This document shows positions 1 through 64,000 of a stretch of DNA of 64,000 nucleotides, in pieces (the stretch's first letter is position 1; each line of letters begins with the position of its first letter). The stretch lies in the NCBI GenBank assembly GCA_009773555.1, contig WSXZ01000005.1, positions 1-64,000 of the forward strand, given 5' to 3'. The stretch is from Methylocystaceae bacterium. GTDB lineage: Bacteria > Pseudomonadota > Alphaproteobacteria > Rhizobiales > Beijerinckiaceae. A program made the position numbers and the translations under genes. The notes under the pieces were generated by a model. It saw only the letters and a program-made list of their open reading frames with translations. It did no database searches and was not told where the DNA came from.

Positions 1-48
1 ACGGCGCGCCTCGCGCCGGGCGAAACGAGCCCGAGGAGGCGACGATGA
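1..48 (+). CDS. 3' end of an unidentified gene cut by the left window edge
   Basis: A frame is open from base 1 to a TGA at 46-48 and encodes about 15 basic, Pro/Arg-rich residues. The stop overlaps the next start as ATGA, the same coupling seen repeatedly elsewhere in this window. That is the only reason to believe it is the tail of a real gene. No function can be assigned from so short a piece. Confidence 0.3.
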   Translation, partial: TARLAPGETSPRRRR

Positions 49-320
49 ACAGTCGAATATGCTCTTGCATCCCGCCGCCGGTCGGATGGAGCGTCAACCG
101 GCAAACCCATCCTGCAATCACTCAAGCGATCTTCGCTCTTTCCAATAACGAGCGAACGCCTGAAGCGATTTGGGAGGCGCCTACGCCAGAAGAGTGGCGG
201 AGGATTTCCGAACTCGTCGTCGAATATGTCATCGACGGCGATTTCGCCGTCGACAATGGCAAATTCGCCTGGGGACCGTTCGAAACGCTTCGCCTCTTGC
301 CGGCGCGTCGCAACGACTGA
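45..320 (+). CDS. Hypothetical protein, 91 aa
   Basis: The ATG at 45 has a strong AGGAGG ribosome site at 34-39 with 5-base spacing, so the start is well supported. The C-terminal half (about residues 48-85) looks like a compact fold, with an acidic helix (TPEEWRRISELVVEY) followed by an FAVDNGKFAWGPFE stretch. There are no membrane segments or signal peptide. I do not recognise the family. It may be coupled to an upstream gene through the ATGA overlap. Confidence 0.55.
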   Translation: MNSRICSCIPPPVGWSVNRQTHPAITQAIFALSNNERTPEAIWEAPTPEEWRRISELVVEYVIDGDFAVDNGKFAWGPFETLRLLPARRND

Positions 321-402
321 TTGCGATCGCGTCGAAGGCTCGCAAGCAACGTGGCGCGAGCGCGGCGAAAAACTGTGCGTTCGCCGGAGCGCGCGCCGAT
401 GA

Positions 403-1221
403 TCAGTAGCGAGGATACATCGGCGGTTCGAAGGGGCCCGGCTCAAAGCCGTCGAGTTCTCTCGCGAATTGGCGCTGACGCGGGGCCGCGGCGCGAGACT
501 GTCCGCGCGCATTCCCGAGAATTTCTCCGCTCTCCGTGACGACCACCCAACGACCGCCGCGTTCCTGAATGGCCATCACCCGCCCAACGCCCGGCACCAC
601 TTCGCCGGGTTCGACGCCGATCATGCCCCTGTCCGATTCAATAAGTGCGGCGCCTTGATAAACGTCGCGCACCCTGTAGCCGCTAACGACTTTCGAAGCC
701 GGCGCGATCGTCTGGACGGGCGTCATGTCGACTTTAGCGTTTTCGTTCCCGGCGGCGCGGGCGACTTTGGCCTGACTCTTTTCGGGCAAACGCGTCACGG
801 GCGCAGACTTCGCCGCGACGGCGGCAGCCTGGTTTTCGACCGCGGGCGGAGGGGCGCTCGCGGCCTGCGCGCGAGCACGGTCGGCCTGTTGTCGTTTCTC
901 CACGGCGTCCAATTTCGCGCGCAGCTCCTGCACTTGATCTTGAAGAGCGACGATCCGACGCTTCGACGCTTCGTCCAACACGGGGATCGTGACCTGTTGG
1001 GGCGCCGGCGCCTCAGCCTTTTGAACTGCCGCGTCCTTGGACCGGTCTGGCGTATAAAAATGCGTGGCCGCAAGTCCGGCAAGACCGATCAACGCGGCGA
1101 TCAGACCATAGCGGACCGGCCGAGCGCCGCGTCGGTCAATGACGATCTCCACCGGCAGTTTTGCTGGCGGGCCGTGTCTTTTCGGCTGTGGCGGCTCCGG
1201 CGGAATGATGAGGTCGTGCAT
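403..1221 (-). CDS. Hypothetical single-pass membrane protein with coiled coil, 272 aa
   Basis: The N-terminal ~35 residues are cytoplasmic and rich in Pro and basic residues. A transmembrane helix follows at about 38-55 (GLIAALIGLAGLAATHF). An alternating-charge coiled coil lies at about 80-120, then an Ala/Pro-rich linker. The conserved-looking C-terminal domain at about 178-240 (GYRVRDVYQGAALIESDRG) is probably a small periplasmic beta domain. The layout of anchor, coil, linker and beta domain resembles secretion or conjugation accessory proteins, but nothing nearby supports such a system. The product is left unnamed. Confidence 0.65.
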   Translation of the reverse strand: MHDLIIPPEPPQPKRHGPPAKLPVEIVIDRRGARPVRYGLIAALIGLAGLAATHFYTPDRSKDAAVQKAEAPAPQQVTIPVLDEASKRRIVALQDQVQELRAKLDAVEKRQQADRARAQAASAPPPAVENQAAAVAAKSAPVTRLPEKSQAKVARAAGNENAKVDMTPVQTIAPASKVVSGYRVRDVYQGAALIESDRGMIGVEPGEVVPGVGRVMAIQERGGRWVVVTESGEILGNARGQSRAAAPRQRQFARELDGFEPGPFEPPMYPRY

Positions 1222-1371
1222 GCGTGGAATCCCACCTTCGGTATAGGGCGGAGGATTCCTGCATGCGCTTGAATCGCGGCGAAATGGCGTCGATTCTTTT
1301 GCGCTGCTGCGCCTTACGCAGAAGCAATGCGGGCAGGGGATGAGAGCGTCGCCCGGCGTGAATCGCTCAAG

Positions 1372-1818
1372 TTACTTGAAGGGATATGGAGCAGGCGGCG
1401 GCGGATTGAGAGGCCGGGGACCCGGCGAAGCCGTCATCACCGTATAGAGTCGCTCAAAGAAGCAACTCGAATCATAAGGCTCCACGCCCCTGTTGCATTC
1501 AGGCCGGGGAATATAGAGCGGGGGTTGCAGGTGATCGGAGAGGGCGATGCAGACAGGGTCTATGTAAGGTTTTCCGACGTTGTCCGTGACGATTGGATGA
1601 CCGCATTGATCCAAAGGCGGCGCCGTCTCTGCCCCCGCTGGGATTGGCGGAGGAGCCGCATGCTTCTGCTTCGCCTCGGCGGCGCTGGAGAGCGCGAAGG
1701 CCAAAACAGCAATGGCAAGGGCTCCTCTGTTGAACGTGGCGCACACGCTTCGATGTTGTTTTCGCTGGCGGCGTACAGCTGAGACCGCGAGACAAGTGCT
1801 TTTCAACGAGATCCTCAC
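1372..1818 (-). CDS. Hypothetical exported protein, 148 aa
   Basis: After a basic N-terminus there is a hydrophobic stretch at about 31-46 (GALAIAVLAFALSSAAEA) ending in a plausible signal peptidase site. The mature part is Pro-rich with four cysteines (CGHP, VCIAL, ECNRG, SSCFF), which suggests disulfides in the periplasm. If the start lies further in, the signal would be of ordinary length. No family is recognised. It shares no overlap with its neighbours. Confidence 0.5.
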   Translation of the reverse strand: MRISLKSTCLAVSAVRRQRKQHRSVCATFNRGALAIAVLAFALSSAAEAKQKHAAPPPIPAGAETAPPLDQCGHPIVTDNVGKPYIDPVCIALSDHLQPPLYIPRPECNRGVEPYDSSCFFERLYTVMTASPGPRPLNPPPPAPYPFK

Positions 1819-2797
1819 GATGCGCCTCTCGAAATTCGGTGTCGGTCCGATCCAGCCTTATAGCCGATAGCCTCCTGGCCGCGAAGGCGGAGGGCAGGGC
1901 GCCGAGGATGAGCACGGCGATGACGGCAGATCAGTCATGGCGCCGAGTTCTTCTCAGGAGCGGCGCGCGAGGGGTGCGACAACCTGGAAATCGGAAGCGC
2001 GTCGTCTGTGTCGTCTAACCCTGTATCCACTAGGTATTTTCCACAGGTGGAGCACTGCTGCGCCGAAGGCTAGGAAGAACCATTGATCTGAACATTGCGG
2101 CAATCACAACAGTTGTAGTGGGCTGCGGCTCGGTCTCATTGATCGGACCGAATTTCGCGGCGTATGTCTAGGGCGAGACGCTGGCCGTCTCGCCCTTCTT
2201 TTTGCGCGCGCTACAGGAGCCTTCGTCGCTCGAAAGAGCCGACCAGCGCTTCTAACCATCGCCCCCATGCTGTGGGTCAGCGTGGGATCGGCTCGCCACT
2301 GTGCAGCCAGTTGAGCCAGTCCCGAGTAAAAATTACGATTCGATAATCCGATTTTGCAGTCTCTCTGGCGCTTCTCCTTCTCGCCACGCGGACCATTTAC
2401 GTCTGTGTGGAGACATTTCATGCTCGATCTCGCCTACGTGACGTTGCTCGACTTTCTCGCTCGCTCGCCGCCTCTGCGGGACGGCAGAGATGAGGCCTGT
2501 GAGCCGCGGTTCGTGCCAATCGTCGGCGAGGGCAAAGACAGTCGCGAAGAACCGGCGTCGCCGGACACTGCCTGCGATCGCCCCGAGAAATCCTCGCGCG
2601 CCTAAGCTCAACGCTCAACGCTGCGTGTGTGTAGCACTGTCAGTCGTCGGGGGCGCCCTGTGTCAACGTCGCTTCTGACGAAATTGTAGAGTTCAGGGCC
2701 TTATCAAAATTGCGGCGCGGCCCCTACCACAACTCAGTGACAGAAATATAACTCACCGCATGCGCTCACGTCGTGACGGCGCTGCTGGGAGAGTAAG
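1819..2797. other. Gene-poor interval with one terminator and a short open frame
   Basis: No convincing full-length gene is visible over about 980 bases; frames on both strands lack ribosome sites and coding-like composition. Two things stand out. One is a rho-independent terminator at 2171-2204. The other is a 45-codon open frame at 2034-2171 that ends directly at it and translates to a hydrophobic peptide, but has no standard start codon. Confidence 0.5.
2171..2204 (+). terminator. Rho-independent terminator
   Basis: A perfect 10-bp stem (GGGCGAGACG at 2171-2180 with CGTCTCGCCC at 2186-2195) encloses a 5-base loop and is followed directly by TTCTTTTTG. The hairpin begins at the last base of the TAG at 2169-2171, so it probably ends a short plus-strand transcript. 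Confidence 0.8.
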
Positions 2798-3037
2798 ATG
2801 TCGAAAGCAATCTTGGCCGCTACTTTGGTTGTGCTGTTTGGTTCAGGTTCGGCTCTCGCGAAGAGCCCCAAGTGTTTTGAAGGTTACGTCAGGGCGCCCT
2901 GCAGCGCGCCCTCGCCATACTACGTCGAGGGCATGACATACTGGGGGTCGGCGCTGCCTTATGCCGAGCCGCAGGATCCCACCGGCCGAATAGTGCTTGA
3001 AGGCGCGGCAGGGGGAGGAGCGCCGGACGGCGATTGA
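2798..3037 (+). CDS. Small exported protein, 79 aa
   Basis: The ATG at 2798 follows a GGGAGA ribosome site. The first 21 residues form a clear signal peptide (SKAILAATLVVLFGSGSALA). The mature ~57 residues contain two cysteines (PKCFEGY, APCSAPS) that could pair, and a Gly-rich tail. No family is recognised. It stands alone with about 1 kb of apparently empty DNA on each side, typical of an ORFan in accessory DNA. Confidence 0.6.
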   Translation: MSKAILAATLVVLFGSGSALAKSPKCFEGYVRAPCSAPSPYYVEGMTYWGSALPYAEPQDPTGRIVLEGAAGGGAPDGD

Positions 3038-3978
3038 CCGCCTTATTCCGGGTGACGTGGGCGCAGCGCCAGTCGCTGCGCCTGAGCAGATCGGATGGCG
3101 CGATGCGCGTGTGTCGTGCGTTGAGTCAATTTTCGCCAGCGTAATTTTGCGCGCCGAACTGGAAGTGACGATGGCGCACATGGGTGCCGGAACCTCGACG
3201 CGATTACCGCGGCGGCGATCCGGAGATGACCGTTGTCTCTTACCGAAGCCGACGCCTCTCAGTCGCCGACGCCGTTTCAATCATGGAATCGACGAGGGCG
3301 CATGGCGCCGGCTTGTGTTGGGCGAGTGCAAAATGCCTTGTGTGATCACGCGTGTATCGGCGACGCGCGTTCAAGACTGAGAGCAGCAAACAATTCTGAG
3401 CGGGTCGCAAACGACTTTGCCGAACGACGGCGGATGGGTAGCTCGCTATCGTAAAGCGAGCGAATTTCGCGGCCGAAAAAATGTTGATCCTTCACTTCCA
3501 GAGAGCAACCGTCAAACGCGGCCGGCGCCAATTCTTCGACGGCGTCGCGAATGGCATGAGCGGCACGTGGAAAGCGTCACAAGACAAGAGATTTGCGCTT
3601 CGCCCCAGGCGTCTTTCAGAAGAAGAGTCTCGCTTCTGCTCCATAGTCCTTTGCGTCCATCGTCAGCCATCTCCAATGTTCAGGCGCTGAGATCGGCGCA
3701 ACAAGAGGTTGACGGTCTCCAAAGGGGCGCGCCAGTCTTAAGCGTGACGATATTCTTGGTATGCATTATGGAAACAAACATCATACGCCATGCCGTCGCT
3801 GGGTCAAGGCACCGCTGTAATTCCGCATAGGCATCGATCTGCATTTTTTCTGCGATTATCGGCGTAGCTCTGCAGCCTGTCGTCAACACCGCGATAAATC
3901 CCTCGTGGACCAATGGTGCCGGCGCCGATTGGAGTCTGCGATTGACAGGGGCTCATCAGCCCACTAACCATGATTGTT
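3038..3978. other. Interval without a supported gene
   Basis: About 940 bases hold no gene I can support. The best candidate is a minus-strand open frame at about 3346-3531 with some coding-like composition, but it has only a TTG start and no ribosome site. It may be a decayed gene remnant. The folE promoter must lie at the right end, around the Zur palindrome at 3979-3990. Confidence 0.45.
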
Positions 3979-3990
3979 ATGTTATAACAT
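3979..3990. promoter_or_regulatory. Zur-type operator upstream of folE operon
   Basis: This is a perfect 12-bp palindrome, ATGTTATAACAT, about 70 bases before the folE start. It matches the GTTATAAC core known for alphaproteobacterial Zur boxes. The identical 12-mer stands in front of zur at 13895-13906, which strongly suggests that both operons are repressed by Zur with zinc and induced under zinc starvation. Confidence 0.8.
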
Positions 3991-4059
3991 TTCATTCGGC
4001 CTCTTCGACGCGCAGGACCTCATGTCCGCGTCTGCAGGAGCGCCCAGAGATCCAAAGCG

Positions 4060-4677
4060 ATGGACGAAGCCGTCTTCAAGGTTGCGCGCCGGCCGCGTCC
4101 CAGTCGGGACGCGGCGGAGCAAGCCGTTCGTATCTTGATCGAATGGGCCGGCGACGATCCTGATCGGGAAGGTTTGATCGATACGCCGCGACGCGTCGTC
4201 CGCGCCTATGAGGAGTTTTTCGAAGGCTACACGTCGGATCCGCAGGCGCTGCTCGAAACGACGTTCGAAGAGACGGCCGACTATGATGAAATGGTCACGC
4301 TCCGCGACATCCGCGTAGAGTCGCATTGCGAGCATCACATTGTGCCGATTCTCGGCCGCGCGCACATCGCCTATTTGCCCGCAGGCCGGGTCATCGGCAT
4401 CAGCAAATTGGCGCGCGTCGTCGACGCTTTCGCCAAACGCCTGCAGATTCAGGAGACGCTCACGGCGCAGATCGCGGACGCCATCAACGTGGCGCTGAAA
4501 CCGCGCGGCGTCGCGGTCGTCATCGAAGCCGCGCATCACTGCATGACCACGCGCGGCGTCAAACGTCCGGGCGTATCTATGGTCACCAGCAAAATGCTCG
4601 GCGCGTTCCGAACGGATCAGGCGACGCGCCAGGAGTTCCTCGCGCTGATTGGTCGAGATCGCAGAGGTCTGGAATGA
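4060..4677 (+). CDS. folE: GTP cyclohydrolase I (FolE1)
   Basis: This 205-aa enzyme converts GTP to 7,8-dihydroneopterin triphosphate, the first step of folate/pterin synthesis, and would be cytosolic and multimeric. The catalytic domain spans nearly the whole chain. The zinc ligands of the zinc-dependent FolE1 family are present: Cys90 and His93 in SHCEHH, and Cys161 in AHHCMTTRG. It is therefore not a cysteine-less variant or FolE2. It opens an operon behind a Zur box and its stop overlaps the hisI start as ATGA. The odd point is zinc-starvation control of an enzyme that still carries zinc ligands. It may be a second copy with different metal affinity, or the client of the adjacent COG0523 protein. 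Confidence 0.92.
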
Positions 4678-5165
4678 GCGCTTCAACCAGAGAGCCCTGG
4701 ATGGCGGCGCGAAGCTCCGTAGAGTTTGTGGAGGAAGGAGCATTTCTCGCGCCGAGGTTCGATCGCGACGGTCTCATTCCTGTCGTCACGACTGATGCGC
4801 TTTCGGGCGAAGTGCTGATGCTCGGGGTCATGAACGCCGAGGCGCTGCTGCGCACGATTGAAACGCGCGAGGCGCATTATTGGAGCCGAAGCCGCGGCGC
4901 GCTCTGGCGAAAGGGCGCAACGAGCGGACTGGTTCAGAATATCGTCGAAATGCGGATCGACGACGATCAGGACGCTATCTGGCTGCGCGTCCGCGTCGAG
5001 GGGCTCGGGGCGAGTTGCCATGTCGGCTATCGCTCCTGCTTTTTTCGTTCAGTCGAGATGGGCCTTCCGATCCAGGCGCCGGTCGCACTCACCTTTGTCG
5101 AGCGCGAAAAAGTCTTCGATCCTCGAGAGATTTATGGCGACGCGCCCAATCCGACGAAGCTCTGA
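4674..5165 (+). CDS. hisI: Phosphoribosyl-AMP cyclohydrolase paralogue (HisI-like), altered zinc site
   Basis: This is a 163-aa HisI-family protein (step 3 of histidine synthesis, hydrolysis of phosphoribosyl-AMP). The family core is clear: [17 protein letters not shown] at about 69-85, and CHVGYRSCF at 115-123. Cys115 and Cys122 match two of the three cysteine ligands. The first, normally in DCDxD, is Asp97 here (DDDQD). The start is the ATG overlapping the folE stop (ATGA), so translation is coupled. A Zur-controlled paralogue with a changed metal site suggests use during zinc limitation. A housekeeping hisI or hisIE presumably lies elsewhere. Confidence 0.88.
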
Positions 5166-5210
5166 CTCGGGCGTCGACATCCACATTCCATCCGGTCCGT
5201 GAGGAGAAGC

Positions 5211-6440
5211 ATGCACACGCCATCTATTGACAATCGTCTGCCGACAACCGTGCTCTCTGGCTTTCTCGGCGCGGGAAAGACAACGCTGCTCAATCACATT
5301 CTCAACAATCGCAGCGGAAAGCGCGTCGCCGTTATCGTCAACGACATGAGCGAAGTGAACATCGACGCCGATCTCATACGAGAGGGTGACGCCAATCTGT
5401 CGCGAACGGACGAACAACTCGTCGAAATGACGAATGGCTGCATCTGCTGCACCTTGCGCAACGATCTCCTTCGCGAGGTGAGAAAGCTCGCGGAAGAAGG
5501 CCGATTTGACTATCTGTTGATTGAATCGACCGGCATCTCAGAGCCGCTACCTGTCGCTGCAACTTTCCATTTCCGCGAGGAAGACGGCGCGTCTCTTGGA
5601 GATGTGGCGCGGCTTGACACGATGGTGACGGTCGTCGACGCCGTCAATCTCCTTCGAGATTATTCGTCTAACGATTTCCTGGCTGATCGCGGCGAGTCGC
5701 TCGGGTCGGAAGATCAGCGGCCTCTCGTCAATCTGCTTGTCGAACAGATCGAATTTGCTGACGTCGTGGTCCTCAACAAGATCGACGCGGCAAGCATGAC
5801 GCAGATCGACGCGGCCCGAAAAATCATCCGCTCTCTCAACCCGGAGGCGGATATCGTCGAAACGACGATGAGCGCCGCGCCTCTCGATCGCGTTCTCGAT
5901 ACGAAGCGCTTTGATTACGAAAAGGCGCAGCAACATCCGCTCTGGTTCAAGGAGCTGTATGGCTTCTCTGACCACAAGCCGGAAACCGAACAATATGGCG
6001 TTCGAAGCTTCGTCTATCGCGAGCGCCGACCATTCCATCCCTTTAAGTTTCACAAATTCCTGAATTCTCCCTGGCCGGGGGTTATCCGCGCCAAGGGGCA
6101 TTTCTGGCTGGCGACGCGTCCCGAATGGGTCGGAGAACTCAGTCAGGCGGGCGCTCTCGTGCACAACGAAGCCATGGGCATCTGGTGGGCGGAGATTCCG
6201 CAGTCACAATGGCCGCAGGATCCCGCCTGGCGCGAGCATCTCGGCCGGAATTGGAACTCCGTTTATGGCGACCGCCGACAGGAGATCGTGTTCATCGGCT
6301 CGGACATGGATGAAAAGGCCATACGCGCCGCGCTGGACGCCTGCCTCGTTGGCGATCCCAACGCGCGAGTGCTGCCATTGAAGGCGTGGAAGACGCTGCC
6401 CGATCCGTTTCCGAAGTGGACGCGCGGGGAAGCGGCATGA
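5211..6440 (+). CDS. zigA: COG0523-family zinc GTPase, ZigA type
   Basis: This 409-aa G3E-family GTPase is a putative zinc metallochaperone. The P-loop GFLGAGKTT is near the N-terminus, [13 protein letters not shown] is the ZigA-like switch region, and GCICC carries the CxCC metal motif of the family. NKID is the guanine-specificity motif, and a CobW_C-type domain forms the C-terminal third. The ATG at 5211 is preferred over a GTG at 5199 because GAGGAG at 5201-5206 is then an ideal ribosome site. It sits between hisI and DUF1826 in a Zur-headed operon, consistent with zinc delivery to a starved enzyme. Which client it serves is inference. Confidence 0.9.
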
Positions 6441-7147
6441 CCGCGCCAGCCGCCATCGAACGCGCCGCTTCGCTTGCGCATGGCGTAGGCGACCCTCCGT
6501 CTTCCGTGCGCATGCCGAAGGGCTCTTCTTCAGTCATCGAGGGAGAGCAACCCCGCGTGTTACGGATGATCCGCCGTTCGGAGATTGATCTGGCGATCTG
6601 GCGCCGCGAACTGCCGGCGGCGCTCTCATCCTGGCTCGACAAGTCGCCGATCGGCGAATGGCCAAATCTGCGGCTCGTTCTGGCGTCCGCTGAAATAGCG
6701 AGAACGCTGCGGCGACATTTTGATGCCGCAGGCATAGAGCATTGCGATGGCCGCGCGCTGCTCATAAATGACGTGACGCGGCTCGCGACGCTTTATGCCG
6801 ACGCCTTGCGCGTGACGCATGTTCATCTCAGGCTCGAGCCCGTTCACGACAACGCCTGCACAAAATTCCATCGCGACTGCGTCATTGCGCGCCTCATCAC
6901 GACCTATCGCGGTCCCGGCACGGAATGGGTCACGGCCGAGAACGCGGCGAAAGCGCTTAGCCTGCAACATGACTACGACGGCGAGTTACTGCATGTGCCG
7001 ACCCAATCGGTCGCGATGTTCAAGGGATGCCTCGGCGGAGGGGAAGCAGGCGTTCATCATCGTTCGCCGCAAATCGCCCGCACCGGCGTGACGCGACTTT
7101 TCCTCTGCGCGAACGCTTCCAAACCTCCTGCCGACAGAGGCGCTTGA
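6437..7147 (+). CDS. DUF1826 family protein
   Basis: A 236-aa protein whose start overlaps the zigA stop as ATGA, so it is translationally coupled. The conserved centre is an H...D/H pattern ([20 protein letters not shown], about residues 131-150) followed by [13 protein letters not shown], which looks like a metal-binding beta-barrel core. DUF1826 proteins are known neighbours of zinc-regulated COG0523 genes, but their reaction is not established. The N-terminal 40 residues are variable. Membership in the zinc-starvation operon is the main clue. Confidence 0.8.
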
Positions 7148-7207
7148 ACGGCTTACGCGCCGGCGCCGCAACTTGCCAAGCATAAATCGAGCCGAGGAAG
7201 ATCGTCC

Positions 7208-7603
7208 ATGTCATTCGGGCAAAGTCCACTTGCTGAAATTGAGGGTCTCTTTTCCGAGTGGAACAAGGCTTTGGTATCCGGAGATCCGGACAAGGTTGTT
7301 CGCCTCTACGCGACAAATGCGATCCTGTTACCGACGCTCTCCAACAAGCCGCGAACCAGTCACGCGGAAATTCGTGATTATTTTGCGAAGACCTTTATGC
7401 CGTGCGGACCATCGGGGACGATTGTCAAAGCCTATGTCCGGGTATTCGCCGATGTCGCGATCTGTTCGGGCATTTTCGCCTTCACGTTTAGCGATCAGAG
7501 CGCCGCACAGGTGCGAAAATCCTTTGTTTATCGCTGGAACGGCGAGGAGTGGCTGATCGTCGAGCATCATTCCTCCCTCATGCCGGAACAACCCGTCGCT
7601 TGA
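7208..7603 (+). CDS. CaMKII-association-domain (SnoaL/NTF2-like) protein
   Basis: A 131-aa single-domain protein of the NTF2-like fold. The family signatures LYATNAILLPTLSN at about 37-50 and HHSSLMPE near the end match the CaMKII association-domain group, which forms oligomeric rings. The ATG at 7208 follows AGGAAG. It begins 60 bases after DUF1826 and is probably the last gene of the Zur-headed operon, meeting DUF1007 tail to tail. No catalytic role is known. It may bind a small ligand or scaffold an oligomer. Confidence 0.75.
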   Translation: MSFGQSPLAEIEGLFSEWNKALVSGDPDKVVRLYATNAILLPTLSNKPRTSHAEIRDYFAKTFMPCGPSGTIVKAYVRVFADVAICSGIFAFTFSDQSAAQVRKSFVYRWNGEEWLIVEHHSSLMPEQPVA

Positions 7604-7660
7604 AGGAATAGTTGGACTTCAGCCCTATGCCCTCAGCGGATCTCCCGCGCCGTTGATCGT

Positions 7661-8263
7661 TCATCGGCACATGATCGTCGCGCTTGTCGGAGGCTGTTTG
7701 CCATAGGAGGCGACAAAAGTCTCCGGCTCGACAATCTCCACCGAGCATCCCGCGTGATTTCCGGTCATCGTCACGGGATTGGCGATTTCGAGACCGAACG
7801 CCACGCCATGATCAGGATCACGGACGTCGAGCTGGAGAGGCCTGCTAAGCACAACCGGCGCTTCGAATGGCAAGGTGAATCGAAGTCTCACAATGTTTCT
7901 GGCGTCAATTTCGATCTGCACGTCTTGCGGTGGCTTGAATGCAGGCCTTCTGTCGCCGAGTCTGACCGATGTGAAGAATTCCCGTCGCGCCAGCGCCTTT
8001 AGCACATCTGCTGGCGCTGCCCAATTCTGCGGACGACGGGGATCGGCGCTTTCTCCCGCGCGCAGCCCTGTGACCGTCGAGGAATAGAACTCGTCAAACT
8101 CCCAAACGTGACGAACGGCAACCGCCCGCCGTTCACGGTCGAAGGCGACTTCGCTCCGCACGGCGACCCATATCTGAGGGCTCGCGAGCATGGGCGTCGA
8201 TGCGAAGAATCGCCAGGCCAGAATGCTGAGGCTGATGGCTCTTCGAAAGCGCAGGCTGTTCAT
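7661..8263 (-). CDS. DUF1007 family periplasmic protein
   Basis: A 200-aa protein with an N-terminal signal peptide (about residues 1-27, ending near MLASP) followed by the DUF1007 beta-rich domain (WEFDEFYSS, LEIANPVTMTG). Family members usually carry HPH just after the signal. Here that position reads SPQIWVAV, so the histidines are missing. It is the last gene of the zur-azt operon and its ATG overlaps the aztC stop (ATGA). DUF1007 is a known partner of metal ABC importers and probably acts in the periplasm. The exact role is unknown. Confidence 0.75.
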   Translation of the reverse strand: MNSLRFRRAISLSILAWRFFASTPMLASPQIWVAVRSEVAFDRERRAVAVRHVWEFDEFYSSTVTGLRAGESADPRRPQNWAAPADVLKALARREFFTSVRLGDRRPAFKPPQDVQIEIDARNIVRLRFTLPFEAPVVLSRPLQLDVRDPDHGVAFGLEIANPVTMTGNHAGCSVEIVEPETFVASYGKQPPTSATIMCR

Positions 8264-9147
8264 TTCGAAATCGCCGTAACGATCTGATCGACATTGTAGC
8301 GGATCAGACTCGCATATGTTGCAGCAGGTCCATCGGCGGCCGAGAGGGATTCGACATAGAGTTTTCCGCCGGGCTTGGCGCCCGTCGCAGCGGCGATCTG
8401 CTGGACAAGCCTCGGATCGTTTGAATTCTCGATAAAGTAGACCTTGACGCCTTCCTTTTTGATTTGGTCGATCAGTTTGGCGACATCTCCCGCCGATGCT
8501 TCCGACTCCGTCGACAATCCGATTGGCGACAGGAATGACACGCCATAGGCGCGGCTGAAGTAGCCGAAGGCGTCATGACTGGTGAGAACCTTACGCTGCT
8601 CCTTCGGAATGGCGCCGATTTGAGCCCTTGCATAGGCGTCGAGCTGTTCGAGCTGCTTCGCGTAGTTTGTGGCATTGGACCTGAATTTGGCCGCATCCTC
8701 CGGACTGGCGGCCGAAAGCGCCTTCTCGATATTATCTGCCCATACGATCACGTTACGCACGCTGTTCCAGACATGTGGATCGGTGACCGATTTGCCATCT
8801 TCCTCCATGGAGATCGTTTCGATTCCCGTCGATACGACCGTAGCCTTGCCTTTGTATCCCGACGCCTGCGCGAGTCGCTGAAACCAGGTCTCCAGCCCCT
8901 CGCCGCTCAGAAAGGCGATGTCTGCCTCTTTCAGCGCGCGTGCGTCGTCGGGCGATGGCTCGAATTCATGCGGGTCGCCATCGGGTGGAACGAGCGATTT
9001 GACGACGACCTGAGCCCCGCCGATCTGCTTTACGACATCTGCCAGGATGCTGAAGCTCGCGACCACATGCAGCGTCCGCGCGTGAGCCGGACTCGAAATG
9101 CAGATCGCCAGGGCCAGGAGCCAGCCGAGCGCTTTCGTCTGTTGCAT
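8260..9147 (-). CDS. aztC: Zinc ABC transporter substrate-binding protein (AztC/ZnuA type)
   Basis: A 295-aa cluster A-I metal-binding protein with a signal peptide at 1-23 (AHA cleavage site). Ligand positions typical of the fold are visible: His in GDPHEFEPSPDD (about 60), His in DPHVW (about 125), His in TSHDAFGYF (about 192), and a Glu/Asp region in IENSNDPR near 268. There is no His-rich acidic loop, which points to the AztC/MntA-like branch rather than classical ZnuA. It lies between the permease and DUF1007, 18 bases after aztB. Zinc is inferred from the Zur-linked context. Confidence 0.85.
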   Translation of the reverse strand: MQQTKALGWLLALAICISSPAHARTLHVVASFSILADVVKQIGGAQVVVKSLVPPDGDPHEFEPSPDDARALKEADIAFLSGEGLETWFQRLAQASGYKGKATVVSTGIETISMEEDGKSVTDPHVWNSVRNVIVWADNIEKALSAASPEDAAKFRSNATNYAKQLEQLDAYARAQIGAIPKEQRKVLTSHDAFGYFSRAYGVSFLSPIGLSTESEASAGDVAKLIDQIKKEGVKVYFIENSNDPRLVQQIAAATGAKPGGKLYVESLSAADGPAATYASLIRYNVDQIVTAISK

Positions 9148-9165
9148 GAACTCTCTCCGTAGTGA

Positions 9166-10050
9166 TCAACCCGCAAGATGTGGACGCGCAAAAACCCGGC
9201 GCAACGCGCCAAAAGGCCCCGCGAGCAGCGAAGCCACATAAATGATCGATGCAATGAGGATGATCGCCGGACCGGACGCCAGTCGCATGTGGAACGATGC
9301 GATTAGTCCGAGATATCCCGAGAGCGCCGCGGATGAAACCGCGATGACGATCATCGACGGCAGACGACGCGCCCAAAGCTGCGCGATCGCGGCAGGCAAC
9401 ATCATCATGCCGACCGCCATCAACGTGCCGAGCGCCTGAAAGCCCGCCACGAGATTAATGACCACGAGAAAAAGGAATAGAAAGTGATATGCCGCCCCGC
9501 TCTCACCGACCGCCCGCAAAAAGCCGGGATCGAAACATTCGACAACGAGCGGGCGATAGATCACCGCGAGCGTGGCGAGTGTGATCGAGGCGATGCCGCC
9601 GATAAGAAAAAGCGCGGCCGGATCGACGGCAAGGATCGTTCCAAACAGCACATGCAGAAGATCGATGTTGGAGCCGCGTAGCGAAACGATGAGGACGCCA
9701 AGCGCGAGCGATCCCAAGTAGAAGCTAGCAAAACTTGCATCTTCACGCAGTGGCGTGGTGCGACTGACAACGCCGGAGAGAAGCGCGACGGCGAGCCCCG
9801 CGACGAGGCCGCCAACTCCCATCGCGAGCGGCGACAGACTGCCAACCAGTAAGAAGGCGATTGCCGCGCCGGGCAAGATGGCGTGGCTCATGGCGTCGCC
9901 CATCAGACTCATCCGCCGAAGCATGAGCAACACGCCGATTGGCGCCGATCCGAGACTGATGGCCAGTGACGCCACCAGCGCGCGTCGCATGAACCCATAT
10001 TCGACGAAAGGCTGGATCAGCGCGTCGTAGAGGCTCAGGATCGTCGCCAT
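9166..10050 (-). CDS. aztB: Zinc ABC transporter permease (AztB/ZnuB type)
   Basis: A 294-aa ABC-3 family permease with eight or nine predicted membrane helices. The signature LMLRRMSLMGDAMSHAILPG (about residues 36-55) is the family's first conserved block. The start at 10050 is chosen because AGAGG precedes it and the longer frame would run deep into aztA. It overlaps the aztA stop by 16 bases. It should form the membrane channel with aztA and aztC. Confidence 0.88.
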   Translation of the reverse strand: MATILSLYDALIQPFVEYGFMRRALVASLAISLGSAPIGVLLMLRRMSLMGDAMSHAILPGAAIAFLLVGSLSPLAMGVGGLVAGLAVALLSGVVSRTTPLREDASFASFYLGSLALGVLIVSLRGSNIDLLHVLFGTILAVDPAALFLIGGIASITLATLAVIYRPLVVECFDPGFLRAVGESGAAYHFLFLFLVVINLVAGFQALGTLMAVGMMMLPAAIAQLWARRLPSMIVIAVSSAALSGYLGLIASFHMRLASGPAIILIASIIYVASLLAGPFGALRRVFARPHLAG

Positions 10051-10790
10051 CTTGCCTCTTCGCAGACTGACGCGTTCTCGTCCCAGCCTTCGGACATGGC
10101 GCGCGCCTTGTGGAGATAGGAAGCCGAAAGCGTCGACTCCGTAGGCCCCCAAGCGACTTTCTCACGCGCCAGCAGAAGGGTCTGCGGAAAATGGGTGCGC
10201 ACCTGATCAAGGTCATGGAGAACCGCGATGACTGTCCGCCCTTCGTTCCCCCACCGGCTGACGATCTCCAAAAGATGGGCGGTCGTTCGGCCGTCAATCG
10301 CCGTGAACGGTTCGTCGAGAATGATGGCCTCCGCATCTTGCAGCAGAAGACGCGCGAAGAGGGCGCGTTGAAATTGTCCAGCCGAAAGTGTCGCGATCGG
10401 ACGTTTCTCGAAGCCGTCAAGCTCCACGGCCGAGAGCGCCGCCCGCGCCTTCGCCGCCGTCGTCCGGGTTGCGCCTCCAAATGCGCCGGTCTCGCGCCAG
10501 GCCCCGAGCATGACCAGATCGGCGACGGCGAGCGGAAATCGCCGATCGATCTCGGCAGCCTGCGGCAAATAGCCGAAATCGTTCTGCGCCAAACGCCCGC
10601 GGTCGATCGAGCCCTCGGTGAGCGGAAGTTCGCCGACCAGCGCCTTGACCAAAGTAGATTTCCCTGCGCCGTTCGGCCCGACGATCGCGGTCAGATGGCC
10701 TTCCTCGAAAGCGCCAGAAACGTGATGAACGGCCGGATGGCGTTCATAGGCGATCGTCACGTCATGCAATCGAATTGTCGCAGTCGTCAT
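10035..10790 (-). CDS. aztA: Zinc ABC transporter ATP-binding protein (AztA/ZnuC type)
   Basis: A 251-aa ABC ATPase. Walker A GPNGAGKST is at about 35-43, the signature LSAGQFQRALFARLLL at about 134-149, and Walker B AIILDEPF follows at about 156. The N-terminal IRLHDVTIAYERHPAVHH resembles AztA. The start at 10790 overlaps the stop of the 57-aa membrane peptide as ATGA, so translation is coupled. The order ATPase, permease, binding protein follows the known azt zinc cluster, but no AztD-like chaperone is present here. Confidence 0.88.
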   Translation of the reverse strand: MTTATIRLHDVTIAYERHPAVHHVSGAFEEGHLTAIVGPNGAGKSTLVKALVGELPLTEGSIDRGRLAQNDFGYLPQAAEIDRRFPLAVADLVMLGAWRETGAFGGATRTTAAKARAALSAVELDGFEKRPIATLSAGQFQRALFARLLLQDAEAIILDEPFTAIDGRTTAHLLEIVSRWGNEGRTVIAVLHDLDQVRTHFPQTLLLAREKVAWGPTESTLSASYLHKARAMSEGWDENASVCEEARWRRS

Positions 10791-10960
10791 GGCAGAGAGA
10801 CAGCCCAGAGAATCATTGTCCAAAGCGCAATGATCAAACTTCCGGCGACGGCCAGCCGAAAGCCCCAGCTCTTTGACAACAACGACAGAATTAACGGATC
10901 GCCGGCCTCGCTTATGGAATCTGCCGGCTTCGTCGGCTTAATGACCGCTGCGCGCATCAT
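10787..10960 (-). CDS. 57-aa single-pass membrane peptide
   Basis: A small frame of 57 codons: a soluble N-terminal ~35 residues with a PTKPADSISEAGDP segment, then one strong transmembrane helix (FRLAVAGSLIIALWTMILWA) at the C-terminus. Its ATG overlaps the stop of the 89-aa protein (ATGA at 10957-10960) and its TGA overlaps the aztA start (ATGA at 10787-10790). Being locked on both sides argues strongly that it is translated. It may be an accessory subunit of the Azt importer or a tether for a GTPase. I recognise no family. Confidence 0.75.
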   Translation of the reverse strand: MMRAAVIKPTKPADSISEAGDPLILSLLSKSWGFRLAVAGSLIIALWTMILWAVSLP

Positions 10961-11226
10961 TGGAGCGCTGCCTCAAGATCGCTTAGCTGGACGTCCTTGA
11001 GGGGGCGCGGGATCTTGACGAGGCGCGTCGGTTCTCCGGCGCCCATGATGAGGATCGCCGTCTCCACGCCTGGACATCTTACATCTCTGCAATTGATTTC
11101 CGAGACGGTGACCGCGGCGTTGCAAGGAAGCGACAACGACTGGCGCACCCAGCTCTTCACACGGTCCGACGCTTCCTTGAGATCAACATTGTTGCGCCCG
11201 AGGCCGAAAACGCCCAGCGCCCTCAT
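10957..11226 (-). CDS. Small cysteine-containing protein of the zinc operon, 89 aa
   Basis: A soluble 89-aa protein. Residues 17-32 form a helix. The core [15 protein letters not shown] (42-56) carries Cys46, Cys51 and Glu43/Glu55, with another Cys at 35, a plausible metal site. It resembles short proteins often found next to COG0523 GTPases, but I cannot name the family. The ATG at 11226 overlaps the GTPase stop and its own stop overlaps the membrane peptide start. Position between a GTPase and the importer suggests a zinc shuttle or GTPase partner (inference). Confidence 0.75.
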
Positions 11227-12209
11227 GACGACATGGTCTTCTTGGCGACGCTCTTTTCGAATCCTGTGCGCAGCAAATCCTTGGGAAGATTGCGTCCGAT
11301 AAAGACAAGACGCGAGGTTCGCGGCTCATTCTCCTTCCAGGCGCGCTGATGATCGCCATCGAGGATCATATGCACGCTCTGAACGACGAAACGGTCTCGA
11401 TCCCCCGGAAACGCGATGATCCCTTTCATGCGCAAAATATCCGCGCCGAGCGTCTGAACGACGCCCTGGATCCAGGGTAGAAATACATTGGGTTCGAGAG
11501 GTTCGTTGGAGACGAGCGAGAGACTCGTTACGTGATCGTCGTGCTCATGCTCGTGGATGCCGTCCAAAAACTCCGGTTCGACTTCCAGAATTCTTTCGAG
11601 GCTGAAGGCGTTTCGATCCAGCACCTCTGTCAACGGAATATTGCAGCGCTCCGCTTCCCGAATAGCCGCCACGGGATTGATCGCGCGGATGCGCTTGCGC
11701 ACTGCGTCGAGATCCGCCGGTTCGACAAGGTCGGTCTTGTTGAGAATGACGATGTCCGCAAAGGCGATCTGCTCTTGCGCCTCATGCGCGCTATCGAGCG
11801 CCCCGGCGAGATGCTTGGCGTCGACGACGGTGACAATGGCGTCCAGGCGCGTATTTTTGCGCACGTCGTCGTCGACGAAGAAGGTCTGCGCGACGGGCGC
11901 GGGGTCGGCCAATCCCGTCGTCTCGACCAAAATTCCGTCGAAACGGCCACGCCGGAGCATCAAGCCTTCGATGATGCGGATGAGATCGCCGCGCACCGTG
12001 CAACAGATGCAGCCATTATTCATCTCGAAGATCTCCTCGTCGCTGTTGACGACGAGATCGTTGTCAATGCCCACTTCGCCGAATTCATTGACGATGACGG
12101 CGTAGCGCTTGCCGTGGTTTTCGCTCAGGACACGGTTGAGCAAAGTCGTTTTTCCCGCGCCCAGAAAGCCGGTCAACACCGTAACGGGAATCGTGGATTG
12201 CGTGGTCAT
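11223..12209 (-). CDS. COG0523-family zinc GTPase, YjiA/CobW-like
   Basis: A 328-aa G3E GTPase. Walker [10 protein letters not shown] is at 13-21, [13 protein letters not shown] at about 41-53, GCICC at about 66-70, [10 protein letters not shown] at about 95, and NKTDLV at about 157. A His-rich insert ([11 protein letters not shown], about 220-230) precedes the C-terminal CobW_C domain and probably binds zinc. The start at 12209 is chosen because it overlaps the upstream GTPase stop (ATGA). It is the second of two adjacent COG0523 genes in the zur operon and is clearly divergent from both other copies in the window, so they are not recent duplicates. Confidence 0.9.
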
Positions 12210-13432
12210 CTCGGACCTCCAATGGCTTGTGTGGCGACTTGGGGAGCGGGTTTCGTACTCGGCGCCGCGTTGTAAAACAGCACAAGAGCAGCGACCATTG
12301 TCGCAAAGCCTGCCGCAGCAATCGCGGGCCCGCGCCAACCGCGGATGACAGGCGGACGACCGGCATCATCGACAAGCGTCTCGAAAAGGCTGATCAGCGC
12401 CTTCTCGTCGTGCCCTCGACCAATGACAACCAGCTTCGTTCTGCGATCCTCGGATGGCCATGAAGCCAATTGCGTTGGCGGATGCATCAGATGCTGCACA
12501 GCGTGAACAACCATCGGCCGCTCTTGATCGTCGGAGAGTCGCACAAGGCCCTTGACGCGGAGAAGCTGTGCGCCTGCGGTCTTGACGAGAACGTTGAGGA
12601 GAAGATCGAGCGCCGCGCGCGTCATCGATCCGTCGTGCATCAGCGCCGTCGCGCGTATATCGTCGCGATGATAGGCGGGACCAGCCGACGGACCGGATCC
12701 AGCGTTGGACCGCATCAAGCGGTCAAGCGCAAGCCATCCGATAACATCGTCCGCTTGAAGATTCGGCGCGTAGCCGCCTTTGAAGCAGTGCGCAAAGAAG
12801 GCTCCGACATCCGTGCGTTCGGCGATTTCCGCGGACGGATTGATCGAAGCCAGTCGCGCTCTTAACCGCGCGACATGCTCGGGCGATGTTTCCTTCGGCA
12901 CGAGATCGGTCTTCGTCAGCAGGATCGACGAGGCGAAGGCGACCTGCTTCATCGCCTCGAAAGCGTTGTTCAACGCACCGTCTCCAGTGACGACATCGAC
13001 ACAGGCGATGATCGACGCGAGGCGAAAGCGCCGGGCGACGACATGATCGCGCATGCCGAAGGCCGGCGCGGCGCCCGGGGTCAGCGCGTTCACGATCGGC
13101 GCGGGGTCGGCAAGACCGGTGGTTTCGATCACGACACGCGAAAATGGTGGGATCTCGCCGGTCCGGCTTGCTTCGAGCAATTCGAACAGCGATACGCGAA
13201 CGTCGGACGACGCCGTGCAGCAGATGCAGCCGGTCGTTGTGATCATCATCTCACGAGAACCAGCGCGCACGAGATCGTGATCGACCGAAATGTCACCGAA
13301 CTCGTTTACGATCACGGCCGTGTCGCGGAAAGCTTCACCATCGAGGCACGCATTGAGCAGCGTGGTCTTGCCGGCGCCAAGGAAGCCGGTAACCAGCACG
13401 ACCGGCATGATTTGCGGGAGGACATCTGTCAT
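12206..13432 (-). CDS. COG0523-family GTPase with C-terminal membrane anchor
   Basis: A 408-aa G3E GTPase. GFLGAGKTT is at 15-23, [13 protein letters not shown] at about 43-55, TGCICC at about 68-73, [10 protein letters not shown] at about 104, and TKTDLVP near 175. After the CobW_C-like domain the chain continues into a basic RGWRGP turn, then a hydrophobic helix of about 20 residues ([18 protein letters not shown], ~370-388) and a 20-residue Pro-rich tail. COG0523 proteins are normally soluble, so tail anchoring is unusual. The start at 13432 overlaps the zur stop as ATGA. Confidence 0.88.
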
Positions 13433-13851
13433 CGCGCGGCGGCTTTGTCGCTGCAATTTGCGCAAACGCCTCTCACTTCCAGCGTCGTCGCGGAAGCTGA
13501 AAAGCCGCGCAGGACGAGCGCCGCAGCCACCCCTTCGCCAATAGTGGGATCGATGAACTCATCCACCGAACCGCAGCGATCGCAGATGATGAATCCGATT
13601 GCTTCTCCCTGCCTATAGGCAGGTTGGGCGTCATGGCCGCACCGGCACGCGACGAACGCATTGAGCGACTCAATGCGATGCGCCTTGCCGGCGGAGACCA
13701 GTTGTTTGAGCGCGCGGTAGACCGTCGGCGGCGCGAGTTCGACCTGGGGCCTGATGGCCGCGATGATGTCATAAGCGCCCATAGGACCAGCCGCCGACAA
13801 CAACGCCTCCATAACGTAAGCCGCATTTCGACCCTGCATTCGGTCCGTCAA
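13429..13851 (-). CDS. zur: Zinc uptake regulator Zur (Fur family)
   Basis: A Fur-family repressor with an N-terminal winged helix (PPTVYRALKQLV is the recognition region). Two CxxC pairs, ICDRCG and VCANC, would form the structural zinc site, and ACRCGHD with later histidine or acidic residues gives regulatory ligands. A longer frame to an ATG at 13923 would place the operator inside the coding region. I therefore prefer the TTG at 13851, preceded by GGGAG; an ATG at 13839 is also possible. It heads a long coupled operon with the Zur palindrome about 45 bases upstream, implying autoregulation. Confidence 0.88.
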   Translation of the reverse strand: MTDRMQGRNAAYVMEALLSAAGPMGAYDIIAAIRPQVELAPPTVYRALKQLVSAGKAHRIESLNAFVACRCGHDAQPAYRQGEAIGFIICDRCGSVDEFIDPTIGEGVAAALVLRGFSASATTLEVRGVCANCSDKAAAR

Positions 13852-13893
13852 TGCGCCGCTCCCGACGTGAATCCAGCCCCCGCTAAGGACAGA

Positions 13894-13907
13894 TATGTTA
13901 TAACATA
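13894..13907. promoter_or_regulatory. Zur-type operator upstream of zur operon
   Basis: The palindrome TATGTTATAACATA shares its 12-bp core exactly with the folE site at 3979-3990. It lies 43 bases upstream of the preferred zur start. The two sites face inward and bracket the whole zinc island. Confidence 0.85.
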
Positions 13908-13923
13908 ACAATTTGGCGGGCAA

Positions 13924-14311
13924 GTGAAGCAGGCATTCGGCTGGGTGACGAACTACGACGTTTCAGAAGGCGACGGCTCGCCTCACTGCGGCTGGGACAT
14001 GTCGCGCGGAACGATCATCCGGATCGGAACTTTCCCGCGGAATATCCGCGGCGAAGAGCGCGCGCGGGAGAGCTATTCGAGCGGATAACGCCGGCGACGC
14101 CACGTTCCGGAAGGCCAATCTGGTCATTGCGGAGAACAAATCGGCAAGGGTGTTCGCAGTTTTATACGCCATTTGTCGCGCCCAAGGGGATTCGAACCTC
14201 TTCCCTTCAATCCGCAAGTTCTGATTTTTTTAACGACCAACCTGGTAGTCGCCACTTGGTCACCAAGAAGATTTTGGCGCAGCCCAGTCTGTCGTAAAAT
14301 ACTGATTTTAT
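13924..14311. other. Island boundary: possible gene fragment and tRNA-like 3' end
   Basis: A GTG-started 54-codon plus-strand frame at 13924-14088 looks coding-like (KQAFGWVTNYDVS, SPHCGWDM) but has a poor ribosome site, so it may be a gene fragment. A T-arm-like sequence on the minus strand at about 14175-14216 follows. The rest, up to tRNA-Thr, shows nothing I can name. Such debris beside a tRNA gene fits an old integration boundary. Confidence 0.4.
14175..14216 (-). other. tRNA-like 3' fragment
   Basis: Read on the minus strand, AGAGGTTCGAATCCCCT looks like a T-arm and is followed by TGGGCGC, like an acceptor 3' strand. No D-arm or anticodon arm can be folded upstream, so this is not a complete tRNA. 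Such fragments are typical attachment-site remnants left when an integrating element uses the 3' end of a tRNA gene. Confidence 0.4.
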
Positions 14312-14387
14312 TGGTGCCGGTTAGAGGATTCGAACCCCTGACCTACTGATTACAAATCAGTTGCTCTACCAGCTGAGCTAAACCGGC
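14312..14387 (-). tRNA. tRNA-Thr (TGT anticodon)
   Basis: A 76-base cloverleaf with encoded CCA. The acceptor GCCGGTT pairs with AACCGGC, the D-arm reads AGCTCAGCTGGTAGAGC, the anticodon loop TTTGTAA gives TGT, and the T-arm is GGGGTTCGAATCCTC. Confidence 0.95.
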
Positions 14388-14493
14388 CCATGGCGTCATC
14401 GTGGCGCGTCGCGCGACTTCTCTATGCGTCCAAGCCGGCGGAGAGGTCAATCCCGAGCCGGCGCTCACTCGAACCTCATCCCCAGCCTCACGC

Positions 14494-15306
14494 TCACCCG
14501 AGCCGCGTCGTCACGACGCTCAGCGCCGCGGCGCAGGCGTTCGACACATTCAGACTCTTGATAGGCCCCGGAAGATCGAGCCGCGCCACGGCGTCGCACC
14601 GCTCGCGCGTGAGCCGCCGCAATCCCTTGCCCTCTGCGCCGAGCACAAGCGCCAGCGGCTTTGACAGCGTAAGGGTCGAGAGCGATTCGGCGCCGTCCGA
14701 ATCGAGTCCGACGCGCGCATAGCCGCGCTCGGCGAGGTCGTCGAGGGCGCGCGCGAGATTAACCACGGAGACGATCGTCGTGAATTCCAGCGCGCCCGAG
14801 GCCGCTTTGGCGAGGACGCCGGAAAACTCCGGACTATGCCGTTCCGTGACAATCACCGCGTCGACGTTGAAGGCGCAGGCCGTGCGCAGGATCGCGCCGA
14901 CATTATGCGGATCGGTGATCTGGTCGAGCGCGAGCACCACGCCGCTGACGCTGACGATGTCGGAAATATCCGCCTCCGGCAGCGGGCGCGCTTCGAGCAG
15001 CAAGCCCTGATGCACCGCCTCTGGACCGAGTCGCCGCTCGAGATCGCGCGAATCGACGAGGCGCGGCTCGAGTCCCGCCGCCTGCGCAAGCTCGTTGATG
15101 CGCGGCAGCGCGGTTTCGGTCGCATAAAGCGTCAGCAGCTTGCGTTTGCGCGCCGTCAGCGCGGCGCGCACGGCATGAGCGCCGTAAAGCGTGACGAGGT
15201 CGGGCGAGGCGGAGCGGAACGGGCTGCGCGTTTCGGACTGTGCGACCGTCGTGCGGCGGCCCCGCTCATGCGCGCTGCGGTCTTTTGGCGGGGGCCGGCG
15301 GGTCAT
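14494..15306 (-). CDS. rlmB: 23S rRNA (guanosine-2'-O)-methyltransferase RlmB
   Basis: A 270-aa SPOUT methyltransferase that should 2'-O-methylate G2251 of 23S rRNA. The N-terminal ~40 residues are basic and disordered, followed by the substrate-binding L30e-like domain ([11 protein letters not shown] at about 40-50). The SPOUT knot motifs are [30 protein letters not shown] and [15 protein letters not shown]. The start at 15306 overlaps the ispE stop (ATGA) and is preferred over an upstream ATG at 15333. Confidence 0.92.
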
Positions 15307-16169
15307 CTCAGCACGGCCGTCTTGACCCACCATCCCGGATGCTGGGCGCGAATGACGCTGGCGGCGCGCACGGCCTCACGCCGGGTCGAAAACAACGCGA
15401 AGCATGTCGCGCCCGAGCCGGACATCCGCGCGAGCCTGCTGCCCCGGGCGGCGCGTAACATGGCGAGCGCGTCGACGATCACCGGCGCCTGCAGGCAGGC
15501 GGCGTCTTCGAGATCGTTGCGCCCCTTCTTCAGCGCCGCGAAGAGTTCTTCCGCGCTTGGCCGGGCGGCGATGTTCGAATGCGGGGCGCCTTCCCGCAAC
15601 GCGCCGGGTCGCAGTCCGAGCGCGGCGAAGACCGGTCCGGTCGCGACCGGCGCCCCGGGGTTGATCAGCACGGCCGGCAGGAGCGGCAGGCGAATCGATT
15701 GGCCGAGAGTTTCGCCGGCGCCTCGCATCATCCGCGCTCGCGGGTCGAGGCAGACCGGCACGTCCGAGCCAATGGCGCGCGCGACCTCGAGGAGGCGCGG
15801 GTCGTCCGGCGCGAGATGATTCGCCTTGGCCAAAAGGCGCAGCGCCGCGGCGGCGTCCGACGAGCCGCCGCCGATGCCAGCCGCGACAGGCAGGCGCTTT
15901 TCGAGTCGAAACCGACCGAGCCGCAGCCCGTTTATCTGTTCAGCGAGCTGACGCGCGGCGCGCAGCACGAGATTGTCGGCGCCGGCGCCGGCGGCGGAGG
16001 AGGTCGGTCCCGAAATTTCGAGCGACAGCGCGTCGTCCAGCGTGAGGGACAATGTGTCCCCCGCGCCGGAAAAGGCCACAAGGCTTTCGAGCGCATGGTA
16101 GCCGTCTTCCCGACGGCCGAGGACGTGGAGCGTGAGATTGATTTTCGCGGGGGCGCGCGTCGTCAGCAT
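15303..16169 (-). CDS. ispE: 4-diphosphocytidyl-2-C-methyl-D-erythritol kinase
   Basis: A 288-aa GHMP kinase of the non-mevalonate isoprenoid pathway. The motifs [11 protein letters not shown] (6-16), [18 protein letters not shown] at about 94-111 (the ATP-binding glycine loop) and [13 protein letters not shown] near the C-terminus are all intact. The length is usual for the family. It is translationally coupled to rlmB. The supply of isoprenoids also serves ubiquinone (ubiG nearby) and hopanoids. Confidence 0.95.
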
Positions 16170-16217
16170 CTGACCCCGGTCTCCGCAGTGGGGATGAATT
16201 CGCGGAGCGCGTTAATT

Positions 16218-16292
16218 TGGAGCGGGCGAAGGGATTCGAACCCTCGACCCCAACCTTGGCAAGGTTGTGCTCTACCCCTGAGCTACACCCGC
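16218..16292 (-). tRNA. tRNA-Gly (GCC anticodon)
   Basis: A 75-base cloverleaf with encoded CCA. The acceptor is GCGGGTG/CGCCCGC, the D-arm is AGCTCAGGGGTAGAGC, the anticodon loop TTGCCAA reads GCC, and the T-arm is GAGGGTTCGAATCCCTT. Confidence 0.95.
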
Positions 16293-16425
16293 ATCCGTCG
16301 CGCCGGCAAAGCAAGTCGCCGAACCGTCGCGGGCGTCGTTATGCCGGAAACAAATTTGCTTTGCAACTGGCGCGCCGCGCCTGCGTCGACGCTCCGGAAG
16401 GGACGGCTCCCGGAGCGTCGCGACG

Positions 16426-16590
16426 TCACTGGATCATGCGCGCCGTGTTGCCGGTTTCCACCGTGATATTCGCGCTGTCGGGCGAAATCCAATGCGGAAC
16501 CCAGGTAAGAGCGACGATGACGAAAGCGGTGAAGCCGATCAGATACACGAGGATCTTGCCGACTTCGCCGTCGTGAACATTAACGGCCAT
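16426..16590 (-). CDS. 54-aa single-pass membrane protein
   Basis: A very short gene with a strong ribosome site (GGGAGAGG) before the ATG at 16590. The N-terminal ~10 residues are polar, followed by a transmembrane helix at about 12-31 (ILVYLIGFTAFVIVALTWVP) and a polar C-terminal tail. It could be a small subunit of a membrane complex, since oxidase and ATPase small subunits look like this. Nothing in the neighbourhood names a partner. Confidence 0.6.
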   Translation of the reverse strand: MAVNVHDGEVGKILVYLIGFTAFVIVALTWVPHWISPDSANITVETGNTARMIQ

Positions 16591-16903
16591 TTGCCTCTCC
16601 CATTTTATGTTGTCCGGCTTTCGCCGGAAGGACAGGGACGGCGGCGGATGATGCAGCGATGAAAACCGCCGCCGTCCGCCAGGACAGCTACAGGGGGACT
16701 GCCGTGGCTGGGCGTAGTCTGCGGAAACGGTCCAGGGAAACAAGGACCACAGACAGTATTTCCGTTGGTAAAATACTTGGTATCATGTAACTTATACTTG
16801 CTGGACCTAGCGTCTCCCGATGGGCGGAAGGCCTGCCGTTCGGTTTGCCTCCATGCTATCGAATTCTCCGCCATCGCCATTCGTACAAGCCGAAGGGGCC
16901 GCC
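16591..16903. other. Intergenic region with inverted repeat
   Basis: About 310 bases without a gene. An inverted repeat AGTATTT...AAATACT (16755-16777) lies in an AT-rich patch with a further ATCATGTAACTTAT stretch just downstream. This is probably promoter or operator DNA for the divergent small membrane protein and cupin genes. Confidence 0.35.
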
Positions 16904-17449
16904 ATGTCCGAAGCGCTGAGCCATGAAGAGATTGTCGATCTGCTCGCGCTCGAGCCAAACGCGACGTGCGGCTTCGTCCGCATCACCTATACGAGCAAGC
17001 TGTCCTTTGGCGCGGACGCCTTGCCGCCGCCCTTCGCGCGAATCGGGCCAATGGGTTCAGCGCTCTACTTCCTGGTGACGCCGCACGCGCCGGTTCGGCT
17101 GCACCGGATTCGCAACGATCAGCTCTATCATTATTACCTCGGCGATCCGCTGGAGCTGTTCATGCTGCATGGCGACGGTTCAACCGAGCGCGTGGTGGTC
17201 GGACCGGATCTACGCGCCGGCCAAAGGGTTCAGCTGCTGATTCCCGGCGACACTTTTCACACGGCGCGGCTTCTGGGCGGCGGATGCTGGTTTTTTGGCG
17301 CCAGCACCGAATGGCCGGGCGTCACGCCGCAGGACGTCGAAATCGGCGATCTCGATCAACTGGCGTCGAAATATCCTGGCGTGGCGTCAGAAATCCGCTC
17401 AATCGCGGCGTCGGTCAACAACGTTTCGATACCGACGGGCCGGCGGTAG
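16904..17449 (+). CDS. Cupin family protein, DUF985 type
   Basis: A 181-aa cupin. The family motifs are visible: SALYFLVTP, HRIRNDQLYHYYLGDPLELF (about 75-94) and VQLLIPGDTFHTARL. The fold binds small ligands and some members are isomerases or decarboxylases; no substrate can be named. The start at 16904 is preferred over an upstream ATG because GAAGGGG precedes it. It ends 3 bases from the convergent IalB-like gene. Confidence 0.85.
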   Translation: MSEALSHEEIVDLLALEPNATCGFVRITYTSKLSFGADALPPPFARIGPMGSALYFLVTPHAPVRLHRIRNDQLYHYYLGDPLELFMLHGDGSTERVVVGPDLRAGQRVQLLIPGDTFHTARLLGGGCWFFGASTEWPGVTPQDVEIGDLDQLASKYPGVASEIRSIAASVNNVSIPTGRR

Positions 17450-17452
17450 GAT

Positions 17453-18094
17453 CTACTTGCATTCCTGCACGGCGCGGGCGAGCGCGTCCGACAATCCCTT
17501 GAGCGAATAGCTGTCGGTGGTGCTTGTCCCTTTCGACGAAGCGGCCTTCACGATGAGCTTGGCGCCGCCGCGCATGGCGCCGACGAATTCTTTCTCCCGC
17601 GACTGATCCTTCACCCAGGCGTTTGTGCCCTTCGTGATCAGTTCGTAGCTGTCGCCGTCGATATCGGCGACAGCGGCGGAGCCGTCCTTCGTCGCATAGC
17701 CCAGATTGATCGCGACCTCATTGTGGATATTTTCCGCCGGTCGCGTCGAGATAAAGATGTAGGCGGAGGCGTCTTTGAGCTTCGCTTTGGGCGTCCGTTC
17801 CTTGGGCTGGCCGAGCGCATAGCAGGTCCTGTTGCGGCCGCTCTGAGCGGCGTAGGCGCCCCATTCCCCATAGTTGCCGAGTTGCTCAGGCTTGTCGGAG
17901 CCCTTGTCCGCCGGCTTCTCGGCTTTCTCGTTTTTCGCCGGCTTTTTCTTTTTGGCGTTTGCATCCTCTGCCGGGGCGTCTTCAGCGCCCGGCTTGGGCT
18001 TCGCTTCGGCAGCGTCAAAAGCGAAGGCGATCGCCAGTCCGATGGCGGCGACAGCGACGAGAAGACGGGAGCGCGTGCGAGAATCTCTAAGCAT
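17453..18094 (-). CDS. IalB-like (invasion associated locus B) periplasmic protein
   Basis: A 213-aa exported protein. The signal peptide at about 1-31 ends at AEA. A Lys/Glu/Ala-rich low-complexity linker runs to about 75. The IalB-like domain follows (GEWGAYAAQSG, RTCYALGQPKER, PAENIHNEVAINLGY, AWVKDQSREKEFV), with cysteines near 97 and at the C-terminus. Family members are common in Rhizobiales whether or not they are pathogens, so an invasion role is not implied. Confidence 0.85.
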   Translation of the reverse strand: MLRDSRTRSRLLVAVAAIGLAIAFAFDAAEAKPKPGAEDAPAEDANAKKKKPAKNEKAEKPADKGSDKPEQLGNYGEWGAYAAQSGRNRTCYALGQPKERTPKAKLKDASAYIFISTRPAENIHNEVAINLGYATKDGSAAVADIDGDSYELITKGTNAWVKDQSREKEFVGAMRGGAKLIVKAASSKGTSTTDSYSLKGLSDALARAVQECK

Positions 18095-18169
18095 AGGCTC
18101 AGATTTTACCGAGGACAGTGGGCGCGAACAAGAGCTTCAGCGCATTCTCGCTACCCGGTCGACCGGAGC

Positions 18170-18940
18170 CTAGCCTTCTTTTCGAGCCGCCATCAGGTAA
18201 TTGACGTCTGTGTCGTGGCTTTTTCGCCAGCTTCTGGTCAGCGGCTGGAAGCTCATCCCGACGCGATCGATTTCCCGCATGCCGCCCTGACGCACCCATG
18301 ACGAGAGTTCGTCCGGGCGAATGAATTTGTCATGGTTATGGGTGCCTTTCGGCACCCAGCCGAGCACATATTCGGCGGCGACGATGGCTAGCAGATAGCT
18401 TTTCGTCGTCCGGTCAATCGTCGCCAGAAAGAGGAGCCCGCCGGGCTTCAGCAGCCGCCCCAGCATGGCGACGAATTCCCGCGGCCCTTCGACATGCTCG
18501 ACGACTTCGAGCGCCGCCACCGCGTCGAACTGCTCGCCGGCCGCGGCGAGGTCTTCGGCGGTGATATTGCGATAATCGATGTCCAGCCCGGACGTTTCGG
18601 CGTGCCGTTTGGCGATGGCGATGTTGTTGGTCGCGGGGTCGACCCCGGTCACCTGAGCGCCGAGCTGAGCCAGCGACTCGCTCAATATGCCGCCGCCGCA
18701 GCCGATATCGGCGATGCGCACGCCCTCCAGCGGTCGGTCGCCGGGCGCGTTCAATGCGCCGGCGTCATGTCGGATGAGCCGGCGCACGTGATCGCGGATA
18801 TAGGCGACTCGAATGGGATTGATCTCGTGGAGAATCCCCATCTTGCCATTCTTGTCCCACCAGAGCTCGGCCAGGCGGTTGAAACGCGCGACGTCTTCGG
18901 GATCGACGCTGGCGGAGTGGGGAGCGGACTGTTGGGGCAA
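18170..18940 (-). CDS. ubiG: Ubiquinone O-methyltransferase UbiG
   Basis: A 256-aa class I SAM methyltransferase performing both O-methylations of ubiquinone synthesis. Diagnostic segments are FNRLAELWWDKNGKMGILHEINPIR-type N-terminal residues (20-44), the SAM loop VRIADIGCGGGILSESLAQLG, VTGVDPA, and ALEVVEHV. The C-terminal WVPKGTHNHDKF matches UbiG. It is divergent from lysC with a REP-like palindrome in between, the usual alphaproteobacterial order. Confidence 0.95.
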   Translation of the reverse strand: MPQQSAPHSASVDPEDVARFNRLAELWWDKNGKMGILHEINPIRVAYIRDHVRRLIRHDAGALNAPGDRPLEGVRIADIGCGGGILSESLAQLGAQVTGVDPATNNIAIAKRHAETSGLDIDYRNITAEDLAAAGEQFDAVAALEVVEHVEGPREFVAMLGRLLKPGGLLFLATIDRTTKSYLLAIVAAEYVLGWVPKGTHNHDKFIRPDELSSWVRQGGMREIDRVGMSFQPLTRSWRKSHDTDVNYLMAARKEG

Positions 18941-18975
18941 GAGAAACCTCGCGAAGATGCGGAGAAAATATGTGC

Positions 18976-19030
18976 AAGCTCCTCATCCTGAGGAGCGCGC
19001 GAAGCCCGCGCCTCGAAGGACGAGAAGCTT
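18976..19030. repeat. REP-like palindromic intergenic repeat
   Basis: A structured element flanked by AAGCT arms, with CTCATCCTGAGGAG and CCTCGAAGGACGAG half-motifs, between ubiG and lysC. This CTCATCC-TGAGGAG/CGAAGGA-GAG pattern is a familiar dispersed palindrome in Rhizobiales genomes. It could form a stable hairpin in either transcript. Confidence 0.6.
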
Positions 19031-19137
19031 GCGCATGATTCCCTTGGCGGAGCGCTGCCGTTGACAGGTCCGCCGACGCGGACACATATAGCGCCGCTTC
19101 CCGCAAGACGCGAGCGTCTCGCCCATTTTCGGTCTCC

Positions 19138-20370
19138 ATGTCACGCCTGGTTATGAAATTCGGCGGCACCTCGGTCGCCACCGTCGAACGCATCCACAAT
19201 GTCGCGCGCCATGTGAAGCGCGAGGTGGATGCTGGGCGTGAGGTCGCTGTGGTGGTCTCGGCGATGGCCGGGAAGACCAATGAGCTTGTCGCCTGGTGCA
19301 AGGAGGCGGCGCCGCTTTGCGATCAGCGCGAATATGACGCCGTCGTCGCCTCGGGAGAACAGGTGACGGCCGGACTCCTCGCGATGGCGTTGCAGAAGGC
19401 GGGGATGCCCGCGCGCTCCTGGCTCGGCTGGCAGGCGCCGATCTACACCAACTGCACGCATGGCGCGGCGCGGATCGAATCGATCGACGGCTCGGGCATC
19501 ATCGAAGGCCTGAACCGCGGTGAAGTCGCCGTCATCGCGGGCTTTCAGGGCGTGCACCGTGAAACCGGGCGGATCACGACGCTCGGACGTGGCGGTTCGG
19601 ACACGAGCGCCGTCGCCATCGCGGCGGCGATCAAGGCCAGCCGCTGCGACATCTATACGGACGTGGATGGCGTTTACACCACCGATCCGCGCGTCGTGCC
19701 GAAGGCGCGGCGCATGGACAAGATCGCTTTTGAAGAAATGCTGGAAATGGCGTCGCTTGGCGCGAAGGTCCTGCAGGTGCGTTCGGTCGAGGTCGCCATG
19801 GTGCACGGCGTGCCGACCTATGTGCGCTCGTCCTTCGACGATCCGGAAAATCCGGGGCAGGGGACGTTAATCTGCAACGAGGAGGACATTGTGGAAGCGC
19901 AAGTCGTCACAGGCATCGCCTTCTCGCGCGACGAAGCGCAGATCACGCTTCGCGGCGTCGCAGACAAGCCGGGCGTCGCGGCCGCGGTGTTCATGCCCTT
20001 GGCCGAGGCCGGAATCAACGTCGACATGATTGTGCAGGTCGTCTCCGAGGAGGGCATGACCGACATGACCTTCACCGTAGGAACCGCTGATTACGAGCGC
20101 GCCTTCGCGATCATCGAGAAGGTCAAGGATGCGATCGGCTTCGCGAGCATAACGGGCGAAAAAGACGTCGCTAAGATTTCCGCGATCGGAATTGGCATGC
20201 GCAGCCACGCCGGCGTCGCGGCGGAGGCGTTTCGCGCCCTGTCGCAGAAGGGCGTCAATATTCGCGCCATCACCACGTCGGAGATCAAGTTTTCGGTGTT
20301 GATCGACGAGGCCTATACGGAACTCGCCGTTCGCACGCTGCACTCGCTCTACGGCCTCGACGCCGCTTAG
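19138..20370 (+). CDS. lysC: Aspartate kinase
   Basis: A 410-aa aspartokinase, the first enzyme of the lysine/threonine/methionine branch. The kinase domain begins KFGGTSVA (7-14) and contains GRGGSDTSAVAIAAA (about 160-174) and TDVDGVYTTDPR (about 177-188). Two C-terminal ACT domains (about 265-400) provide feedback control by threonine and/or lysine. An internal ATG could give the small beta subunit known for related enzymes. The length is normal and the start is the first ATG after a spaced promoter region. Confidence 0.95.
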   Translation: MSRLVMKFGGTSVATVERIHNVARHVKREVDAGREVAVVVSAMAGKTNELVAWCKEAAPLCDQREYDAVVASGEQVTAGLLAMALQKAGMPARSWLGWQAPIYTNCTHGAARIESIDGSGIIEGLNRGEVAVIAGFQGVHRETGRITTLGRGGSDTSAVAIAAAIKASRCDIYTDVDGVYTTDPRVVPKARRMDKIAFEEMLEMASLGAKVLQVRSVEVAMVHGVPTYVRSSFDDPENPGQGTLICNEEDIVEAQVVTGIAFSRDEAQITLRGVADKPGVAAAVFMPLAEAGINVDMIVQVVSEEGMTDMTFTVGTADYERAFAIIEKVKDAIGFASITGEKDVAKISAIGIGMRSHAGVAAEAFRALSQKGVNIRAITTSEIKFSVLIDEAYTELAVRTLHSLYGLDAA

Positions 20371-20450
20371 TCGGCGGTATAGCGACGCTTGAAGGCGAGC
20401 GTTGCCGCGACATCTAGCGCAACCACAATGGTTCGCGTGGAGGATGTCCA

Positions 20451-20882
20451 ATGGAAAAGCTTACCAGTAGCGTCGTCTCCGAGACGAAGCTTGATCCGAC
20501 GGTCGCCAAAGCGGCGCTCGGCCTTGTACTCGGTTTTCTTCGCGACAAGGATATGACCGGCAATATGCAGGTCATGATCGCCAAAATGCCGCGCGCTCAA
20601 GAGGCCATTGACACAGCTCAGCACACCGGCGACGGCGGAGTCACGCAGGTCATCGAAGGCATGACAAGCTTTATTGGCCACGGCCGCGCAGATCTGAATA
20701 TTCTCGCTGGTCAGCTCGAAAAGCTCGGGATCAGTGAAGCGCAGACCGACGCGTTGGTTCGCCAAGTGATCAATCGCGCTGAAAATATTCTTGGGGCCGA
20801 GGGCGCCGAGAAGATCAAGGGCATTCTGCCCGCGTTGCGTGAGCGCAGCGACTTGCCGACGGATCTACGCCACTCGGCATAA
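20451..20882 (+). CDS. DUF2267/DUF2780-like helical protein, 143 aa
   Basis: A soluble, helix-rich protein. The N-terminal block LDPTVAKAALGLVLGFLRDK (14-33) is mirrored in the next gene (VDAEVARTAVGLVLGFLQKE), so the two are tandem paralogues. The C-terminus (AENILGAEGAEKIKGILP) matches that of the next protein in pattern. GTGGAGGATG gives a ribosome site. The function is unknown; families with this pattern are linked to stress or surface properties. Confidence 0.7.
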   Translation: MEKLTSSVVSETKLDPTVAKAALGLVLGFLRDKDMTGNMQVMIAKMPRAQEAIDTAQHTGDGGVTQVIEGMTSFIGHGRADLNILAGQLEKLGISEAQTDALVRQVINRAENILGAEGAEKIKGILPALRERSDLPTDLRHSA

Positions 20883-20889
20883 CAATTTG

Positions 20890-20918
20890 GCTGACGCGCG
20901 CGCCGCGCGCGTCAGCCA
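20890..20918. terminator. Strong GC hairpin after the DUF2267-like gene
   Basis: A 14-bp perfect inverted repeat (GGCTGACGCGCGCG with its complement) lies 8 bases after the stop at 20882. There is no T-run on the plus side, so it is a hairpin of uncertain type, possibly an mRNA stabiliser or a factor-assisted terminator. Confidence 0.45.
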
Positions 20919-21011
20919 TCCAGCGGCGTTGAGCGCAATTAGAGCGCTTGATTTTCCTCCCTGTCGCGGCGACAGTCTGGCGGTTTTCGGTTTGCGAAGG
21001 GGAGGCCTGCA

Positions 21012-21392
21012 ATGGATGAACTGGTGGCGCGCGTCTCGGCGGCTCTTGGCGTTGACGCAGAGGTCGCCAGGACGGCGGTGGGCCTGGTTCTGGGATTCCT
21101 TCAAAAGGAATCGCGTGACGGCGCCGTATCGGAGCTACTCGATAAGCTTCCCGGCGCCCCTGAGGCGATCCAGTCCGCTGAATCCGTAGGCGGCGGGGGC
21201 GGGCTTGGAGGTTTGATGGGCGGCATGGGCGGGCTGATGGGCCTTGCCGCCAAGCTGAATGGCGCAGGCGTCGATATGAGCCAGATTCCAAAACTGGGCC
21301 ATGAGATTTTCGGCTACGCCGAAGAGCAAGTCGGGCCGGAAAAGCTGCGGGAGATCGTCGATTCGATCCCAGGCATCGCGCAGTTCGTTTGA
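21012..21392 (+). CDS. DUF2267/DUF2780-like helical protein, 126 aa
   Basis: This is a paralogue of the preceding gene (shared xxEVARTAVGLVLGFLQK block at about 14-31). Unlike it, the centre is a Gly/Met-rich low-complexity stretch (GGGGGLGGLMGGMGGLMG, about 61-78) that may be a flexible or membrane-active linker. The C-terminal amphipathic helix ends in IPGIAQFV. A GGGGAGG site precedes the ATG. It is convergent with murJ, 3 bases apart. Confidence 0.7.
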   Translation: MDELVARVSAALGVDAEVARTAVGLVLGFLQKESRDGAVSELLDKLPGAPEAIQSAESVGGGGGLGGLMGGMGGLMGLAAKLNGAGVDMSQIPKLGHEIFGYAEEQVGPEKLREIVDSIPGIAQFV

Positions 21393-21395
21393 TCC

Positions 21396-22925
21396 CTATC
21401 GTCTGAGGCTTGCGATCGTCACGCCGCTCGCGCGCAGCGCCCCGAGAAGGACGCCTGCGTAGATGAGCGCGCCGACGACAGCGAGCGCGGTGAGCGCGAC
21501 GAGATTGGCGAGAGCGCCGAAATGCGCCCCGAGCGCCAGGGCGGATGAACGCCCGAAAATGGCGACAGCGGCGAGAAAGGCGCAGGCGACAAATGTCGCG
21601 CCGAGCGTCTTCACGAAAACGGCGTCGAATCGCATTCCTTCCTGGGCGAGCGCGAGTCCGACGAGCACGGCGAGGTTGATCCACAATCCGACGGACGTCG
21701 CCGTCGCGAGCCCGACCGCCCCGAGCGGTCGAAACAGCACGATCTTCAACGCGACATTCGCGGCGAGCGCCGCCAGCGCGATGAGCATCGGCGTTCTTGT
21801 GTCGCCGCGCGCCTGAAAACTCGCGCGCGCCGAGGCGATCAGCACGAGCGCCATGAGACCGGCGCCATAGGCGGCGAGCACGTCCCCGGCAGCGTAGGCG
21901 TCGGCCGCCGAGAATTTGCCGCGCTGGAAGAGCCCCGCGACGATCAACTCGGGGATCGTGTCGAAGGCGATAAAAAAGGGCGCCGCCAGCGCGACGGTGA
22001 GCGCCATGGTTCGGCTCTGCGCGTGATGCGCGCCCGCCTCATCGCCCGTCGCCAGACGGCGGCTCATCTCCGGCAGCAGCACCGTGCCGGCGGCAATGCC
22101 GATGACTCCGACCGGAAGCTGGTACAGCCGCTCCGCATAGGAAATCGACGACACGCCGCCATCGGGAAGCATCGATGAGAGAATTGTGTCGGCAAGCACG
22201 GCGATCTGCGGACTGGCAGAGCCGATGATCGCCGGGCCGAGACGAATGAAAAAATCGCGCACGCGCGCCCAATGCGGCTTGCGCAAGCGTTGCAGGACGC
22301 CAATGCGCCGCGCTTGCCACATCAACAGTCCGAGTTCCAGAACGCCGGAGATGGTGATGCCCCAACTCGCCGCATAGCCTGCGTTTGGGAATAGAAAGGC
22401 GACGGCGAGCGCCGCCATCACAGAAAAATTCATCAGATTGGGCGCGAAGGCCGGAAGCGCGAAACGTCCCCGCGCGTTCAGGGCGCCCATGTGCAAAACG
22501 AAAAGAGTGATGAAAAGCAGATAGGGAAAGGTGATGCGCGTCAGATTGACGGCCAGCGCGAATTTTTCCGGCCGGTCGTCGAGGCCCGGCGCGAGCAACG
22601 AGACGAATTGGGGCGTCAGCGTCCAGACGACGGCGAGCAATATGATCTGCGAGGCGAGGAGCAGCGTGTAAACTTCGCCGGCGAATTCCTCGGCCGCCGC
22701 ATCGCCCTTCTGCTCGATCGCCATGGAATAAGACGGCACGAAAGCCGCATTGAACGCGCCTTCGCCAAAGATCGCGCGAAAACTGTTGGGCAGCCGCTGG
22801 GCGATGAAGAAGGCGTCCGAGACGGCGCCTGCGCCCATGATCGCCGACTGCATGGCGAGCGACAGAAATCCCGTCACGCGCGAGAGCAGGGTGAAGCCGC
22901 CAACCGAGAGCAGATTGCGAATCAT
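21396..22925 (-). CDS. murJ: Lipid II flippase MurJ
   Basis: A 509-aa polytopic membrane protein with about 14 helices, flipping lipid II across the inner membrane for peptidoglycan synthesis. The N-terminus (IRNLLSVGGFTLLSRVTGFL) and the RLPNSFRAIFGEGAFNAAFVPSY-type segment near 45-67 are diagnostic of MviN/MurJ. The positively charged residues typical of the substrate cavity are in place. The length is usual. It stands as a single gene. Confidence 0.95.
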   Translation of the reverse strand: MIRNLLSVGGFTLLSRVTGFLSLAMQSAIMGAGAVSDAFFIAQRLPNSFRAIFGEGAFNAAFVPSYSMAIEQKGDAAAEEFAGEVYTLLLASQIILLAVVWTLTPQFVSLLAPGLDDRPEKFALAVNLTRITFPYLLFITLFVLHMGALNARGRFALPAFAPNLMNFSVMAALAVAFLFPNAGYAASWGITISGVLELGLLMWQARRIGVLQRLRKPHWARVRDFFIRLGPAIIGSASPQIAVLADTILSSMLPDGGVSSISYAERLYQLPVGVIGIAAGTVLLPEMSRRLATGDEAGAHHAQSRTMALTVALAAPFFIAFDTIPELIVAGLFQRGKFSAADAYAAGDVLAAYGAGLMALVLIASARASFQARGDTRTPMLIALAALAANVALKIVLFRPLGAVGLATATSVGLWINLAVLVGLALAQEGMRFDAVFVKTLGATFVACAFLAAVAIFGRSSALALGAHFGALANLVALTALAVVGALIYAGVLLGALRASGVTIASLRR

Positions 22926-22966
22926 CGCAACCGTCCTAGCAGGATTCGGTTAAGCCTGCGCTCTCG

Positions 22967-23380
22967 TCAGTGCTGCGGGCAGTGCAGGGAGTATCCGCCG
23001 GTGATCGTGGCGAGTTCGTCGCCTTCGCCCCGAGACCAGCGAATGTTGGCGCTGCGTCGGCATTTGTCGGAAATGTCGGCTTGGCGCTCGTATGTGGCGA
23101 CATTCTGATCCGCATCGACCGTGAATCCGTCGTCGCGCAGTTCATCAATGAGATCGTCGACCTCCGTCGAACCCACGTGAAAGTGTTTGGCGAGCCGCGC
23201 CTGGAAGACTTGCTGATCGGCCTCGGTTTTCGATTCGGGGAGGCCGTCGAGAAGGGTCGGCAGGGCGGGGGCCGCCACGAAGCGCCACATGCGGACGCCG
23301 AAGGCGGCGAAGAGCGCAATCAAGGCCGCGGCGATCAAGAGGTTTCTGCCGCGCAATGGCGAACGGCGCTCGGTGTTCAT
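22967..23380 (-). CDS. Hypothetical membrane-anchored protein, 137 aa
   Basis: After a short basic N-terminus there is a transmembrane helix (LLIAAALIALFAAFGVRMW, about 14-32). A soluble periplasmic-facing domain of about 100 residues with helix-forming acidic segments (STEVDDLIDELRDDGF) follows, with two cysteines (DKCRRS, LHCPQH) that could pair. The family is unrecognised. It lies 41 bases upstream of murJ on the same strand and could share its transcript. Confidence 0.65.
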   Translation of the reverse strand: MNTERRSPLRGRNLLIAAALIALFAAFGVRMWRFVAAPALPTLLDGLPESKTEADQQVFQARLAKHFHVGSTEVDDLIDELRDDGFTVDADQNVATYERQADISDKCRRSANIRWSRGEGDELATITGGYSLHCPQH

Positions 23381-23461
23381 GGATTCACGCCTCGTCCCCT
23401 TTGTGCAGTTGCAGCGCGTGACGCATCTGCGAAAGCCCGCCCGTTTTCAGTTGTCGACGCC

Positions 23462-24424
23462 CTAGTCGCCCGCTTTGCCGTTGGTTGCTTCGTTCTCGCC
23501 CAGCCTCTCGGCGACGAGATAGAGCGGCCTTCCCTTTACCTCATTGAAGATGCGGGCGACATACTCGCCGAGCACGCCCAGCGAAATCAGCTGGACGCCG
23601 GAGAAGAAGGCGATCGAGACCACCAGAGTGGGAAAGCCCGGCGTATCCACGCCGAAAACCATGGTGCGGGCCCAATAGTAGCCAGCCATCGCGATCGCGA
23701 AGGCGGAAATCGCTAGGCCTACATAGGTCCACACCTTGAGCGGAATCGACGAAAAGGACATCAGTCCGTCGAGCGCAAATCGCGCAAGCCGAACGAAATT
23801 AAATTTTGACGTTCCGCCGGCGCGGTCCTCCACGTCGAAGGGCACGCCGATCGATTTGAATCCGATCCAGGCGAAGAGGCCCTTATTGAAGCGCGCGCGC
23901 TCGCGCATGCTCAGCAGCGCGTCGACCGCCTGCCGGTCGAGAAGGCGGAAGTCGCCGGCGCCTGGCGGCAGGCGCACATCGCCAAAGTCCTCCAGCAAAC
24001 GGTAAAAAACATGCGTGAACGCTGCGCGCAGCTTGGGATCGGTCGCTCGGTCGATGCGCTCGCCGTAGACGTTCTTGTAGCCTTCCCGCCACTTCTCGAT
24101 GAACAGCGGGATGACTTCCGGCGGGTGTTGCAGGTCGGCGTCCATGATGACGACCGCGCGTCCCAGCGTATCGTCAAGCCCGGCGACGATCGCCACCTCC
24201 TTGCCGAAGTTGCGGGAAAGCGACAGGGCGCGAAAGCGCGGCTCCTCGGCGCAGAGGTCGCGTAAGATCTCCAGACTCTCGTCGCTGGAGCCGTCGTCGA
24301 CGAAGATTGCCTCATAGGAGACGTCGCATGCGTCAACGGCCAGGGCGACTCTGGCCGCGAGAGCGCGAAGATTTTGCGCTTCGTTGAAGACGGGGATCAC
24401 GATCGATACATCAGGCCTGTTCAT
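23462..24424 (-). CDS. Family 2 glycosyltransferase (DPM1/ArnC-like)
   Basis: A 320-aa GT2 enzyme. The N-terminal GT-A domain begins VSIVIPVFNEAQNL (6-19) with the DDGSSDES nucleotide loop at about 43-50 and MDADLQHPPE at about 94-103. Two C-terminal transmembrane helices (about 232-252 and 268-288) mark the polyprenyl-phosphate glycosyltransferase subgroup such as ArnC and GtrB. It would load a sugar onto undecaprenyl phosphate. It is divergent from the HpnK-like deacetylase. Confidence 0.85.
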   Translation of the reverse strand: MNRPDVSIVIPVFNEAQNLRALAARVALAVDACDVSYEAIFVDDGSSDESLEILRDLCAEEPRFRALSLSRNFGKEVAIVAGLDDTLGRAVVIMDADLQHPPEVIPLFIEKWREGYKNVYGERIDRATDPKLRAAFTHVFYRLLEDFGDVRLPPGAGDFRLLDRQAVDALLSMRERARFNKGLFAWIGFKSIGVPFDVEDRAGGTSKFNFVRLARFALDGLMSFSSIPLKVWTYVGLAISAFAIAMAGYYWARTMVFGVDTPGFPTLVVSIAFFSGVQLISLGVLGEYVARIFNEVKGRPLYLVAERLGENEATNGKAGD

Positions 24425-24515
24425 GGCGGCGTTTAAACCAATATTTATAGGCAGAGCATAGGATTAACGGGCGCAGCATAGGCGCAGTCGCCTGGGCGGC
24501 GCAAAGGAGCGGGCG

Positions 24516-25400
24516 ATGGTTGATAACCAAATTGTTGCGGTTTGCGCGGACGATTACAGCCTGTCTTATGGGGTGAGCGCCGGCATTTTGGAAGCGCTCG
24601 ACGCGGGGAGGCTCACTGCGGTTTCGGCTTTGGTGAATGGTCCCCGCTGGCCTGCCATGGGGCTGGAGCTGTCTCGCCGCGGCCGAAACGCGGACATCGG
24701 CCTGCATTTTAATCTCACCCTCGGGCGGCCTCTTTCGTCCATGCCGCAGTTCGCGCCCAATGGAGAGTTTCCCCCGCTTTCCAAAGTTGTCCAGATGGCT
24801 TTCGGCCGGCGGTTGCCAATGGACGAGATTCGTACAGAGATCGATCGTCAGTTCGACCGCTTCGAAGCGGTGATCGACCGCCCGCCGGACCATGTCGACG
24901 GCCACCAGCACATACACGTCCTTCCCGGCATCAGGACGGCGCTGCTTGACGCGATGGAGGCGCGAAAGCTCGGCGGCCGGGCCTGGGTTCGCGACGCCGG
25001 GGATGGCTTACATCGCATTCTCTTGCGCGGTATCAACGCTCGCAAGGCGCTCTCTGCGCTGTCGCTGGCGGGCGGCTTTCGCCGGGAGGTGCGCCAGCGC
25101 GGCTTCGGCGTCAACGACGGCTTCGCCGGATTCTCGAATTTCCATCCAAGCTTCGATTACGCGAAGATTTTTCAGAGCTATCTTCGAGCGCCCGGCAGCA
25201 GACATCTCATCATGTGCCATCCTGGCCATGTGGACGAAGAGCTGCGAAGGCTCGATCCGGTGACGATCACGCGCGAGCAGGAGCTTGCTTTCCTGCTGTC
25301 GACTCGACTGCCGGAGATGCTGGAGAAGCGCGGCCTGCGTTTGGGTCGTCTGTCGCAGGCGAACCGGAACCTAAGCGCCGAGCAGACGGCGGCTCAGTAG
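24516..25400 (+). CDS. hpnK: ChbG/HpnK family deacetylase
   Basis: A 294-aa YdjC/ChbG-fold deacetylase. Metal site segments are ADDYSLSYGV (10-19), GLHFNLTLG (about 67-75), VDGHQHIHVLPG (about 126-137) and CHPGHVDEE (about 233). The best-known relatives are HpnK (hopanoid clusters) and ChbG (chito-oligosaccharides). HpnK is preferred from overall resemblance, but no hopanoid genes lie in the window, so a surface-glycan substrate made by the divergent GT2 is equally possible. Its last bases overlap the convergent methyltransferase-like gene. Confidence 0.75.
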   Translation: MVDNQIVAVCADDYSLSYGVSAGILEALDAGRLTAVSALVNGPRWPAMGLELSRRGRNADIGLHFNLTLGRPLSSMPQFAPNGEFPPLSKVVQMAFGRRLPMDEIRTEIDRQFDRFEAVIDRPPDHVDGHQHIHVLPGIRTALLDAMEARKLGGRAWVRDAGDGLHRILLRGINARKALSALSLAGGFRREVRQRGFGVNDGFAGFSNFHPSFDYAKIFQSYLRAPGSRHLIMCHPGHVDEELRRLDPVTITREQELAFLLSTRLPEMLEKRGLRLGRLSQANRNLSAEQTAAQ

Positions 25401-26176
25401 ATCCCTTCAAAGGAGATCGGCGCCCGTTTCTTGCCGTCCTCCAAATAGATGTCTTTCGAGAACGACGCGCGTCGGCGGTTGAAGGCCTGCAGCCACCATC
25501 CGTCGCCCAGCGGGTCGAAGACCGGCGCGTCGGTTCGGCGGAAGATCGCGGTCGAGCCGACAAACTCCACCTTTTCGAACATCTGATCTTCGCTCAGGAA
25601 GTCCGCGAGCCGGCTGATCGTTGGGATATGAATATCGTCGACGACGAGCAGTCCATCCGTCTTCAGGTGCGGATAGAAGTAGTAATATTCGAGTTCGGGG
25701 AACGGAAAGCCGTGCGGACCGTCGATCAGGACAAGGTCGTAGCGAGAATGGTCTTCGTGTCGCGGCAGCGTCAGTTGAGTCGGGCCAAAGACAAGGTCGA
25801 GGCGGTCCGAACGGGTCGCGGGACAGTTCATGAAATAGTCGACGCTTGACGCCTTCTGTCCGCGATCGTCAAAGCAGAAAACCTTGTGCCGTTCGGCGAT
25901 GCGCGAAAAAAAGATCGTGGACTTTCCGCAGCCCGTTTCGGCTGAGAAGATCTCCGTTCCGGTCAGCAGGCGCTCGATGCGCAGCAAGGTGCGTAGGGGC
26001 ATCGACCCCGCGCTGTGGGCGTAGCCAAAGGCGCGCTCATAGTCTCCGATTTCGGCGGCGAGGCTTTTGTCGCGCGTCGCCTCCGCCCGCAGGGGCGACG
26101 GCATGGACGAGAGCGGAGAGCTCCAAAGCCTTCGCCGCACGCGATTGATCAGCTTTCGGGCGAAGAACGAGGGCAT
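25394..26176 (-). CDS. Class I SAM-methyltransferase-like protein, 260 aa
   Basis: The protein has a Rossmann-like core: FSAETGCGKSTIFFSRIAE (about 77-95) is the glycine loop, VFCFDDRG the acidic turn, and DLVLIDGPHGFPFPELEYY (about 146-164) with LLVVDDIHIPT resemble Methyltransf_24-type enzymes. No transmembrane segment is seen. The target is unknown. It lies next to glycan/lipid genes, so capsule or lipid decoration is possible. It overlaps the end of the HpnK-like gene by 7 bases. Confidence 0.7.
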   Translation of the reverse strand: MPSFFARKLINRVRRRLWSSPLSSMPSPLRAEATRDKSLAAEIGDYERAFGYAHSAGSMPLRTLLRIERLLTGTEIFSAETGCGKSTIFFSRIAERHKVFCFDDRGQKASSVDYFMNCPATRSDRLDLVFGPTQLTLPRHEDHSRYDLVLIDGPHGFPFPELEYYYFYPHLKTDGLLVVDDIHIPTISRLADFLSEDQMFEKVEFVGSTAIFRRTDAPVFDPLGDGWWLQAFNRRRASFSKDIYLEDGKKRAPISFEGIY

Positions 26177-26290
26177 GGCTCCTGATGTTTCTCAAGGGTC
26201 CGCGAAAGGTTGACGGCTTATAGCAGCGCGCGCCTCGCCAAGGAAGCGATCGGCGGCATCGGGCTGCTTAAGGCGCTCTGACGAATAAAT

Positions 26291-27142
26291 TCATACGAAT
26301 TCAACATCTAAACCGAAATCGAAGACTGGGGCGGAGTGCGTCAGCGCGCCAACGGAAATAAAGTCGACGCCGGTTTTCGCTATTTCCGTCGCGGTCGCGA
26401 GCGTGACGCCGCCCGAGGCTTCACAGATCATGCGGCCGCCGACGAGCGCCACGGCGCTGCGTAGATCGTCGAGCGTCATATTGTCGAGCAGCACGGCGTC
26501 CGCCCCCTCGTCGAGAGCCTCACGCAGCTGGTCGAGCGTATCGACTTCGATCTCGATTTTGACGAGATGGCCGATATTCCGCTTGGCGGCTCTGAGCGCC
26601 GGAACAACGCCGCCAGCGATAGCGACGTGATTATCCTTGATGAGCACGGCGTCATCGAGGCCGAAGCGATGATTGACGCCGCCGCCGCATCGCACGGCGT
26701 ATTTCTCAAAGGCGCGCAACAAGGGCGTCGTTTTGCGCGTGTCGCAGATTCGCGCGGACGTGCCGGCGATGGCGCTGACGTAGCGCGCCGTGAGCGTGGC
26801 GACGCCGGACAGCCGGCCAAGAAAATTGAGCGCCACCCGCTCGGCCGAGAGAATGGGCCGGGCCGGCCCGGAAATGATCGCTGCGAGCGTTCCCGGCTCG
26901 ACCCGGGCGCCATCGGCCGCCTGCGCTTCGAAGATGATCTGGCGATCCATGAGCGCGAAGGCGGCGCGCGCCGCCTGAAGTCCTGCGACCACGCCCGAAT
27001 CGCGCGCGACAATTCCCGCCCGGGCCTGCGCGCCCCTGGGAATGGTCGCCTGAGTCGTGACGTCGCCGGCGCGCCCCAAATCTTCGGCGAGCGCGGCGCG
27101 AACCGCCTCCTCGATCAGCAGCGGGGGCAAATCGGGGATCAT
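26291..27142 (-). CDS. nadC: Nicotinate-nucleotide pyrophosphorylase (carboxylating)
   Basis: A 283-aa quinolinate phosphoribosyltransferase, the third step of de novo NAD synthesis. Visible motifs are [11 protein letters not shown] (15-25), [25 protein letters not shown]-type active-site residues at about 130-155, [15 protein letters not shown] (about 157-171) and EASGGV near 240. It lies directly after nadB (3-base gap) as the last gene of the nad operon. Confidence 0.96.
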
Positions 27143-27145
27143 GAC

Positions 27146-28684
27146 TTAAACCTCGTCGGCGATGCGCAGGACGGCGTCGAGCGTCGTGAGCGAGCGGCGC
27201 GCGAGGGCGGGAGCCGGCTGCGGAAAGTCAGAGCGGAAATGCGCGCCGCGGCTCTCGCGCCGCTGGAGCGCGGCCGCCGCTATGAATAGACCCGTCGTCA
27301 ACATATTGCGCGCCTCAATATCGCTCGTTCGCGAGATCATGCGCCGGATCGACCGAACCGCCACGGCGAGCCCGGCGCCGTTTCGGATGACGCCCACATT
27401 CGCCGACATCAGATCGCGCAGCTCTTCGATGACCGCGAAATCATTGTCGCGCGGCACTGGCTCGGTGCGCTCCGCCCTCGGGCGCCATTCGACCGGCAAG
27501 AGCGGCGTCGCGCGCACGTCCGCAGCGACGCGGGCGCCGAAAACGATCGCCTCGAGAAGAGAATTGGAGGCGAGCCGGTTCGCGCCGTGAACGCCAGTCG
27601 AAGCGACTTCGCCGACCGCCCAGAGGCCATCCAGGTTCGTGCGCCCGCGGTCGTCGGTCCACACGCCGCCCATATGGTAATGAGCCGCCGGCGCGATCGG
27701 AATAAGTTCGCGCGAGGGATCAATCCCGGCGGTCATGCAACTTGCGTAAACGGTCGGAAAGCGCGTCGGGAATTCGGCGCCGATGGCCGAACGGGCGTCG
27801 AGAAACGCGCCCTTTCCTGCCTTGACGCTGGCGAAAACGCCGCGGGCGACAATGTCGCGCGGCGCAAGCTCCCCGTTTGGATCGATGTCGAGCATGAAGC
27901 GTCGGCCATCCCGATCCACGATCGTCGCGCCCTCGCCGCGCAGAGCCTCGGTCGCGAGCGGCGCCGGATCGGCGTCAATGTCGATCGCCGTCGGGTGAAA
28001 TTGAACAAACTCCGCGTCAGCGATCAGCGCGCCCGCCCGCGCCGCCATAGCGACGCCGATGCCGCGCGCCTCCAACGGGTTGGTGGTGACCCGGTACAGA
28101 TGGCCAATCCCGCCCGTCGCGAGAATGAGCGCCGAACAGGGCGTCTCGTGGATCATGCCGGCGTTGTCGCGGGCGCGCACGCCAACCGCGCGACCCTCGC
28201 GCACCATAATCTCCTGCGCCGAATAGCCTTCGACGATCTGGATCGATGGGGTTCTGGCGACTTCCTTGGCCAGAATGTCCATGATCGCCCGCCCGGCGAC
28301 ATCGCCTTGGACACGCACGATGCGCCGACGCGAATGCGCCGCCTCCTGCGAGGGGAGAAAGGCGCCGAAGGCCGACCGATCGAACGGCGTTCCCATCGCC
28401 GCGAGGTCTTCGACGCGCGCGCGCGCTTCTTGCGCCATGCCGAGCGCAATGTCGCGGTCGACGAGGCCGCCGCCCGCCGCCACCGTGTCGTCGGCGTGGC
28501 TTTCCGGCGTGTCGCCTTCTTCGACGGCCGCGGCGATGCCGCCCTGCGCCCAAAAGGACGAGCCGCTGTAGCCGACGGGAGTCGGCGCGAAGATCGCCAC
28601 GGGCGTCGGCGCCAGTTTCAGCGCGCAGAACACGCCGGCGAGCCCGCCGCCGATGATGATGATGGGAGGCAAATTCTCGCGCAT
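27146..28684 (-). CDS. nadB: L-aspartate oxidase
   Basis: A 512-aa flavoprotein converting aspartate to iminoaspartate. The FAD-binding IIGGGLAGVFCALKLAP is at about 10-26, SSFWAQGGIAAAVEEGDTPE at about 42-61, HYHMGGVWTDDRGRTN at about 336-351, and GANRLASNSLLEAIVFG at about 374-390. All family blocks are present and the length is slightly short of usual. It sits between DUF4202 and nadC. Confidence 0.95.
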   Translation of the reverse strand: MRENLPPIIIIGGGLAGVFCALKLAPTPVAIFAPTPVGYSGSSFWAQGGIAAAVEEGDTPESHADDTVAAGGGLVDRDIALGMAQEARARVEDLAAMGTPFDRSAFGAFLPSQEAAHSRRRIVRVQGDVAGRAIMDILAKEVARTPSIQIVEGYSAQEIMVREGRAVGVRARDNAGMIHETPCSALILATGGIGHLYRVTTNPLEARGIGVAMAARAGALIADAEFVQFHPTAIDIDADPAPLATEALRGEGATIVDRDGRRFMLDIDPNGELAPRDIVARGVFASVKAGKGAFLDARSAIGAEFPTRFPTVYASCMTAGIDPSRELIPIAPAAHYHMGGVWTDDRGRTNLDGLWAVGEVASTGVHGANRLASNSLLEAIVFGARVAADVRATPLLPVEWRPRAERTEPVPRDNDFAVIEELRDLMSANVGVIRNGAGLAVAVRSIRRMISRTSDIEARNMLTTGLFIAAAALQRRESRGAHFRSDFPQPAPALARRSLTTLDAVLRIADEV

Positions 28685-28690
28685 CGACGC

Positions 28691-29311
28691 CTAGTCAACC
28701 GCGACGGCGGCGAGCCGCGCGAGCGCGGCGGCCTCACGGGCGATCGCCGCTTCGACCAGGCTGCGCGCGCGCGGCGGCAAGGGCAGGGCGAGGGCCGCGG
28801 CATGACCCTTGGGCGACATTTTGCACAATGTCTTGCCGAGAATGTCGACGAGCTTGTCGTCCTCATAATCCCGGTGCTTTTCGAGGAATTCATCGAAGTA
28901 ATGCTCGAGAAAGACAATCGCGGCGATGTTTTCGAGCGCCTGCGACTCGGGATCTTTCTTGAGCTGTTCCTTACGGATCAGCGCGCCGACATGCGCGATG
29001 GCCGCTTCTTCGTAGCCATGCGCCCGCATGATTTGCGCAGAAAGATCGGCGTGGTGGATGCGGCAGGCGCGCCGCCAGTCGTTGTAGCCGCGACGGCCTT
29101 CCTCATAATCCGCACGGGCGATCTCCCAGCGCCGCAGATGTTGCGCGCGGGTCGCAATCTTGAGGAGATCGGAGGCGTCAGGGTATAGCGCGGCAAGCCG
29201 CGCGCTCATGCGCTCGGCGTAAACCAGCTCAAAGGCTCGGCCCTCGAGCCGGCGCGGATCGTCGGCATTGGCGGCGTCGATGGCCGCAATCGTCGCATCG
29301 AGCGCCAGCAT
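28691..29311 (-). CDS. DUF4202 family protein in the nad operon
   Basis: A 206-aa all-helical protein matching DUF4202. LEGRAFELVYAERMSARLAA is at about 22-41, RAQHLRRWEIARADYEEGRRGYNDWR at about 52-77, and HADLSAQIMRAHGYEE at about 86-101. The paired RAQHLRRWE and HADLS histidines resemble an HD-domain-like metal site. It lies between nadA (29-base gap) and nadB (6-base gap), so it is very likely co-transcribed. The role in NAD metabolism is unknown, and a hydrolase on a nucleotide or intermediate is speculative. Confidence 0.8.
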   Translation of the reverse strand: MLALDATIAAIDAANADDPRRLEGRAFELVYAERMSARLAALYPDASDLLKIATRAQHLRRWEIARADYEEGRRGYNDWRRACRIHHADLSAQIMRAHGYEEAAIAHVGALIRKEQLKKDPESQALENIAAIVFLEHYFDEFLEKHRDYEDDKLVDILGKTLCKMSPKGHAAALALPLPPRARSLVEAAIAREAAALARLAAVAVD

Positions 29312-29340
29312 TGTCCGCCCTGTTCAAGTCAGGCCACAGC

Positions 29341-30441
29341 CTAGCCCAGATCGATCATACGTTGCACGCTGCGGCGCGCGCGCTCGGCCACTGCGGGGTC
29401 AACGGTCACTTCTTCGCGGACGTAAAGCAGGCTGTCGAGGATTTTCGGCAGGGTGATGCGCTTCATATGCGGGCAGAAGTTGCACGGTCGCACGAATTCG
29501 ACGTCCGGCGTCTCGGCGGCGACATTATCGGCCATTGAGCATTCGGTGACGAGCAGCACGCGGGCCGGCTTCCTGCTGCGCACAAAATCGATCATCGCCG
29601 CCGTCGAGCCGGCGAAATCGGAGACTTCCACAACTTCGCGCGGACATTCCGGATGCGCGAGCACCTGCACGCCGGGATGATCGGCGCGATAGTTCTCGAT
29701 CTCTTCGGCGGTGAAGCGCTCATGCACCTCGCAGGCGCCGCTCCAGGCGATGATTTCCACCTTCGTCTGCGCGGCGACGTTCTGCGCCAAATAGCGGTCG
29801 GGGACCATGATCACGCGATCGGCGCCGAGGCTCTCGACGACCTTGACCGCGTTCGACGACGTGCAGCAGATGTCGACCTCGGCTTTCACGTCGGCTGAGG
29901 TGTTGACATAGGCGACGATGGGAACGCCGGGATATTGCTTGCGCAGGGCCCGCACGTCGGCGCCGGTGATCGACTCGGCAAGCGAGCAGCCCGCCTTCAT
30001 GTCCGGGGTGAGCACGACCTTGTTCGGATTGAGCAGCTTTGAGGTTTCGGCCATGAAATGCACGCCGCCCTGAACGATGATGTCGGCGTCGGATTTCGCG
30101 GCAAGCTTCGCGAGCTGCAGGCTGTCGCCAATGTGATCGGCGACGCAGTGGTAGATCTCCGGCGTCATGTAATTATGCGCGAGGATGGTCGCGTTGCGCA
30201 CATGTTTGAGATCGTTGATCGCCTTCACGTAAGGGGCGTGGAACGGCCATTCGACGGGCGGAATGACTCTCGCGACGCGCTCGTAGAGATGCGCGGTCGC
30301 GGCCTGAACCTCCGGCGTCCATTCCAGATCAGGGCGTGGCAGCACGGGAAAGCGGCTCGAGGGGCCAACGCCAACGGCGTTTCCGGGACGCTCGCGCCTT
30401 GCGCTCGGCGCGCTTCGAACGTCGCTGGTCAGGAGTGTCAT
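29341..30441 (-). CDS. nadA: Quinolinate synthase
   Basis: A 366-aa [4Fe-4S] enzyme condensing iminoaspartate with dihydroxyacetone phosphate. [25 protein letters not shown]-type residues are at about 85-109, CTSSNAVKV (about 196) holds one cluster cysteine, and [10 protein letters not shown] and [14 protein letters not shown] give the others. The start at 30441 (GTGAGG site) is preferred over an ATG at 30468, which lies inside the inverted-repeat operator. It heads the operon nadA-DUF4202-nadB-nadC. Confidence 0.95.
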
Positions 30442-30457
30442 TGTTTGGCGCCTCACG

Positions 30458-30480
30458 CTTATACTCATAGTGAGTATAAG
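30458..30480. promoter_or_regulatory. Perfect inverted repeat upstream of nadA, candidate NAD-operon operator
   Basis: CTTATACTCA, a 3-base TAG spacer, then TGAGTATAAG form a perfect 10-bp inverted repeat 16 bases before the preferred nadA start. Its position overlaps promoter or 5' leader DNA, so binding would block transcription. NadQ-type repressors are known to control nadABC in alphaproteobacteria; assigning this site to NadQ is inference. Confidence 0.7.
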
Positions 30481-30683
30481 TAGCCCCCAATAAATCTCCG
30501 AGACGGATCCCCGCTCGGAGCGCTCAAGCTTCCAAGACTAAGCCGCGGACGAGGATCTCGCAACTTCGTCGCGCAAGACATGTGCTCGGCACGAGTATAT
30601 GTCAAGGGAGGGTCGGCGAGGGGATCGTTCTGGCTCCCGCTGATGGCGCTTTCGGCGATGGTCAAAGCTGCTATAGACGGCGC

Positions 30684-31634
30684 ATGCAATCAGGGGCGAC
30701 GCCAGCTTCTTTCCCGCACCGCCACCTTCTTGGCATTGAAGGATTGACCCGTCCTGACATCGTCACGCTCCTCGACATGGCCGAGGAGGCGATCGAAGTG
30801 TCGCGACGGGTCGACAAGAAGCGTTCGAGTTTGCGCGGGCGGACGCAAATCAATCTGTTTTACGAATCGTCAACGCGCACGCAGGCGTCCTTCGAGATCG
30901 CCGGCAAGCGTCTGGGCGCCGACGTGATGAACATGTCGGTCGCGCGCTCCTCGGAGTCGAAAGGCGAGACGCTGATCGACACGGCGGTGACGCTGAACGC
31001 AATGCGGCCGGATATCATCGTGGTTCGCCATGCGCATGCGGGCGCGGCGCATCTTCTGGCGCGCAAGGTCGACTGTTCCGTCGTCAACGCCGGCGACGGC
31101 GCGCATGAACATCCGACTCAGGCGCTGCTCGACGCGCTGACGATCAGGCGGAACAAGGGCCGCATCGAGGGGCTAACGATCGCGATTTGCGGCGACATTC
31201 TCCATTCGCGCGTCGCGCGCTCAAACATTCTGCTGCTTGGCGCGCTTGGCGCCCGGGTGCGCGTCGTCGGGCCTTCGACGCTTGCGCCGGACAGTCTGTC
31301 GCGGCTGGGCGTCGAGGTGTTTCACGACATGAGGCGCGGACTTGAGGGCGCTGACATCGTCATGATGCTGCGCCTTCAGCGCGAGCGCATGACGGGCGCG
31401 ATGACGCCGAGCGCCCGCGAATATTTCCACTTCTTCGGGCTGGACGAAGAGAAGCTCGCCTACGCGGCGCCGGACGCGCTGGTCATGCATCCCGGGCCGA
31501 TGAATCGCGGCGTGGAAATCGACACCGCCGTCGCCGACAGCGCGCGCTCGCTTATCCGCGAACAGGTCGAGATGGGCGTCGCGGTGCGCATGGCGGTGCT
31601 CGAAGCGCTCGCGCAGCATCTGCCAAATGTGTAA
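30684..31634 (+). CDS. pyrB: Aspartate carbamoyltransferase catalytic subunit
   Basis: A 316-aa ATCase forming carbamoyl aspartate in pyrimidine synthesis. [20 protein letters not shown] (about 54-73) carries the carbamoyl-phosphate loop STRT, with [15 protein letters not shown] at about 134-148 and [11 protein letters not shown] at about 270-280. The start MQSGATPAS at 30684 is preferred over a long upstream extension that has no conservation. No pyrI is seen. A dihydroorotase-like partner without a metal motif is at 62027-63328. Confidence 0.95.
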
Positions 31635-31669
31635 GCTTCTCCAAAATCAATGATCGTAGGGGAGTAGAA

Positions 31670-32077
31670 ATGATCAAGCTCATCCGCTTTGTTGGGCTCG
31701 TCATCCAGTCAATCTTGATCGAGTTTTTGCACGTCTTCGGGCTCGTGGCGTTTCTTCTCGCCGCGGCGCTCGGCTATTTCCGGGCGCCGTCCTGGCTCGT
31801 GCCGATCGTCGGCGTTGTCTGCGGCATCATCGCCGACAAATTCATTGACCAGACCGAAGTCATCGCCCTTCTCGAACGGGCGGCGTCCGCCAATCAACGC
31901 GGCGGCTTCCTGGTGATCGTCTACATTATCATTGTCGCGGTCGGCTATGTCGCAGGCGCTTATGCGCGCGGGGCGGTGCATCGCCGCAAGATCGCGCAGG
32001 CGACGCCGAGCCCCGTGGCGAAGCCGCAGGCCGCGAGCGCGGCGGCCAAGCAGCCGCAAAAGCGCAAACGCAGCTGA
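31670..32077 (+). CDS. Small membrane protein, 135 aa
   Basis: Three hydrophobic helices (about 8-36, 40-58 and 79-99) are followed by a basic Ala/Lys/Pro-rich cytoplasmic tail ending QPQKRKRS. A GGGGAG ribosome site precedes the ATG. It starts 35 bases after pyrB and could be co-transcribed, but nothing suggests a shared pathway. The family is not recognised. Confidence 0.65.
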   Translation: MIKLIRFVGLVIQSILIEFLHVFGLVAFLLAAALGYFRAPSWLVPIVGVVCGIIADKFIDQTEVIALLERAASANQRGGFLVIVYIIIVAVGYVAGAYARGAVHRRKIAQATPSPVAKPQAASAAAKQPQKRKRS

Positions 32078-32108
32078 CCGGCCAAGGCTTGAGGAACGCC
32101 GCCACTTC

Positions 32109-32160
32109 CAGCCCGTCGAACAGCGCCGTCGAAAGATAGCCCTCGGCGAAAGAGGGAAGC
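32109..32160 (-). pseudogene. Duplicated 3'-end fragment of cysK
   Basis: On the minus strand this stretch encodes LPSFAEGYLSTALFDGL, nearly the last residues of the intact cysK ([17 protein letters not shown] at 33759-33810). The DNA shares a 31-bp run (32109-32139 with 33762-33792) with one mismatch, then decays. The stop codon is lost and nothing upstream resembles the rest of CysK. The two copies have the same orientation and flank the pentapeptide gene. Confidence 0.75.
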
Positions 32161-32259
32161 TTGCGGCGTCGCCGCTTCGCTTTGTAAGCTGTTGTCGACG
32201 CCGACCCTGACGCGCTCAATCGCCGTTTGGCCTGCGCGTCGGACGTTTTGGGCGGCGCC

Positions 32260-33633
32260 ATGACGTATTTTTATAGAGCTTCCGTTATTCTCTTCGTGTT
32301 GCTGGCCGCGCCCTCGGCGCGCGCCTGCTCCTGCCCGTCGCCGGTCGTGAAGGACCGGGCGCGAAATCTGCGCCAAGCGGATGTCGTCGCCGATTACGTC
32401 GTTGAGAAGCTGCGGCCGGGGTCCGACCTTTCCTACAAAATCGCGACCGTCAGGGTTACCCGGGGCTGGAAAGGCGCGAAGACCGGCGCGCGCCTCGATG
32501 TCAGATTCGGCGGGGAAGAGAGCTGCAGGACACACATTCCCGAAATCGGCGAAGCGGCGCAAAAGGCGCCTTTGAGTCTCCTCAAACGCGCGCGCGCAGT
32601 TCTCTACTGGTCGCCAATCTGTTTTGGCGGACTGTCGGCGCCCATGGTCGAGAATTTCACCGCCGAACGCGAAGCTCTGGAGGCGAAGGCGCGCGCCGCG
32701 CCGGACGACGCCGACGCGCAGCTCGCGCTGCTCGCGCATTTTCTCTACTGGCAGGAGCCTGCGCTCGCCCTTCCGCTCGCGAGAGAGGTCGCGCGCCGCT
32801 GGCCCGATAATTCGTTGGCTCAGCTGCGTTTGGCGGAAGCGCTCACGGCGGCTGGAAAGCCCAAGGAAGCCCACGCCTCGTTAAACGCGGCGTGGGCGTC
32901 GCGCGAGCTGCGCGCGCGTGCGACATTGCTCGAAATAGAGATGAGGCGGGCGACTAAGAAGTCGTCTGAAGGCGGCAGAACCGGGTATTTCTCATCCGAC
33001 GGCCGCAACGATTTCAGTCGCTCCGACCTCTCAAACAGTATTTTGAGCCAAGTCGTCTTTTACCTAAATTTCGATGGGCGCGGCTCGGATTTCACGGGCG
33101 CGCGCTTCGCCAATATCGGCTTTGAAGGGGGAGCTTTCGTCGGCGCACGATTGAACAAGGCGTTTTTTCATTCGGTGGAATTCAACGGCGCCGATCTGTC
33201 GGGCGTCGAGGCCCGAGAGTTCACTTGCGTTATATGCGCCTTCGCCGGGGCCGACCTTCGCGGTTTCGTCGCGTCGCAGGCGTCCCTCTTCCGCGCCCGG
33301 CTGACACGCGCCGATCTCTCCCGCGCCAACTTGGAAGACGCGGATCTGCGCCATGCCGACCTGCGCGCCGCACGGCTGGTCGAGACGAAGCTCGATGGAG
33401 CCAATATTTCCGAAGCAGATTTGCGGGAGGCGACGTTAGACGGAACGTCGCTTCGCGGCGCCAATCTCCGCAACGCCGATTTGCGCGGCGTCGACATGCG
33501 CGGCGCCGATCTGTCGCGTGCGGACCTGTCCGGCGCGAATTTGAAAAACGCGTCGGTTGATTGCGCGACAAAATTTCCCGATGGGTTCGACGGCTCGAGG
33601 TTTGCGCTCATTCGCACGCAAGCATGCCCGTAG
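32260..33633 (+). CDS. Secreted pentapeptide-repeat protein with N-terminal CSC (TIMP/NTR-like) domain
   Basis: A 457-aa protein. The signal peptide spans about 1-22 and the mature chain begins CSCPSP, with AD-VADYVVEKL and YKIATVRVTRGWKG following, reminiscent of NTR/TIMP-like domains with an N-terminal CxC. A helical TPR-like stretch (about 145-235) follows. A long right-handed pentapeptide solenoid (about 265-435) carries runs of A(D/N)LRxA such as ADLSRANLEDADLRHADL. Cysteines within the solenoid (TCVICAF) are unusual. The function is unknown. It lies between two copies of a cysK 3' end. Confidence 0.75.
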   Translation: MTYFYRASVILFVLLAAPSARACSCPSPVVKDRARNLRQADVVADYVVEKLRPGSDLSYKIATVRVTRGWKGAKTGARLDVRFGGEESCRTHIPEIGEAAQKAPLSLLKRARAVLYWSPICFGGLSAPMVENFTAEREALEAKARAAPDDADAQLALLAHFLYWQEPALALPLAREVARRWPDNSLAQLRLAEALTAAGKPKEAHASLNAAWASRELRARATLLEIEMRRATKKSSEGGRTGYFSSDGRNDFSRSDLSNSILSQVVFYLNFDGRGSDFTGARFANIGFEGGAFVGARLNKAFFHSVEFNGADLSGVEAREFTCVICAFAGADLRGFVASQASLFRARLTRADLSRANLEDADLRHADLRAARLVETKLDGANISEADLREATLDGTSLRGANLRNADLRGVDMRGADLSRADLSGANLKNASVDCATKFPDGFDGSRFALIRTQACP

Positions 33634-33718
33634 GAAAGCCGCTCATCGCCAGGGTGCGCGTAGCGGTCGGAATCCACATCCTGCTTTTTCGCGAAAGTTC
33701 GCCTCGCTCGGATGCGAA

Positions 33719-33745
33719 GGCGGGCTTCGCGTATCCATGCCCGCC
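33719..33745. terminator. Hairpin between convergent genes
   Basis: GGCGGGC (33719-33725) pairs with GCCCGCC (33739-33745) around a 13-base loop, between the pentapeptide gene and convergent cysK. There is no T-run on either side, so this is a weak or factor-dependent terminator candidate. Confidence 0.35.
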
Positions 33746-33758
33746 CGCGCCGTGACTG

Positions 33759-34742
33759 TCACAGCCCTTCGAACAGCGCCGTCGAAAGATAGCGTTCGGC
33801 GAAGGACGGGATGATCAGAACGATATTCTTGCCCTCGGCCTCGGGGCGCCCGGCGATCTCCAAGGCGGCGGCGACGGCGGCGCCTGACGAAATGCCGCCG
33901 GGAATCCCCTCCACCCTGGCGAGCAGCCGCGCCGTCTCGAACGCCGTCTGATTGCCGATGGTGATGATCTCATCGATGACGCTGCGATCGAGAATGGGCG
34001 GCACGAAGCCCGCGCCGATTCCCTGTATCTTGTGGGGACCGGGCGGACGTCCGGAAAGCACTGCGGAATCTTCGGGCTCCACAGCCACGACTCTCAAGCC
34101 GGGCCGGCGCGCCTTCAGCGTCTGGCCGACGCCCGTGATCGTGCCGCCGGTGCCGACGCCCGACACGAAATAGTCGACCTCGCCGTTCGTGTCGTTCCAG
34201 ATTTCCTCCGCCGTCGTCACGCGGTGAATATCGGGGTTGGCCGGGTTCTCGAACTGTTGGGGAATAACAGCGTCGGGATTTTGGGCGGCGAGTTCACTGG
34301 CCTTGGCGAGGGCCCCCTTCATCCCCTGCGAGGCGGGGGTGAGCACAAGCTCGGCGCCGAGCAGCGCCAGCATCTTGCGTCGCTCGATCGACATCGATTC
34401 CGGCATGATGAGAATGAGTCGATAGCCGCGCGCGGCGGCGACGAAGGCAAGCGCGATGCCGGTGTTGCCCGACGTCGGTTCGATCAGCACCGTTTTCCCC
34501 GGCGTGATCTTGCCGCTCGCTTCGAGCGATTCGATCATGCTGACGCCGATGCGGTCTTTGACGCTCGCGATCGGGTTGAAGAATTCGAGTTTGGCGAGGA
34601 GATTCGCCTTTACGCCGCGCTCTCGCGCGAACCGATCGAGCCGGACGAGCGGCGTATCGCCGATCGTCTGTGTGATGGAATCATAGATTCGGCCTCGGCC
34701 AGGTTTGGCCGGCGGCGTGAAGCTTGGTGCTGCCTGCGACAT
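33759..34742 (-). CDS. cysK: Cysteine synthase A (O-acetylserine sulfhydrylase)
   Basis: A 327-aa PLP enzyme making cysteine from O-acetylserine and sulfide. [13 protein letters not shown] is at about 26-38, [16 protein letters not shown] (about 51-66) carries the Schiff-base lysine, [16 protein letters not shown] the phosphate loop, and [14 protein letters not shown] the PLP loop. The C-terminal [12 protein letters not shown] is intact. A much longer frame is rejected because conserved sequence starts at 34742. TauE lies 29 bases upstream on the same strand, probably one operon. Confidence 0.95.
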
Positions 34743-34771
34743 GTCTCGCCCCCAGGGAAAGAGAATGAGGT

Positions 34772-35575
34772 CTAGATTGAGAGTTTGATTCCGACCAGAG
34801 CCATGACGCTCGCAAGAGCCGGCCGCAAATAGCGGTCGGGAACCCGAGCAGCGAAATGGGCGCCAATGGCGATGCCTGGAAGAGATCCGATGAGGAGCGA
34901 AAGCAGCAGCAACCAGTCGACGCCGCCCATCAGCCAGTGCCCGAAGCCGGCGATCAGCGTCAGCGGCACGGCATGGGCGATGTCGGAGCCGACAAGACGC
35001 GCCGTCGGCGTGTGCGAATACAGCGCCAGCAGCACGGTCATGCCGATCGCCCCGGCGCCGACCGAAGAGATCGAGACCAGCACGCCGAGAAGAACGCCGA
35101 GAATCGCCGTCAGCCACAGCAGGCGCCGATCGCTCATGTCGTTCGTGTGTTTCGCGATGTGATCGAGGATCCACCGCCGGAAGAGAATCGAGAAGGCGGT
35201 CAGCAGCAGCGCGAATCCAAGCGCCGAGGTAATGAGCCCATTCGCCGCATGGCTGCCGGACTTGCCGAGCCAAGAGAGGACGAGAAGACTCGCGACGCTC
35301 GCAGGCACGCTGCCGTAGGCCAGCCGGCGGGTGATGCGCCAGTCGACTGTGCCGTGCAGGGCGTGAACGAGCGTGCCATTCGTCTTGGTGACGGCGGCGT
35401 AAAGCAGGTCGGTGCCAACGGCCGTCGTCGGGGGCACGCCGAAAACCAGCATCAGGATCGGGGTCATCAGCGAGCCCCCGCCGACGCCCGTGAAGCCGAC
35501 AAGCGCGCCAACGAAGAAGCCAGAAGCGGAATAAAGGAGATTGATCGCGCTGAGCGCGTCCAACAAGGCGGGCAT
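34772..35575 (-). CDS. TauE/SafE family sulfite exporter-like permease
   Basis: A 267-aa polytopic membrane protein with about eight helices in two repeats. The family motifs [19 protein letters not shown] (about 22-40) and [19 protein letters not shown] (about 150-168) are clear. Family members move sulfur-containing anions. The tight upstream pairing with cysK and a divergent Rrf2 regulator suggests sulfate, sulfite or thiosulfate transport for cysteine synthesis. Confidence 0.85.
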
Positions 35576-35606
35576 TTCTTTCTTTCGTCGGCAGTGCTAA
35601 TCCTAC

Positions 35607-35640
35607 TCTATAAATCTAGTCAACTTTGTCAATTCTGACG
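35607..35640. promoter_or_regulatory. Promoter/operator region between tauE-cysK and Rrf2 regulator
   Basis: On the minus strand TTGACA (35627-35632) and a TATAGA/TAGAGT-type -10 stand at about normal spacing before tauE. Two TTGAC direct repeats (TTGACAAAGTTGAC) overlap the -35 region and are a plausible Rrf2-family binding site. Confidence 0.45.
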
Positions 35641-35742
35641 CGCCGCATTTTGGGAAATGATGAACACGCCGGTCGACTGCAGTAGTATGTCGGCGCAAAA
35701 GGGCGTCGGGTTCGGACCTCGGCCCTAAAGGTCATGACGGGA

Positions 35743-36225
35743 ATGCTGACAAAAAAAGCCAAATACGGCCTCAAGGCCATGGTTCACCTGGCGGGGGTGC
35801 GGCCGGGAGAAACCGCATTGGTCGCGGACATCGCCGCCTCCAACCAAATTCCGAAAAAGTTTCTCGACGCAATTTTAGGCGAACTGCGCAATGCCGGCTT
35901 CGTCCATTCGAAAAAAGGCAAGGGCGGGGGCTACATGTTGGCGCGGCCGCCTTCAGAGATAGGCGTCGGCAATATTGTGCGCGCGCTCGACGGACCGCTG
36001 GCGCCCATCCAATGCGCAAGTAAAACCGTGTATCGTCGTTGCGACGACTGCACGGACGAGACGCGATGCGCGGTTCGCCTGGTCATGCTGCGCGCGAGAG
36101 AGGCGATCGCCGAAGTGCTCGACAAGACGTCGCTTGAGCAGATGCGCGGATTGGGCGAGAGCGGCGACGGCGTTCGTCTGCTGGTCGGCGGGGGAGTTGT
36201 GCGCCAAGCCATGGACATGGCGTGA
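35743..36225 (+). CDS. Rrf2-family transcriptional regulator
   Basis: A 160-aa winged-helix regulator. The N-terminus MLTKKAKYGLKAMVHLA is the usual family start, favouring 35743 over an ATG nine bases earlier. The helix-turn-helix is around IAASNQIPKKFLDAILGELRNAG and the wing GKGGGYMLARPP. The sensor region has four cysteines (QCASKT, RRCDDCTDETRCAVR). This spacing resembles CymR/IscR-like members that sense cysteine status or Fe-S clusters. Divergence from tauE-cysK suggests control of sulfur assimilation. Confidence 0.85.
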   Translation: MLTKKAKYGLKAMVHLAGVRPGETALVADIAASNQIPKKFLDAILGELRNAGFVHSKKGKGGGYMLARPPSEIGVGNIVRALDGPLAPIQCASKTVYRRCDDCTDETRCAVRLVMLRAREAIAEVLDKTSLEQMRGLGESGDGVRLLVGGGVVRQAMDMA

Positions 36226-36305
36226 GCCGGCGCCTATAAAACGCCGGCGGCGGATTCCTGCGCTGCAGCATCTCCTCCAAGGGGCCGGCTAAGGCCGGAA
36301 GGCGA

Positions 36306-37010
36306 ATGTTGGACAGGGTGGCGCAAGTGACGAAGACGGGCGAGGCGACAGCGATTTTGCGCCACACCATGGTCGAACGCCAGCTTCGTCCGTTCGATGT
36401 GAGCGATGTGCCTTTGCTTGAGCGCTTCCTCGAGACGCCGCGCGAGATTTTCCTGCCGGATTCACTCTCCTCGCTCGCCTATTCGGATATGGCGATTTCC
36501 GTAAAGGGCGCCAGCGGACGCAAACGCAATCTGCTGCCCCCGCTCGTATTGGCCCGGATGCTTCAAAGCGCCGACGTCAAAGAGACGGATAGGGTGCTTG
36601 ATATCGGGGGCGTGGGATACTCGTCCGCACTGCTCGCGGGTCTCGCCGACAAGGTTGTCGCGCTGGAATGCGATTCCGGTCTGGCGTCGCGCGCCAAGGG
36701 TGGCCTGGCGGCTCTGGGCTGCGAAAATGTGCAATTTGAGCTGGGGCCTTTGGAAAAGGGCTTCGCAGGCGGCGCCCCTTACAACGTCATCATTGTTCAA
36801 GGCCGCGTTCAGGCAGGACTCGAGGCGTTGTTCGAACAGCTGACGCCCGATGGTCGACTGCTGGCGATCGTCACGCCAGAGACGCGCGCGGGCCAGCAGG
36901 TCGTACGCTTCGAGCGCCAGGACGGCCGTTCGGCTGGCGAATTGCCGTTGTTCTCGGCGACGGCGCCGGTGCTCGATGGCTTCGAACAGGCTCCCGCCTT
37001 CAACCTCTAG
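36306..37010 (+). CDS. Protein-L-isoaspartate O-methyltransferase family protein
   Basis: A 234-aa PCMT-like SAM methyltransferase. MVERQLRPFDVSD (22-34), VLARMLQSADVKETDRVLDIGGVGYSSALLAGL (SAM loop at about 97-112) and DGRLLAIV near 180 are recognisable. The glycine loop reads DIGGVGYS instead of the usual GxGSGY pattern, so activity may differ. It begins the conserved alphaproteobacterial block PIMT-tolC-popZ. Confidence 0.82.
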   Translation: MLDRVAQVTKTGEATAILRHTMVERQLRPFDVSDVPLLERFLETPREIFLPDSLSSLAYSDMAISVKGASGRKRNLLPPLVLARMLQSADVKETDRVLDIGGVGYSSALLAGLADKVVALECDSGLASRAKGGLAALGCENVQFELGPLEKGFAGGAPYNVIIVQGRVQAGLEALFEQLTPDGRLLAIVTPETRAGQQVVRFERQDGRSAGELPLFSATAPVLDGFEQAPAFNL

Positions 37011-37124
37011 CGCCGCCATTTCGCCTTAATCGCGTTCCTAGCGTAGCGTTCGGGTGTCATCGTCGAGACTGATCGCCGCCGTAGATTGGCGTGCACGTCG
37101 ACGCGCGAAGATAGGTTGAGGACA

Positions 37125-38594
37125 ATGAGAATCGACGGGTTTGGCCTCGGGTGGCGGCGGTCGGCCAACGTCCTGTCCTGCACGTCCGCCGCATTGGCGC
37201 TTGCAGCGGTCGCTCTTTCTCCGAGCCGGGCCTCTGCGGAGAGCCTTAGGTCGGCTCTGGCGCGGGCCTATTACGGCAACCCGGATCTCAACCAGAGCCG
37301 CGCCAATGTGCGGGTGCGCGACGAAGACGCGCCGAAAGCTAAATCGGGCCTTCGACCGAAAGCCAGCATCACGGCTCAGTACGGCGCGCAATACGCGGCG
37401 ATCAAGATTCCCTTTGGCGGCAGCAGCAGCCAGCAGGCCGGCGCCGCGGCCGGCGCGAGCGGCGATTTTCAGGACACCTACGTGGGTTACCCACGCGGCG
37501 CGACTCTGAACATGTCGCAGACGCTGTTCGACGGCTTCCGCACTGAAAACTCCGTGCGCCAGGCGGAATCGGGCGTCTTCGCGGCGCGCTCGACCATGCG
37601 CCTGACCGAGCAGGCGACCCTTCAGAACGGCGCAACCGCCTATATGAACGTGCTGCGCGACACGGCGGTGGTGTCGCTGCGCAAGAACAACATTTCGGTG
37701 CTTGAGGAACAGCTCAAGCAGAGCCGCGACCGCTTCCAGGTCGGCGAAGTGACTCGAACCGACGTCTCCCAGGCGGAAGCCTCGGTCGCGCTGGCGCGTT
37801 CGGAGTTCTATGCCGCGCAGGCGCAGCTCAAGAACAGCATGGCGAACTACCGCCAAATCATCGGCGCTGACCCAAAACACCTTGAGCCGGGGCGCAGCCT
37901 CGAGCCGTTATTGCCAAAATCTCTGGAGCAGGCGATCGCCGTCGCATTGGTGGAGCATCCCGGCGTGACCGCGGCCTTTCACCAAGTGGACGCGGCGGCG
38001 CTCGCGGTCAAGGTCGCGGAAGGCGCGCTGGCGCCCAATCTCTCCGTCAATGGCCAGGTGTCGAATCAATATGACTCGTTTCTCGGATTGCCGGGATCGA
38101 AGCAGTTCACTGCATCAGCGACAGCGCAGTTGAATGTCCCGCTCTATCAGGGCGGCGTCGAATATGCCTCGATTCGCCAAGCCAAGGAGCAACTCGGCCA
38201 GGCGCGGCTTAATGCCGACGTTCAGCGCGAGAGCGTCCGCGCAAGCGTCGTTTCGAGCTACGGGCTCCTCGACACGGCCAAGGCGTCGATTATCTCTGGA
38301 CAGGCGGCGGTGAAGGCGGCGGAGACCGCGCTCGCCGGGGTGCGTGAAGAGGCCAAGGTCGGGCAACGCACGACGCTCGATGTGTTGAATGCGCAGCAGT
38401 CGCTGCTGAACGCCAGGGTCAACCTCGTCACCTCGCAGCGCGATCGGGTCGTCGCCTCTTATGCGGCGCTGGGGTCGATCGGACGCTTGTCGGCGCAAGA
38501 ACTCGACCTGGCGGTCGCGCTCTATGACCCGAGCGTTCATCTCAATCAGGTGCACGACCTGTGGTTCGGTCTCGACACGCCCGACGGCCGATAA
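37125..38594 (+). CDS. tolC: TolC family outer membrane efflux protein
   Basis: A 489-aa outer membrane channel of type I secretion and RND systems. A long signal peptide (about 1-36, ending ASA) precedes two OEP repeats: SLRSALARAYYGNPDL at 37-52, and GATAYMNVLRDTAVV, with QVGEVTRTDVSQAEA in repeat one and EAKVGQRTTLDVLNAQQSLL in repeat two. The start at 37125 is chosen over an ATG 39 bases upstream because it gives a normal signal peptide. Confidence 0.92.
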   Translation: MRIDGFGLGWRRSANVLSCTSAALALAAVALSPSRASAESLRSALARAYYGNPDLNQSRANVRVRDEDAPKAKSGLRPKASITAQYGAQYAAIKIPFGGSSSQQAGAAAGASGDFQDTYVGYPRGATLNMSQTLFDGFRTENSVRQAESGVFAARSTMRLTEQATLQNGATAYMNVLRDTAVVSLRKNNISVLEEQLKQSRDRFQVGEVTRTDVSQAEASVALARSEFYAAQAQLKNSMANYRQIIGADPKHLEPGRSLEPLLPKSLEQAIAVALVEHPGVTAAFHQVDAAALAVKVAEGALAPNLSVNGQVSNQYDSFLGLPGSKQFTASATAQLNVPLYQGGVEYASIRQAKEQLGQARLNADVQRESVRASVVSSYGLLDTAKASIISGQAAVKAAETALAGVREEAKVGQRTTLDVLNAQQSLLNARVNLVTSQRDRVVASYAALGSIGRLSAQELDLAVALYDPSVHLNQVHDLWFGLDTPDGR

Positions 38595-38732
38595 GAATTT
38601 TGCGAATGCGAGTGACATCATAGCGCGAAAAGTGTGGAATTCGTTCGGACCGAGTTGATTCGCGGATTTGGCGCGGTCAGAGATCCGGTCCACCCTCATG
38701 CGCGGCCTTTCCGCGCAAAGCGGCAGAACTCC

Positions 38733-39372
38733 ATGAGCGCAGCGAACGCATCCGCCCCGTCGCACTCGTTGCAGGACGAGTCGTATCATCGCCGACGACG
38801 ATAAGCTGCCGCACGCGCGTCGCGATGATCGCCGGCGTGCGCGCGACGTCGACGCGGCGCGCAGCGCCTATCCGGCGCCCGTGCTTGAGCGAGGCGAGGA
38901 CGAACCGCCGTTGTCGCTCCTCGATGACGACCTGGACGACGACTTGCACGACGGGATCGACGACGCAGGAGAGGTGCGGCTGGTGTATGTCGCCGGCGAG
39001 GCTGCTGGGCAGGAGACGGGAGCTGAACTGTCGGAGCGCCAAGAATCCTCGGAGTTTGAACGCGTGGCTGAGCACCAAGAGGCGGGCATGGAGATCGGCG
39101 ATGTTGCGCCGGTTGTCGAGCAGGCGTTGCTGTCAGATGAGTCCGCTGCGACGGTCGCGTCAAAATTTCAAGCGCTCGCCGCTGGCGTGGCGTTCAGCGA
39201 GAGCGACGTTCTCGACAGATGCGCAAAAGAATTGCTGCAGCCGATCCTGCAGCAATGGCTAGAGGCGAATCTGCCGTCGCTCGTGGAGCAGCTGGTGCGC
39301 GCCGAGATCGAAAGGATCGCCCGGCCGGCAAACCGTCTTGCGGCTTCGGCGCGCAAACCCAGTCAGCCTTAA
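38733..39372 (+). pseudogene. popZ: popZ (DUF2497), polar organising protein with disrupted N-terminus
   Basis: The C-terminal oligomerisation domain is intact (LLQPILQQWLEANLPSLVEQ, then RAEIERIARP), preceded by an acidic spacer, as in PopZ. PopZ normally starts with EPSMEEILASIRRIIADD. Here an ATG at 38733 opens MSAANASAPS and a different frame, offset by one base, gives SRIIADDDKLP and runs on to the stop at 39372. Between them the expected 27 bases are replaced by about 19, including ACTCGT-TGCAGG-ACGAGT, a small inverted repeat. As read, full-length PopZ cannot be made; a GTG at 38881 could yield a 163-aa form lacking the partner-binding helix. Confidence 0.65.
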
Positions 39373-39408
39373 CGACGCTTTAAACGGGTCGAAGCTATCC
39401 TCGCGGCC

Positions 39409-39738
39409 ATGCATCGGCTCCGAGTCCTGATTCATACGCTCGTCCTCCCGCTTAGCCTCTACACAGTGGCTGGCGTGATGGCCGCCTATTTCATCTGGCA
39501 CGGCGTTAACGGCCAGCGCGGGCTGAAGATCGGCGAGGAATACGAGCAGAAGCTCGATCAGCTGCGTCTGGAGCGGAACCTGCTCAAGCTTCAACGCATG
39601 CACTGGGAAAGTCGCCTGGCGCTCATCAAGGGCGAGACCGTAGACGCCGACATCCTCGACGAGGAGGCGCGCAAGCGACTGGGGCGGGCGCACAAGAACG
39701 ACGTCGTGATCTTTTTGTCGGCGCCGGGCGCGCCCTAA
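39409..39738 (+). CDS. ftsB: FtsB/DivIC family septum formation initiator
   Basis: A 109-aa bitopic protein with an N-terminal transmembrane helix (about 8-30). The periplasmic coiled coil reads KIGEEYEQKLDQLRLERNLLKLQ (about 41-63), ending in a small DEEARKRLGRAHKNDVV module. This is the usual FtsB architecture, a divisome partner of FtsL and FtsQ. It is not next to eno or pdhA as in many relatives, and valS, usual after popZ, is absent here. Confidence 0.82.
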   Translation: MHRLRVLIHTLVLPLSLYTVAGVMAAYFIWHGVNGQRGLKIGEEYEQKLDQLRLERNLLKLQRMHWESRLALIKGETVDADILDEEARKRLGRAHKNDVVIFLSAPGAP

Positions 39739-40658
39739 CCTCGGCGCGGCGAGAAACGCGCCTGCAAGCCTGGCGGTCCCGCGCAGTCGACAAGGTTCCG
39801 CGAGATCAGATCTTCAAGATGGGCGAGGGCGGTCATCGCCGCCGCGACGTGGAGACGTTTGTCGACGCCTTCGTAAATGTGGGCGACGATCTCACCGATC
39901 GTTTCGTCCCCAGATTCGAGACGCTGAAGAATAGCGGCCTCGCGCGCGCGCCGGTGATGAAGCAGGGCGCGCAGAAAACGCTGGGGATCGTGCACCGGTT
40001 CGCCGTGCCCCGGCCAATAGATGCGGTCACTGCGCCCGCGCAGCCGTTCGATCGACGCCATATAGGCGCCCATGGAGCCGTCCGGCGGCGCGATCACGGT
40101 GGTCGCCCAGGCCATCACATGGTCGCCGGTGAAGAGCGCCTGCTCCTTCGCGAGCGCGAAGCAAAGATGATTCGCCGTATGACCCGGCGTCGCCAGGGCC
40201 ACAAGTGAAGCGTCGCCGATTTCGAGCGTATCGCCGTCTCTCAGCACGATATCCGGCGCGTAGGTCCGATCGTGGGCTGCGTCGAGGTTAGGGCTGCCGA
40301 GGCGTCCCGCCTCGCTGGGCAGGTAGGGAGCGCAGCCGGCGATTATTGCGCCCGTCGCCTCCTTCAAGGCGCGCGCCGCCGGCGAGTGATCGCGATGCGT
40401 ATGGGTCACCAGCACGTAACGCAGTGTTTCGCCGCTGATGCTTGCGAGCAGCGCCTCGATGTGACGCGGGTCGTCAGGTCCAGGGTCGATGATCGCCACA
40501 TCGCCGTTTCCGACGAGGTAGCTGCATGTTCCCGTGTAGGTGAACGGACCGGGATTTGGCGCCAGCGCGCGTCGCGTCAGCGCCGAGACGCGCGCCGAAA
40601 CGGCTGTGTGTGTTCCGGCTTGAATGACGGCGCCCTCATCGCGACCGAGGGGCCGCAC
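39735..40658 (-). CDS. MBL-fold metallohydrolase (LACTB2-like)
   Basis: A 307-aa metallo-beta-lactamase-fold enzyme. The two-metal site is complete: THTHRDHSP (about 120-128), with later histidines in TPGHTANHLC and GDHVMAW. The C-terminal winged-helix-like segment (HRRAREAAILQRL) matches LACTB2-type hydrolases. The substrate could be RNA or a thioester; nothing local decides. The last 4 bases overlap the ftsB-like gene, which is convergent. Confidence 0.85.
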   Translation of the reverse strand: MRPLGRDEGAVIQAGTHTAVSARVSALTRRALAPNPGPFTYTGTCSYLVGNGDVAIIDPGPDDPRHIEALLASISGETLRYVLVTHTHRDHSPAARALKEATGAIIAGCAPYLPSEAGRLGSPNLDAAHDRTYAPDIVLRDGDTLEIGDASLVALATPGHTANHLCFALAKEQALFTGDHVMAWATTVIAPPDGSMGAYMASIERLRGRSDRIYWPGHGEPVHDPQRFLRALLHHRRAREAAILQRLESGDETIGEIVAHIYEGVDKRLHVAAAMTALAHLEDLISRNLVDCAGPPGLQARFSPRRG

Positions 40659-40733
40659 GGCATCATAAGGCGTCGGAGGCGCGCTCGAAAGAGCGGCGCG
40701 GCGGTGGAACGTTCCAGCGCCACGCCGCGCAGA

Positions 40734-41216
40734 TCACATCGGGAAAAGGGAGTTCTGACGCTGCAGCTCGGACTGCAGAGCGTAGCCCTTTTTTCCGCCG
40801 TAGTTCACCTTGCACCAGGTCGTCTCGCCCCAGCCATAAACGCAGGAGCCGATGTTGACCGTCGTGTTCTCGGGGATGCTGCCGAGGATCTTGTAATTGA
40901 CCCCAGGGCCTTTGTAGATGGCGACATCGTTGTTGGTGGTCACCGGCGCGACGACGACATTGTTGCCTTGCGTGCCGAGCACGCCGGCGGCGACGAAGCC
41001 CTTCATGTCGCCGGCCTGGATCTGGCACCAGTCGCGCTTCCAGCCGCCGCCACAATCGAGCACTGTGACGTCGACGCCGGCGGGCAGCTGGCCAATGACG
41101 GGCCATTTGGGGCTCGGGCCGGACCGGACGTTCGCGGCGCTGGTCAGCGGGCTGGCAAAAGCGGAAGCGCCGAACATTACGGCAGCCGCTGCAGCGAATC
41201 CGATAATTTTCTTCAT
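40734..41216 (-). CDS. Exported SH3b-domain protein, 160 aa
   Basis: A signal peptide (about 1-21, AFA cleavage) is followed by two bacterial SH3 repeats: ANVRSGPSPKWPVIGQLPAG with DWCQIQAGDMKGFV (about 28-75), and VAIYKGPGVNYKILGSIPEN with WCKVNYGGKKGYAL (about 98-148). Each repeat has a Cys pair. Such proteins bind cell wall peptides or act as periplasmic scaffolds. Confidence 0.85.
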   Translation of the reverse strand: MKKIIGFAAAAAVMFGASAFASPLTSAANVRSGPSPKWPVIGQLPAGVDVTVLDCGGGWKRDWCQIQAGDMKGFVAAGVLGTQGNNVVVAPVTTNNDVAIYKGPGVNYKILGSIPENTTVNIGSCVYGWGETTWCKVNYGGKKGYALQSELQRQNSLFPM

Positions 41217-41560
41217 TTCTATCCTCCCAGATGAAAACTGGGCCGATTTAGCAAGGCCCGTTTCCGAAGACTAACGAAACCGGAGCGAAACGGTTCCGCC
41301 CAAGACCGTAGTCCTCGGAACACACATATTCCTACGCTTGGCTTTAGCAAAGCGAAAGGCCGAGCTGTGCGCCGACCAAATTCCATTAGAGTTATCGATC
41401 GCGCTCGGGGGCAGGGCAAAAGATCATGGCGAGGCAAAAAAGAAGCGGCTTCGCCTGCCGGTTAAGGAAGACTCAGCCGCCAAGTTTCTCACGCGCGAAC
41501 TCGAAACGCACGCTCCCGAGCCGGACGCGCGTGCGCGCGACGCCCGGCCCGAAATTCTCT

Positions 41561-41615
41561 AGAGCGCGCTGCGAAAAAGTGGGAACCGGCTTTTCGCGTA
41601 GAGCGCGCTCTAAAC
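41561..41615. repeat. Rhizobiales-type dispersed palindromic element
   Basis: AGAGCGCGCT (41561-41570) pairs with AGCGCGCTCT (41602-41611), and inside it GCGAAAAA pairs with TTTTCGC around GTGGGAACCGGC. This nested GCGAAAA-GTGGGAACC pattern is a widespread intergenic element in Rhizobiales. Confidence 0.65.
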
Positions 41616-41636
41616 TTTGGTAATCGATCAATTTAT

Positions 41637-41666
41637 CTGCATTTGGACGATTCCGCCCAAATGCAG
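41637..41666 (-). terminator. Hairpin after the 66-aa membrane protein gene
   Basis: CTGCATTTGG and CCAAATGCAG form a perfect 10-bp stem seven bases after the minus-strand stop at 41673. The following minus-strand sequence (ATAAATTGATC) is AT-rich but not a T-run, so this is a probable weak terminator. Confidence 0.45.
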
Positions 41667-41672
41667 CGTGAT

Positions 41673-41873
41673 TTAGTCGAACACCGCGCCCAGCGCGACG
41701 CCAAGCAGGCCGACGACGACAGCCGCCGGCAGGATTGCGTAACTGCCCATCAGCAGCGCGCCGATCACGCCGCCGATCGCCGCGGCGATCGCGCCGCCGA
41801 CGATCTTGCCGGTGTTGCTCTCAGGTTTTTCCGTCGCCGAATCGCCGGCGTTCTGCATCGCCTCTTTCGACAT
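41673..41873 (-). CDS. Small glycine-zipper-like membrane protein, 66 aa
   Basis: After a polar N-terminus (about 1-20), two hydrophobic helices rich in Gly and Ala (IVGGAIAAAIGGVIGALLMG and AVVVGLLGVALGAVF) make up the rest. The GxxxG spacing suggests helix packing. The start at 41873 has a GAGG site; ATGs at 41891 and 41906 are possible. The family is unrecognised. Confidence 0.6.
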   Translation of the reverse strand: MSKEAMQNAGDSATEKPESNTGKIVGGAIAAAIGGVIGALLMGSYAILPAAVVVGLLGVALGAVFD

Positions 41874-42032
41874 GGCATCCTCGCGAGACATCACTGATCG
41901 CCGCATCCATGCGTCGGTAGCAAAGTCATGTGAGAGCGTGATGAGAGTTTCGTGAAAGCCGCGTCACCCGGGCGCCACTTTAGGTTCATACGCGCGGGCG
42001 TCGCGGCGTTTCGGAACCAATGCCGTAGGGCC

Positions 42033-42468
42033 TTAGGATACGAGCCCGCGCACCACCAGAACCGAGCATTGCGCGTGATTGACGATGGTCGTTGCGTTGG
42101 AGCCGATGAGAAAACGGTCCATGCCCGGCCGATGCGAGCACATCACGATGAGATCGGCGCCCCATTCCTCGGCCTCCGCCAAGACTTTCTGATAGACCGG
42201 ACCAAACAGCAGCGTCGTGGACACGCGTTCTGGCGCGCAGTCGATCTTGGCGGCGATCGCCGCTATTTCCTTCTCCAAGCCGCGACGGACCTGAACGTTA
42301 AAATTTTCAGGCACGTAGTCGAGAAAAGAGATGGGCAGGAGCGACTGCACGTTTGACGACGCGCATCTCGCTGTCGAACGTCTTCGCCAGCGCCTGTGCG
42401 ACGGAGATCGCCCGGTCGGTCATCTCAGCTTCGGTGAGATCGATCGGCAGCAGAATTTTGCGATACAT
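42033..42468 (-). pseudogene. Universal stress protein, split by a single-base frameshift
   Basis: The N-terminal part MYRKILLPIDLTEAEMTD...SEMRVV (from 42468) is in one frame. The rest, VQSLLPISFLDYVPENF...NHAQCSVLVVRGLVS (to 42033), is in another. Joining them gives a normal ~144-aa UspA-fold protein with the nucleotide-site segment MCSHRPGMDRFLIGSNA. Removing one A from the AAA run read on the minus strand (42352-42354) would restore MRVVNVQSLLP. Either the gene is dead, the indel is a sequence error, or the run is a phase-variable tract. Confidence 0.8.
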
Positions 42469-42600
42469 CGGCGCGCTCCGGGAAATTCTCACCGGATATG
42501 GCGCGGGACCCGCTCGAAACAATGATGAGGCGGCGCGGGTGTTGCGGACCGCGCCCGTTGTCCGCGGCGATCACATGCGGTTCGCCATCCGTCGATCGGG

Positions 42601-42676
42601 TGGTGGAGCTGCGGGGAATCGAACCCCGGACCTCTGCAGTGCGATTGCAGCGCTCTCCCATCTGAGCTACAGCCCC
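42601..42676 (-). tRNA. tRNA-Ala (CGC anticodon)
   Basis: A 76-base cloverleaf with encoded CCA. The acceptor is GGGGCTG/CAGCTCC with one G-T pair, the anticodon loop ATCGCAC reads CGC, and the T-arm is CCGGGGTTCGATTCCCCG. Confidence 0.94.
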
Positions 42677-42814
42677 GTTCCGGCGCGTGGGGTACACGGG
42701 GGGCGATATCCTGTCAATTGGCTTAGCGCGTGGCTTGGCGCGCCGACGCTCCGCCAAGCGCTTGCCATCGCGATTTCTTGTATCGTCGGGTTCATCATCA
42801 TTTTTGGCTGCGCG

Positions 42815-43075
42815 ATGGCGCTTTGCTTCAGCGCTGAAAAGGCGCGAGAGACGTCAAAGTCGCGGCTGACGAAGCGGCTTGTTGCGGTTAAGGCCGCGGA
42901 CGATTCCGAAAAGAAGGTCTCCCAGCTCGAGACTCTCCTCAAACTCGTCGATGGATTACGCCAAGGCTCATTCGTGCCGCTTTCGCAGCAGCCGCCCATT
43001 CGCGCGCTGCTTCTGCCGATCGGCGGACTCGGCTGGACGGCGCTGCTCGACTATCGGCTGCTGCCGGGCCTGTAG
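42815..43075 (+). CDS. Possible small protein, 86 aa
   Basis: The frame is coding-like: a hydrophobic helix (SCIVGFIIIFGCAMALCF) spans the only ATG at 42815, followed by a charged coil (SEKKVSQLETLLKLVDGLRQG) and a conserved-looking C-terminus (SQQPPIRALLLPIGGLGWTALLDY). Because the helix begins upstream of the ATG and the frame would run back into tRNA-Ala, the true start is unclear. It is either a membrane-anchored small protein or a phage-like tail-adjacent fragment. Confidence 0.45.
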   Translation: MALCFSAEKARETSKSRLTKRLVAVKAADDSEKKVSQLETLLKLVDGLRQGSFVPLSQQPPIRALLLPIGGLGWTALLDYRLLPGL

Positions 43076-43168
43076 CGGGGCAGGCTTGTGGGGAGGGGCC
43101 GGCCAAGGATTGCCGCGACGGGGCAGGGAGGCTAGACAGGGCGGAACCTCATCCGCTGGAAGCCGGTC

Positions 43169-43465
43169 ATGTCCTACGCTATGGTCAAACTTCTTCTCAC
43201 GATCATCGATATTTACTGGTGGATTCTGCTGGCCACGGTGGTCGTGTCCTGGCTCACCGCCTTCGACGTCATCAACATGCGCTCGAATGTCGCCTATTCG
43301 ATCTGGAAATGGCTGAACGCCATGACCGAGCCGCTGCTGGGTCCGATCCGTTCGGTGCTGCCCAGCGTCGGCGGCCTCGACATCTCTCCGCTCATTTTGC
43401 TGCTGCTCATGCAGTTCCTGCGCGATCTCATCGCCAACAGCGCCGGCGCCTACGCGCTTGGGTGA
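43169..43465 (+). CDS. YggT family membrane protein
   Basis: A 98-aa protein with two long hydrophobic helices (about 4-28 and 68-92), typical of a single YggT repeat. FDVINMRSNVAYSIWKWLNAMTEPLLGPIRSVLP is the connecting conserved region (positions ~32-65). It overlaps yggU by 8 bases, the common yggT-yggU pair, usually of unknown role in division or osmotic tolerance. Confidence 0.9.
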   Translation: MSYAMVKLLLTIIDIYWWILLATVVVSWLTAFDVINMRSNVAYSIWKWLNAMTEPLLGPIRSVLPSVGGLDISPLILLLLMQFLRDLIANSAGAYALG

Positions 43466-43802
43466 AGGAGGCGCGGAGAAAACATCCTCCGCCTGGGCGA
43501 TCGAATCGGGAGGCGTCGCCGTTTACGTGCGGCTGACGCCAAAGGGCGGACGCGACGCCCTCGAAGGCGTGGAGACTCTCGCCGACGGCCGCAGCGTCCT
43601 GAAGGCGCGGGTGCGCGCCGCGCCAGAGGACGGCCGGGCGAATGCGGCGCTGATCGCGCTGATCGCCTCAACGCTAAAAACCCCTAAAAGCGCGGTTTCG
43701 ATCCGCGCCGGCGCGACCAGCCGCGTCAAAACAGTTTTCGTTGCGGGCGCGCCCGCGCTTTATCTCGATGCGCTGGCGAAGCTGGCGCCAACAAGCGGTT
43801 AG
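43458..43802 (+). CDS. YggU/DUF167 family protein
   Basis: A 114-aa DUF167 protein. VYVRLTPKGGRDAL (about 22-35), LKARVRAAPEDGRANAALIALIA (about 48-70) and KSAVSIRAGATSRVKTVFV are the family blocks. It is cytosolic, translated from a start overlapping the yggT end, and followed 3 bases later by the hydratase. Confidence 0.9.
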   Translation: MGEGGAEKTSSAWAIESGGVAVYVRLTPKGGRDALEGVETLADGRSVLKARVRAAPEDGRANAALIALIASTLKTPKSAVSIRAGATSRVKTVFVAGAPALYLDALAKLAPTSG

Positions 43803-43805
43803 GAC

Positions 43806-44864
43806 ATGAGCAAGTCGAAGATCAATGTCGGCAATTTCTTCGAGGACTTCAAAATCGGCCAGATCATTCGCCACGCGGCGCCGCGCACGGTCACGGTCGG
43901 CGAAGTCGCGCTGTATACGGCGCTGTATCTGCCGCGCTTCGCCGTGCAGTCGTCGACCGCCTTTGCGCGGGCGATCGGCTATGAGCGCGCGCCGATCGAC
44001 GATCTGCTCGTCTTTCATCTCGTGCTCGGCAAGACCGTGCCAGACGTCTCGCTCAACGCCATCGCCAATCTCGGCTACGCCGATTTCAAATTTCTGATCC
44101 CCGTCTATCCCGGCGACACGCTGTCGGCGACCTCGGAAGTCATCGGCCTGAAGGAAAATTCCAACAAGGAAACCGGCGTCGTCTATGTGCGCACGACAGG
44201 CGCCAATCAGCGCGGCGAGACCGTGTTGAGCTATACGCGCTGGGTGATGGTGAAAAAGCGCGACAGGGACGCCCCCGTGGGACCGGAGGTCGTGCCCGAT
44301 CTGCCGAAGTCCGTCGCCCCTTCCGAACTTGGCAAAGCCGCGCCGCCGATCAATGTCGGCGCCTATGACAAGGCGCTCGCCGGCTCCCGCTATTTTTGGG
44401 AGGATTACGACCAGGGCGAGAAAATCGACCATATCGACGGCATGACGGTCGAGGAGGCGGAGCACCAGCTCGCGACCCGGCTCTACCAGAACAACTCGAA
44501 AGTTCATTTCAATCAGTATTATGAGGCGCAGGGCCGTTTCGGTAAGCGCATCATCTACGGCGGCCATGTGATTTCCCTCGCGCGGGCGTTGTCCTTCAAC
44601 GGCCTGGAGAACGTCTTCCATATCTCGGCCGTGAACGGCGGACGCCACGTCAACCCGCTGTTCGCGGGAGGCACGGTCTTCGCCTGGTCGGAGGTTCTGG
44701 AAAAGGCGGAGATCCCCGGACGCCAGGATATCGGCGCTTTGCGTCTGCGGCTCGTCGCAACCAAGGACAAGCCCTGCGCTGATTTTCCGCTCCACGGCGC
44801 CGACGGCAAGCCTGATCCGGCGGTGTTGCTTGATCTTGATTATTGGGGCGTGCTGCCGCGATGA
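43806..44864 (+). CDS. Mesaconyl-CoA hydratase (MaoC family), ethylmalonyl-CoA pathway
   Basis: A 352-aa double hot-dog hydratase. Two MaoC-type halves are visible (about 8-160 and 195-345); VHFNQYYEAQGRFGKRIIYGGHV (about 237-259) carries the catalytic Asn/His pattern. Length and sequence match mesaconyl-CoA hydratases (Mch/MeaC) that convert mesaconyl-CoA to beta-methylmalyl-CoA. This supports a serine-cycle or ethylmalonyl-CoA-pathway methylotroph. The other pathway genes are not in this window. Confidence 0.85.
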   Translation: MSKSKINVGNFFEDFKIGQIIRHAAPRTVTVGEVALYTALYLPRFAVQSSTAFARAIGYERAPIDDLLVFHLVLGKTVPDVSLNAIANLGYADFKFLIPVYPGDTLSATSEVIGLKENSNKETGVVYVRTTGANQRGETVLSYTRWVMVKKRDRDAPVGPEVVPDLPKSVAPSELGKAAPPINVGAYDKALAGSRYFWEDYDQGEKIDHIDGMTVEEAEHQLATRLYQNNSKVHFNQYYEAQGRFGKRIIYGGHVISLARALSFNGLENVFHISAVNGGRHVNPLFAGGTVFAWSEVLEKAEIPGRQDIGALRLRLVATKDKPCADFPLHGADGKPDPAVLLDLDYWGVLPR

Positions 44865-44912
44865 ATCAGCTATGATCGCCGTCGTATCAAGGATGTTGGG
44901 GAGATTGGTCGA

Positions 44913-45329
44913 ATGAACAGAACTTTGCTTGTTGCGCTCTCATTCTGCATGGCCATCGCGGTCGCCCATCCGGTCCGCGCGGAAACCGCCGCGCCGGACA
45001 GCAAGGTCGTCGTGCCTATGGAAGCGTTGCCGCGTTATGGCTCGCTGGTTTCCGCTTGGTACAAAAAGCCGGTCTACGATTTGAACGATAAGAAGGTCGG
45101 CGTGATTACCGACATGCTGTTTTCAGGCGGCGAGATCAACGCCGTCATGCTCGACGTCGGCGGCTTTCTCGGCATCGGCGCGAAGCACGTCGCCATTCCG
45201 GCCAACGACATCACGGTCACAGACAAGAACAACAAGACGTGGCTGACCATCAATACGACGAAGGACATCGTAAAGAAGGCGACCGGCTACAAATATGATG
45301 CGGCCGAACACGCCTGGAAGGTGAAGTAG
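44913..45329 (+). CDS. Exported PRC-barrel protein 1, 138 aa
   Basis: A signal peptide (1-24, VRA cleavage) is followed by a PRC-barrel (SAWYKKPVYDLNDKKVGVITDML, then AVMLDVGGFLGIGAKHVAIP). The barrel is a small beta domain that often binds partners or RNA. This is the first of three tandem paralogues. The leader has a GGGGAG site. Confidence 0.85.
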   Translation: MNRTLLVALSFCMAIAVAHPVRAETAAPDSKVVVPMEALPRYGSLVSAWYKKPVYDLNDKKVGVITDMLFSGGEINAVMLDVGGFLGIGAKHVAIPANDITVTDKNNKTWLTINTTKDIVKKATGYKYDAAEHAWKVK

Positions 45330-45403
45330 CAAGGACGCCGCGCCGTGAGAATTTCGCGTAGCGCGCAGTCCGGCTGCCGCTCGTTCCAAAAAGGATTCTT
45401 TCT

Positions 45404-45823
45404 ATGCTGAAACGCGTCTTCGTCGCAGCCTCGCTCGCTCTCGCCGCTTTCGCGCCGCTACCAGCCGGCGCGCAGGGGGCTCAAACCGAAACCGTTGTCG
45501 TCGTGCCGCTCGAAAGGCTGCCGGTCTATGGTTCGGTGGTCTCCGCCTGGTACAAGCAGCCGGTCTATGATCCCAATGAAAAGAAACTCGGCTCGATTGC
45601 GGACATGCTGTTTTCCGCCGACGGCTCCATAAACGCCGTGATGCTGAACGTGGGCGGCTTTCTCGGGCTCGGCGTGAAGCATATTGCGATTCCCGTATCC
45701 GCGATCACCATCACTCAGAAAAACAACAAGAGCTGGCTGACGCTCAACACGACGAAGGACCTGCTGAAGAAGGCCCTCGCGTATAAGTTCGACAAAGCCA
45801 CCGGTCTTTGGGACCCGATTTGA
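45404..45823 (+). CDS. Exported PRC-barrel protein 2, 139 aa
   Basis: Closely related to the preceding gene: the same LPVYGSVVSAWYKQPVYDPN core, LNVGGFLGLGVKHIAIP and NNKSWLTLNTTKD. The signal peptide covers about 1-23. A tandem duplication with divergence is the simplest origin. Each copy has its own ribosome site and spacing, so they may be regulated separately. Confidence 0.85.
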   Translation: MLKRVFVAASLALAAFAPLPAGAQGAQTETVVVVPLERLPVYGSVVSAWYKQPVYDPNEKKLGSIADMLFSADGSINAVMLNVGGFLGLGVKHIAIPVSAITITQKNNKSWLTLNTTKDLLKKALAYKFDKATGLWDPI

Positions 45824-45971
45824 TCGGCTGAACTGTTCCAGACGCGCGCGGCGGCCTGTCCTGCTTTTGGATATCTGCCGCGAAGCTTGGAACATCGATC
45901 TTCGATGCTTGTTCTAGGCACACACACGAACGCCGTTCGTTGTGGCGCTAACAACATGACCGGAGACAGCC

Positions 45972-46463
45972 ATGCTCAAGTCCTACCTCCTCGCAGGCGC
46001 GCTTATCGCGACGCTGTCAGGCGCGGCTTTGGCCGAGCAGATGAATCGCACGACTGACCGTCCCACCGGGGCGATGGACCGCTCAACGACCGGGACGATG
46101 GATCGTTCAACCACTGGAGCCGCGGCGGGTCGGCCGGATTTTCTGACCACGCTTCCGCAGAATGCGCTGCTGGTCTCGAATATCCATGATCAGAACGTGT
46201 ATGATCCGCAGGAGAACAAAATCGGCGAAGTGAAGGATCTCGTGCTGGATCGCGGCGGCAAAGTCACTGCGGCAATCCTTTCAGTCGGCGGCTTCCTTGG
46301 CATGGGCGAAAAGGACATCGCCGTCGCCTTCAGCGATCTCCGCGCCACTGAGCGCAACAACAAATGGTGGCTGACGATCAACGCCACCAAGGACGATTTG
46401 AAGAACGCGACGGGCTTCCGCTTCGACAAGAACAAGGGTCTTTGGAACCTCGGCAGCAAGTAA
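45972..46463 (+). CDS. Exported PRC-barrel protein 3, 163 aa
   Basis: The third paralogue. After the signal peptide (1-21) it has a Thr/Asp-rich linker with a near-perfect tandem MDRSTTG repeat (about residues 35-48), then the PRC barrel (NVYDPQENKIGEVKDLVLD, LSVGGFLGMGEKDIAV). The linker is absent from copies 1 and 2, so this one may reach further from the membrane or be surface-exposed. Confidence 0.85.
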   Translation: MLKSYLLAGALIATLSGAALAEQMNRTTDRPTGAMDRSTTGTMDRSTTGAAAGRPDFLTTLPQNALLVSNIHDQNVYDPQENKIGEVKDLVLDRGGKVTAAILSVGGFLGMGEKDIAVAFSDLRATERNNKWWLTINATKDDLKNATGFRFDKNKGLWNLGSK

Positions 46464-46523
46464 CCGCCGCCCGCTCTGGTTTCGACACTGGCTAGGCCCC
46501 GCCGCGGTGCGGCCGGGCTTAGC

Positions 46524-47954
46524 TCACGCGTTCGCCGCCAGACTAGATTGTTGAGCTGAACCTTCGAAAGTTGGCGGAAGCATCATCGCAGAGACGCGCA
46601 CGAAGCCGACGCCGATACCATCGCTCGCAGGCAAATTGACCGGCCTAAAGGAGTGGCTTGGTCGCAAGACGAGCATGCGAACCGCACCACTGCTATTCTC
46701 AAGCAGGGGCGCAAGATCGTTGAGCGCCAAAGAAATTGTGGCGGTGTGTTTGGCGCCGCCGAGCGTGCAGCTGCCGAGAAGTTTTTCGCCCGTTTCGTCG
46801 AAACCAAAGGCCTCAATCGTAGCAAGTTCCCCCGGAGGCAGGACGGAGTGAGGGAAGTTGGCCCAGAAGCGCAGGGTCATTGCCTTGCATTCGGGCCTGG
46901 TTTCGACCGCTAACCATCCCTCCTCTTCAAGCCACAAATTATCGGCCTGGCCCGTGGGAAGGAGTCCTGACAGGACATGGACGCGATTGCTGTCAATGTC
47001 ATAGCCCGAAAAATCCGGTTCAACGGATAGGCCCTTTTCGTTGAAGTATGCCGTGTCGTAGCCGAGCCTACCGCGAGCGTCTGCCGTCAGGCGCCAGATG
47101 AGCGCCTGCTCGGCGAGTGTGAACGACTCCCAGCTGGGGCCCATGGTCTGCGGTCGTACCCTCGCCGCAGCCGCGGCGATCGCTTCGGTGTCCACAGAGA
47201 GACCGACCGCACTGAACATTCTTTCCGCAAACGTTGCAGGCGCGTCGATTAGGTCGGAATAATAATCGCCGACGATAAGTGTCTCAGAAGGTGTCAGACT
47301 GGCGATTGCGCCCGCGTACACGCGATACAACCCGATCATTTCCCACAGCGGCTTGCGGAAAGCCGCATTGAGACCTTCGTTACCTGTATCGACCTGCCGC
47401 ATGGAACGCATGAATGCATAAGGTTCACGCTTCATAATCACCGCGGCCTTGGCGCCGAGAAGACCGAACCGCGCAATAGATAAAACATTCGAAGGCGACT
47501 TCTCGCCGATGAATTCAGCGGAGACAGACTGCTTAATCTCGTTCCTGAGTTCGCCCATGCATTGCGTGAGCAACTCCTCCCCATAAAGCCCTTGCGCGAG
47601 CAAGGCGACAATATTGTCAGTGAGTCGGTTAACCCGCGCCTCGTCAAATACGAGCCGCTGCCGACGTGCAATTTTGAAGCCCATTTTTTCGGCCTGCGCC
47701 GCAGCGTGTTCTTCCCCGGCGACGTTATGCCCCGCGGACACGCGCAAAACGACATCAATCTGGCGTCGAACGAAGTCCTTGACCGTTGGCAAATGTTGGG
47801 GGGCGACGGGCGCGATGTCGGCTAGACCAGCACAAAGGGGAAGAATTTGGCTTTCTTGGGCGAGACAAAAAGTGTTTGGATGGAAATTGAAGAGATCGGC
47901 GGTAATCGTTGTTCCGCCTCGCGGCAATCCACCTACCAAAAAGTCCATTGCCAT
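46524..47954 (-). CDS. Sulfotransferase family protein, 476 aa
   Basis: The N-terminal PAPS-binding loop GLPRGGTTITADLF (about 8-21) identifies the fold; REPYAFMRSMRQV (about 192-204) is like the second PAPS motif. A C-terminal beta-rich region (about 330-460) with RFWANFPHSVLPPGE is an extra domain not found in small sulfotransferases. The start at 47954 is chosen for an AAGGAG site 7 bases upstream. Likely a carbohydrate or surface-polymer modifier; the acceptor is unknown. Confidence 0.72.
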   Translation of the reverse strand: MAMDFLVGGLPRGGTTITADLFNFHPNTFCLAQESQILPLCAGLADIAPVAPQHLPTVKDFVRRQIDVVLRVSAGHNVAGEEHAAAQAEKMGFKIARRQRLVFDEARVNRLTDNIVALLAQGLYGEELLTQCMGELRNEIKQSVSAEFIGEKSPSNVLSIARFGLLGAKAAVIMKREPYAFMRSMRQVDTGNEGLNAAFRKPLWEMIGLYRVYAGAIASLTPSETLIVGDYYSDLIDAPATFAERMFSAVGLSVDTEAIAAAAARVRPQTMGPSWESFTLAEQALIWRLTADARGRLGYDTAYFNEKGLSVEPDFSGYDIDSNRVHVLSGLLPTGQADNLWLEEEGWLAVETRPECKAMTLRFWANFPHSVLPPGELATIEAFGFDETGEKLLGSCTLGGAKHTATISLALNDLAPLLENSSGAVRMLVLRPSHSFRPVNLPASDGIGVGFVRVSAMMLPPTFEGSAQQSSLAANA

Positions 47955-48371
47955 ACGAGGGCTCCTTAACTGAGATTGTCCGTGAGCCACTACCATTGCG
48001 CGAAGGGGCTGGAGTAATTGCGTTAGTGGAACAGGGAGGCTGAGCGTCAGTCGATGTGCAAAATTCTCCCATGCCGCCTGCTAACTTGATGAAGACATTG
48101 GCGTATACCCTATCTCGCTTATGCCTACACCATAAATCTTTGCGCATAGTTCAATGCGTTGCGCGAGCGCCGTGGCGGCTCTCTCGCCGGTTTCCATCGG
48201 TTGCACCGCGCTCGCCGAGCGCCCGTTGCAGATGCACCTACGCATCGACGGGGGAGCTTCGAGCCGCGCTTGTTTGGGCTCCGCATGAGCTTGCAGGCGG
48301 GCCGCCTTAGAGAAGCTTGCGGGCTTTCATCCGGCGCGGTTGGCGCGGGCCAATCATGGCGCAACGAGCGC
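47955..48371. other. Interval without a supported gene
   Basis: About 415 bases between the sulfotransferase and dnaB. Base composition drops in the middle (around 48050-48150), suggesting foreign DNA near the sulfotransferase. Frames on both strands have no ribosome sites. No RNA gene or terminator with a T-run is recognised. Confidence 0.4.
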
Positions 48372-49877
48372 TCACATACGCGCCGGCAGCTTGTCCTCGT
48401 CGGCAAGATTGGAGAAGCGGGTCACCTCAGCCTCGAAGGCGAGCTGCACCGTCCCTGTCGGACCGTGACGCTGCTTGCCGATGATCGCTTCGGCGCGGCC
48501 ATGCGCGCGCTCCATCTCCGCCATCCATTGAATGTGTTCTTCAGTGCCTTCGCGCGGCTCGCGGTTACGCAGATAATATTCTTCGCGATAGACGAAGATG
48601 ACGACGTCGGCGTCCTGCTCGATCGAGCCTGACTCGCGCAGATCGGAAAGCTGCGGCCGCTTGTCATCGCGGTTCTCGACTTGGCGTGAGAGCTGCGACA
48701 GCGCGATGATCGGCACGTTGAGCTCTTTGGAAAGCGCCTTGAGGCCAGTCGTGATTTCCGTGAGTTCCTGCACGCGATTTTCATTGCGGGAACGCGAACC
48801 GGCGAGCAGTTGCAGATAGTCCACGACGAGCAGGTCCAGGCCTTTCTGGCGTTTGAGGCGGCGCGCCCGTGCGGTGAGCTGCGCGATCGAGATGCCGCCG
48901 CTCTGATCGATGTAGAAAGGAATGCTCTGCATTTCCCGTGCGGCGTCGGCGATGCGGCGAAAATCGTCCTCGTTGATGTCGCCGCGGCGGATCTTGTAGC
49001 TCGGCACGCCGGATTGCTCGGCGATGACGCGCGTCGCCAATTGTTCGGCCGACATTTCCAAAGAGAAGAAGCCGACGATGCCGCCATTGATCGTCTTGTG
49101 CGTGCCGTCGGGCTCGGCTTCGAATTGGTAGGCGCGCGCGACATTGAAGGCGATGTTCGTGGCGAGAGCGGTCTTGCCCATGCCCGGTCGCCCGGCGACG
49201 ATGATGAGGTCGGATTTTTGCAGACCGCCCATCTTTTCGTCGAGGTCGAGCAGGCCCGTGGCGACGCCGGACAGATGCCCGTCGCGCATATAGGCGCTGC
49301 TCGCCATGTCGAGCGCCGTGGTGAGCGCTTCGGCAAATCGCTGAAAGCCGCCGTCATAGCGTCCCGTCTCGGCGATCGAATAGAGCTGCCGTTCGGCTTC
49401 TTCGATCTGCGCGCGCGGCGGCGAATCGATCGGCGAATCATAGGCCGTGTTGACGATGTCCTGCCCGATGACGATGAGATCCCGGCGAACCGCGAGATCG
49501 TGAACGGTGCGGCCATAGTCTTCGGCGTTGATGATCGTCGTCGCCTCGGCGGCGAGTCGGGCCAGATAGGCCTGGATCGTCACGCCGGCCGGAAGCTCGA
49601 TGTCGGCGAGAAACGTCTTCAGCGTCACGACGGTCGCGAGCTTGCCGGCGCGAATGAGTTGCGCCGCGATTTCATAGATGCGGCGGTGCAAGTCCTCGGA
49701 AAAATGCTCGGGCTTCAGGAAGTCCGAGACTCTGTCGAAAGCGTCATTGTTGACGAGAATCGCGCCGAGCAGCGCTTGCTCGGCCTCGATATTGTGCGGC
49801 GGCGCGCGATAGGCAGGCGCGTCCGGCTGCGCGACCTGAAACGCGCGCCGGCCCGCCAATTGTTCGATTGGTGGCAT
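48372..49877 (-). CDS. dnaB: Replicative DNA helicase DnaB
   Basis: A 501-aa hexameric helicase. The N-terminal domain contains PPHNIEAEQALLGAILVNN (26-44). The RecA-like C-domain carries GRPGMGKTALATNIA (Walker A at about 229-237), FFSLEMSAEQLATR (about 265), LLVVDYLQLL (Walker B) and LSQLSRQVENR. All motifs are intact. It is preceded by rplI with a terminator between, so it probably has its own promoter in 49878-50086. Confidence 0.96.
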   Translation of the reverse strand: MPPIEQLAGRRAFQVAQPDAPAYRAPPHNIEAEQALLGAILVNNDAFDRVSDFLKPEHFSEDLHRRIYEIAAQLIRAGKLATVVTLKTFLADIELPAGVTIQAYLARLAAEATTIINAEDYGRTVHDLAVRRDLIVIGQDIVNTAYDSPIDSPPRAQIEEAERQLYSIAETGRYDGGFQRFAEALTTALDMASSAYMRDGHLSGVATGLLDLDEKMGGLQKSDLIIVAGRPGMGKTALATNIAFNVARAYQFEAEPDGTHKTINGGIVGFFSLEMSAEQLATRVIAEQSGVPSYKIRRGDINEDDFRRIADAAREMQSIPFYIDQSGGISIAQLTARARRLKRQKGLDLLVVDYLQLLAGSRSRNENRVQELTEITTGLKALSKELNVPIIALSQLSRQVENRDDKRPQLSDLRESGSIEQDADVVIFVYREEYYLRNREPREGTEEHIQWMAEMERAHGRAEAIIGKQRHGPTGTVQLAFEAEVTRFSNLADEDKLPARM

Positions 49878-50086
49878 CGATGATCGGACTTGTTTGAGAC
49901 TGTTCCGGGCTGCGAACGCGACGCGCGAGCCTGAGACGCCGTTAACAATACATTAACGCGTCGGCGCCGCCATAGGCTTTTGTCCGCGGCAGCGAGAAGC
50001 GAGTCTTATTCACACGGTGAAAAAAGATTCGTTCGGCGCGTGCCCGACTGCTCTTGCATTGAACAGAGAATCAGAGATCGGCCCGG

Positions 50087-50118
50087 GAAAACGAAACCGG
50101 CGGCCAAAAGGCCGCCGG
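50087..50118 (-). terminator. Rho-independent terminator after rplI
   Basis: Read on the minus strand, CCGGCGGCC, a TTTT loop and GGCCGCCGG form a 9-bp stem followed by TTTCGTTTTC. It lies about 25 bases after the rplI stop, separating rplI from dnaB transcripts. Confidence 0.75.
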
Positions 50119-50142
50119 CGATGGCCTGCGCATTAAGGGAGA

Positions 50143-50706
50143 TTACATCTCGACGTCGCCAGCTTCCGCAAGAGCCGCGCCGACTTCCAGGCCGAGATCG
50201 TCCATCGACGTCTCTTCCCGGATCGTAGCGCTTTCGCCGCGCGCCTGCCGCTCGGCCTCTTCTTCCGAACGGGCCACGTTGATCGTGATCTTCACATCGA
50301 CTTCCGGATGCAAATGCACGGGCGTCTGATGAAGGCCGAGAGTCTTGATGGGGTGCACCAGGACGATCTGATCGCGATTGACCGAGAAACCGCCCGCGGT
50401 CGCCGCCTCGGCGATATCTCGCGCCGAAACCGAGCCATAGAGCTGGCCGCTCTCGCCCGCCTGGCGAATGATATTGAAGCTTTGTCCGTTGAGCTTTTCG
50501 GCGACGGCTTCGGCTTCTTTCTTAGCCTCGAGATTGCGCGCTTCGATCTGCGCCCGCTGTGTCTCGAAATGCTTCTTGTTGTTTTCCGTCGCCCGCAGCG
50601 CCTTGCCGCGCGCCAGCAGAAAATTGCGGGCGTAGCCGTCGCGCACGCGCACGGTCTCGCCCATCTGGCCGAGCTTGGCCACGCGTTCCAGCAGAATGAC
50701 GTCCAT
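50143..50706 (-). CDS. rplI: 50S ribosomal protein L9
   Basis: A 187-aa protein. The N-domain [31 protein letters not shown]-type sequence (1-31) binds 23S rRNA, followed by the long connecting helix and the C-domain ([18 protein letters not shown] at about 80-97). The acidic C-terminal extension is longer than in E. coli, as is usual for alphaproteobacteria. It has a GGAGAAG ribosome site. Confidence 0.96.
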
Positions 50707-50758
50707 CTTTGCTACTTCTCCGAGATTGCGGGCTATGTCGAGAAAAACCGGGCGAAAG

Positions 50759-51784
50759 TCAATCCGGTTTTTGCATCGCGGTGGGCCCGGCGTCCGTCTT
50801 TCGGGCGCGATAGTTGAAGATCAGGTCGGCGACGCCGAGTGCGGCGAAAAACAGGAGGGGCCACCCCAAAAATCCGAGGGTGAAATAGATGACCGCCAGC
50901 ACCAGGGCGCTCGAGCGCGAACCGCGCAGGTAGATATGCGCGACGGCGAGCCCTTGGAACGCAAGGAGCAATCCCATGGTCGTCGCCAGCACCAGTCCAA
51001 TCGCGCCGGCGAGGCCCTGGAAGAAGACCAGCGCGAGCCCGCTCAGAAAGAGGCCGCCCACCGGCTTGGGCAGGCGGAATTCATTGGCGATGTCCGGCCA
51101 GGGGCGGCTGAGCAGCTTGGATGCTTGCGCAATCCTTGCGGCGAGCCACAAATTGATAACGTGGATCAGCAGGCCATAACCGGCAAGAAAGGCGGGGATG
51201 GCGCGCGCGACGGACCCCGAAAGTGTCGTCGGATCGATCTTATCGCCAAGGTCGCGCTCTTTTACCATTAGGTCGAGCAAGATGAAGGCGCGCGCCCGGA
51301 TCGGATTCAGCGCTTCGTCGAGCGATCCGAACGCGAGGGTGGCGACAATCAGCCAGAGAATGATCGCCGCCGCCAAAAAGGTCGCTGGCGCGAGCGCCGA
51401 CCAGGCCGGAAGATAACGCGTCAGCCTGTTCCGGCCGCCGCGGGGCGCCCCGAGCGCCGCGTACACAGCCGACCACGCCGGCGCAGCGATCAGCAGCGCA
51501 TAGCCCATGCCGATCACCGGATGCGGCCAGAAAATCAGGATGATCGTGGCGAGGATTGCCGACGTCGCGCCGTGGATCAGGCCAAAGGCGAAGGCGACGA
51601 TCATAATCGGCAGCGGCGCAAGATGCGCCAAGAGGAGCCCGCCGACGCCGCCGCGCGCGACGACGGCGAAGATCACGGCCGCTGCGACGCCGCCGAGAAT
51701 CGACACAGCGAAATTCGGCCAGGAGAGGGCGTTCTTGTCGGACAAAATTGGGTTCCGCTGACGGCGCGTCGCGCATTGGCGCAT
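50759..51784 (-). CDS. DUF2232 family membrane protein
   Basis: A polytopic membrane protein, 341 aa from 51784, with about eight helices. It resembles the DUF2232 protein that commonly stands between rpsR and rplI in alphaproteobacteria. Conserved-looking parts are [19 protein letters not shown] and the C-terminal [13 protein letters not shown]-like region. The start is uncertain because no strong ribosome site is seen; a later TTG is possible. The usual upstream rpsF-rpsR pair is absent here. Confidence 0.75.
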
Positions 51785-51997
51785 GACGCGAAAGGCGCCG
51801 GGACCGTCGACGCCCAAGGGTTTTAGGAGGTCGCAGCCCAAAGGGCAAGGCGGCGCAGCCGTTGGCAAATTTCCGGCCAATTTCGTGTCGTCGCGCCGCG
51901 CCTCTTACGTGCGCCTGCGCTCGAACAAATTGCGCGTGGGAAAGTTATTTCTCCAGACATCGAGGCGGGCGGCGGTTCGCCGGTCAGGAGAAAGACA

Positions 51998-52378
51998 ATG
52001 AAGCTCATCAGATACGCTTGGGCGGCGTTCCTCGCCGCCGGGCTAGGCTTGTGCTCTGCGACGGCCGGGCTGGCTCATCATCAGTTCCTCGTCGAATCTT
52101 TCCCTGCATCGAAACAGCGGGTCGTCAAGCCTGTGCGTCAAGTTAAGCTGGTGTTTGAGGGGAAGGCTGACGCCGTCATCTCAACGATAACGCTCAAGAG
52201 CAGAAATGGCCTTGTGATCGCCAAAGCGACGCAGAAACAAGCCTCCAAAGAGTTGATCCTCGACACGCCGGTTCTGCAGCCGGGGCTTTATGAAGTCGAC
52301 TATCGTGTGCTCGCAATGGATGGAACGATCGTCGAGGGCGCGTTTCCCTTCATCGTCGAGCCTTCCCTCTCGGCCTAA
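51998..52378 (+). CDS. CopC-like periplasmic protein, 126 aa
   Basis: A signal peptide (about 1-26, LAHH) precedes a single CopC beta domain (LVESFPASKQRVVKPVRQVKLVF; LQPGLYEVDYRVLAMDGTIVEGAFPF). Known CopC copper ligands are the N-terminal His and an Asp-x-His pair. Cleavage before His27 would preserve the first, but the last pair reads D108-G-T110, so the second His is missing. It may bind copper weakly or serve another role. Convergent with the ABC permease. Confidence 0.78.
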   Translation: MKLIRYAWAAFLAAGLGLCSATAGLAHHQFLVESFPASKQRVVKPVRQVKLVFEGKADAVISTITLKSRNGLVIAKATQKQASKELILDTPVLQPGLYEVDYRVLAMDGTIVEGAFPFIVEPSLSA

Positions 52379-54930
52379 GGCTGGCGCAACTCCGGACCGG
52401 GACGGCGGGAGAGCGCCCGCCATGTCCCGGCGAGGCCGAGGCCAACGGTGATGGCGAGGGTCGCGAGCGAGATCAGCGCCGTGGTCCAGGGCAGGAAGGC
52501 GAAATCGATTTTCATAAGGATCGTTGTCATCGCGTAGGCGGCGGCGGATCCGGCGGCGACCGCGATCAGGGAGGCGGCGAGGCCGACCAGCCCGAATTCC
52601 AGAGCGTAGGCTGAGGCGAGCCAGAGGCGGGTCGCGCCGAGCGTCTTGAGCACCACCGAGTCATGCAGCCTTGCGCGCTGGCCGCTGGCGAGCGCGCTCG
52701 CAAGCGCCAACACCGCCGTGACGATGGCGAGCCCGGCCGCGGCGCGCGCGGCCAGCGCCAATTGTCCGGCGATCTTGTCGATCGCGGCGAGCGCATCCTT
52801 GACCCGCACCGAAACGATGCTCGGAAAGCGTTTCGCCGCCTCGCGCGCGAGCCGCGCGTCTTTGGCGTCGCGCGCCGCCACGGATGGCGCGCCGTAAGCC
52901 ACGGTGAAGAGCTCGGTGTAGGGCGCCCCGGCAAAAACATTGGGCGAAAACACCATGATGAAATTGATCGCGTAACTGCGCCAGTCCACCCGGCGCAGAT
53001 TGGCGACCCGCGCTGTCACCTCCCTGCCGAGCACATTGACCCGGATCGAATCGCCGATCGTCAGACCCAATCCTTCGGCGACCTTCTGCTCCAACGATAC
53101 GAGCGGCGGACCGACGTAACTCGCCGGCCACCATTCGCCTTCGGCGAGCGCGGAGTTTGCCGGAATCGAGGGGGAAAACGTTACGCCGCGGTCGCCCTCG
53201 AGCGCCCATTTGGCGTCGTCCGCCACGGCGGTCTTGTCGACGGCCGCGTCTTTCACGGCGACGATGCGCCCGCGCATCATCGGCACGTGTTCGATGCGGG
53301 CGCCGGGCGCCTCGGCAGAGAGAAAACCGCCAAAAGCCTCAGTTTGCGCCTTCGGCACGTCGATGAAGAAGAAGTTGGGGATTTCTCCGGCGTCAGCCCG
53401 CGCCAACTCGTTGTGAATCGCGCCTTCAACCAGCGCGAGCGAAATGAGCAGCGTTTGCGTCAGGCCTATGGAGATCATCAGCGCCGGCGTCAGGCTTTTC
53501 GGCCGCCAGATATTGGCGAGCGCGAACCGCAGCCGCGCGTCACGCAAACGCGGAAGGCCGCGCGCCAGCCGCATGGCGACCCAGGCCGCGCCGCGCAGCA
53601 AGGCGAAGGCCGCGACAGCGGCGGCCACATAGGCCGCGCCGAGCTTCACGTCAAAGGACGTGGCCATGACGAGGGCCGCGAGCGCAATCGCCGCGGCCCC
53701 TGCGCCGGCGCGGTAGCGGGCGAGCGTCGCGCCCCGCTGGTCGTCGCGCAGCAGCGCCGCTACGGGAACTTCATGGGCGCGGCCGAGGGGAACAAGCGCG
53801 AAAACGAGGACGACGAGCAGCCCGTACAGAGCGCCATAGAGCGCGCCTTGCGCGTCGAGCGACGCCGATACGGGGAGATCGGCGAGATCGCGCAGCGCTT
53901 GCGCCGCGCCCCAGGGAATCGCCGCGCCGACGACGAGTCCCAGCAGGATAGCCAAAGACGCCGCCGCCAAAACCTCGGCAAGGGCGATCCTGAAGACTCG
54001 AGAGCCTTCGGCGCCGAGCGCCTTGAGAATGGCGAATTGCGCGCGCTTGCGCTCGACGAAGCCCTGTACGGCGTTCGCGACGCCGGCGCCGCCGGCGACA
54101 AGGGCGGTGAGCGCGACGAGGGTGAGCAGCTGGGCGAACCGGTCGAGATTGCGTGAGAACTGCGGCGAGACGGCGTCCCGTGTGCGCGTCTCCCATCCGG
54201 CTTGCGGAAAGGCGCTCGCAGAGTCGGTGGCGAATGCCTTGAGGTCGGCGTCAGCGCCCCCGCGCAGCGTGACGCGGATGACATGCCGGACGATCGAGCC
54301 CGGCGTCGCCAGTTCCGCGCCTGAGAGCGCGGCGCGCGTCATCATGACGCGCGGACCGAAGCCAATGCCGCCCGCAAGCTTGTCGGGTTCACTGCGCAGT
54401 ATTGCACGGAGCGAAAAGCGCGAGACGCCGATCATCACGGTCTCGCCGAGCTTGGCGTCGAGGCGCGCGAGCAGCATCGGATCGACGGCGACGCCCGGCA
54501 GCCCGTCTCGTACCTCCAGCGCCTCGGACAACGCCATGTCTGGATCGAGCGCGACCGCGCCGAACGTTGGGTAGGTCGCCGGATCGATGGCTTTGATCTC
54601 CACCAGGGCGGCCTCGCCGTCGTCGCGCCGGGCCATCGCCCGCATCAGCGAAATTTCGGAAAGCCGGCCGCGCGCCTCGAAGAAGGCGCGTTGCTCCGGC
54701 GAAAACTCTCGCGAGACGAGGCTGAAGGAGGCGTCGCCGCCCAGGATTGTTCGGCCCTCCCGCGCGAGCCCCTGCGCGAGGGAACGTGAAAGGCCGGATA
54801 CGCCGGAGATCGCGGCGACGCCGATGACGATGCAGGCGATGAAGACGCCAAAGCCGCGCGGGTCGCCGAGCAGATCGCGCAGGGCGAAGCGCAATGCGAA
54901 GGGCAAGGCGGCGAATCGTAACGCTTTCAT
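52375..54930 (-). CDS. ybbP: FtsX-like ABC transporter permease (YbbP)
   Basis: An 851-aa permease with about ten helices: one N-terminal, four around residues 255-420, and a C-terminal group. Large periplasmic domains lie between (FtsX/MacB type). It is paired with the downstream-encoded ATPase and divergent from tesA, the classic ybbA-ybbP-tesA group. Suggested role is moving lipids or lipoprotein-like substrates. It overlaps ybbA by 4 bases. Confidence 0.88.
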   Translation of the reverse strand: MKALRFAALPFALRFALRDLLGDPRGFGVFIACIVIGVAAISGVSGLSRSLAQGLAREGRTILGGDASFSLVSREFSPEQRAFFEARGRLSEISLMRAMARRDDGEAALVEIKAIDPATYPTFGAVALDPDMALSEALEVRDGLPGVAVDPMLLARLDAKLGETVMIGVSRFSLRAILRSEPDKLAGGIGFGPRVMMTRAALSGAELATPGSIVRHVIRVTLRGGADADLKAFATDSASAFPQAGWETRTRDAVSPQFSRNLDRFAQLLTLVALTALVAGGAGVANAVQGFVERKRAQFAILKALGAEGSRVFRIALAEVLAAASLAILLGLVVGAAIPWGAAQALRDLADLPVSASLDAQGALYGALYGLLVVLVFALVPLGRAHEVPVAALLRDDQRGATLARYRAGAGAAAIALAALVMATSFDVKLGAAYVAAAVAAFALLRGAAWVAMRLARGLPRLRDARLRFALANIWRPKSLTPALMISIGLTQTLLISLALVEGAIHNELARADAGEIPNFFFIDVPKAQTEAFGGFLSAEAPGARIEHVPMMRGRIVAVKDAAVDKTAVADDAKWALEGDRGVTFSPSIPANSALAEGEWWPASYVGPPLVSLEQKVAEGLGLTIGDSIRVNVLGREVTARVANLRRVDWRSYAINFIMVFSPNVFAGAPYTELFTVAYGAPSVAARDAKDARLAREAAKRFPSIVSVRVKDALAAIDKIAGQLALAARAAAGLAIVTAVLALASALASGQRARLHDSVVLKTLGATRLWLASAYALEFGLVGLAASLIAVAAGSAAAYAMTTILMKIDFAFLPWTTALISLATLAITVGLGLAGTWRALSRRPGPELRQP

Positions 54931-55616
54931 GACGCCGCCCGCTCGCTCGCCTCGATGCGGCCCGAGCGCAGCAGAACGCGTCGGCTGCAGCGTGCGGCGA
55001 GCGCGGGATCATGGGTGACGAGCACGAGCGTCGCGCCGCGGCGCCGTTGCTGTGCGAACATAAGTTCAATCACGGCGGCGCCGGTTTCGGAATCGAGATT
55101 GCCCGTGGGTTCGTCCGCCGCGAGGATCAGCGGGTCGGGCGCAAGCGCCCGGGCGAGCGCCACCCTCTGCTGTTCGCCTCCCGAAAGCTGAGCTGGATAG
55201 TGGGCCAGGCGCTCAGCGAGCCCGACCGCCGCAAGCTCGGCCTCGGCGCGCGCGAAAGCGTCTGATTTCCCGGCGAGTTCAAGTGGAATGGCGACGTTTT
55301 CCAGCGCCGTCATGGTTGGGATCAGCTGGAAAGATTGGAAGACGATCCCTATGTTTTCTCCACGAAAACGCGCGAGCGCGTCTTCCGAAAGGGCGCCAAG
55401 ATCGCGCCCGTCAATCCTGACGCTTCCGGCGTTGGGTCGTTCCAATCCGGCGAGGGTCATGAGCAAAGTCGATTTGCCCGAGCCGGACGGTCCCAGAAGA
55501 GCGACAGTTTCGCCCTGGTCTACGCTCAGGCTGACCGTCTTGAGCACATGCACGCGGGCGGCGCCTTCGCCGAGCGTGAGATCGACGCCTTCAACTTCGA
55601 TGACTTGTCGCAGCAC
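54927..55616 (-). CDS. ybbA: ABC transporter ATP-binding protein (YbbA/LolD-like)
   Basis: A 229-aa ATPase. Walker A GPSGSGKST is at about 42-50, the signature LSGGEQQRVALARALA at about 143-158, and Walker B LILAADEPTGNLDSETG at about 163-179. The closest groups are MacB/LolD/YbbA ATPases. Its stop overlaps the ybbP start (ATGA). Confidence 0.92.
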   Translation of the reverse strand: MLRQVIEVEGVDLTLGEGAARVHVLKTVSLSVDQGETVALLGPSGSGKSTLLMTLAGLERPNAGSVRIDGRDLGALSEDALARFRGENIGIVFQSFQLIPTMTALENVAIPLELAGKSDAFARAEAELAAVGLAERLAHYPAQLSGGEQQRVALARALAPDPLILAADEPTGNLDSETGAAVIELMFAQQRRRGATLVLVTHDPALAARCSRRVLLRSGRIEASERAAS

Positions 55617-55627
55617 GGAGCAAAACC

Positions 55628-56338
55628 TTGAATGATGCGCCGCATTCGACGCCCGCAGTCCAGTCGCCTTATTGCGCTTTCCGCCGTTCTCTCCAAGCCG
55701 CGGCTCTCGCGTGCTTGGCCCTGTTGACGATGGCGCTTACTTCCGCGCGCGCCGAACCCGTGCGCATCCTGGCCTTTGGCGACAGCCTGACGGCCGGGCC
55801 CGGCATCGGGGCCGAAGATTCGCTTCCGGCGCAGCTCAAGAGACGGCTGAGCGACGACGGATATAATGTCGAAGTCGTCCAAGGGGGCGTTTCGGGCGAC
55901 ACGACGACGACCGGGCTGGCGCGCCTCGACTATACCCTTGGCGCCGGGCCATTCGACATCGCCGTCGTCGAACTTGGCGCCAATGACATGCTGAACGGGC
56001 ATGATCCGAAGATTACGCGCGCCAATCTCGATCGGATTCTTGCGACGTTAAAGCAGAAAGGCGTCCGCCCGGTGCTGACGGCGATGGTCTCCAGCGCGAA
56101 TCACGGGCAAGCTTACAAGAAGGAATTCGATTCGGTTTATCCGGATCTTGCCGCCAAACATGAGGCGCCGCTTGTGCCCTTTATCTTGGAAGGCGTCTGG
56201 GGCTCGCCCGCGCTCCTCATCTCCGACGGCATTCATCCCAACGCCGCTGGCGTGGCGAAGATCGTCAAAAAAATCGCACCCTATGTTGAAAGAACGCTCG
56301 TTTCCATGGGGGCGCGTAGGACCTCGCGCGCGCAATGA
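55628..56338 (+). CDS. tesA: GDSL-type arylesterase TesA
   Basis: A 236-aa SGNH hydrolase acting in the periplasm. A signal-like hydrophobic segment at about 22-42 is followed by block I FGDSLTAG (Ser nucleophile), block III GANDML, and block V DGIHPNAAGV (Asp/His). The catalytic set is complete. It is divergent from ybbA-ybbP, the usual arrangement. It hydrolyses acyl esters or acyl-CoA; the true physiological substrate is unknown. Confidence 0.92.
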   Translation: MNDAPHSTPAVQSPYCAFRRSLQAAALACLALLTMALTSARAEPVRILAFGDSLTAGPGIGAEDSLPAQLKRRLSDDGYNVEVVQGGVSGDTTTTGLARLDYTLGAGPFDIAVVELGANDMLNGHDPKITRANLDRILATLKQKGVRPVLTAMVSSANHGQAYKKEFDSVYPDLAAKHEAPLVPFILEGVWGSPALLISDGIHPNAAGVAKIVKKIAPYVERTLVSMGARRTSRAQ

Positions 56339-56368
56339 GGCTGCGCGATCCCGCTTGGGGAGGATGGC

Positions 56369-56938
56369 ATGCCCAGACTGTTTACGGCCCTGGAGATTCC
56401 CCGCTCAATCGCCGAAAGCCTCGCGCGCCTGCGCGGCGGAATCCCCGGCGGCCGGTGGATCGACGTTGAGAATTATCATGTCACCTTGCGCTTCATCGGC
56501 GACGTCGACGACGCTTTCGCGCGGGACGCGGCGAATGCGCTTTCCTTCATCCGCCGTCCGGAAGTCACCGTCACCTTCGACCAGCTGACGTCGTTTGGCG
56601 GAGACAAGCCCCGGGCGATCGTCGCGCGCGCGCGGCTGGAGCCGACCCTCATGGACATGCAGGCGGAGCAGGAGCGGCTGTTGCGCCGGCTCGGCGCGCC
56701 GCCCGAACCACGCAAATTCATCCCGCATGTGACGCTCGCGCGTCTGCGCGGCGCCAGCGCCGGCGCCGTCGCCGCCTATCTCGGCGCGCGCGGCTATTTC
56801 CCGCCGCTGCGCTTCACCGCGGAGCGCTTCGTGCTCTATTCGTCGCGCGATTCCGTGGGGGGCGGCCCCTACATCGTCGAGGCGGAATATCCGCTGCTCG
56901 TGGCGCCGCAAGCGCTGACAGGAACGGCAAGAGGTTGA
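56369..56938 (+). CDS. thpR: RNA 2',3'-cyclic phosphodiesterase ThpR
   Basis: A 189-aa 2H phosphoesterase. The two HxT motifs are HVTLRFIGDV (about 37-46) and HVTLARLRGA (about 118-127). The N-terminus PRLFTALEIP is typical. It opens 2',3'-cyclic phosphates at RNA ends or ligates them in vitro. It follows tesA by 30 bases. Confidence 0.92.
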   Translation: MPRLFTALEIPRSIAESLARLRGGIPGGRWIDVENYHVTLRFIGDVDDAFARDAANALSFIRRPEVTVTFDQLTSFGGDKPRAIVARARLEPTLMDMQAEQERLLRRLGAPPEPRKFIPHVTLARLRGASAGAVAAYLGARGYFPPLRFTAERFVLYSSRDSVGGGPYIVEAEYPLLVAPQALTGTARG

Positions 56939-56986
56939 GGGCGCGGAAGGGCGTCCGAAAGTCTGATCCTGCAGCTGCTTCGCGAC

Positions 56987-57256
56987 ATGCGCGCGGAAAT
57001 GGCCACCAAGAATGACTTGGCGGAGATAGCTTCTGAGTCGCGCTCCTTGCGCGTCGATGTCGCTTCGGATCTGATGTCGCTCGACGCCAAAGTCGACGCA
57101 ACCCGCAAGGATTTAAGCGAGCAGATTGTCGGATTGCGCCGAGCGGTGATCGAATATCATACGTCCGTGATCGGCCACGGCGTCCTTATCAGCGAACTTG
57201 AAGCGCGTCTTCGGCGGGTCGAGCAGCATCTCAACCTTGAACAGGACACTCTTTAG
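56987..57256 (+). CDS. Hypothetical coiled-coil protein, 89 aa
   Basis: A helical heptad protein (SRSLRVDVASDLMSLDAKVDATRKDL, about 18-44). The C-terminal block HGVLISELEARLRRVEQHLNL (about 64-84) looks conserved in Rhizobiales proteins. Coding signal in the same frame extends about 10 codons upstream (LILQLLRD) but there is no start codon there, so the N-terminus may be truncated. Not identified. Confidence 0.6.
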   Translation: MRAEMATKNDLAEIASESRSLRVDVASDLMSLDAKVDATRKDLSEQIVGLRRAVIEYHTSVIGHGVLISELEARLRRVEQHLNLEQDTL

Positions 57257-57280
57257 ATTCGGCCGAAGGAGCGGCGTCCG

Positions 57281-58069
57281 TCATTCCTGCGCCGGCGCCA
57301 TATGTTGAGCGCTCGCACGGCCCTTCTCGACGATTTCCGCCAAGGACGGGTCTTTCGCCAGCGCTTCGGCGATCAATCGGTCAGACGCCGCCTCGATCTC
57401 CATCGAGAGCTTGTCGAAAAAGGCGCGCGGCTCCATGCCGGGCGCGATCAGCGGCAGAAACTCGATCACGACCGTTCCCGGCCGGACGAGGAACGAGCGC
57501 CGCGGCCAAAACAGCCCGGAATTCACGGCGACGGGAAGCACCGGCGTTTCGGTCGCCGCGTAAAGATGCGCGATGCCGAACTTATATTGCGGCGGCGCGC
57601 CGGCCGGGCGGCGCGTGCCTTCGGGAAAAATGAAGAGCTGCCGTCCCTGGGCGAAAATCTTCTTGGATTTGGCGATCAGCTGCGGCAGCAGCTTGCCGCC
57701 CTTGGCGCGATCGATGGCGATTTGCTCGGCGGCCAGCAGGTACCAGCCGAAAAAAGGCAGCCAGATCAGTTCATGCTTCAAGATGTAGCTGAAGTCGGGA
57801 AACCTGATCGGCAGAACAAAGGTTTCCCAGATCGACTGATGTTTGCAGGCGACGATCACCGCGCCTTTGGGGATATTCTCGAGACCTCGCCAGTCGATCT
57901 TCGCGCCGCAGATCTTGTCGAGCAGCCAGAGAGTCGTGCGCCCCCAGGTGCGTCCAAGCTCCTGGTTGATCTGGCGCCGCATCATCAGGCCCGGCAGCCA
58001 AATGATCATGAGCGTGAACATGTTCAAGAAGAACACGATCTGGAAAATGAGGGAGCGCAGGAGGAGCAT
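57281..58069 (-). CDS. plsC: 1-acyl-sn-glycerol-3-phosphate acyltransferase
   Basis: A 262-aa phospholipid synthesis enzyme. An N-terminal membrane segment (about 3-30) precedes the HX4D motif HQSIWETF (about 77-84), and FIFPEGTRRPAGAP (about 148-161) is the second block. It converts lysophosphatidate to phosphatidate at the inner membrane. Downstream of the SanA/YdcF-like gene on the same strand. Confidence 0.93.
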   Translation of the reverse strand: MLLLRSLIFQIVFFLNMFTLMIIWLPGLMMRRQINQELGRTWGRTTLWLLDKICGAKIDWRGLENIPKGAVIVACKHQSIWETFVLPIRFPDFSYILKHELIWLPFFGWYLLAAEQIAIDRAKGGKLLPQLIAKSKKIFAQGRQLFIFPEGTRRPAGAPPQYKFGIAHLYAATETPVLPVAVNSGLFWPRRSFLVRPGTVVIEFLPLIAPGMEPRAFFDKLSMEIEAASDRLIAEALAKDPSLAEIVEKGRASAQHMAPAQE

Positions 58070-58135
58070 GGGCGAGATCTAGGTAAAAGGAGCGTGGCGC
58101 GCTTTTAGGGCGCCGTGAGGCGTTGGAACAAGTTC

Positions 58136-58789
58136 TCACTCAGACGCGACGCTGTGGCGAAGCTGCGGGGGAGGCTCCGACTCCTCGTATCTCCTGAAAA
58201 GCTTGGTGCGCAGCAGAGACCCGACGTATTTCACATATTCTTTGCCGACAAATCGGGCGACGCGCAAATCGCTGATCCAGTCGGCGACGTCGATATGTTC
58301 GCTGACCACCGGAAAGGGATAGAGCTCCACATTCGGCAAGGCGGCTGAGATTTCGACCAGCGCACGCGGCATGTGGTAGTTCGACGTCACCACGATGAGC
58401 GTGCGGGTGATGTTGTGCTCGCGCGCCCAATCTCGCGTCTCTTTGGCGTTGCCGGCGGTGTCGAGCGCCTGGTAGCCGAGATCGACGCAGCAGTCGAAGA
58501 GCTCGCGCGACATGGGCAGTATTTTCGCGAGCAAGGAACCGCGGGTAGAGGGATTGACGCCGGTGATCAGCATGCGTCGCGCCTGCCCGCTGGCGAGAAG
58601 GGTCGCCGCGTCGAGCACGCGATCCGAGCCGCCGGTCAGCGCGACCACGCCTTCCGCCTGCACCGGAATGGAGAACTCCTCTCGCGGCAGCGACAGCGCG
58701 AAGCCGACAAAACCCAACAGGAGCGCCGCGGCGAGAAAGGCGCCGCCGGCGAGAATCGCGCAGGCGGCCTTGCGGACGGCGCTACCCAT
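58136..58789 (-). CDS. YdcF/SanA-like DUF218 protein
   Basis: A 217-aa protein with an N-terminal transmembrane helix (about 8-33). The DUF218 domain has VVALTGGSDRVLDAATLL (about 48-65), TGVNPSTRG and VVTSNYHMPRALVEI (about 140-154). The family is linked to envelope integrity and lipid carrier metabolism. It is followed by plsC. Confidence 0.85.
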   Translation of the reverse strand: MGSAVRKAACAILAGGAFLAAALLLGFVGFALSLPREEFSIPVQAEGVVALTGGSDRVLDAATLLASGQARRMLITGVNPSTRGSLLAKILPMSRELFDCCVDLGYQALDTAGNAKETRDWAREHNITRTLIVVTSNYHMPRALVEISAALPNVELYPFPVVSEHIDVADWISDLRVARFVGKEYVKYVGSLLRTKLFRRYEESEPPPQLRHSVASE

Positions 58790-58935
58790 TCTTTACTCCC
58801 TGGCGTGCGGGGGTCGTCAATCGTGGAGTCCTTCGCCCATGCTTCCAGACCAGAACGCGCGAGGCGCGATTCTGACGCGACTATAGGGGTATTTCTGCGC
58901 CGATGTTATCGGGGCGGCCGATCTGGGTGAATGAC

Positions 58936-59904
58936 TTAACCGAGCCGCTGCAGGTGGCGCAGCACAATGAACTGCGAGAGATAGCCGGTCAGCGCTGCGA
59001 CGCCGCCCGCGAGCAGAACGATGATGACAAAGCCGCTCGGGCCAATCGTGAAATCGCCGAACAGGGCCTCCATCTGATCGCCGCCGCCGGTCGCTCGCCA
59101 CCGCTGCGCCAAGAACTGCGCCAGGGCGAAAAAGGCGATCGCGCCGCCGCCGCCGATCAGCGCGCCGCGAAAGCCGAGCGCCATGAAGCGATGCTGAAAT
59201 TCTCGCGAGATGAACGAGTCGGCGGCCCCGACGATATGGAGCACTTCCACGATCTCGCGGTTAGTCGCCACCGCGGCGCGGGTGGCTGAGGCCACGGCGA
59301 CGGCCATGGCCGCGAGGATCAAAACGAAGATGAGGGCGGCTATGGCCACGGCGGCTCGCGCCATATCGCCAAGACGCTCGATGAAGACATGATGGTCGTC
59401 GAGCACGGCGTTAGGAACGGCGCGCTCGAGCTCCATGCGCAGCTTGTCGAAATCCGCCCGATTTTCGACGTCGAGCTTCAGCACGATCATGCGGGGCGTG
59501 GGCAGTTCAGAGAGATCCAGACCCTCGCCGAGCCACGGCGTCAGCAGCGCCTCGGATTCCGACTTGGCGTAGACTCTCGCTTCCCGCACGCCGGGCGTTC
59601 GCCGCATCGCCTCCGCCGCCTCCTTAACATCGGCCTCGACGTTGCGGCCGGGGACCGGACGCACCTGCACGGTCGCTTCGCGCGCGACGTCGCTTCGCCA
59701 ATCGACGCTCGCATCGGCGACCAGAATGGCGACGTTAGCGGCGAGCGCGGCGAGAAACGTCATGATCGCGATGACGATGACGAGCGAGCGGCCGGCGACG
59801 GAGTCGGCGGGCACCAGCGCGCTCTGCGCTGGAATCTCTTCGGCGTCTTGATCGACGTCAGACGCGGCCGGGCGAATCGAGGACCAAAGTCGCATCAGGG
59901 CCAT
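58936..59904 (-). CDS. ftsX: Cell division protein FtsX
   Basis: A 322-aa permease-like protein with four helices: one at about 40-65, then three around 190-310. The periplasmic loop after helix 1 (RPVPGRNVEADVKEAAEAMRRTPGV) is the FtsX extracellular domain that controls cell wall hydrolases. The start at 59904 is 8 bases after the ftsE stop. The N-terminus is longer than in E. coli, as in other alphaproteobacteria. Confidence 0.9.
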   Translation of the reverse strand: MALMRLWSSIRPAASDVDQDAEEIPAQSALVPADSVAGRSLVIVIAIMTFLAALAANVAILVADASVDWRSDVAREATVQVRPVPGRNVEADVKEAAEAMRRTPGVREARVYAKSESEALLTPWLGEGLDLSELPTPRMIVLKLDVENRADFDKLRMELERAVPNAVLDDHHVFIERLGDMARAAVAIAALIFVLILAAMAVAVASATRAAVATNREIVEVLHIVGAADSFISREFQHRFMALGFRGALIGGGGAIAFFALAQFLAQRWRATGGGDQMEALFGDFTIGPSGFVIIVLLAGGVAALTGYLSQFIVLRHLQRLG

Positions 59905-59911
59905 CGTCTGC

Positions 59912-60574
59912 TCATTCGAAGATGTGAAGCCGGCCGTCGGCAAGCACAAGACGCCGCGCATCTTCATACTGGTCCATCAGGCTCAAGTCATGAGTGGCGA
60001 TAATGACGGCGGTTCCGGATCTGTGGAGTTCGATAAAGAGGCGCAGGATCCGGCGCGCGAGCGTCGGGTCGACATTTCCCGTCGGTTCGTCGGCAAGCAG
60101 CAGTTTGGGTTGCGAAATCAGCGCGCGGGCGATCGCCGCGCGCTGCTTCTCGCCGCCCGAGAGGACCGTTGGGAACGCATGCGCGCGTTCGCCGAGACCC
60201 ACCCAGCGCAACAGTTCGAGCACCTCGGCGCGATAGGTCGACTCTTCGCGCCCGAGCACGCGCAAGGGCAGAGCGACGTTTTCGTAAAGCGTCAGATGAT
60301 CCAGAAGGCGGAAGTCCTGGAAGACGACGCCGATTTTGCGGCGTGTCTCGGCGACGTCTTCATTGCTGAGCGCCGCCGTGTCCTTGCCGAAGATATTGAT
60401 CAACCCGCGCGTCGGCCGCAGCGCCATGATGATCAATCGCATCAGGGTGGTCTTGCCTGCGCCTGACGGGCCGGTCAGGAACTGGAAAGAACGCGGTTCG
60501 ATCTGGAAATTCACGTCTCGGAGCGTTTCGGCGCCGACGCCATAGCGCAAGCCGACATTCTCAAAGGTCAACAC
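59912..60574 (-). CDS. ftsE: Cell division ATP-binding protein FtsE
   Basis: A 220-aa ABC ATPase of the FtsEX divisome complex. LTFENVGLRYGVGAETLRDV is the usual FtsE start, Walker A GPSGAGKTT is at about 36-44, VVFQDFRLLDHLTLYENVALPL at about 85-106, the signature LSGGEKQRAAIARAL at about 138-152, and Walker B LLLADEPTGNVDP. The GTG at 60574 is preferred: GGGGAGAA precedes it and a longer frame adds unconserved residues. Confidence 0.92.
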   Translation of the reverse strand: MLTFENVGLRYGVGAETLRDVNFQIEPRSFQFLTGPSGAGKTTLMRLIIMALRPTRGLINIFGKDTAALSNEDVAETRRKIGVVFQDFRLLDHLTLYENVALPLRVLGREESTYRAEVLELLRWVGLGERAHAFPTVLSGGEKQRAAIARALISQPKLLLADEPTGNVDPTLARRILRLFIELHRSGTAVIIATHDLSLMDQYEDARRLVLADGRLHIFE

Positions 60575-60776
60575 GACGCCGTCTTCTCCCCAAAGATGGC
60601 CCCAACGGCGGGGGTTCGAATGACGCTCGGGACGGATGCGCGAGGCGCGACAATAGCAGTTCACCCCTGCTTAGCCATCATCACTCTTAACGATCTCTTG
60701 TCTTGGAGCTTCTCGGCATGCGACGGCGCTCTGCGCCGCCGATCGCCGGCGGCGTCGCCATCACCCGCCTGACCCG

Positions 60777-61886
60777 TCAGCGACCTTCCAGAGGCAATAC
60801 GAAGCTGAAGATGGTTCCGCCCCCGGGGTTGGGCTCCGCCCAAATCTTCCCATTGTGCGCTTCGATGATCGAGCGCGAAATGGAGAGGCCGACGCCCAGA
60901 CCGTGCGGCTTCGTCGTCGTGAACTGCTCGAAGAGCCTGTCTTTGATTTCTTCTGGCAGTCCTGGGCCGGTGTCCGTGACATCGGCGCGAATGAGATTGC
61001 CTTCAATCAGGCGAGTCGACACCCTCATCTCGCGTCGCTCGCAGTTCTGCATCGCCTCGACGGCGTTGCGCTTAAGATTGACGACGACCTGCTGAATCTG
61101 AACCTTGTTGATCACCACCGTGTCCGGCGACGCTTCGAGGTCGATTGAGGTTTGGACATGATGCTCCTTGGCCAGCGCATCGGTGAACTCGCAGGCGGTT
61201 CGGATGACGGGGTTTAGATTTTGGGGAGCTTTCGACGTCTCTCCGCGCGCGATGAACTGGCGCAGATTGTCCATAATTTCGGCGACGCGGAAGACTTGCG
61301 CGTCGGCGTTGTCCAACATCTCCTCGACCTTCTCGATCGAGAGGTCTTTTTCGTTCAAATGCCGACGCGCGAAATTGAGATAGGCGCCGATCGCCGTCAA
61401 AGGCTGCTTGAGCTCATGCGCCAATCCGGCCGCCATATTCTCAATCAACTCAAGGCGATTCGCCTGAAGCTCCTGAACACCCTGCTCAAAGCGGCGCCTG
61501 GAGCTGAGATCGTGAATCAACGCAATAAAAAGCCGCTCTCCGTCGCAGGCGACTTGGCTGACGACAAGCTCCACACTAAAAACCGAGCCGTCCTTTCGCA
61601 AGCCTACAATCTGTCGGCGAATGCTTGGGCTTCCCCGCCGCAGATAGTCGCGGTGGCGCTGGTTCGCCTCTGGCGTCAGCATGCCGAAATCCCGCCCAAC
61701 AACGTCGCTAGGCGCATAGCCGAACAGCGAGGCCGCTTCCGCGCTGATCGAGCGCACCACGCCGTGCTCGTCGAGCGCAATGATTCCGTCGAAGGCGGCG
61801 TTCATCATCGCCGGCAGATCAGGGCGTTCTTCGCCTTCCGCGACGCTTGGCGCGAGTGGGGAGTCTTGAGGGCTGAGGGAACGCAT
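60777..61886 (-). CDS. PAS-domain sensor histidine kinase, FixL-like
   Basis: A 369-aa kinase. A PAS domain spans about 25-128 (AFDGIIALDEHGVVRSISAEAASLFGY; RKDGSVFSVELVVSQV). The dimerisation helix has the phospho-acceptor His157 in AHELKQPLTAIG, and the ATPase domain has DTGPGLPEE and TTKPHGLGVGLSISRSIIEAH. The PAS F-helix region keeps a His (His78 in NQRHRDYLRRG) aligned with FixL's haem ligand, but without haem evidence this remains open. No partner response regulator is adjacent. Confidence 0.88.
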   Translation of the reverse strand: MRSLSPQDSPLAPSVAEGEERPDLPAMMNAAFDGIIALDEHGVVRSISAEAASLFGYAPSDVVGRDFGMLTPEANQRHRDYLRRGSPSIRRQIVGLRKDGSVFSVELVVSQVACDGERLFIALIHDLSSRRRFEQGVQELQANRLELIENMAAGLAHELKQPLTAIGAYLNFARRHLNEKDLSIEKVEEMLDNADAQVFRVAEIMDNLRQFIARGETSKAPQNLNPVIRTACEFTDALAKEHHVQTSIDLEASPDTVVINKVQIQQVVVNLKRNAVEAMQNCERREMRVSTRLIEGNLIRADVTDTGPGLPEEIKDRLFEQFTTTKPHGLGVGLSISRSIIEAHNGKIWAEPNPGGGTIFSFVLPLEGR

Positions 61887-62026
61887 ACGTTTTCCCCCGG
61901 GCCGCCCGGCACGCGCCGCTCGCAGCCCCAACTCGCGGTAGCTAGGCGCTGGCGAGACGAGTTCAACCCCAATCCCTCCGACCCAGGCGCATTTTCAACC
62001 TACGCGAAATGGCCTAAGCAGACGCC

Positions 62027-63328
62027 ATGTCGCCGACACAAGCTCCAGCGCCGCTGTTCTTTCTCAACGCAAGGCTGATCGATCCGGGTTCGGGTCGCGA
62101 CATGCGCGGCGGTCTCGTGATGCTCGACGGAATCGTCGCGGAGGTCGGCGAATCCGTTCGCCAGGGCGACGCTCCCGAAGGCGCACGGGTCATCGATTGC
62201 GCCGGCGACGTCGTCGCGCCGGGCCTCATCGACATGCAGGCCTTTGTCGGCGAGCCGGGGGCGGAGCATCGCGAAACCATCGCCAGCGCCACTCTCGCCG
62301 CTGCGGCGGGCGGCGTGACGACAATCGTGTCAACCGCGGCGACGGCGCCGCCCGTCGACGATCCCGCCGTCGTCGATTTCGTTCTGCGCCGCGCGCGTGA
62401 CACCGGGCGCGTGCGCGTCGCGCCGATGGCGGCGCTGACCCGCGGCCGCGAGGGCAGGGAAATCGCCGAGCTGGGCCTGCTGCAGCAAGCCGGCGCGATC
62501 GCTTTCTGCGACGGCGCGCGCTCCGTGCGAAGCGCGCTGGTCATGCGACGGGCGCTCACCTACGCGCGGGATTTTGATGCGCTCGTCATTCATTTCGCCG
62601 AAGACCCGGATCTCTCCGTCGGCGTCATGAACGAAGGCGATTTTGCGCATCGGCTCGGCCTCGCCGGCGCGCCGCGTGAAGCAGAGGCGATCATGCTCGA
62701 TCGCGACTTGCGGCTCGTCGCGCTGACGGGCGCCCGCTATCACGCGGCGATCGTGACGACGACCCTATCGTTGGACGCGTTGCGCAGAGCCAAGGACGAG
62801 GGCTTGGCCGTCACCTGCGGAACTTCGATCAATCATCTGACGCTGAACGAGAACGACATCGGCGATTATCGCACCTTCCTCAAGCTCAGACCGCCGTTGC
62901 GCCATGAGGATGAACGCAAGGCGCTCGTTCGCGCGCTCGGCGAAGGCCTTATCGACGTCATCGTGTCCGACCACGATCCGCAGGACGTCGAAACCAAACG
63001 GCTGCCCTTCGCCGAAGCCGAATATGGAGCGATCGGCGTCGAAACGATGCTGGCGGCGGGGCTTCGGCTCGTGCATTCGGGCGACGTTACGTTGGTGCGC
63101 TTGCTCGAGGCGATGACGTCGCGCCCGGCGGAAATCCTGGGACTTCTACAGGGCAGGCTCCAAAAAGGGGCCCCCGCGGACATCATACGCTTCGATCCTG
63201 ACACGCCCTTCGTCGTCGATCCCTCCAGGCTTCATTCACGTTCCAAGAACACGCCGTTCGATGGAGCGCTGCTCCAGGGTGTGGTCAAGACGACCGTCGT
63301 CGGGGGCGCAATCGTCTACGAGGAATGA
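62027..63328 (+). CDS. Dihydroorotase-like protein without the HxH metal motif (PyrC'/PyrX type)
   Basis: A 433-aa amidohydrolase-fold protein of the type I dihydroorotase family. The usual GLIDMHVHLREPG motif is GLIDMQAFVGEPG (66-78): the HxH metal ligands are replaced by Gln71 and Phe73. NHLTLNE and VSDHDPQDVETK (about 322) are retained in part. Non-catalytic DHOases (PyrC') are known structural partners of aspartate carbamoyltransferase. That fits the pyrB at 30684, though the two are far apart. A catalytic PyrC must exist elsewhere. Confidence 0.85.
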   Translation: MSPTQAPAPLFFLNARLIDPGSGRDMRGGLVMLDGIVAEVGESVRQGDAPEGARVIDCAGDVVAPGLIDMQAFVGEPGAEHRETIASATLAAAAGGVTTIVSTAATAPPVDDPAVVDFVLRRARDTGRVRVAPMAALTRGREGREIAELGLLQQAGAIAFCDGARSVRSALVMRRALTYARDFDALVIHFAEDPDLSVGVMNEGDFAHRLGLAGAPREAEAIMLDRDLRLVALTGARYHAAIVTTTLSLDALRRAKDEGLAVTCGTSINHLTLNENDIGDYRTFLKLRPPLRHEDERKALVRALGEGLIDVIVSDHDPQDVETKRLPFAEAEYGAIGVETMLAAGLRLVHSGDVTLVRLLEAMTSRPAEILGLLQGRLQKGAPADIIRFDPDTPFVVDPSRLHSRSKNTPFDGALLQGVVKTTVVGGAIVYEE

Positions 63329-63367
63329 AGGCCGCGACAGCGCCCTGGCGCTTGTCGCCGGCCAGAG

Positions 63368-63472
63368 TCAGCGGCCGTGTCGGCTCGACGACCGCACGGC
63401 TTCCGCGATCATCAGCAGAAACGGCGCGCCCAGGATCCAGGCGGGAACGAACCAGCCATAGCTATCAGTCAT
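63368..63472 (-). CDS. 34-aa membrane peptide
   Basis: A tiny gene with an excellent AAGGAG ribosome site 6 bases before the ATG at 63472. The peptide starts MTDSYGWFVPAWILGAPFLL, followed by a hydrophobic segment and a basic C-terminal tail (RSSSRHGR). The W-x-x-AWILG pattern recalls small oxidase subunits such as CydX, but no oxidase gene is seen. It follows the membrane protein at 63565 on the same strand. Confidence 0.6.
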   Translation of the reverse strand: MTDSYGWFVPAWILGAPFLLMIAEAVRSSSRHGR

Positions 63473-63564
63473 GACATTCTCCTTGGTCGAATCCCCAGCT
63501 CTTCAACCGCGGCGACCGTCCGAGGTTCCGTCTGGCGCCCTTTTTTTGCCCGTCGTAGCTCTCC

Positions 63565-64000
63565 TCATCCCAATGCGACAGCGAACCTATGTCGCGCCTT
63601 CAGCGCCTGTATGCTGAGCCAGACCGCAGCTCCAGCCCCAACGAAATGAGCAAGAAGCAAGTTAAAGTTCGCCATTAAGATGAAGACGTCGAGCGCGCGC
63701 ACGATCCTGTCCGGATCGGTAATCGCGATCCCCGGCGGCTGCGACACGGTCTTGGCGACAAGCAGGGCAATGCTCAAGCCGACGCCGATGAACGAGACCA
63801 CGGCGCCAAGCACATTGACCAGCGAACCGACCCCGAGAAACCACAACGCCGCGGACTGGTCGGCGCCGAGCACGCTGGCCGGATCGCGCATCAGACTGCG
63901 GGAGGCGATCGTCGAAAAGAGATCCAGGAACAGCGAAGCGAATAAGAGTCCCAGTCCGACATACCCCCAATGAATCGGATCGCTGACCCAGACGGTGGAG
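63565..64000 (-). CDS. Polytopic membrane protein, cut by the right window edge
   Basis: The minus-strand frame is open from the window end (WVSDPIHWGYVGLGLLFASLF...) to a stop at 63565. At least 145 residues are seen, with about four hydrophobic helices. The visible part ends KARHRFAVALG. An internal ATG at 63891 gives a 108-aa form, but coding composition continues upstream, so the gene is partial here. It is not an identifiable family member. Confidence 0.65.
   Translation of the reverse strand, partial: STVWVSDPIHWGYVGLGLLFASLFLDLFSTIASRSLMRDPASVLGADQSAALWFLGVGSLVNVLGAVVSFIGVGLSIALLVAKTVSQPPGIAITDPDRIVRALDVFILMANFNLLLAHFVGAGAAVWLSIQALKARHRFAVALG

Follow-up and report, generated by a model that had tools for sequence, protein, structure and literature searches.

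What is the function of a locus in which two operons converge from identical palindromes, and how far does it stand on its own in the genome? A preliminary description of this DNA had taken it for a self-contained zinc-starvation island. Judged from its sequence, a Zur-controlled zinc-starvation island is the best reading of the locus, and the full explanation that we favor, and consider probable, is that the island was acquired horizontally, is repressed by Zur and was inserted beside a tRNA-Thr gene. In the window, by which we mean the whole stretch of 64,000 nucleotides that was analysed, the island comprises 14 genes spanning 4060 to 13839; the plus operon ends at 7603 (+) and the minus operon at 7661 (-), confirming that the two point at each other. 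All 14 reading frames are intact and tightly coupled, although the earlier statement that nearly all junctions are ATGA overlaps was generous: of the 12 junctions within operons, 8 overlap by 4 bases and the remaining four are +45, +60, -16 and +18. Family support bears out the gene identities first named, and the two tiny proteins then called unknown (57 and 89 aa) both have relatives elsewhere. The features are as follows.

3979..3990, no strand: putative Zur box 1, a 12-mer that is the core of GTTATGTTATAACAT, 69 bp before folE, fitting GTTA-N5-TAAC
4060..4677, plus: folE paralogue, GTP cyclohydrolase I of type FolE1, CEHH and CM ligand region intact
4674..5165, plus: hisI2, an Asp-class phosphoribosyl-AMP cyclohydrolase with DDDQD replacing DCDQD
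5211..6440, plus: zigA, COG0523 GTPase (NF038288, 627.8 bits, cut-off 600)
6437..7147, plus: DUF1826 protein with a predicted 2OG/Fe(II) oxygenase fold
7208..7603, plus: SnoaL/NTF2-like (CaMKII association domain) protein
7661..8263, minus: DUF1007 protein
8260..9147, minus: aztC-like zinc substrate-binding protein
9166..10050, minus: aztB-like permease
10035..10790, minus: aztA-like ATPase
10787..10960, minus: 57-aa microprotein with one helix, whose family occurs immediately upstream of aztA
10957..11226, minus: 89-aa small protein (s89), companion of the second COG0523 gene
11223..12209, minus: second COG0523 GTPase (cobW2), azt-linked type with a His-rich loop
12206..13432, minus: third COG0523 GTPase (cobW3), C-terminal membrane helix at about residues 368-386
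13429..13839, minus: zur paralogue, Fur family
13895..13906, no strand: putative Zur box 2, 55 bp before zur
14312..14387, minus: tRNA-Thr(TGT), an insertion hotspot that bounds the island on the right

Exactly two places in the window match the 12-mer at up to 2 mismatches (3979-3990 and 13895-13906), and both are exact palindromes upstream of the converging operons, as first described; shuffled windows held a mean of 0.15 such matches, and 1 of 100 shuffles reached 2. The scan of the genome for the 12-mer that the preliminary description had called for returned three exact copies, against none for the reversed-pattern control: those before the two operons and a third, on another contig, preceding a TonB receptor gene of the outer-membrane type. 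All three sites contain GTTATGTTATAAC. At up to 2 mismatches the 12-mer occurs at 16 places genome-wide and the reversed control at 23, so only exact copies are informative and weaker sites go uncounted; the one exception to this rule is a GTTACAATATAACAT site upstream of a second azt set. The sites match the alphaproteobacterial Zur box GTTA-N5-TAAC and resemble P. denitrificans sites in the published excerpts available. The 12-mer is present in 26 of 149 family genomes, the reversed control in 1 of 149, and at 17 of these 26 loci (one per genome, own included) an island-gene or receptor homologue lies within ~1.5 kb; at the other 9 no homologue of the query genes was found nearby, and none was found near the box in 3 of 13 wider box-bearing regions (L140, L147 and L148).

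These observations suggest how the island may operate. As zinc falls, Zur (the island copy, the core copy, or both) would leave both identical boxes, and both operons would then be expressed together with the unlinked TonB receptor. The minus operon would rebuild zinc import through the Azt-like ABC importer, the membrane microprotein and DUF1007, and would also supply two COG0523 GTPases with their small companion. The plus operon would allocate and spare zinc: ZigA stands beside a FolE with its zinc ligands retained, to which it may deliver the metal, and HisI2, whose catalytic-zinc site has Asp for one of the three cysteines, would take over from the core HisI. The fit of the boxes, the Fur-family Zur encoded in the operon and the zinc-type genes beside 17 of 26 12-mer loci all support a Zur-controlled zinc module. 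That the module is complete, or more than partly self-contained, is not supported: the receptor bearing an identical site is on another contig, a second zur-like gene, a second aztABC set and a housekeeping folE-hisI pair lie elsewhere in the genome, and no AztD gene is among the 14.

HisI2 scores 98.5 bits with the Pfam model (above 27) and 146.4 bits with the NCBIfam model (above 126). Its three-cysteine catalytic zinc site is incomplete, with Asp at the first Cys; the alignment retains the other two Cys, the His and the Asp triad. The available text on the plant enzyme (PMC8102479) identifies the substituted Cys as a ligand of the catalytic zinc and, citing D'Ordine et al., calls the HisI ligands universally conserved, and because of this histidine synthesis is treated as zinc-bound. 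The aligned HisI of zinc islands reads DDD in 9 of 9 cases and the core HisI of this genome DCD; some Asp-class HisI have a Cys four residues later. Two plasmid genes annotated as phosphoribosyl-AMP cyclohydrolase (L152 and L153) proved on alignment not to be HisI and gave no Pfam match. The HisI loci were the best 80, obtained with patterns favoring DDD, so that DDD in 80 of 80 carries no information on frequency. Of these genomes 43 were searched for further HisI, the remaining 37 being mostly cut by contig ends, plus the full-length L159, L162, L186 and L198. Among genomes with at least two HisI, 14 of 17 have an Asp copy close to zinc genes; among those with a single HisI, 0 of 26 do. In this comparison the neighbors counted as zinc genes were fixed after inspection of the loci, the Fisher test ignores kinship among genomes, and 'one HisI' may miss a copy, many genomes being metagenome assemblies. 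The contrast also depends on excluding the third type of COG0523 gene, which lies near HisI in 5 of the 26 one-HisI genomes. The partner copy keeps DCD in 16 of 16 examined.

The simplest alternative is that the duplicates (folE, hisI2, zur and azt) merely raise copy number under zinc limitation, HisI2 being a zinc enzyme and its Asp a neutral mark of lineage. We regard this as possible though on balance doubtful. Raised copy number is what Haas et al. 2009 (PMC2770081), in the portion available, suggested for paralogues that keep their zinc residues, and the retained cysteines, His and Asp triad of HisI2 suit such an account, as does the finding that 26 of 43 genomes yielded an Asp-class HisI alone, in no case with counted zinc genes nearby. 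Against it, the residue substituted is itself a catalytic zinc ligand, and where the two classes coexist it is the Asp class that lies near zinc genes (14 of 17). The Asp class appears to stem from a single ancient divergence, so its origin need not lie in adaptation to low zinc, and it may still bind zinc because the other two Cys, the His and the Asp triad are kept. Most likely, nonetheless, HisI2 is a low-zinc isozyme that would replace the core HisI. With a natural HisI class that lacks one ligand, zinc sparing in a core pathway can be tested directly and at low cost. More tentatively, and with slightly less than even confidence, we propose the following set of roles: two bacterial classes of PR-AMP cyclohydrolase, the three-cysteine zinc enzyme and the Asp class, the latter needing no catalytic zinc and serving as a Zur-controlled backup where both coexist; a microprotein that forms part of Azt-like importers or regulates them; and a DUF1826 protein that acts as a zinc-starvation oxygenase.

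The island FolE, one of five folE copies in the genome, scores 222.6 bits with TIGR00063 (cut-off 181.6), and by alignment its conserved Cys/His zinc-ligand region is intact, a point against the favored explanation. All three COG0523 proteins contain the cobW and CobW_C domains and GCICC, which we take to be the COG0523 motif. The C-terminal membrane helix of the third is absent from every homologue examined and was rejected as a family trait: the sole flagged row of 60 (match rows, some two per protein and some of the second GTPase type) was an internal stretch. The DUF1826 model, built from 10 sequences (pLDDT 84.4), has 142 PDB matches at E<=0.001; among the best 50 of these, those recognisable by title are 2OG oxygenases, with Foldseek probabilities of 0.99-1.00, but the TM-scores are at most 0.49 (query) and 0.54 (target), which counts against the assignment. 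An FHxD aligns in 16 of 21 sequences and a later His in 21 of 21, candidates for the HxD...H metal triad. A 2OG/Fe(II) oxygenase would be the most likely identity of DUF1826. In the minus operon, residues C46, C51, P52, E55 and T56 of the 89-aa protein are invariant in 27 aligned relatives, and its model (pLDDT 86.1) matched nothing in the PDB under E 0.001. Two companions of zinc clusters that have been little explained, DUF1826 and the short ORF preceding aztA, gain roles that can be tested.

The importer was first described as Azt-type. The AztA, AztB and AztC NCBIfam models are indeed its best matches, but all score below their cut-offs (200.7/220, 263/280 and 275.4/350 bits) and no AztD gene is found among the 14, so we call it Azt-like. 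The one-helix microprotein family lies upstream of aztA at 17 of 21 azt loci, a count that leaves out L106, where the sequence ends short of the aztA start, and L223, where a distant aztA (34% identity) lacks an ORF of this kind; with L223 included it becomes 17 of 22. In the control for this count the aztC row (9/13) was set aside because its upstream gene, aztB, itself encodes a membrane protein, and the LW motif of the microprotein had already been seen at some of these loci when it came to be counted. In Thioclava another DUF1007 adjoins an azt-like operon.

The regulator itself passes the FUR model (24.8 bits, cut-off 23.1), and in its two structural Cys pairs, CDRC and CANC, it lines up with E. 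coli Zur 4mtd. Its best NCBIfam model is the Zur equivalog NF008646, yet the score is 66.9 bits against a cut-off of 167. At the sensing site a His and a Cys align with the E. coli ligands and the third ligand aligns to Tyr, with a His nearby, which counts against the favored explanation; in the E. coli numbering that we assume, this third position is His96. Could the island answer another metal (Mn, Co or Fe) through a Fur-family protein that is not Zur? The subthreshold importer scores, the Mn-type binding-protein models that also score, and the possibility, raised in the available part of PMC2770081, that metal differs among COG0523 proteins would all allow it. We nevertheless find it unlikely, since the regulator's best model is Zur and a Zur structure matches it well, Azt zinc models are the importer's best NCBIfam matches, ZigA is above its cut-off, and the box fits published Zur sites.

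The right border bears on how the island came to lie here. A genus sample of 39 genomes was searched, own included, and regions were taken from 12 of the 33 other matching genomes; in 12 of 12 relatives homology resumes at tRNA-Thr and no blastn match to the island occurs beside the tRNA there, so the island has a border at a tRNA and is absent from that site in all 12, as expected of a tRNA-borne island. No repeat of the tRNA end was found at its left side, the only candidate being a weak copy of 22 bases close to the right edge, and no integrase gene is among the 14. At the same tRNA, relative L300 has an element that carries a repeat and an integrase-like frame. A hotspot location without an integrase gene of its own, and a DUF1826 fragment elsewhere in the genome, might suggest a decaying remnant that has lost regulation and expression, which is very improbable given 14 intact, tightly coupled frames and two exactly palindromic boxes.

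The preliminary description had held that members scattered in relatives would count against the module. This is partly the case, DUF1826 being present in 6 of the 149 family genomes, this one counted, but subsets of the island genes are found linked again both on plasmids and elsewhere in other genomes. The plasmid sample consisted of 8 regions of 16 listed rows covering at least 93% of the HisI query, among the best 40 of 751 records. The alphaproteobacterial plasmid clusters (Paracoccus MA, Gluconobacter, Acetobacter, Thioclava, Phaeobacter, Gemmobacter, Bosea and Phyllobacterium) share subsets of hisI2, zigA, DUF1826, zur, azt, cobW2 and s89, and the Phyllobacterium plasmid has zur-cobW3-cobW2-s89 in the same order as the island, whereas the full set of 14 occurs in no stretch examined. 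Because subsets recur linked in this way, the module is not a fixed unit but a modular and mobile one. Fitness under zinc starvation would then be a mobile trait, carried at a tRNA hotspot and on plasmids.

Zur-controlled zinc-starvation islands are a kind known since 2009. The yciC clusters in the available portion of Haas et al. 2009 (PMC2770081) likewise group COG0523 genes together with zur, with zinc transport, with DUF1826 and with zinc-enzyme paralogues, HisI among them. As presented there, the paralogue analysis concerns gamma- and betaproteobacteria and the HisI paralogues keep their zinc residues; the island differs in having Asp for one Cys of HisI, FolE1 rather than FolE2, and three COG0523 genes, one of them membrane-tailed. 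AztABCD of Paracoccus, from the sections available (PMC5387054), shares with the island an ABC importer and a Zur-type box, and AztA, AztB and AztC are the island's best models; the island scores under all three cut-offs, has no AztD and places a microprotein before aztA. The cobW1 operon of Cupriavidus metallidurans, in the accessible text (PMC10882993), also sets a Zur-controlled COG0523 gene beside a spare folE and other spare enzymes, although its FolE_IB2 is of the metal-promiscuous IB type and the island enzyme is a FolE1 with the zinc ligand region intact. New here are the Asp-class HisI near zinc genes, the microprotein family upstream of aztA, the predicted fold of DUF1826 and a COG0523 protein with a membrane tail.

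The window lies on contig C119 of a 4.0 Mb draft genome in 144 contigs, and at positions 4060–13839 two operons run towards each other, with 14 intact genes between them. The preliminary description rightly named this object, which is real, as a Zur-type zinc-starvation cluster, a type that is already known. Four-base overlaps occur at 8 of the 12 intra-operon junctions, where nearly all had been described as ATGA. The genes are as follows.

Plus strand: folE, hisI, zigA (COG0523 GTPase scoring above the ZigA cut-off), DUF1826, and a gene for a SnoaL/NTF2-like protein
Minus strand: zur, the third COG0523 GTPase (which ends in a membrane tail), the second COG0523 GTPase, two small proteins of 89 and 57 aa, aztA, aztB, aztC, DUF1007

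Strong comparative support marks the 12-mer palindrome in front of both operons (3979–3990 and 13895–13906) as a putative Zur box. Scanning the genome returned three exact copies, two of them before folE and zur of the island, as had been described, and a third on a separate contig, where the gene for a TonB-dependent receptor of 762 aa starts 21 bp further on. All three sites read GTTATGTTATAAC, which matches GTTA-N5-TAAC, the box used for Caulobacter (PMC4176598), and is similar to Paracoccus denitrificans sites such as GTTACGATATAACAT (PMC5387054, Table 7). The exact 12-mer is present in 26 of 149 family genomes and its reversed control in one of 149. When one locus was inspected in each of the 26, own genome included, 17 carried an azt, zur, zigA or receptor homologue within about 1.5 kb and nine carried none of these. 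Among 13 wider box regions the box accompanies a receptor in six (L136–L139, L141, L145), zigA–DUF1826 in three (L132–L134) and zur/aztC in one (L146); three (L140, L147, L148) have none of these near the box.

The island is not self-contained, contrary to what had been proposed. Elsewhere the genome encodes a second Zur-like protein (contig C140, 70 bits to island Zur), a second aztABC preceded by a GTTA-N5-TAAC site (C15) and a housekeeping folE–hisI pair (C62), and because of these copies the island is read as a second, dispensable set with new members. FolE1-type genes number five (C11, C72, C86, C62, C119), three of them besides the island and C62 copies.

The island HisI (HisI2), in alignment with the solved Methanobacterium thermoautotrophicum enzyme (1zps), has Asp at the Cys of the DCD motif; the genome's core HisI is DCD. 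In plant HISN2 the catalytic zinc is bound by three cysteines, the equivalent Cys126 plus Cys142 and Cys149; the same article, citing D'Ordine et al., calls the catalytic-zinc residues universally conserved (PMC8102479). The resulting DDD motif occurs in 9 of 9 aligned zinc-island HisI proteins, and all eight plasmid hisI copies have a putative 18-mer Zur box upstream within about 1 kb, at up to four mismatches and with no shuffled control. The patterns used to scan named genomes favour DDD, so that the best 80 HisI loci kept, all DDD, give no frequency. HisI copies were counted in 43 genomes of these loci: 17 have two or more and 26 have one. The Asp copy has zinc genes in its neighbourhood in 14 of the 17 multi-HisI genomes versus 0 of the 26 single-HisI genomes (Fisher 9e-9, uncorrected for kinship among genomes), counting zur, zigA, DUF1826, azt, the 89-aa protein and the receptor, a list fixed after the loci were inspected and leaving out second- and third-type COG0523 genes; a third-type gene lies near the sole HisI in five of the 26. 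Partner copies keep DCD in all 16 examined. In a tree of 106 HisI sequences the two classes split on one branch with support 79, on few columns and with long branches. The tree split, copy counts and neighbourhoods therefore describe the Asp class as an old subfamily, apparently sufficient alone in many genomes, and retained in the vicinity of zinc genes wherever the cysteine class coexists. Asp-class HisI presumably has a lower zinc need. Two further loci were observed: an Okeania genome has four HisI matches, with two Asp-class copies on a single locus (L223), and a mercury-resistance region on a Methylobacterium aquaticum plasmid holds two DCD-intact hisI genes (L157, 8022–8438 and 11893–12300), perhaps as backup for a mercury-sensitive enzyme.

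On the simplest reading, ZigA would favour zinc delivery to FolE, and HisI2 would take one zinc client away. The Cys/His ligand region is kept in the aligned island FolE. In Cupriavidus, Zur-controlled CobW1 binds its neighbour FolE_IB2 when zinc is present, an interaction that the authors interpret as a possible restraint on that FolE (PMC10882993).

DUF1826 is already known from Zur clusters (literature including PMC2770081). Its AlphaFold model (pLDDT 84.4) gives 142 Foldseek matches in the PDB at E ≤ 0.001; 2OG/Fe oxygenases stand at the top, and none of the 50 matches listed exceeds a TM-score (query length) of 0.49. The FHxD motif is conserved in 16 of 21 sequences and a later His in 21 of 21. 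In the papers searched, passages on DUF1826 do not call it an oxygenase, and one publication links it to predicted succinylglutamate desuccinylases. A 19-residue stretch within the last 45 residues of the third GTPase reaches 1.97 on the Kyte-Doolittle scale; no C-terminal tail in 60 homologue match rows reaches 1.6, the single flagged row being an internal stretch. Through this tail the GTPase may be anchored to the membrane close to the importer; the tail may instead be a chance fusion. The DUF1007 family presumably includes ZevA of a zinc system, and a search of accessible literature gave two papers with DUF1007 and zinc but none that has Zur as well. In Thioclava an azt-like operon has a DUF1007 gene as its neighbour; the plasmid locus (L318, 813–2771) runs from a HupE/UreJ-type gene through a hypothetical gene to DUF1007, followed by the operon.

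Of 21 azt loci, the one in the window among them, 17 have a one-helix ORF whose end falls at the start of aztA or close to it. Depending on the start taken, it spans 39–67 residues in 14 loci and 78–98 in three; a Trp in the helix is invariant (17/17), and four N-termini are His-rich (L120, L121, L142, L143). The ORF is missing before aztA in Phyllobacterium, Shinella, Paracoccus alcaliphilus and Bradyrhizobium, and at a fifth, distant azt locus outside this count (L223). In a control scan of 30 loci such an ORF preceded aztA in 9 of 10 and aztC in 9 of 13, where the gene upstream of aztC encodes a membrane protein; counts were low for cobW2 (1/27), zur (3/18), aztB (1/12) and folE (1/12) and null for zigA (0/27), cobW3 (0/27), hisI (0/20) and DUF1826 (0/10). 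The 89-aa family keeps C46, C51, P52, E55 and T56 invariant in 27 sequences, a cobW2-type gene lies within about 1.5 kb at 19 of the 29 best-scoring loci, and the predicted fold has no significant structure match. One homologue on a Phyllobacterium plasmid (L316, 12248–12535) is annotated nitrate reductase, apparently a misannotation.

The surroundings point to mobility. Only the tRNA-flanking stretch was compared in 12 genus relatives: right-side homology starts at 14299–14312, the end of tRNA-Thr, in all 12, and blastn finds no island sequence beside the tRNA in any of them, some stretches (L303, L306, L307) ending soon after the tRNA. L298 and L299 have the left flank (window positions 1 to about 3095), L305 has it up to about 2211 and L308 has it briefly, and in these four DNA of other lengths occupies the interval before the tRNA. 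In two relatives the first 47 bases of tRNA-Thr occur again, 91% alike:

L300 201–1744; L309 966–1012: another element occupies this tRNA-Thr, and 47 bases of the tRNA end are repeated

The L300 frame adjoining the repeat is integrase-like by sequence, taken as a tyrosine integrase, and with the two repeats it identifies tRNA-Thr as an integration hotspot. The left side of the island has no such repeat, and there is no integrase among its 14 genes. Near the right edge, 138 bases from the tRNA, a 22-base, 82% copy of part of it (14185–14206) is possibly an old integration scar. Six of 149 family genomes have DUF1826, the own genome being one of the six, and the five other genus members in that sample lack it; the 89-aa family occurs in 67 of 149, and among matches listed from other family genomes identity to the third GTPase is 47% at most. 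A short DUF1826 fragment on contig C49 (19086–19298) may be what is left of a further zinc cluster. Plasmids of Paracoccus, Gluconobacter, Acetobacter, Thioclava, Phaeobacter, Gemmobacter, Bosea and Phyllobacterium carry related clusters; the Phyllobacterium plasmid is typed conjugative and has zur, cobW3, cobW2 and the 89-aa gene ordered as in the island.

To the known cluster type these results add the Asp-class HisI, the azt microprotein, the fold predicted for DUF1826 and the location at a tRNA hotspot. In a literature search mostly confined to papers outside subscription, no title or abstract announced a HisI without this Cys; hisI2 is tabulated among the zinc-responsive genes of Pseudomonas protegens (review PMC6103462). 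Haas et al. 2009 state that HisI paralogues in Zur clusters keep the zinc residues (PMC2770081), whereas, compared with that published statement alone, the Pseudomonas matsuisoli HisI near zur and zigA (L217) is DDD.
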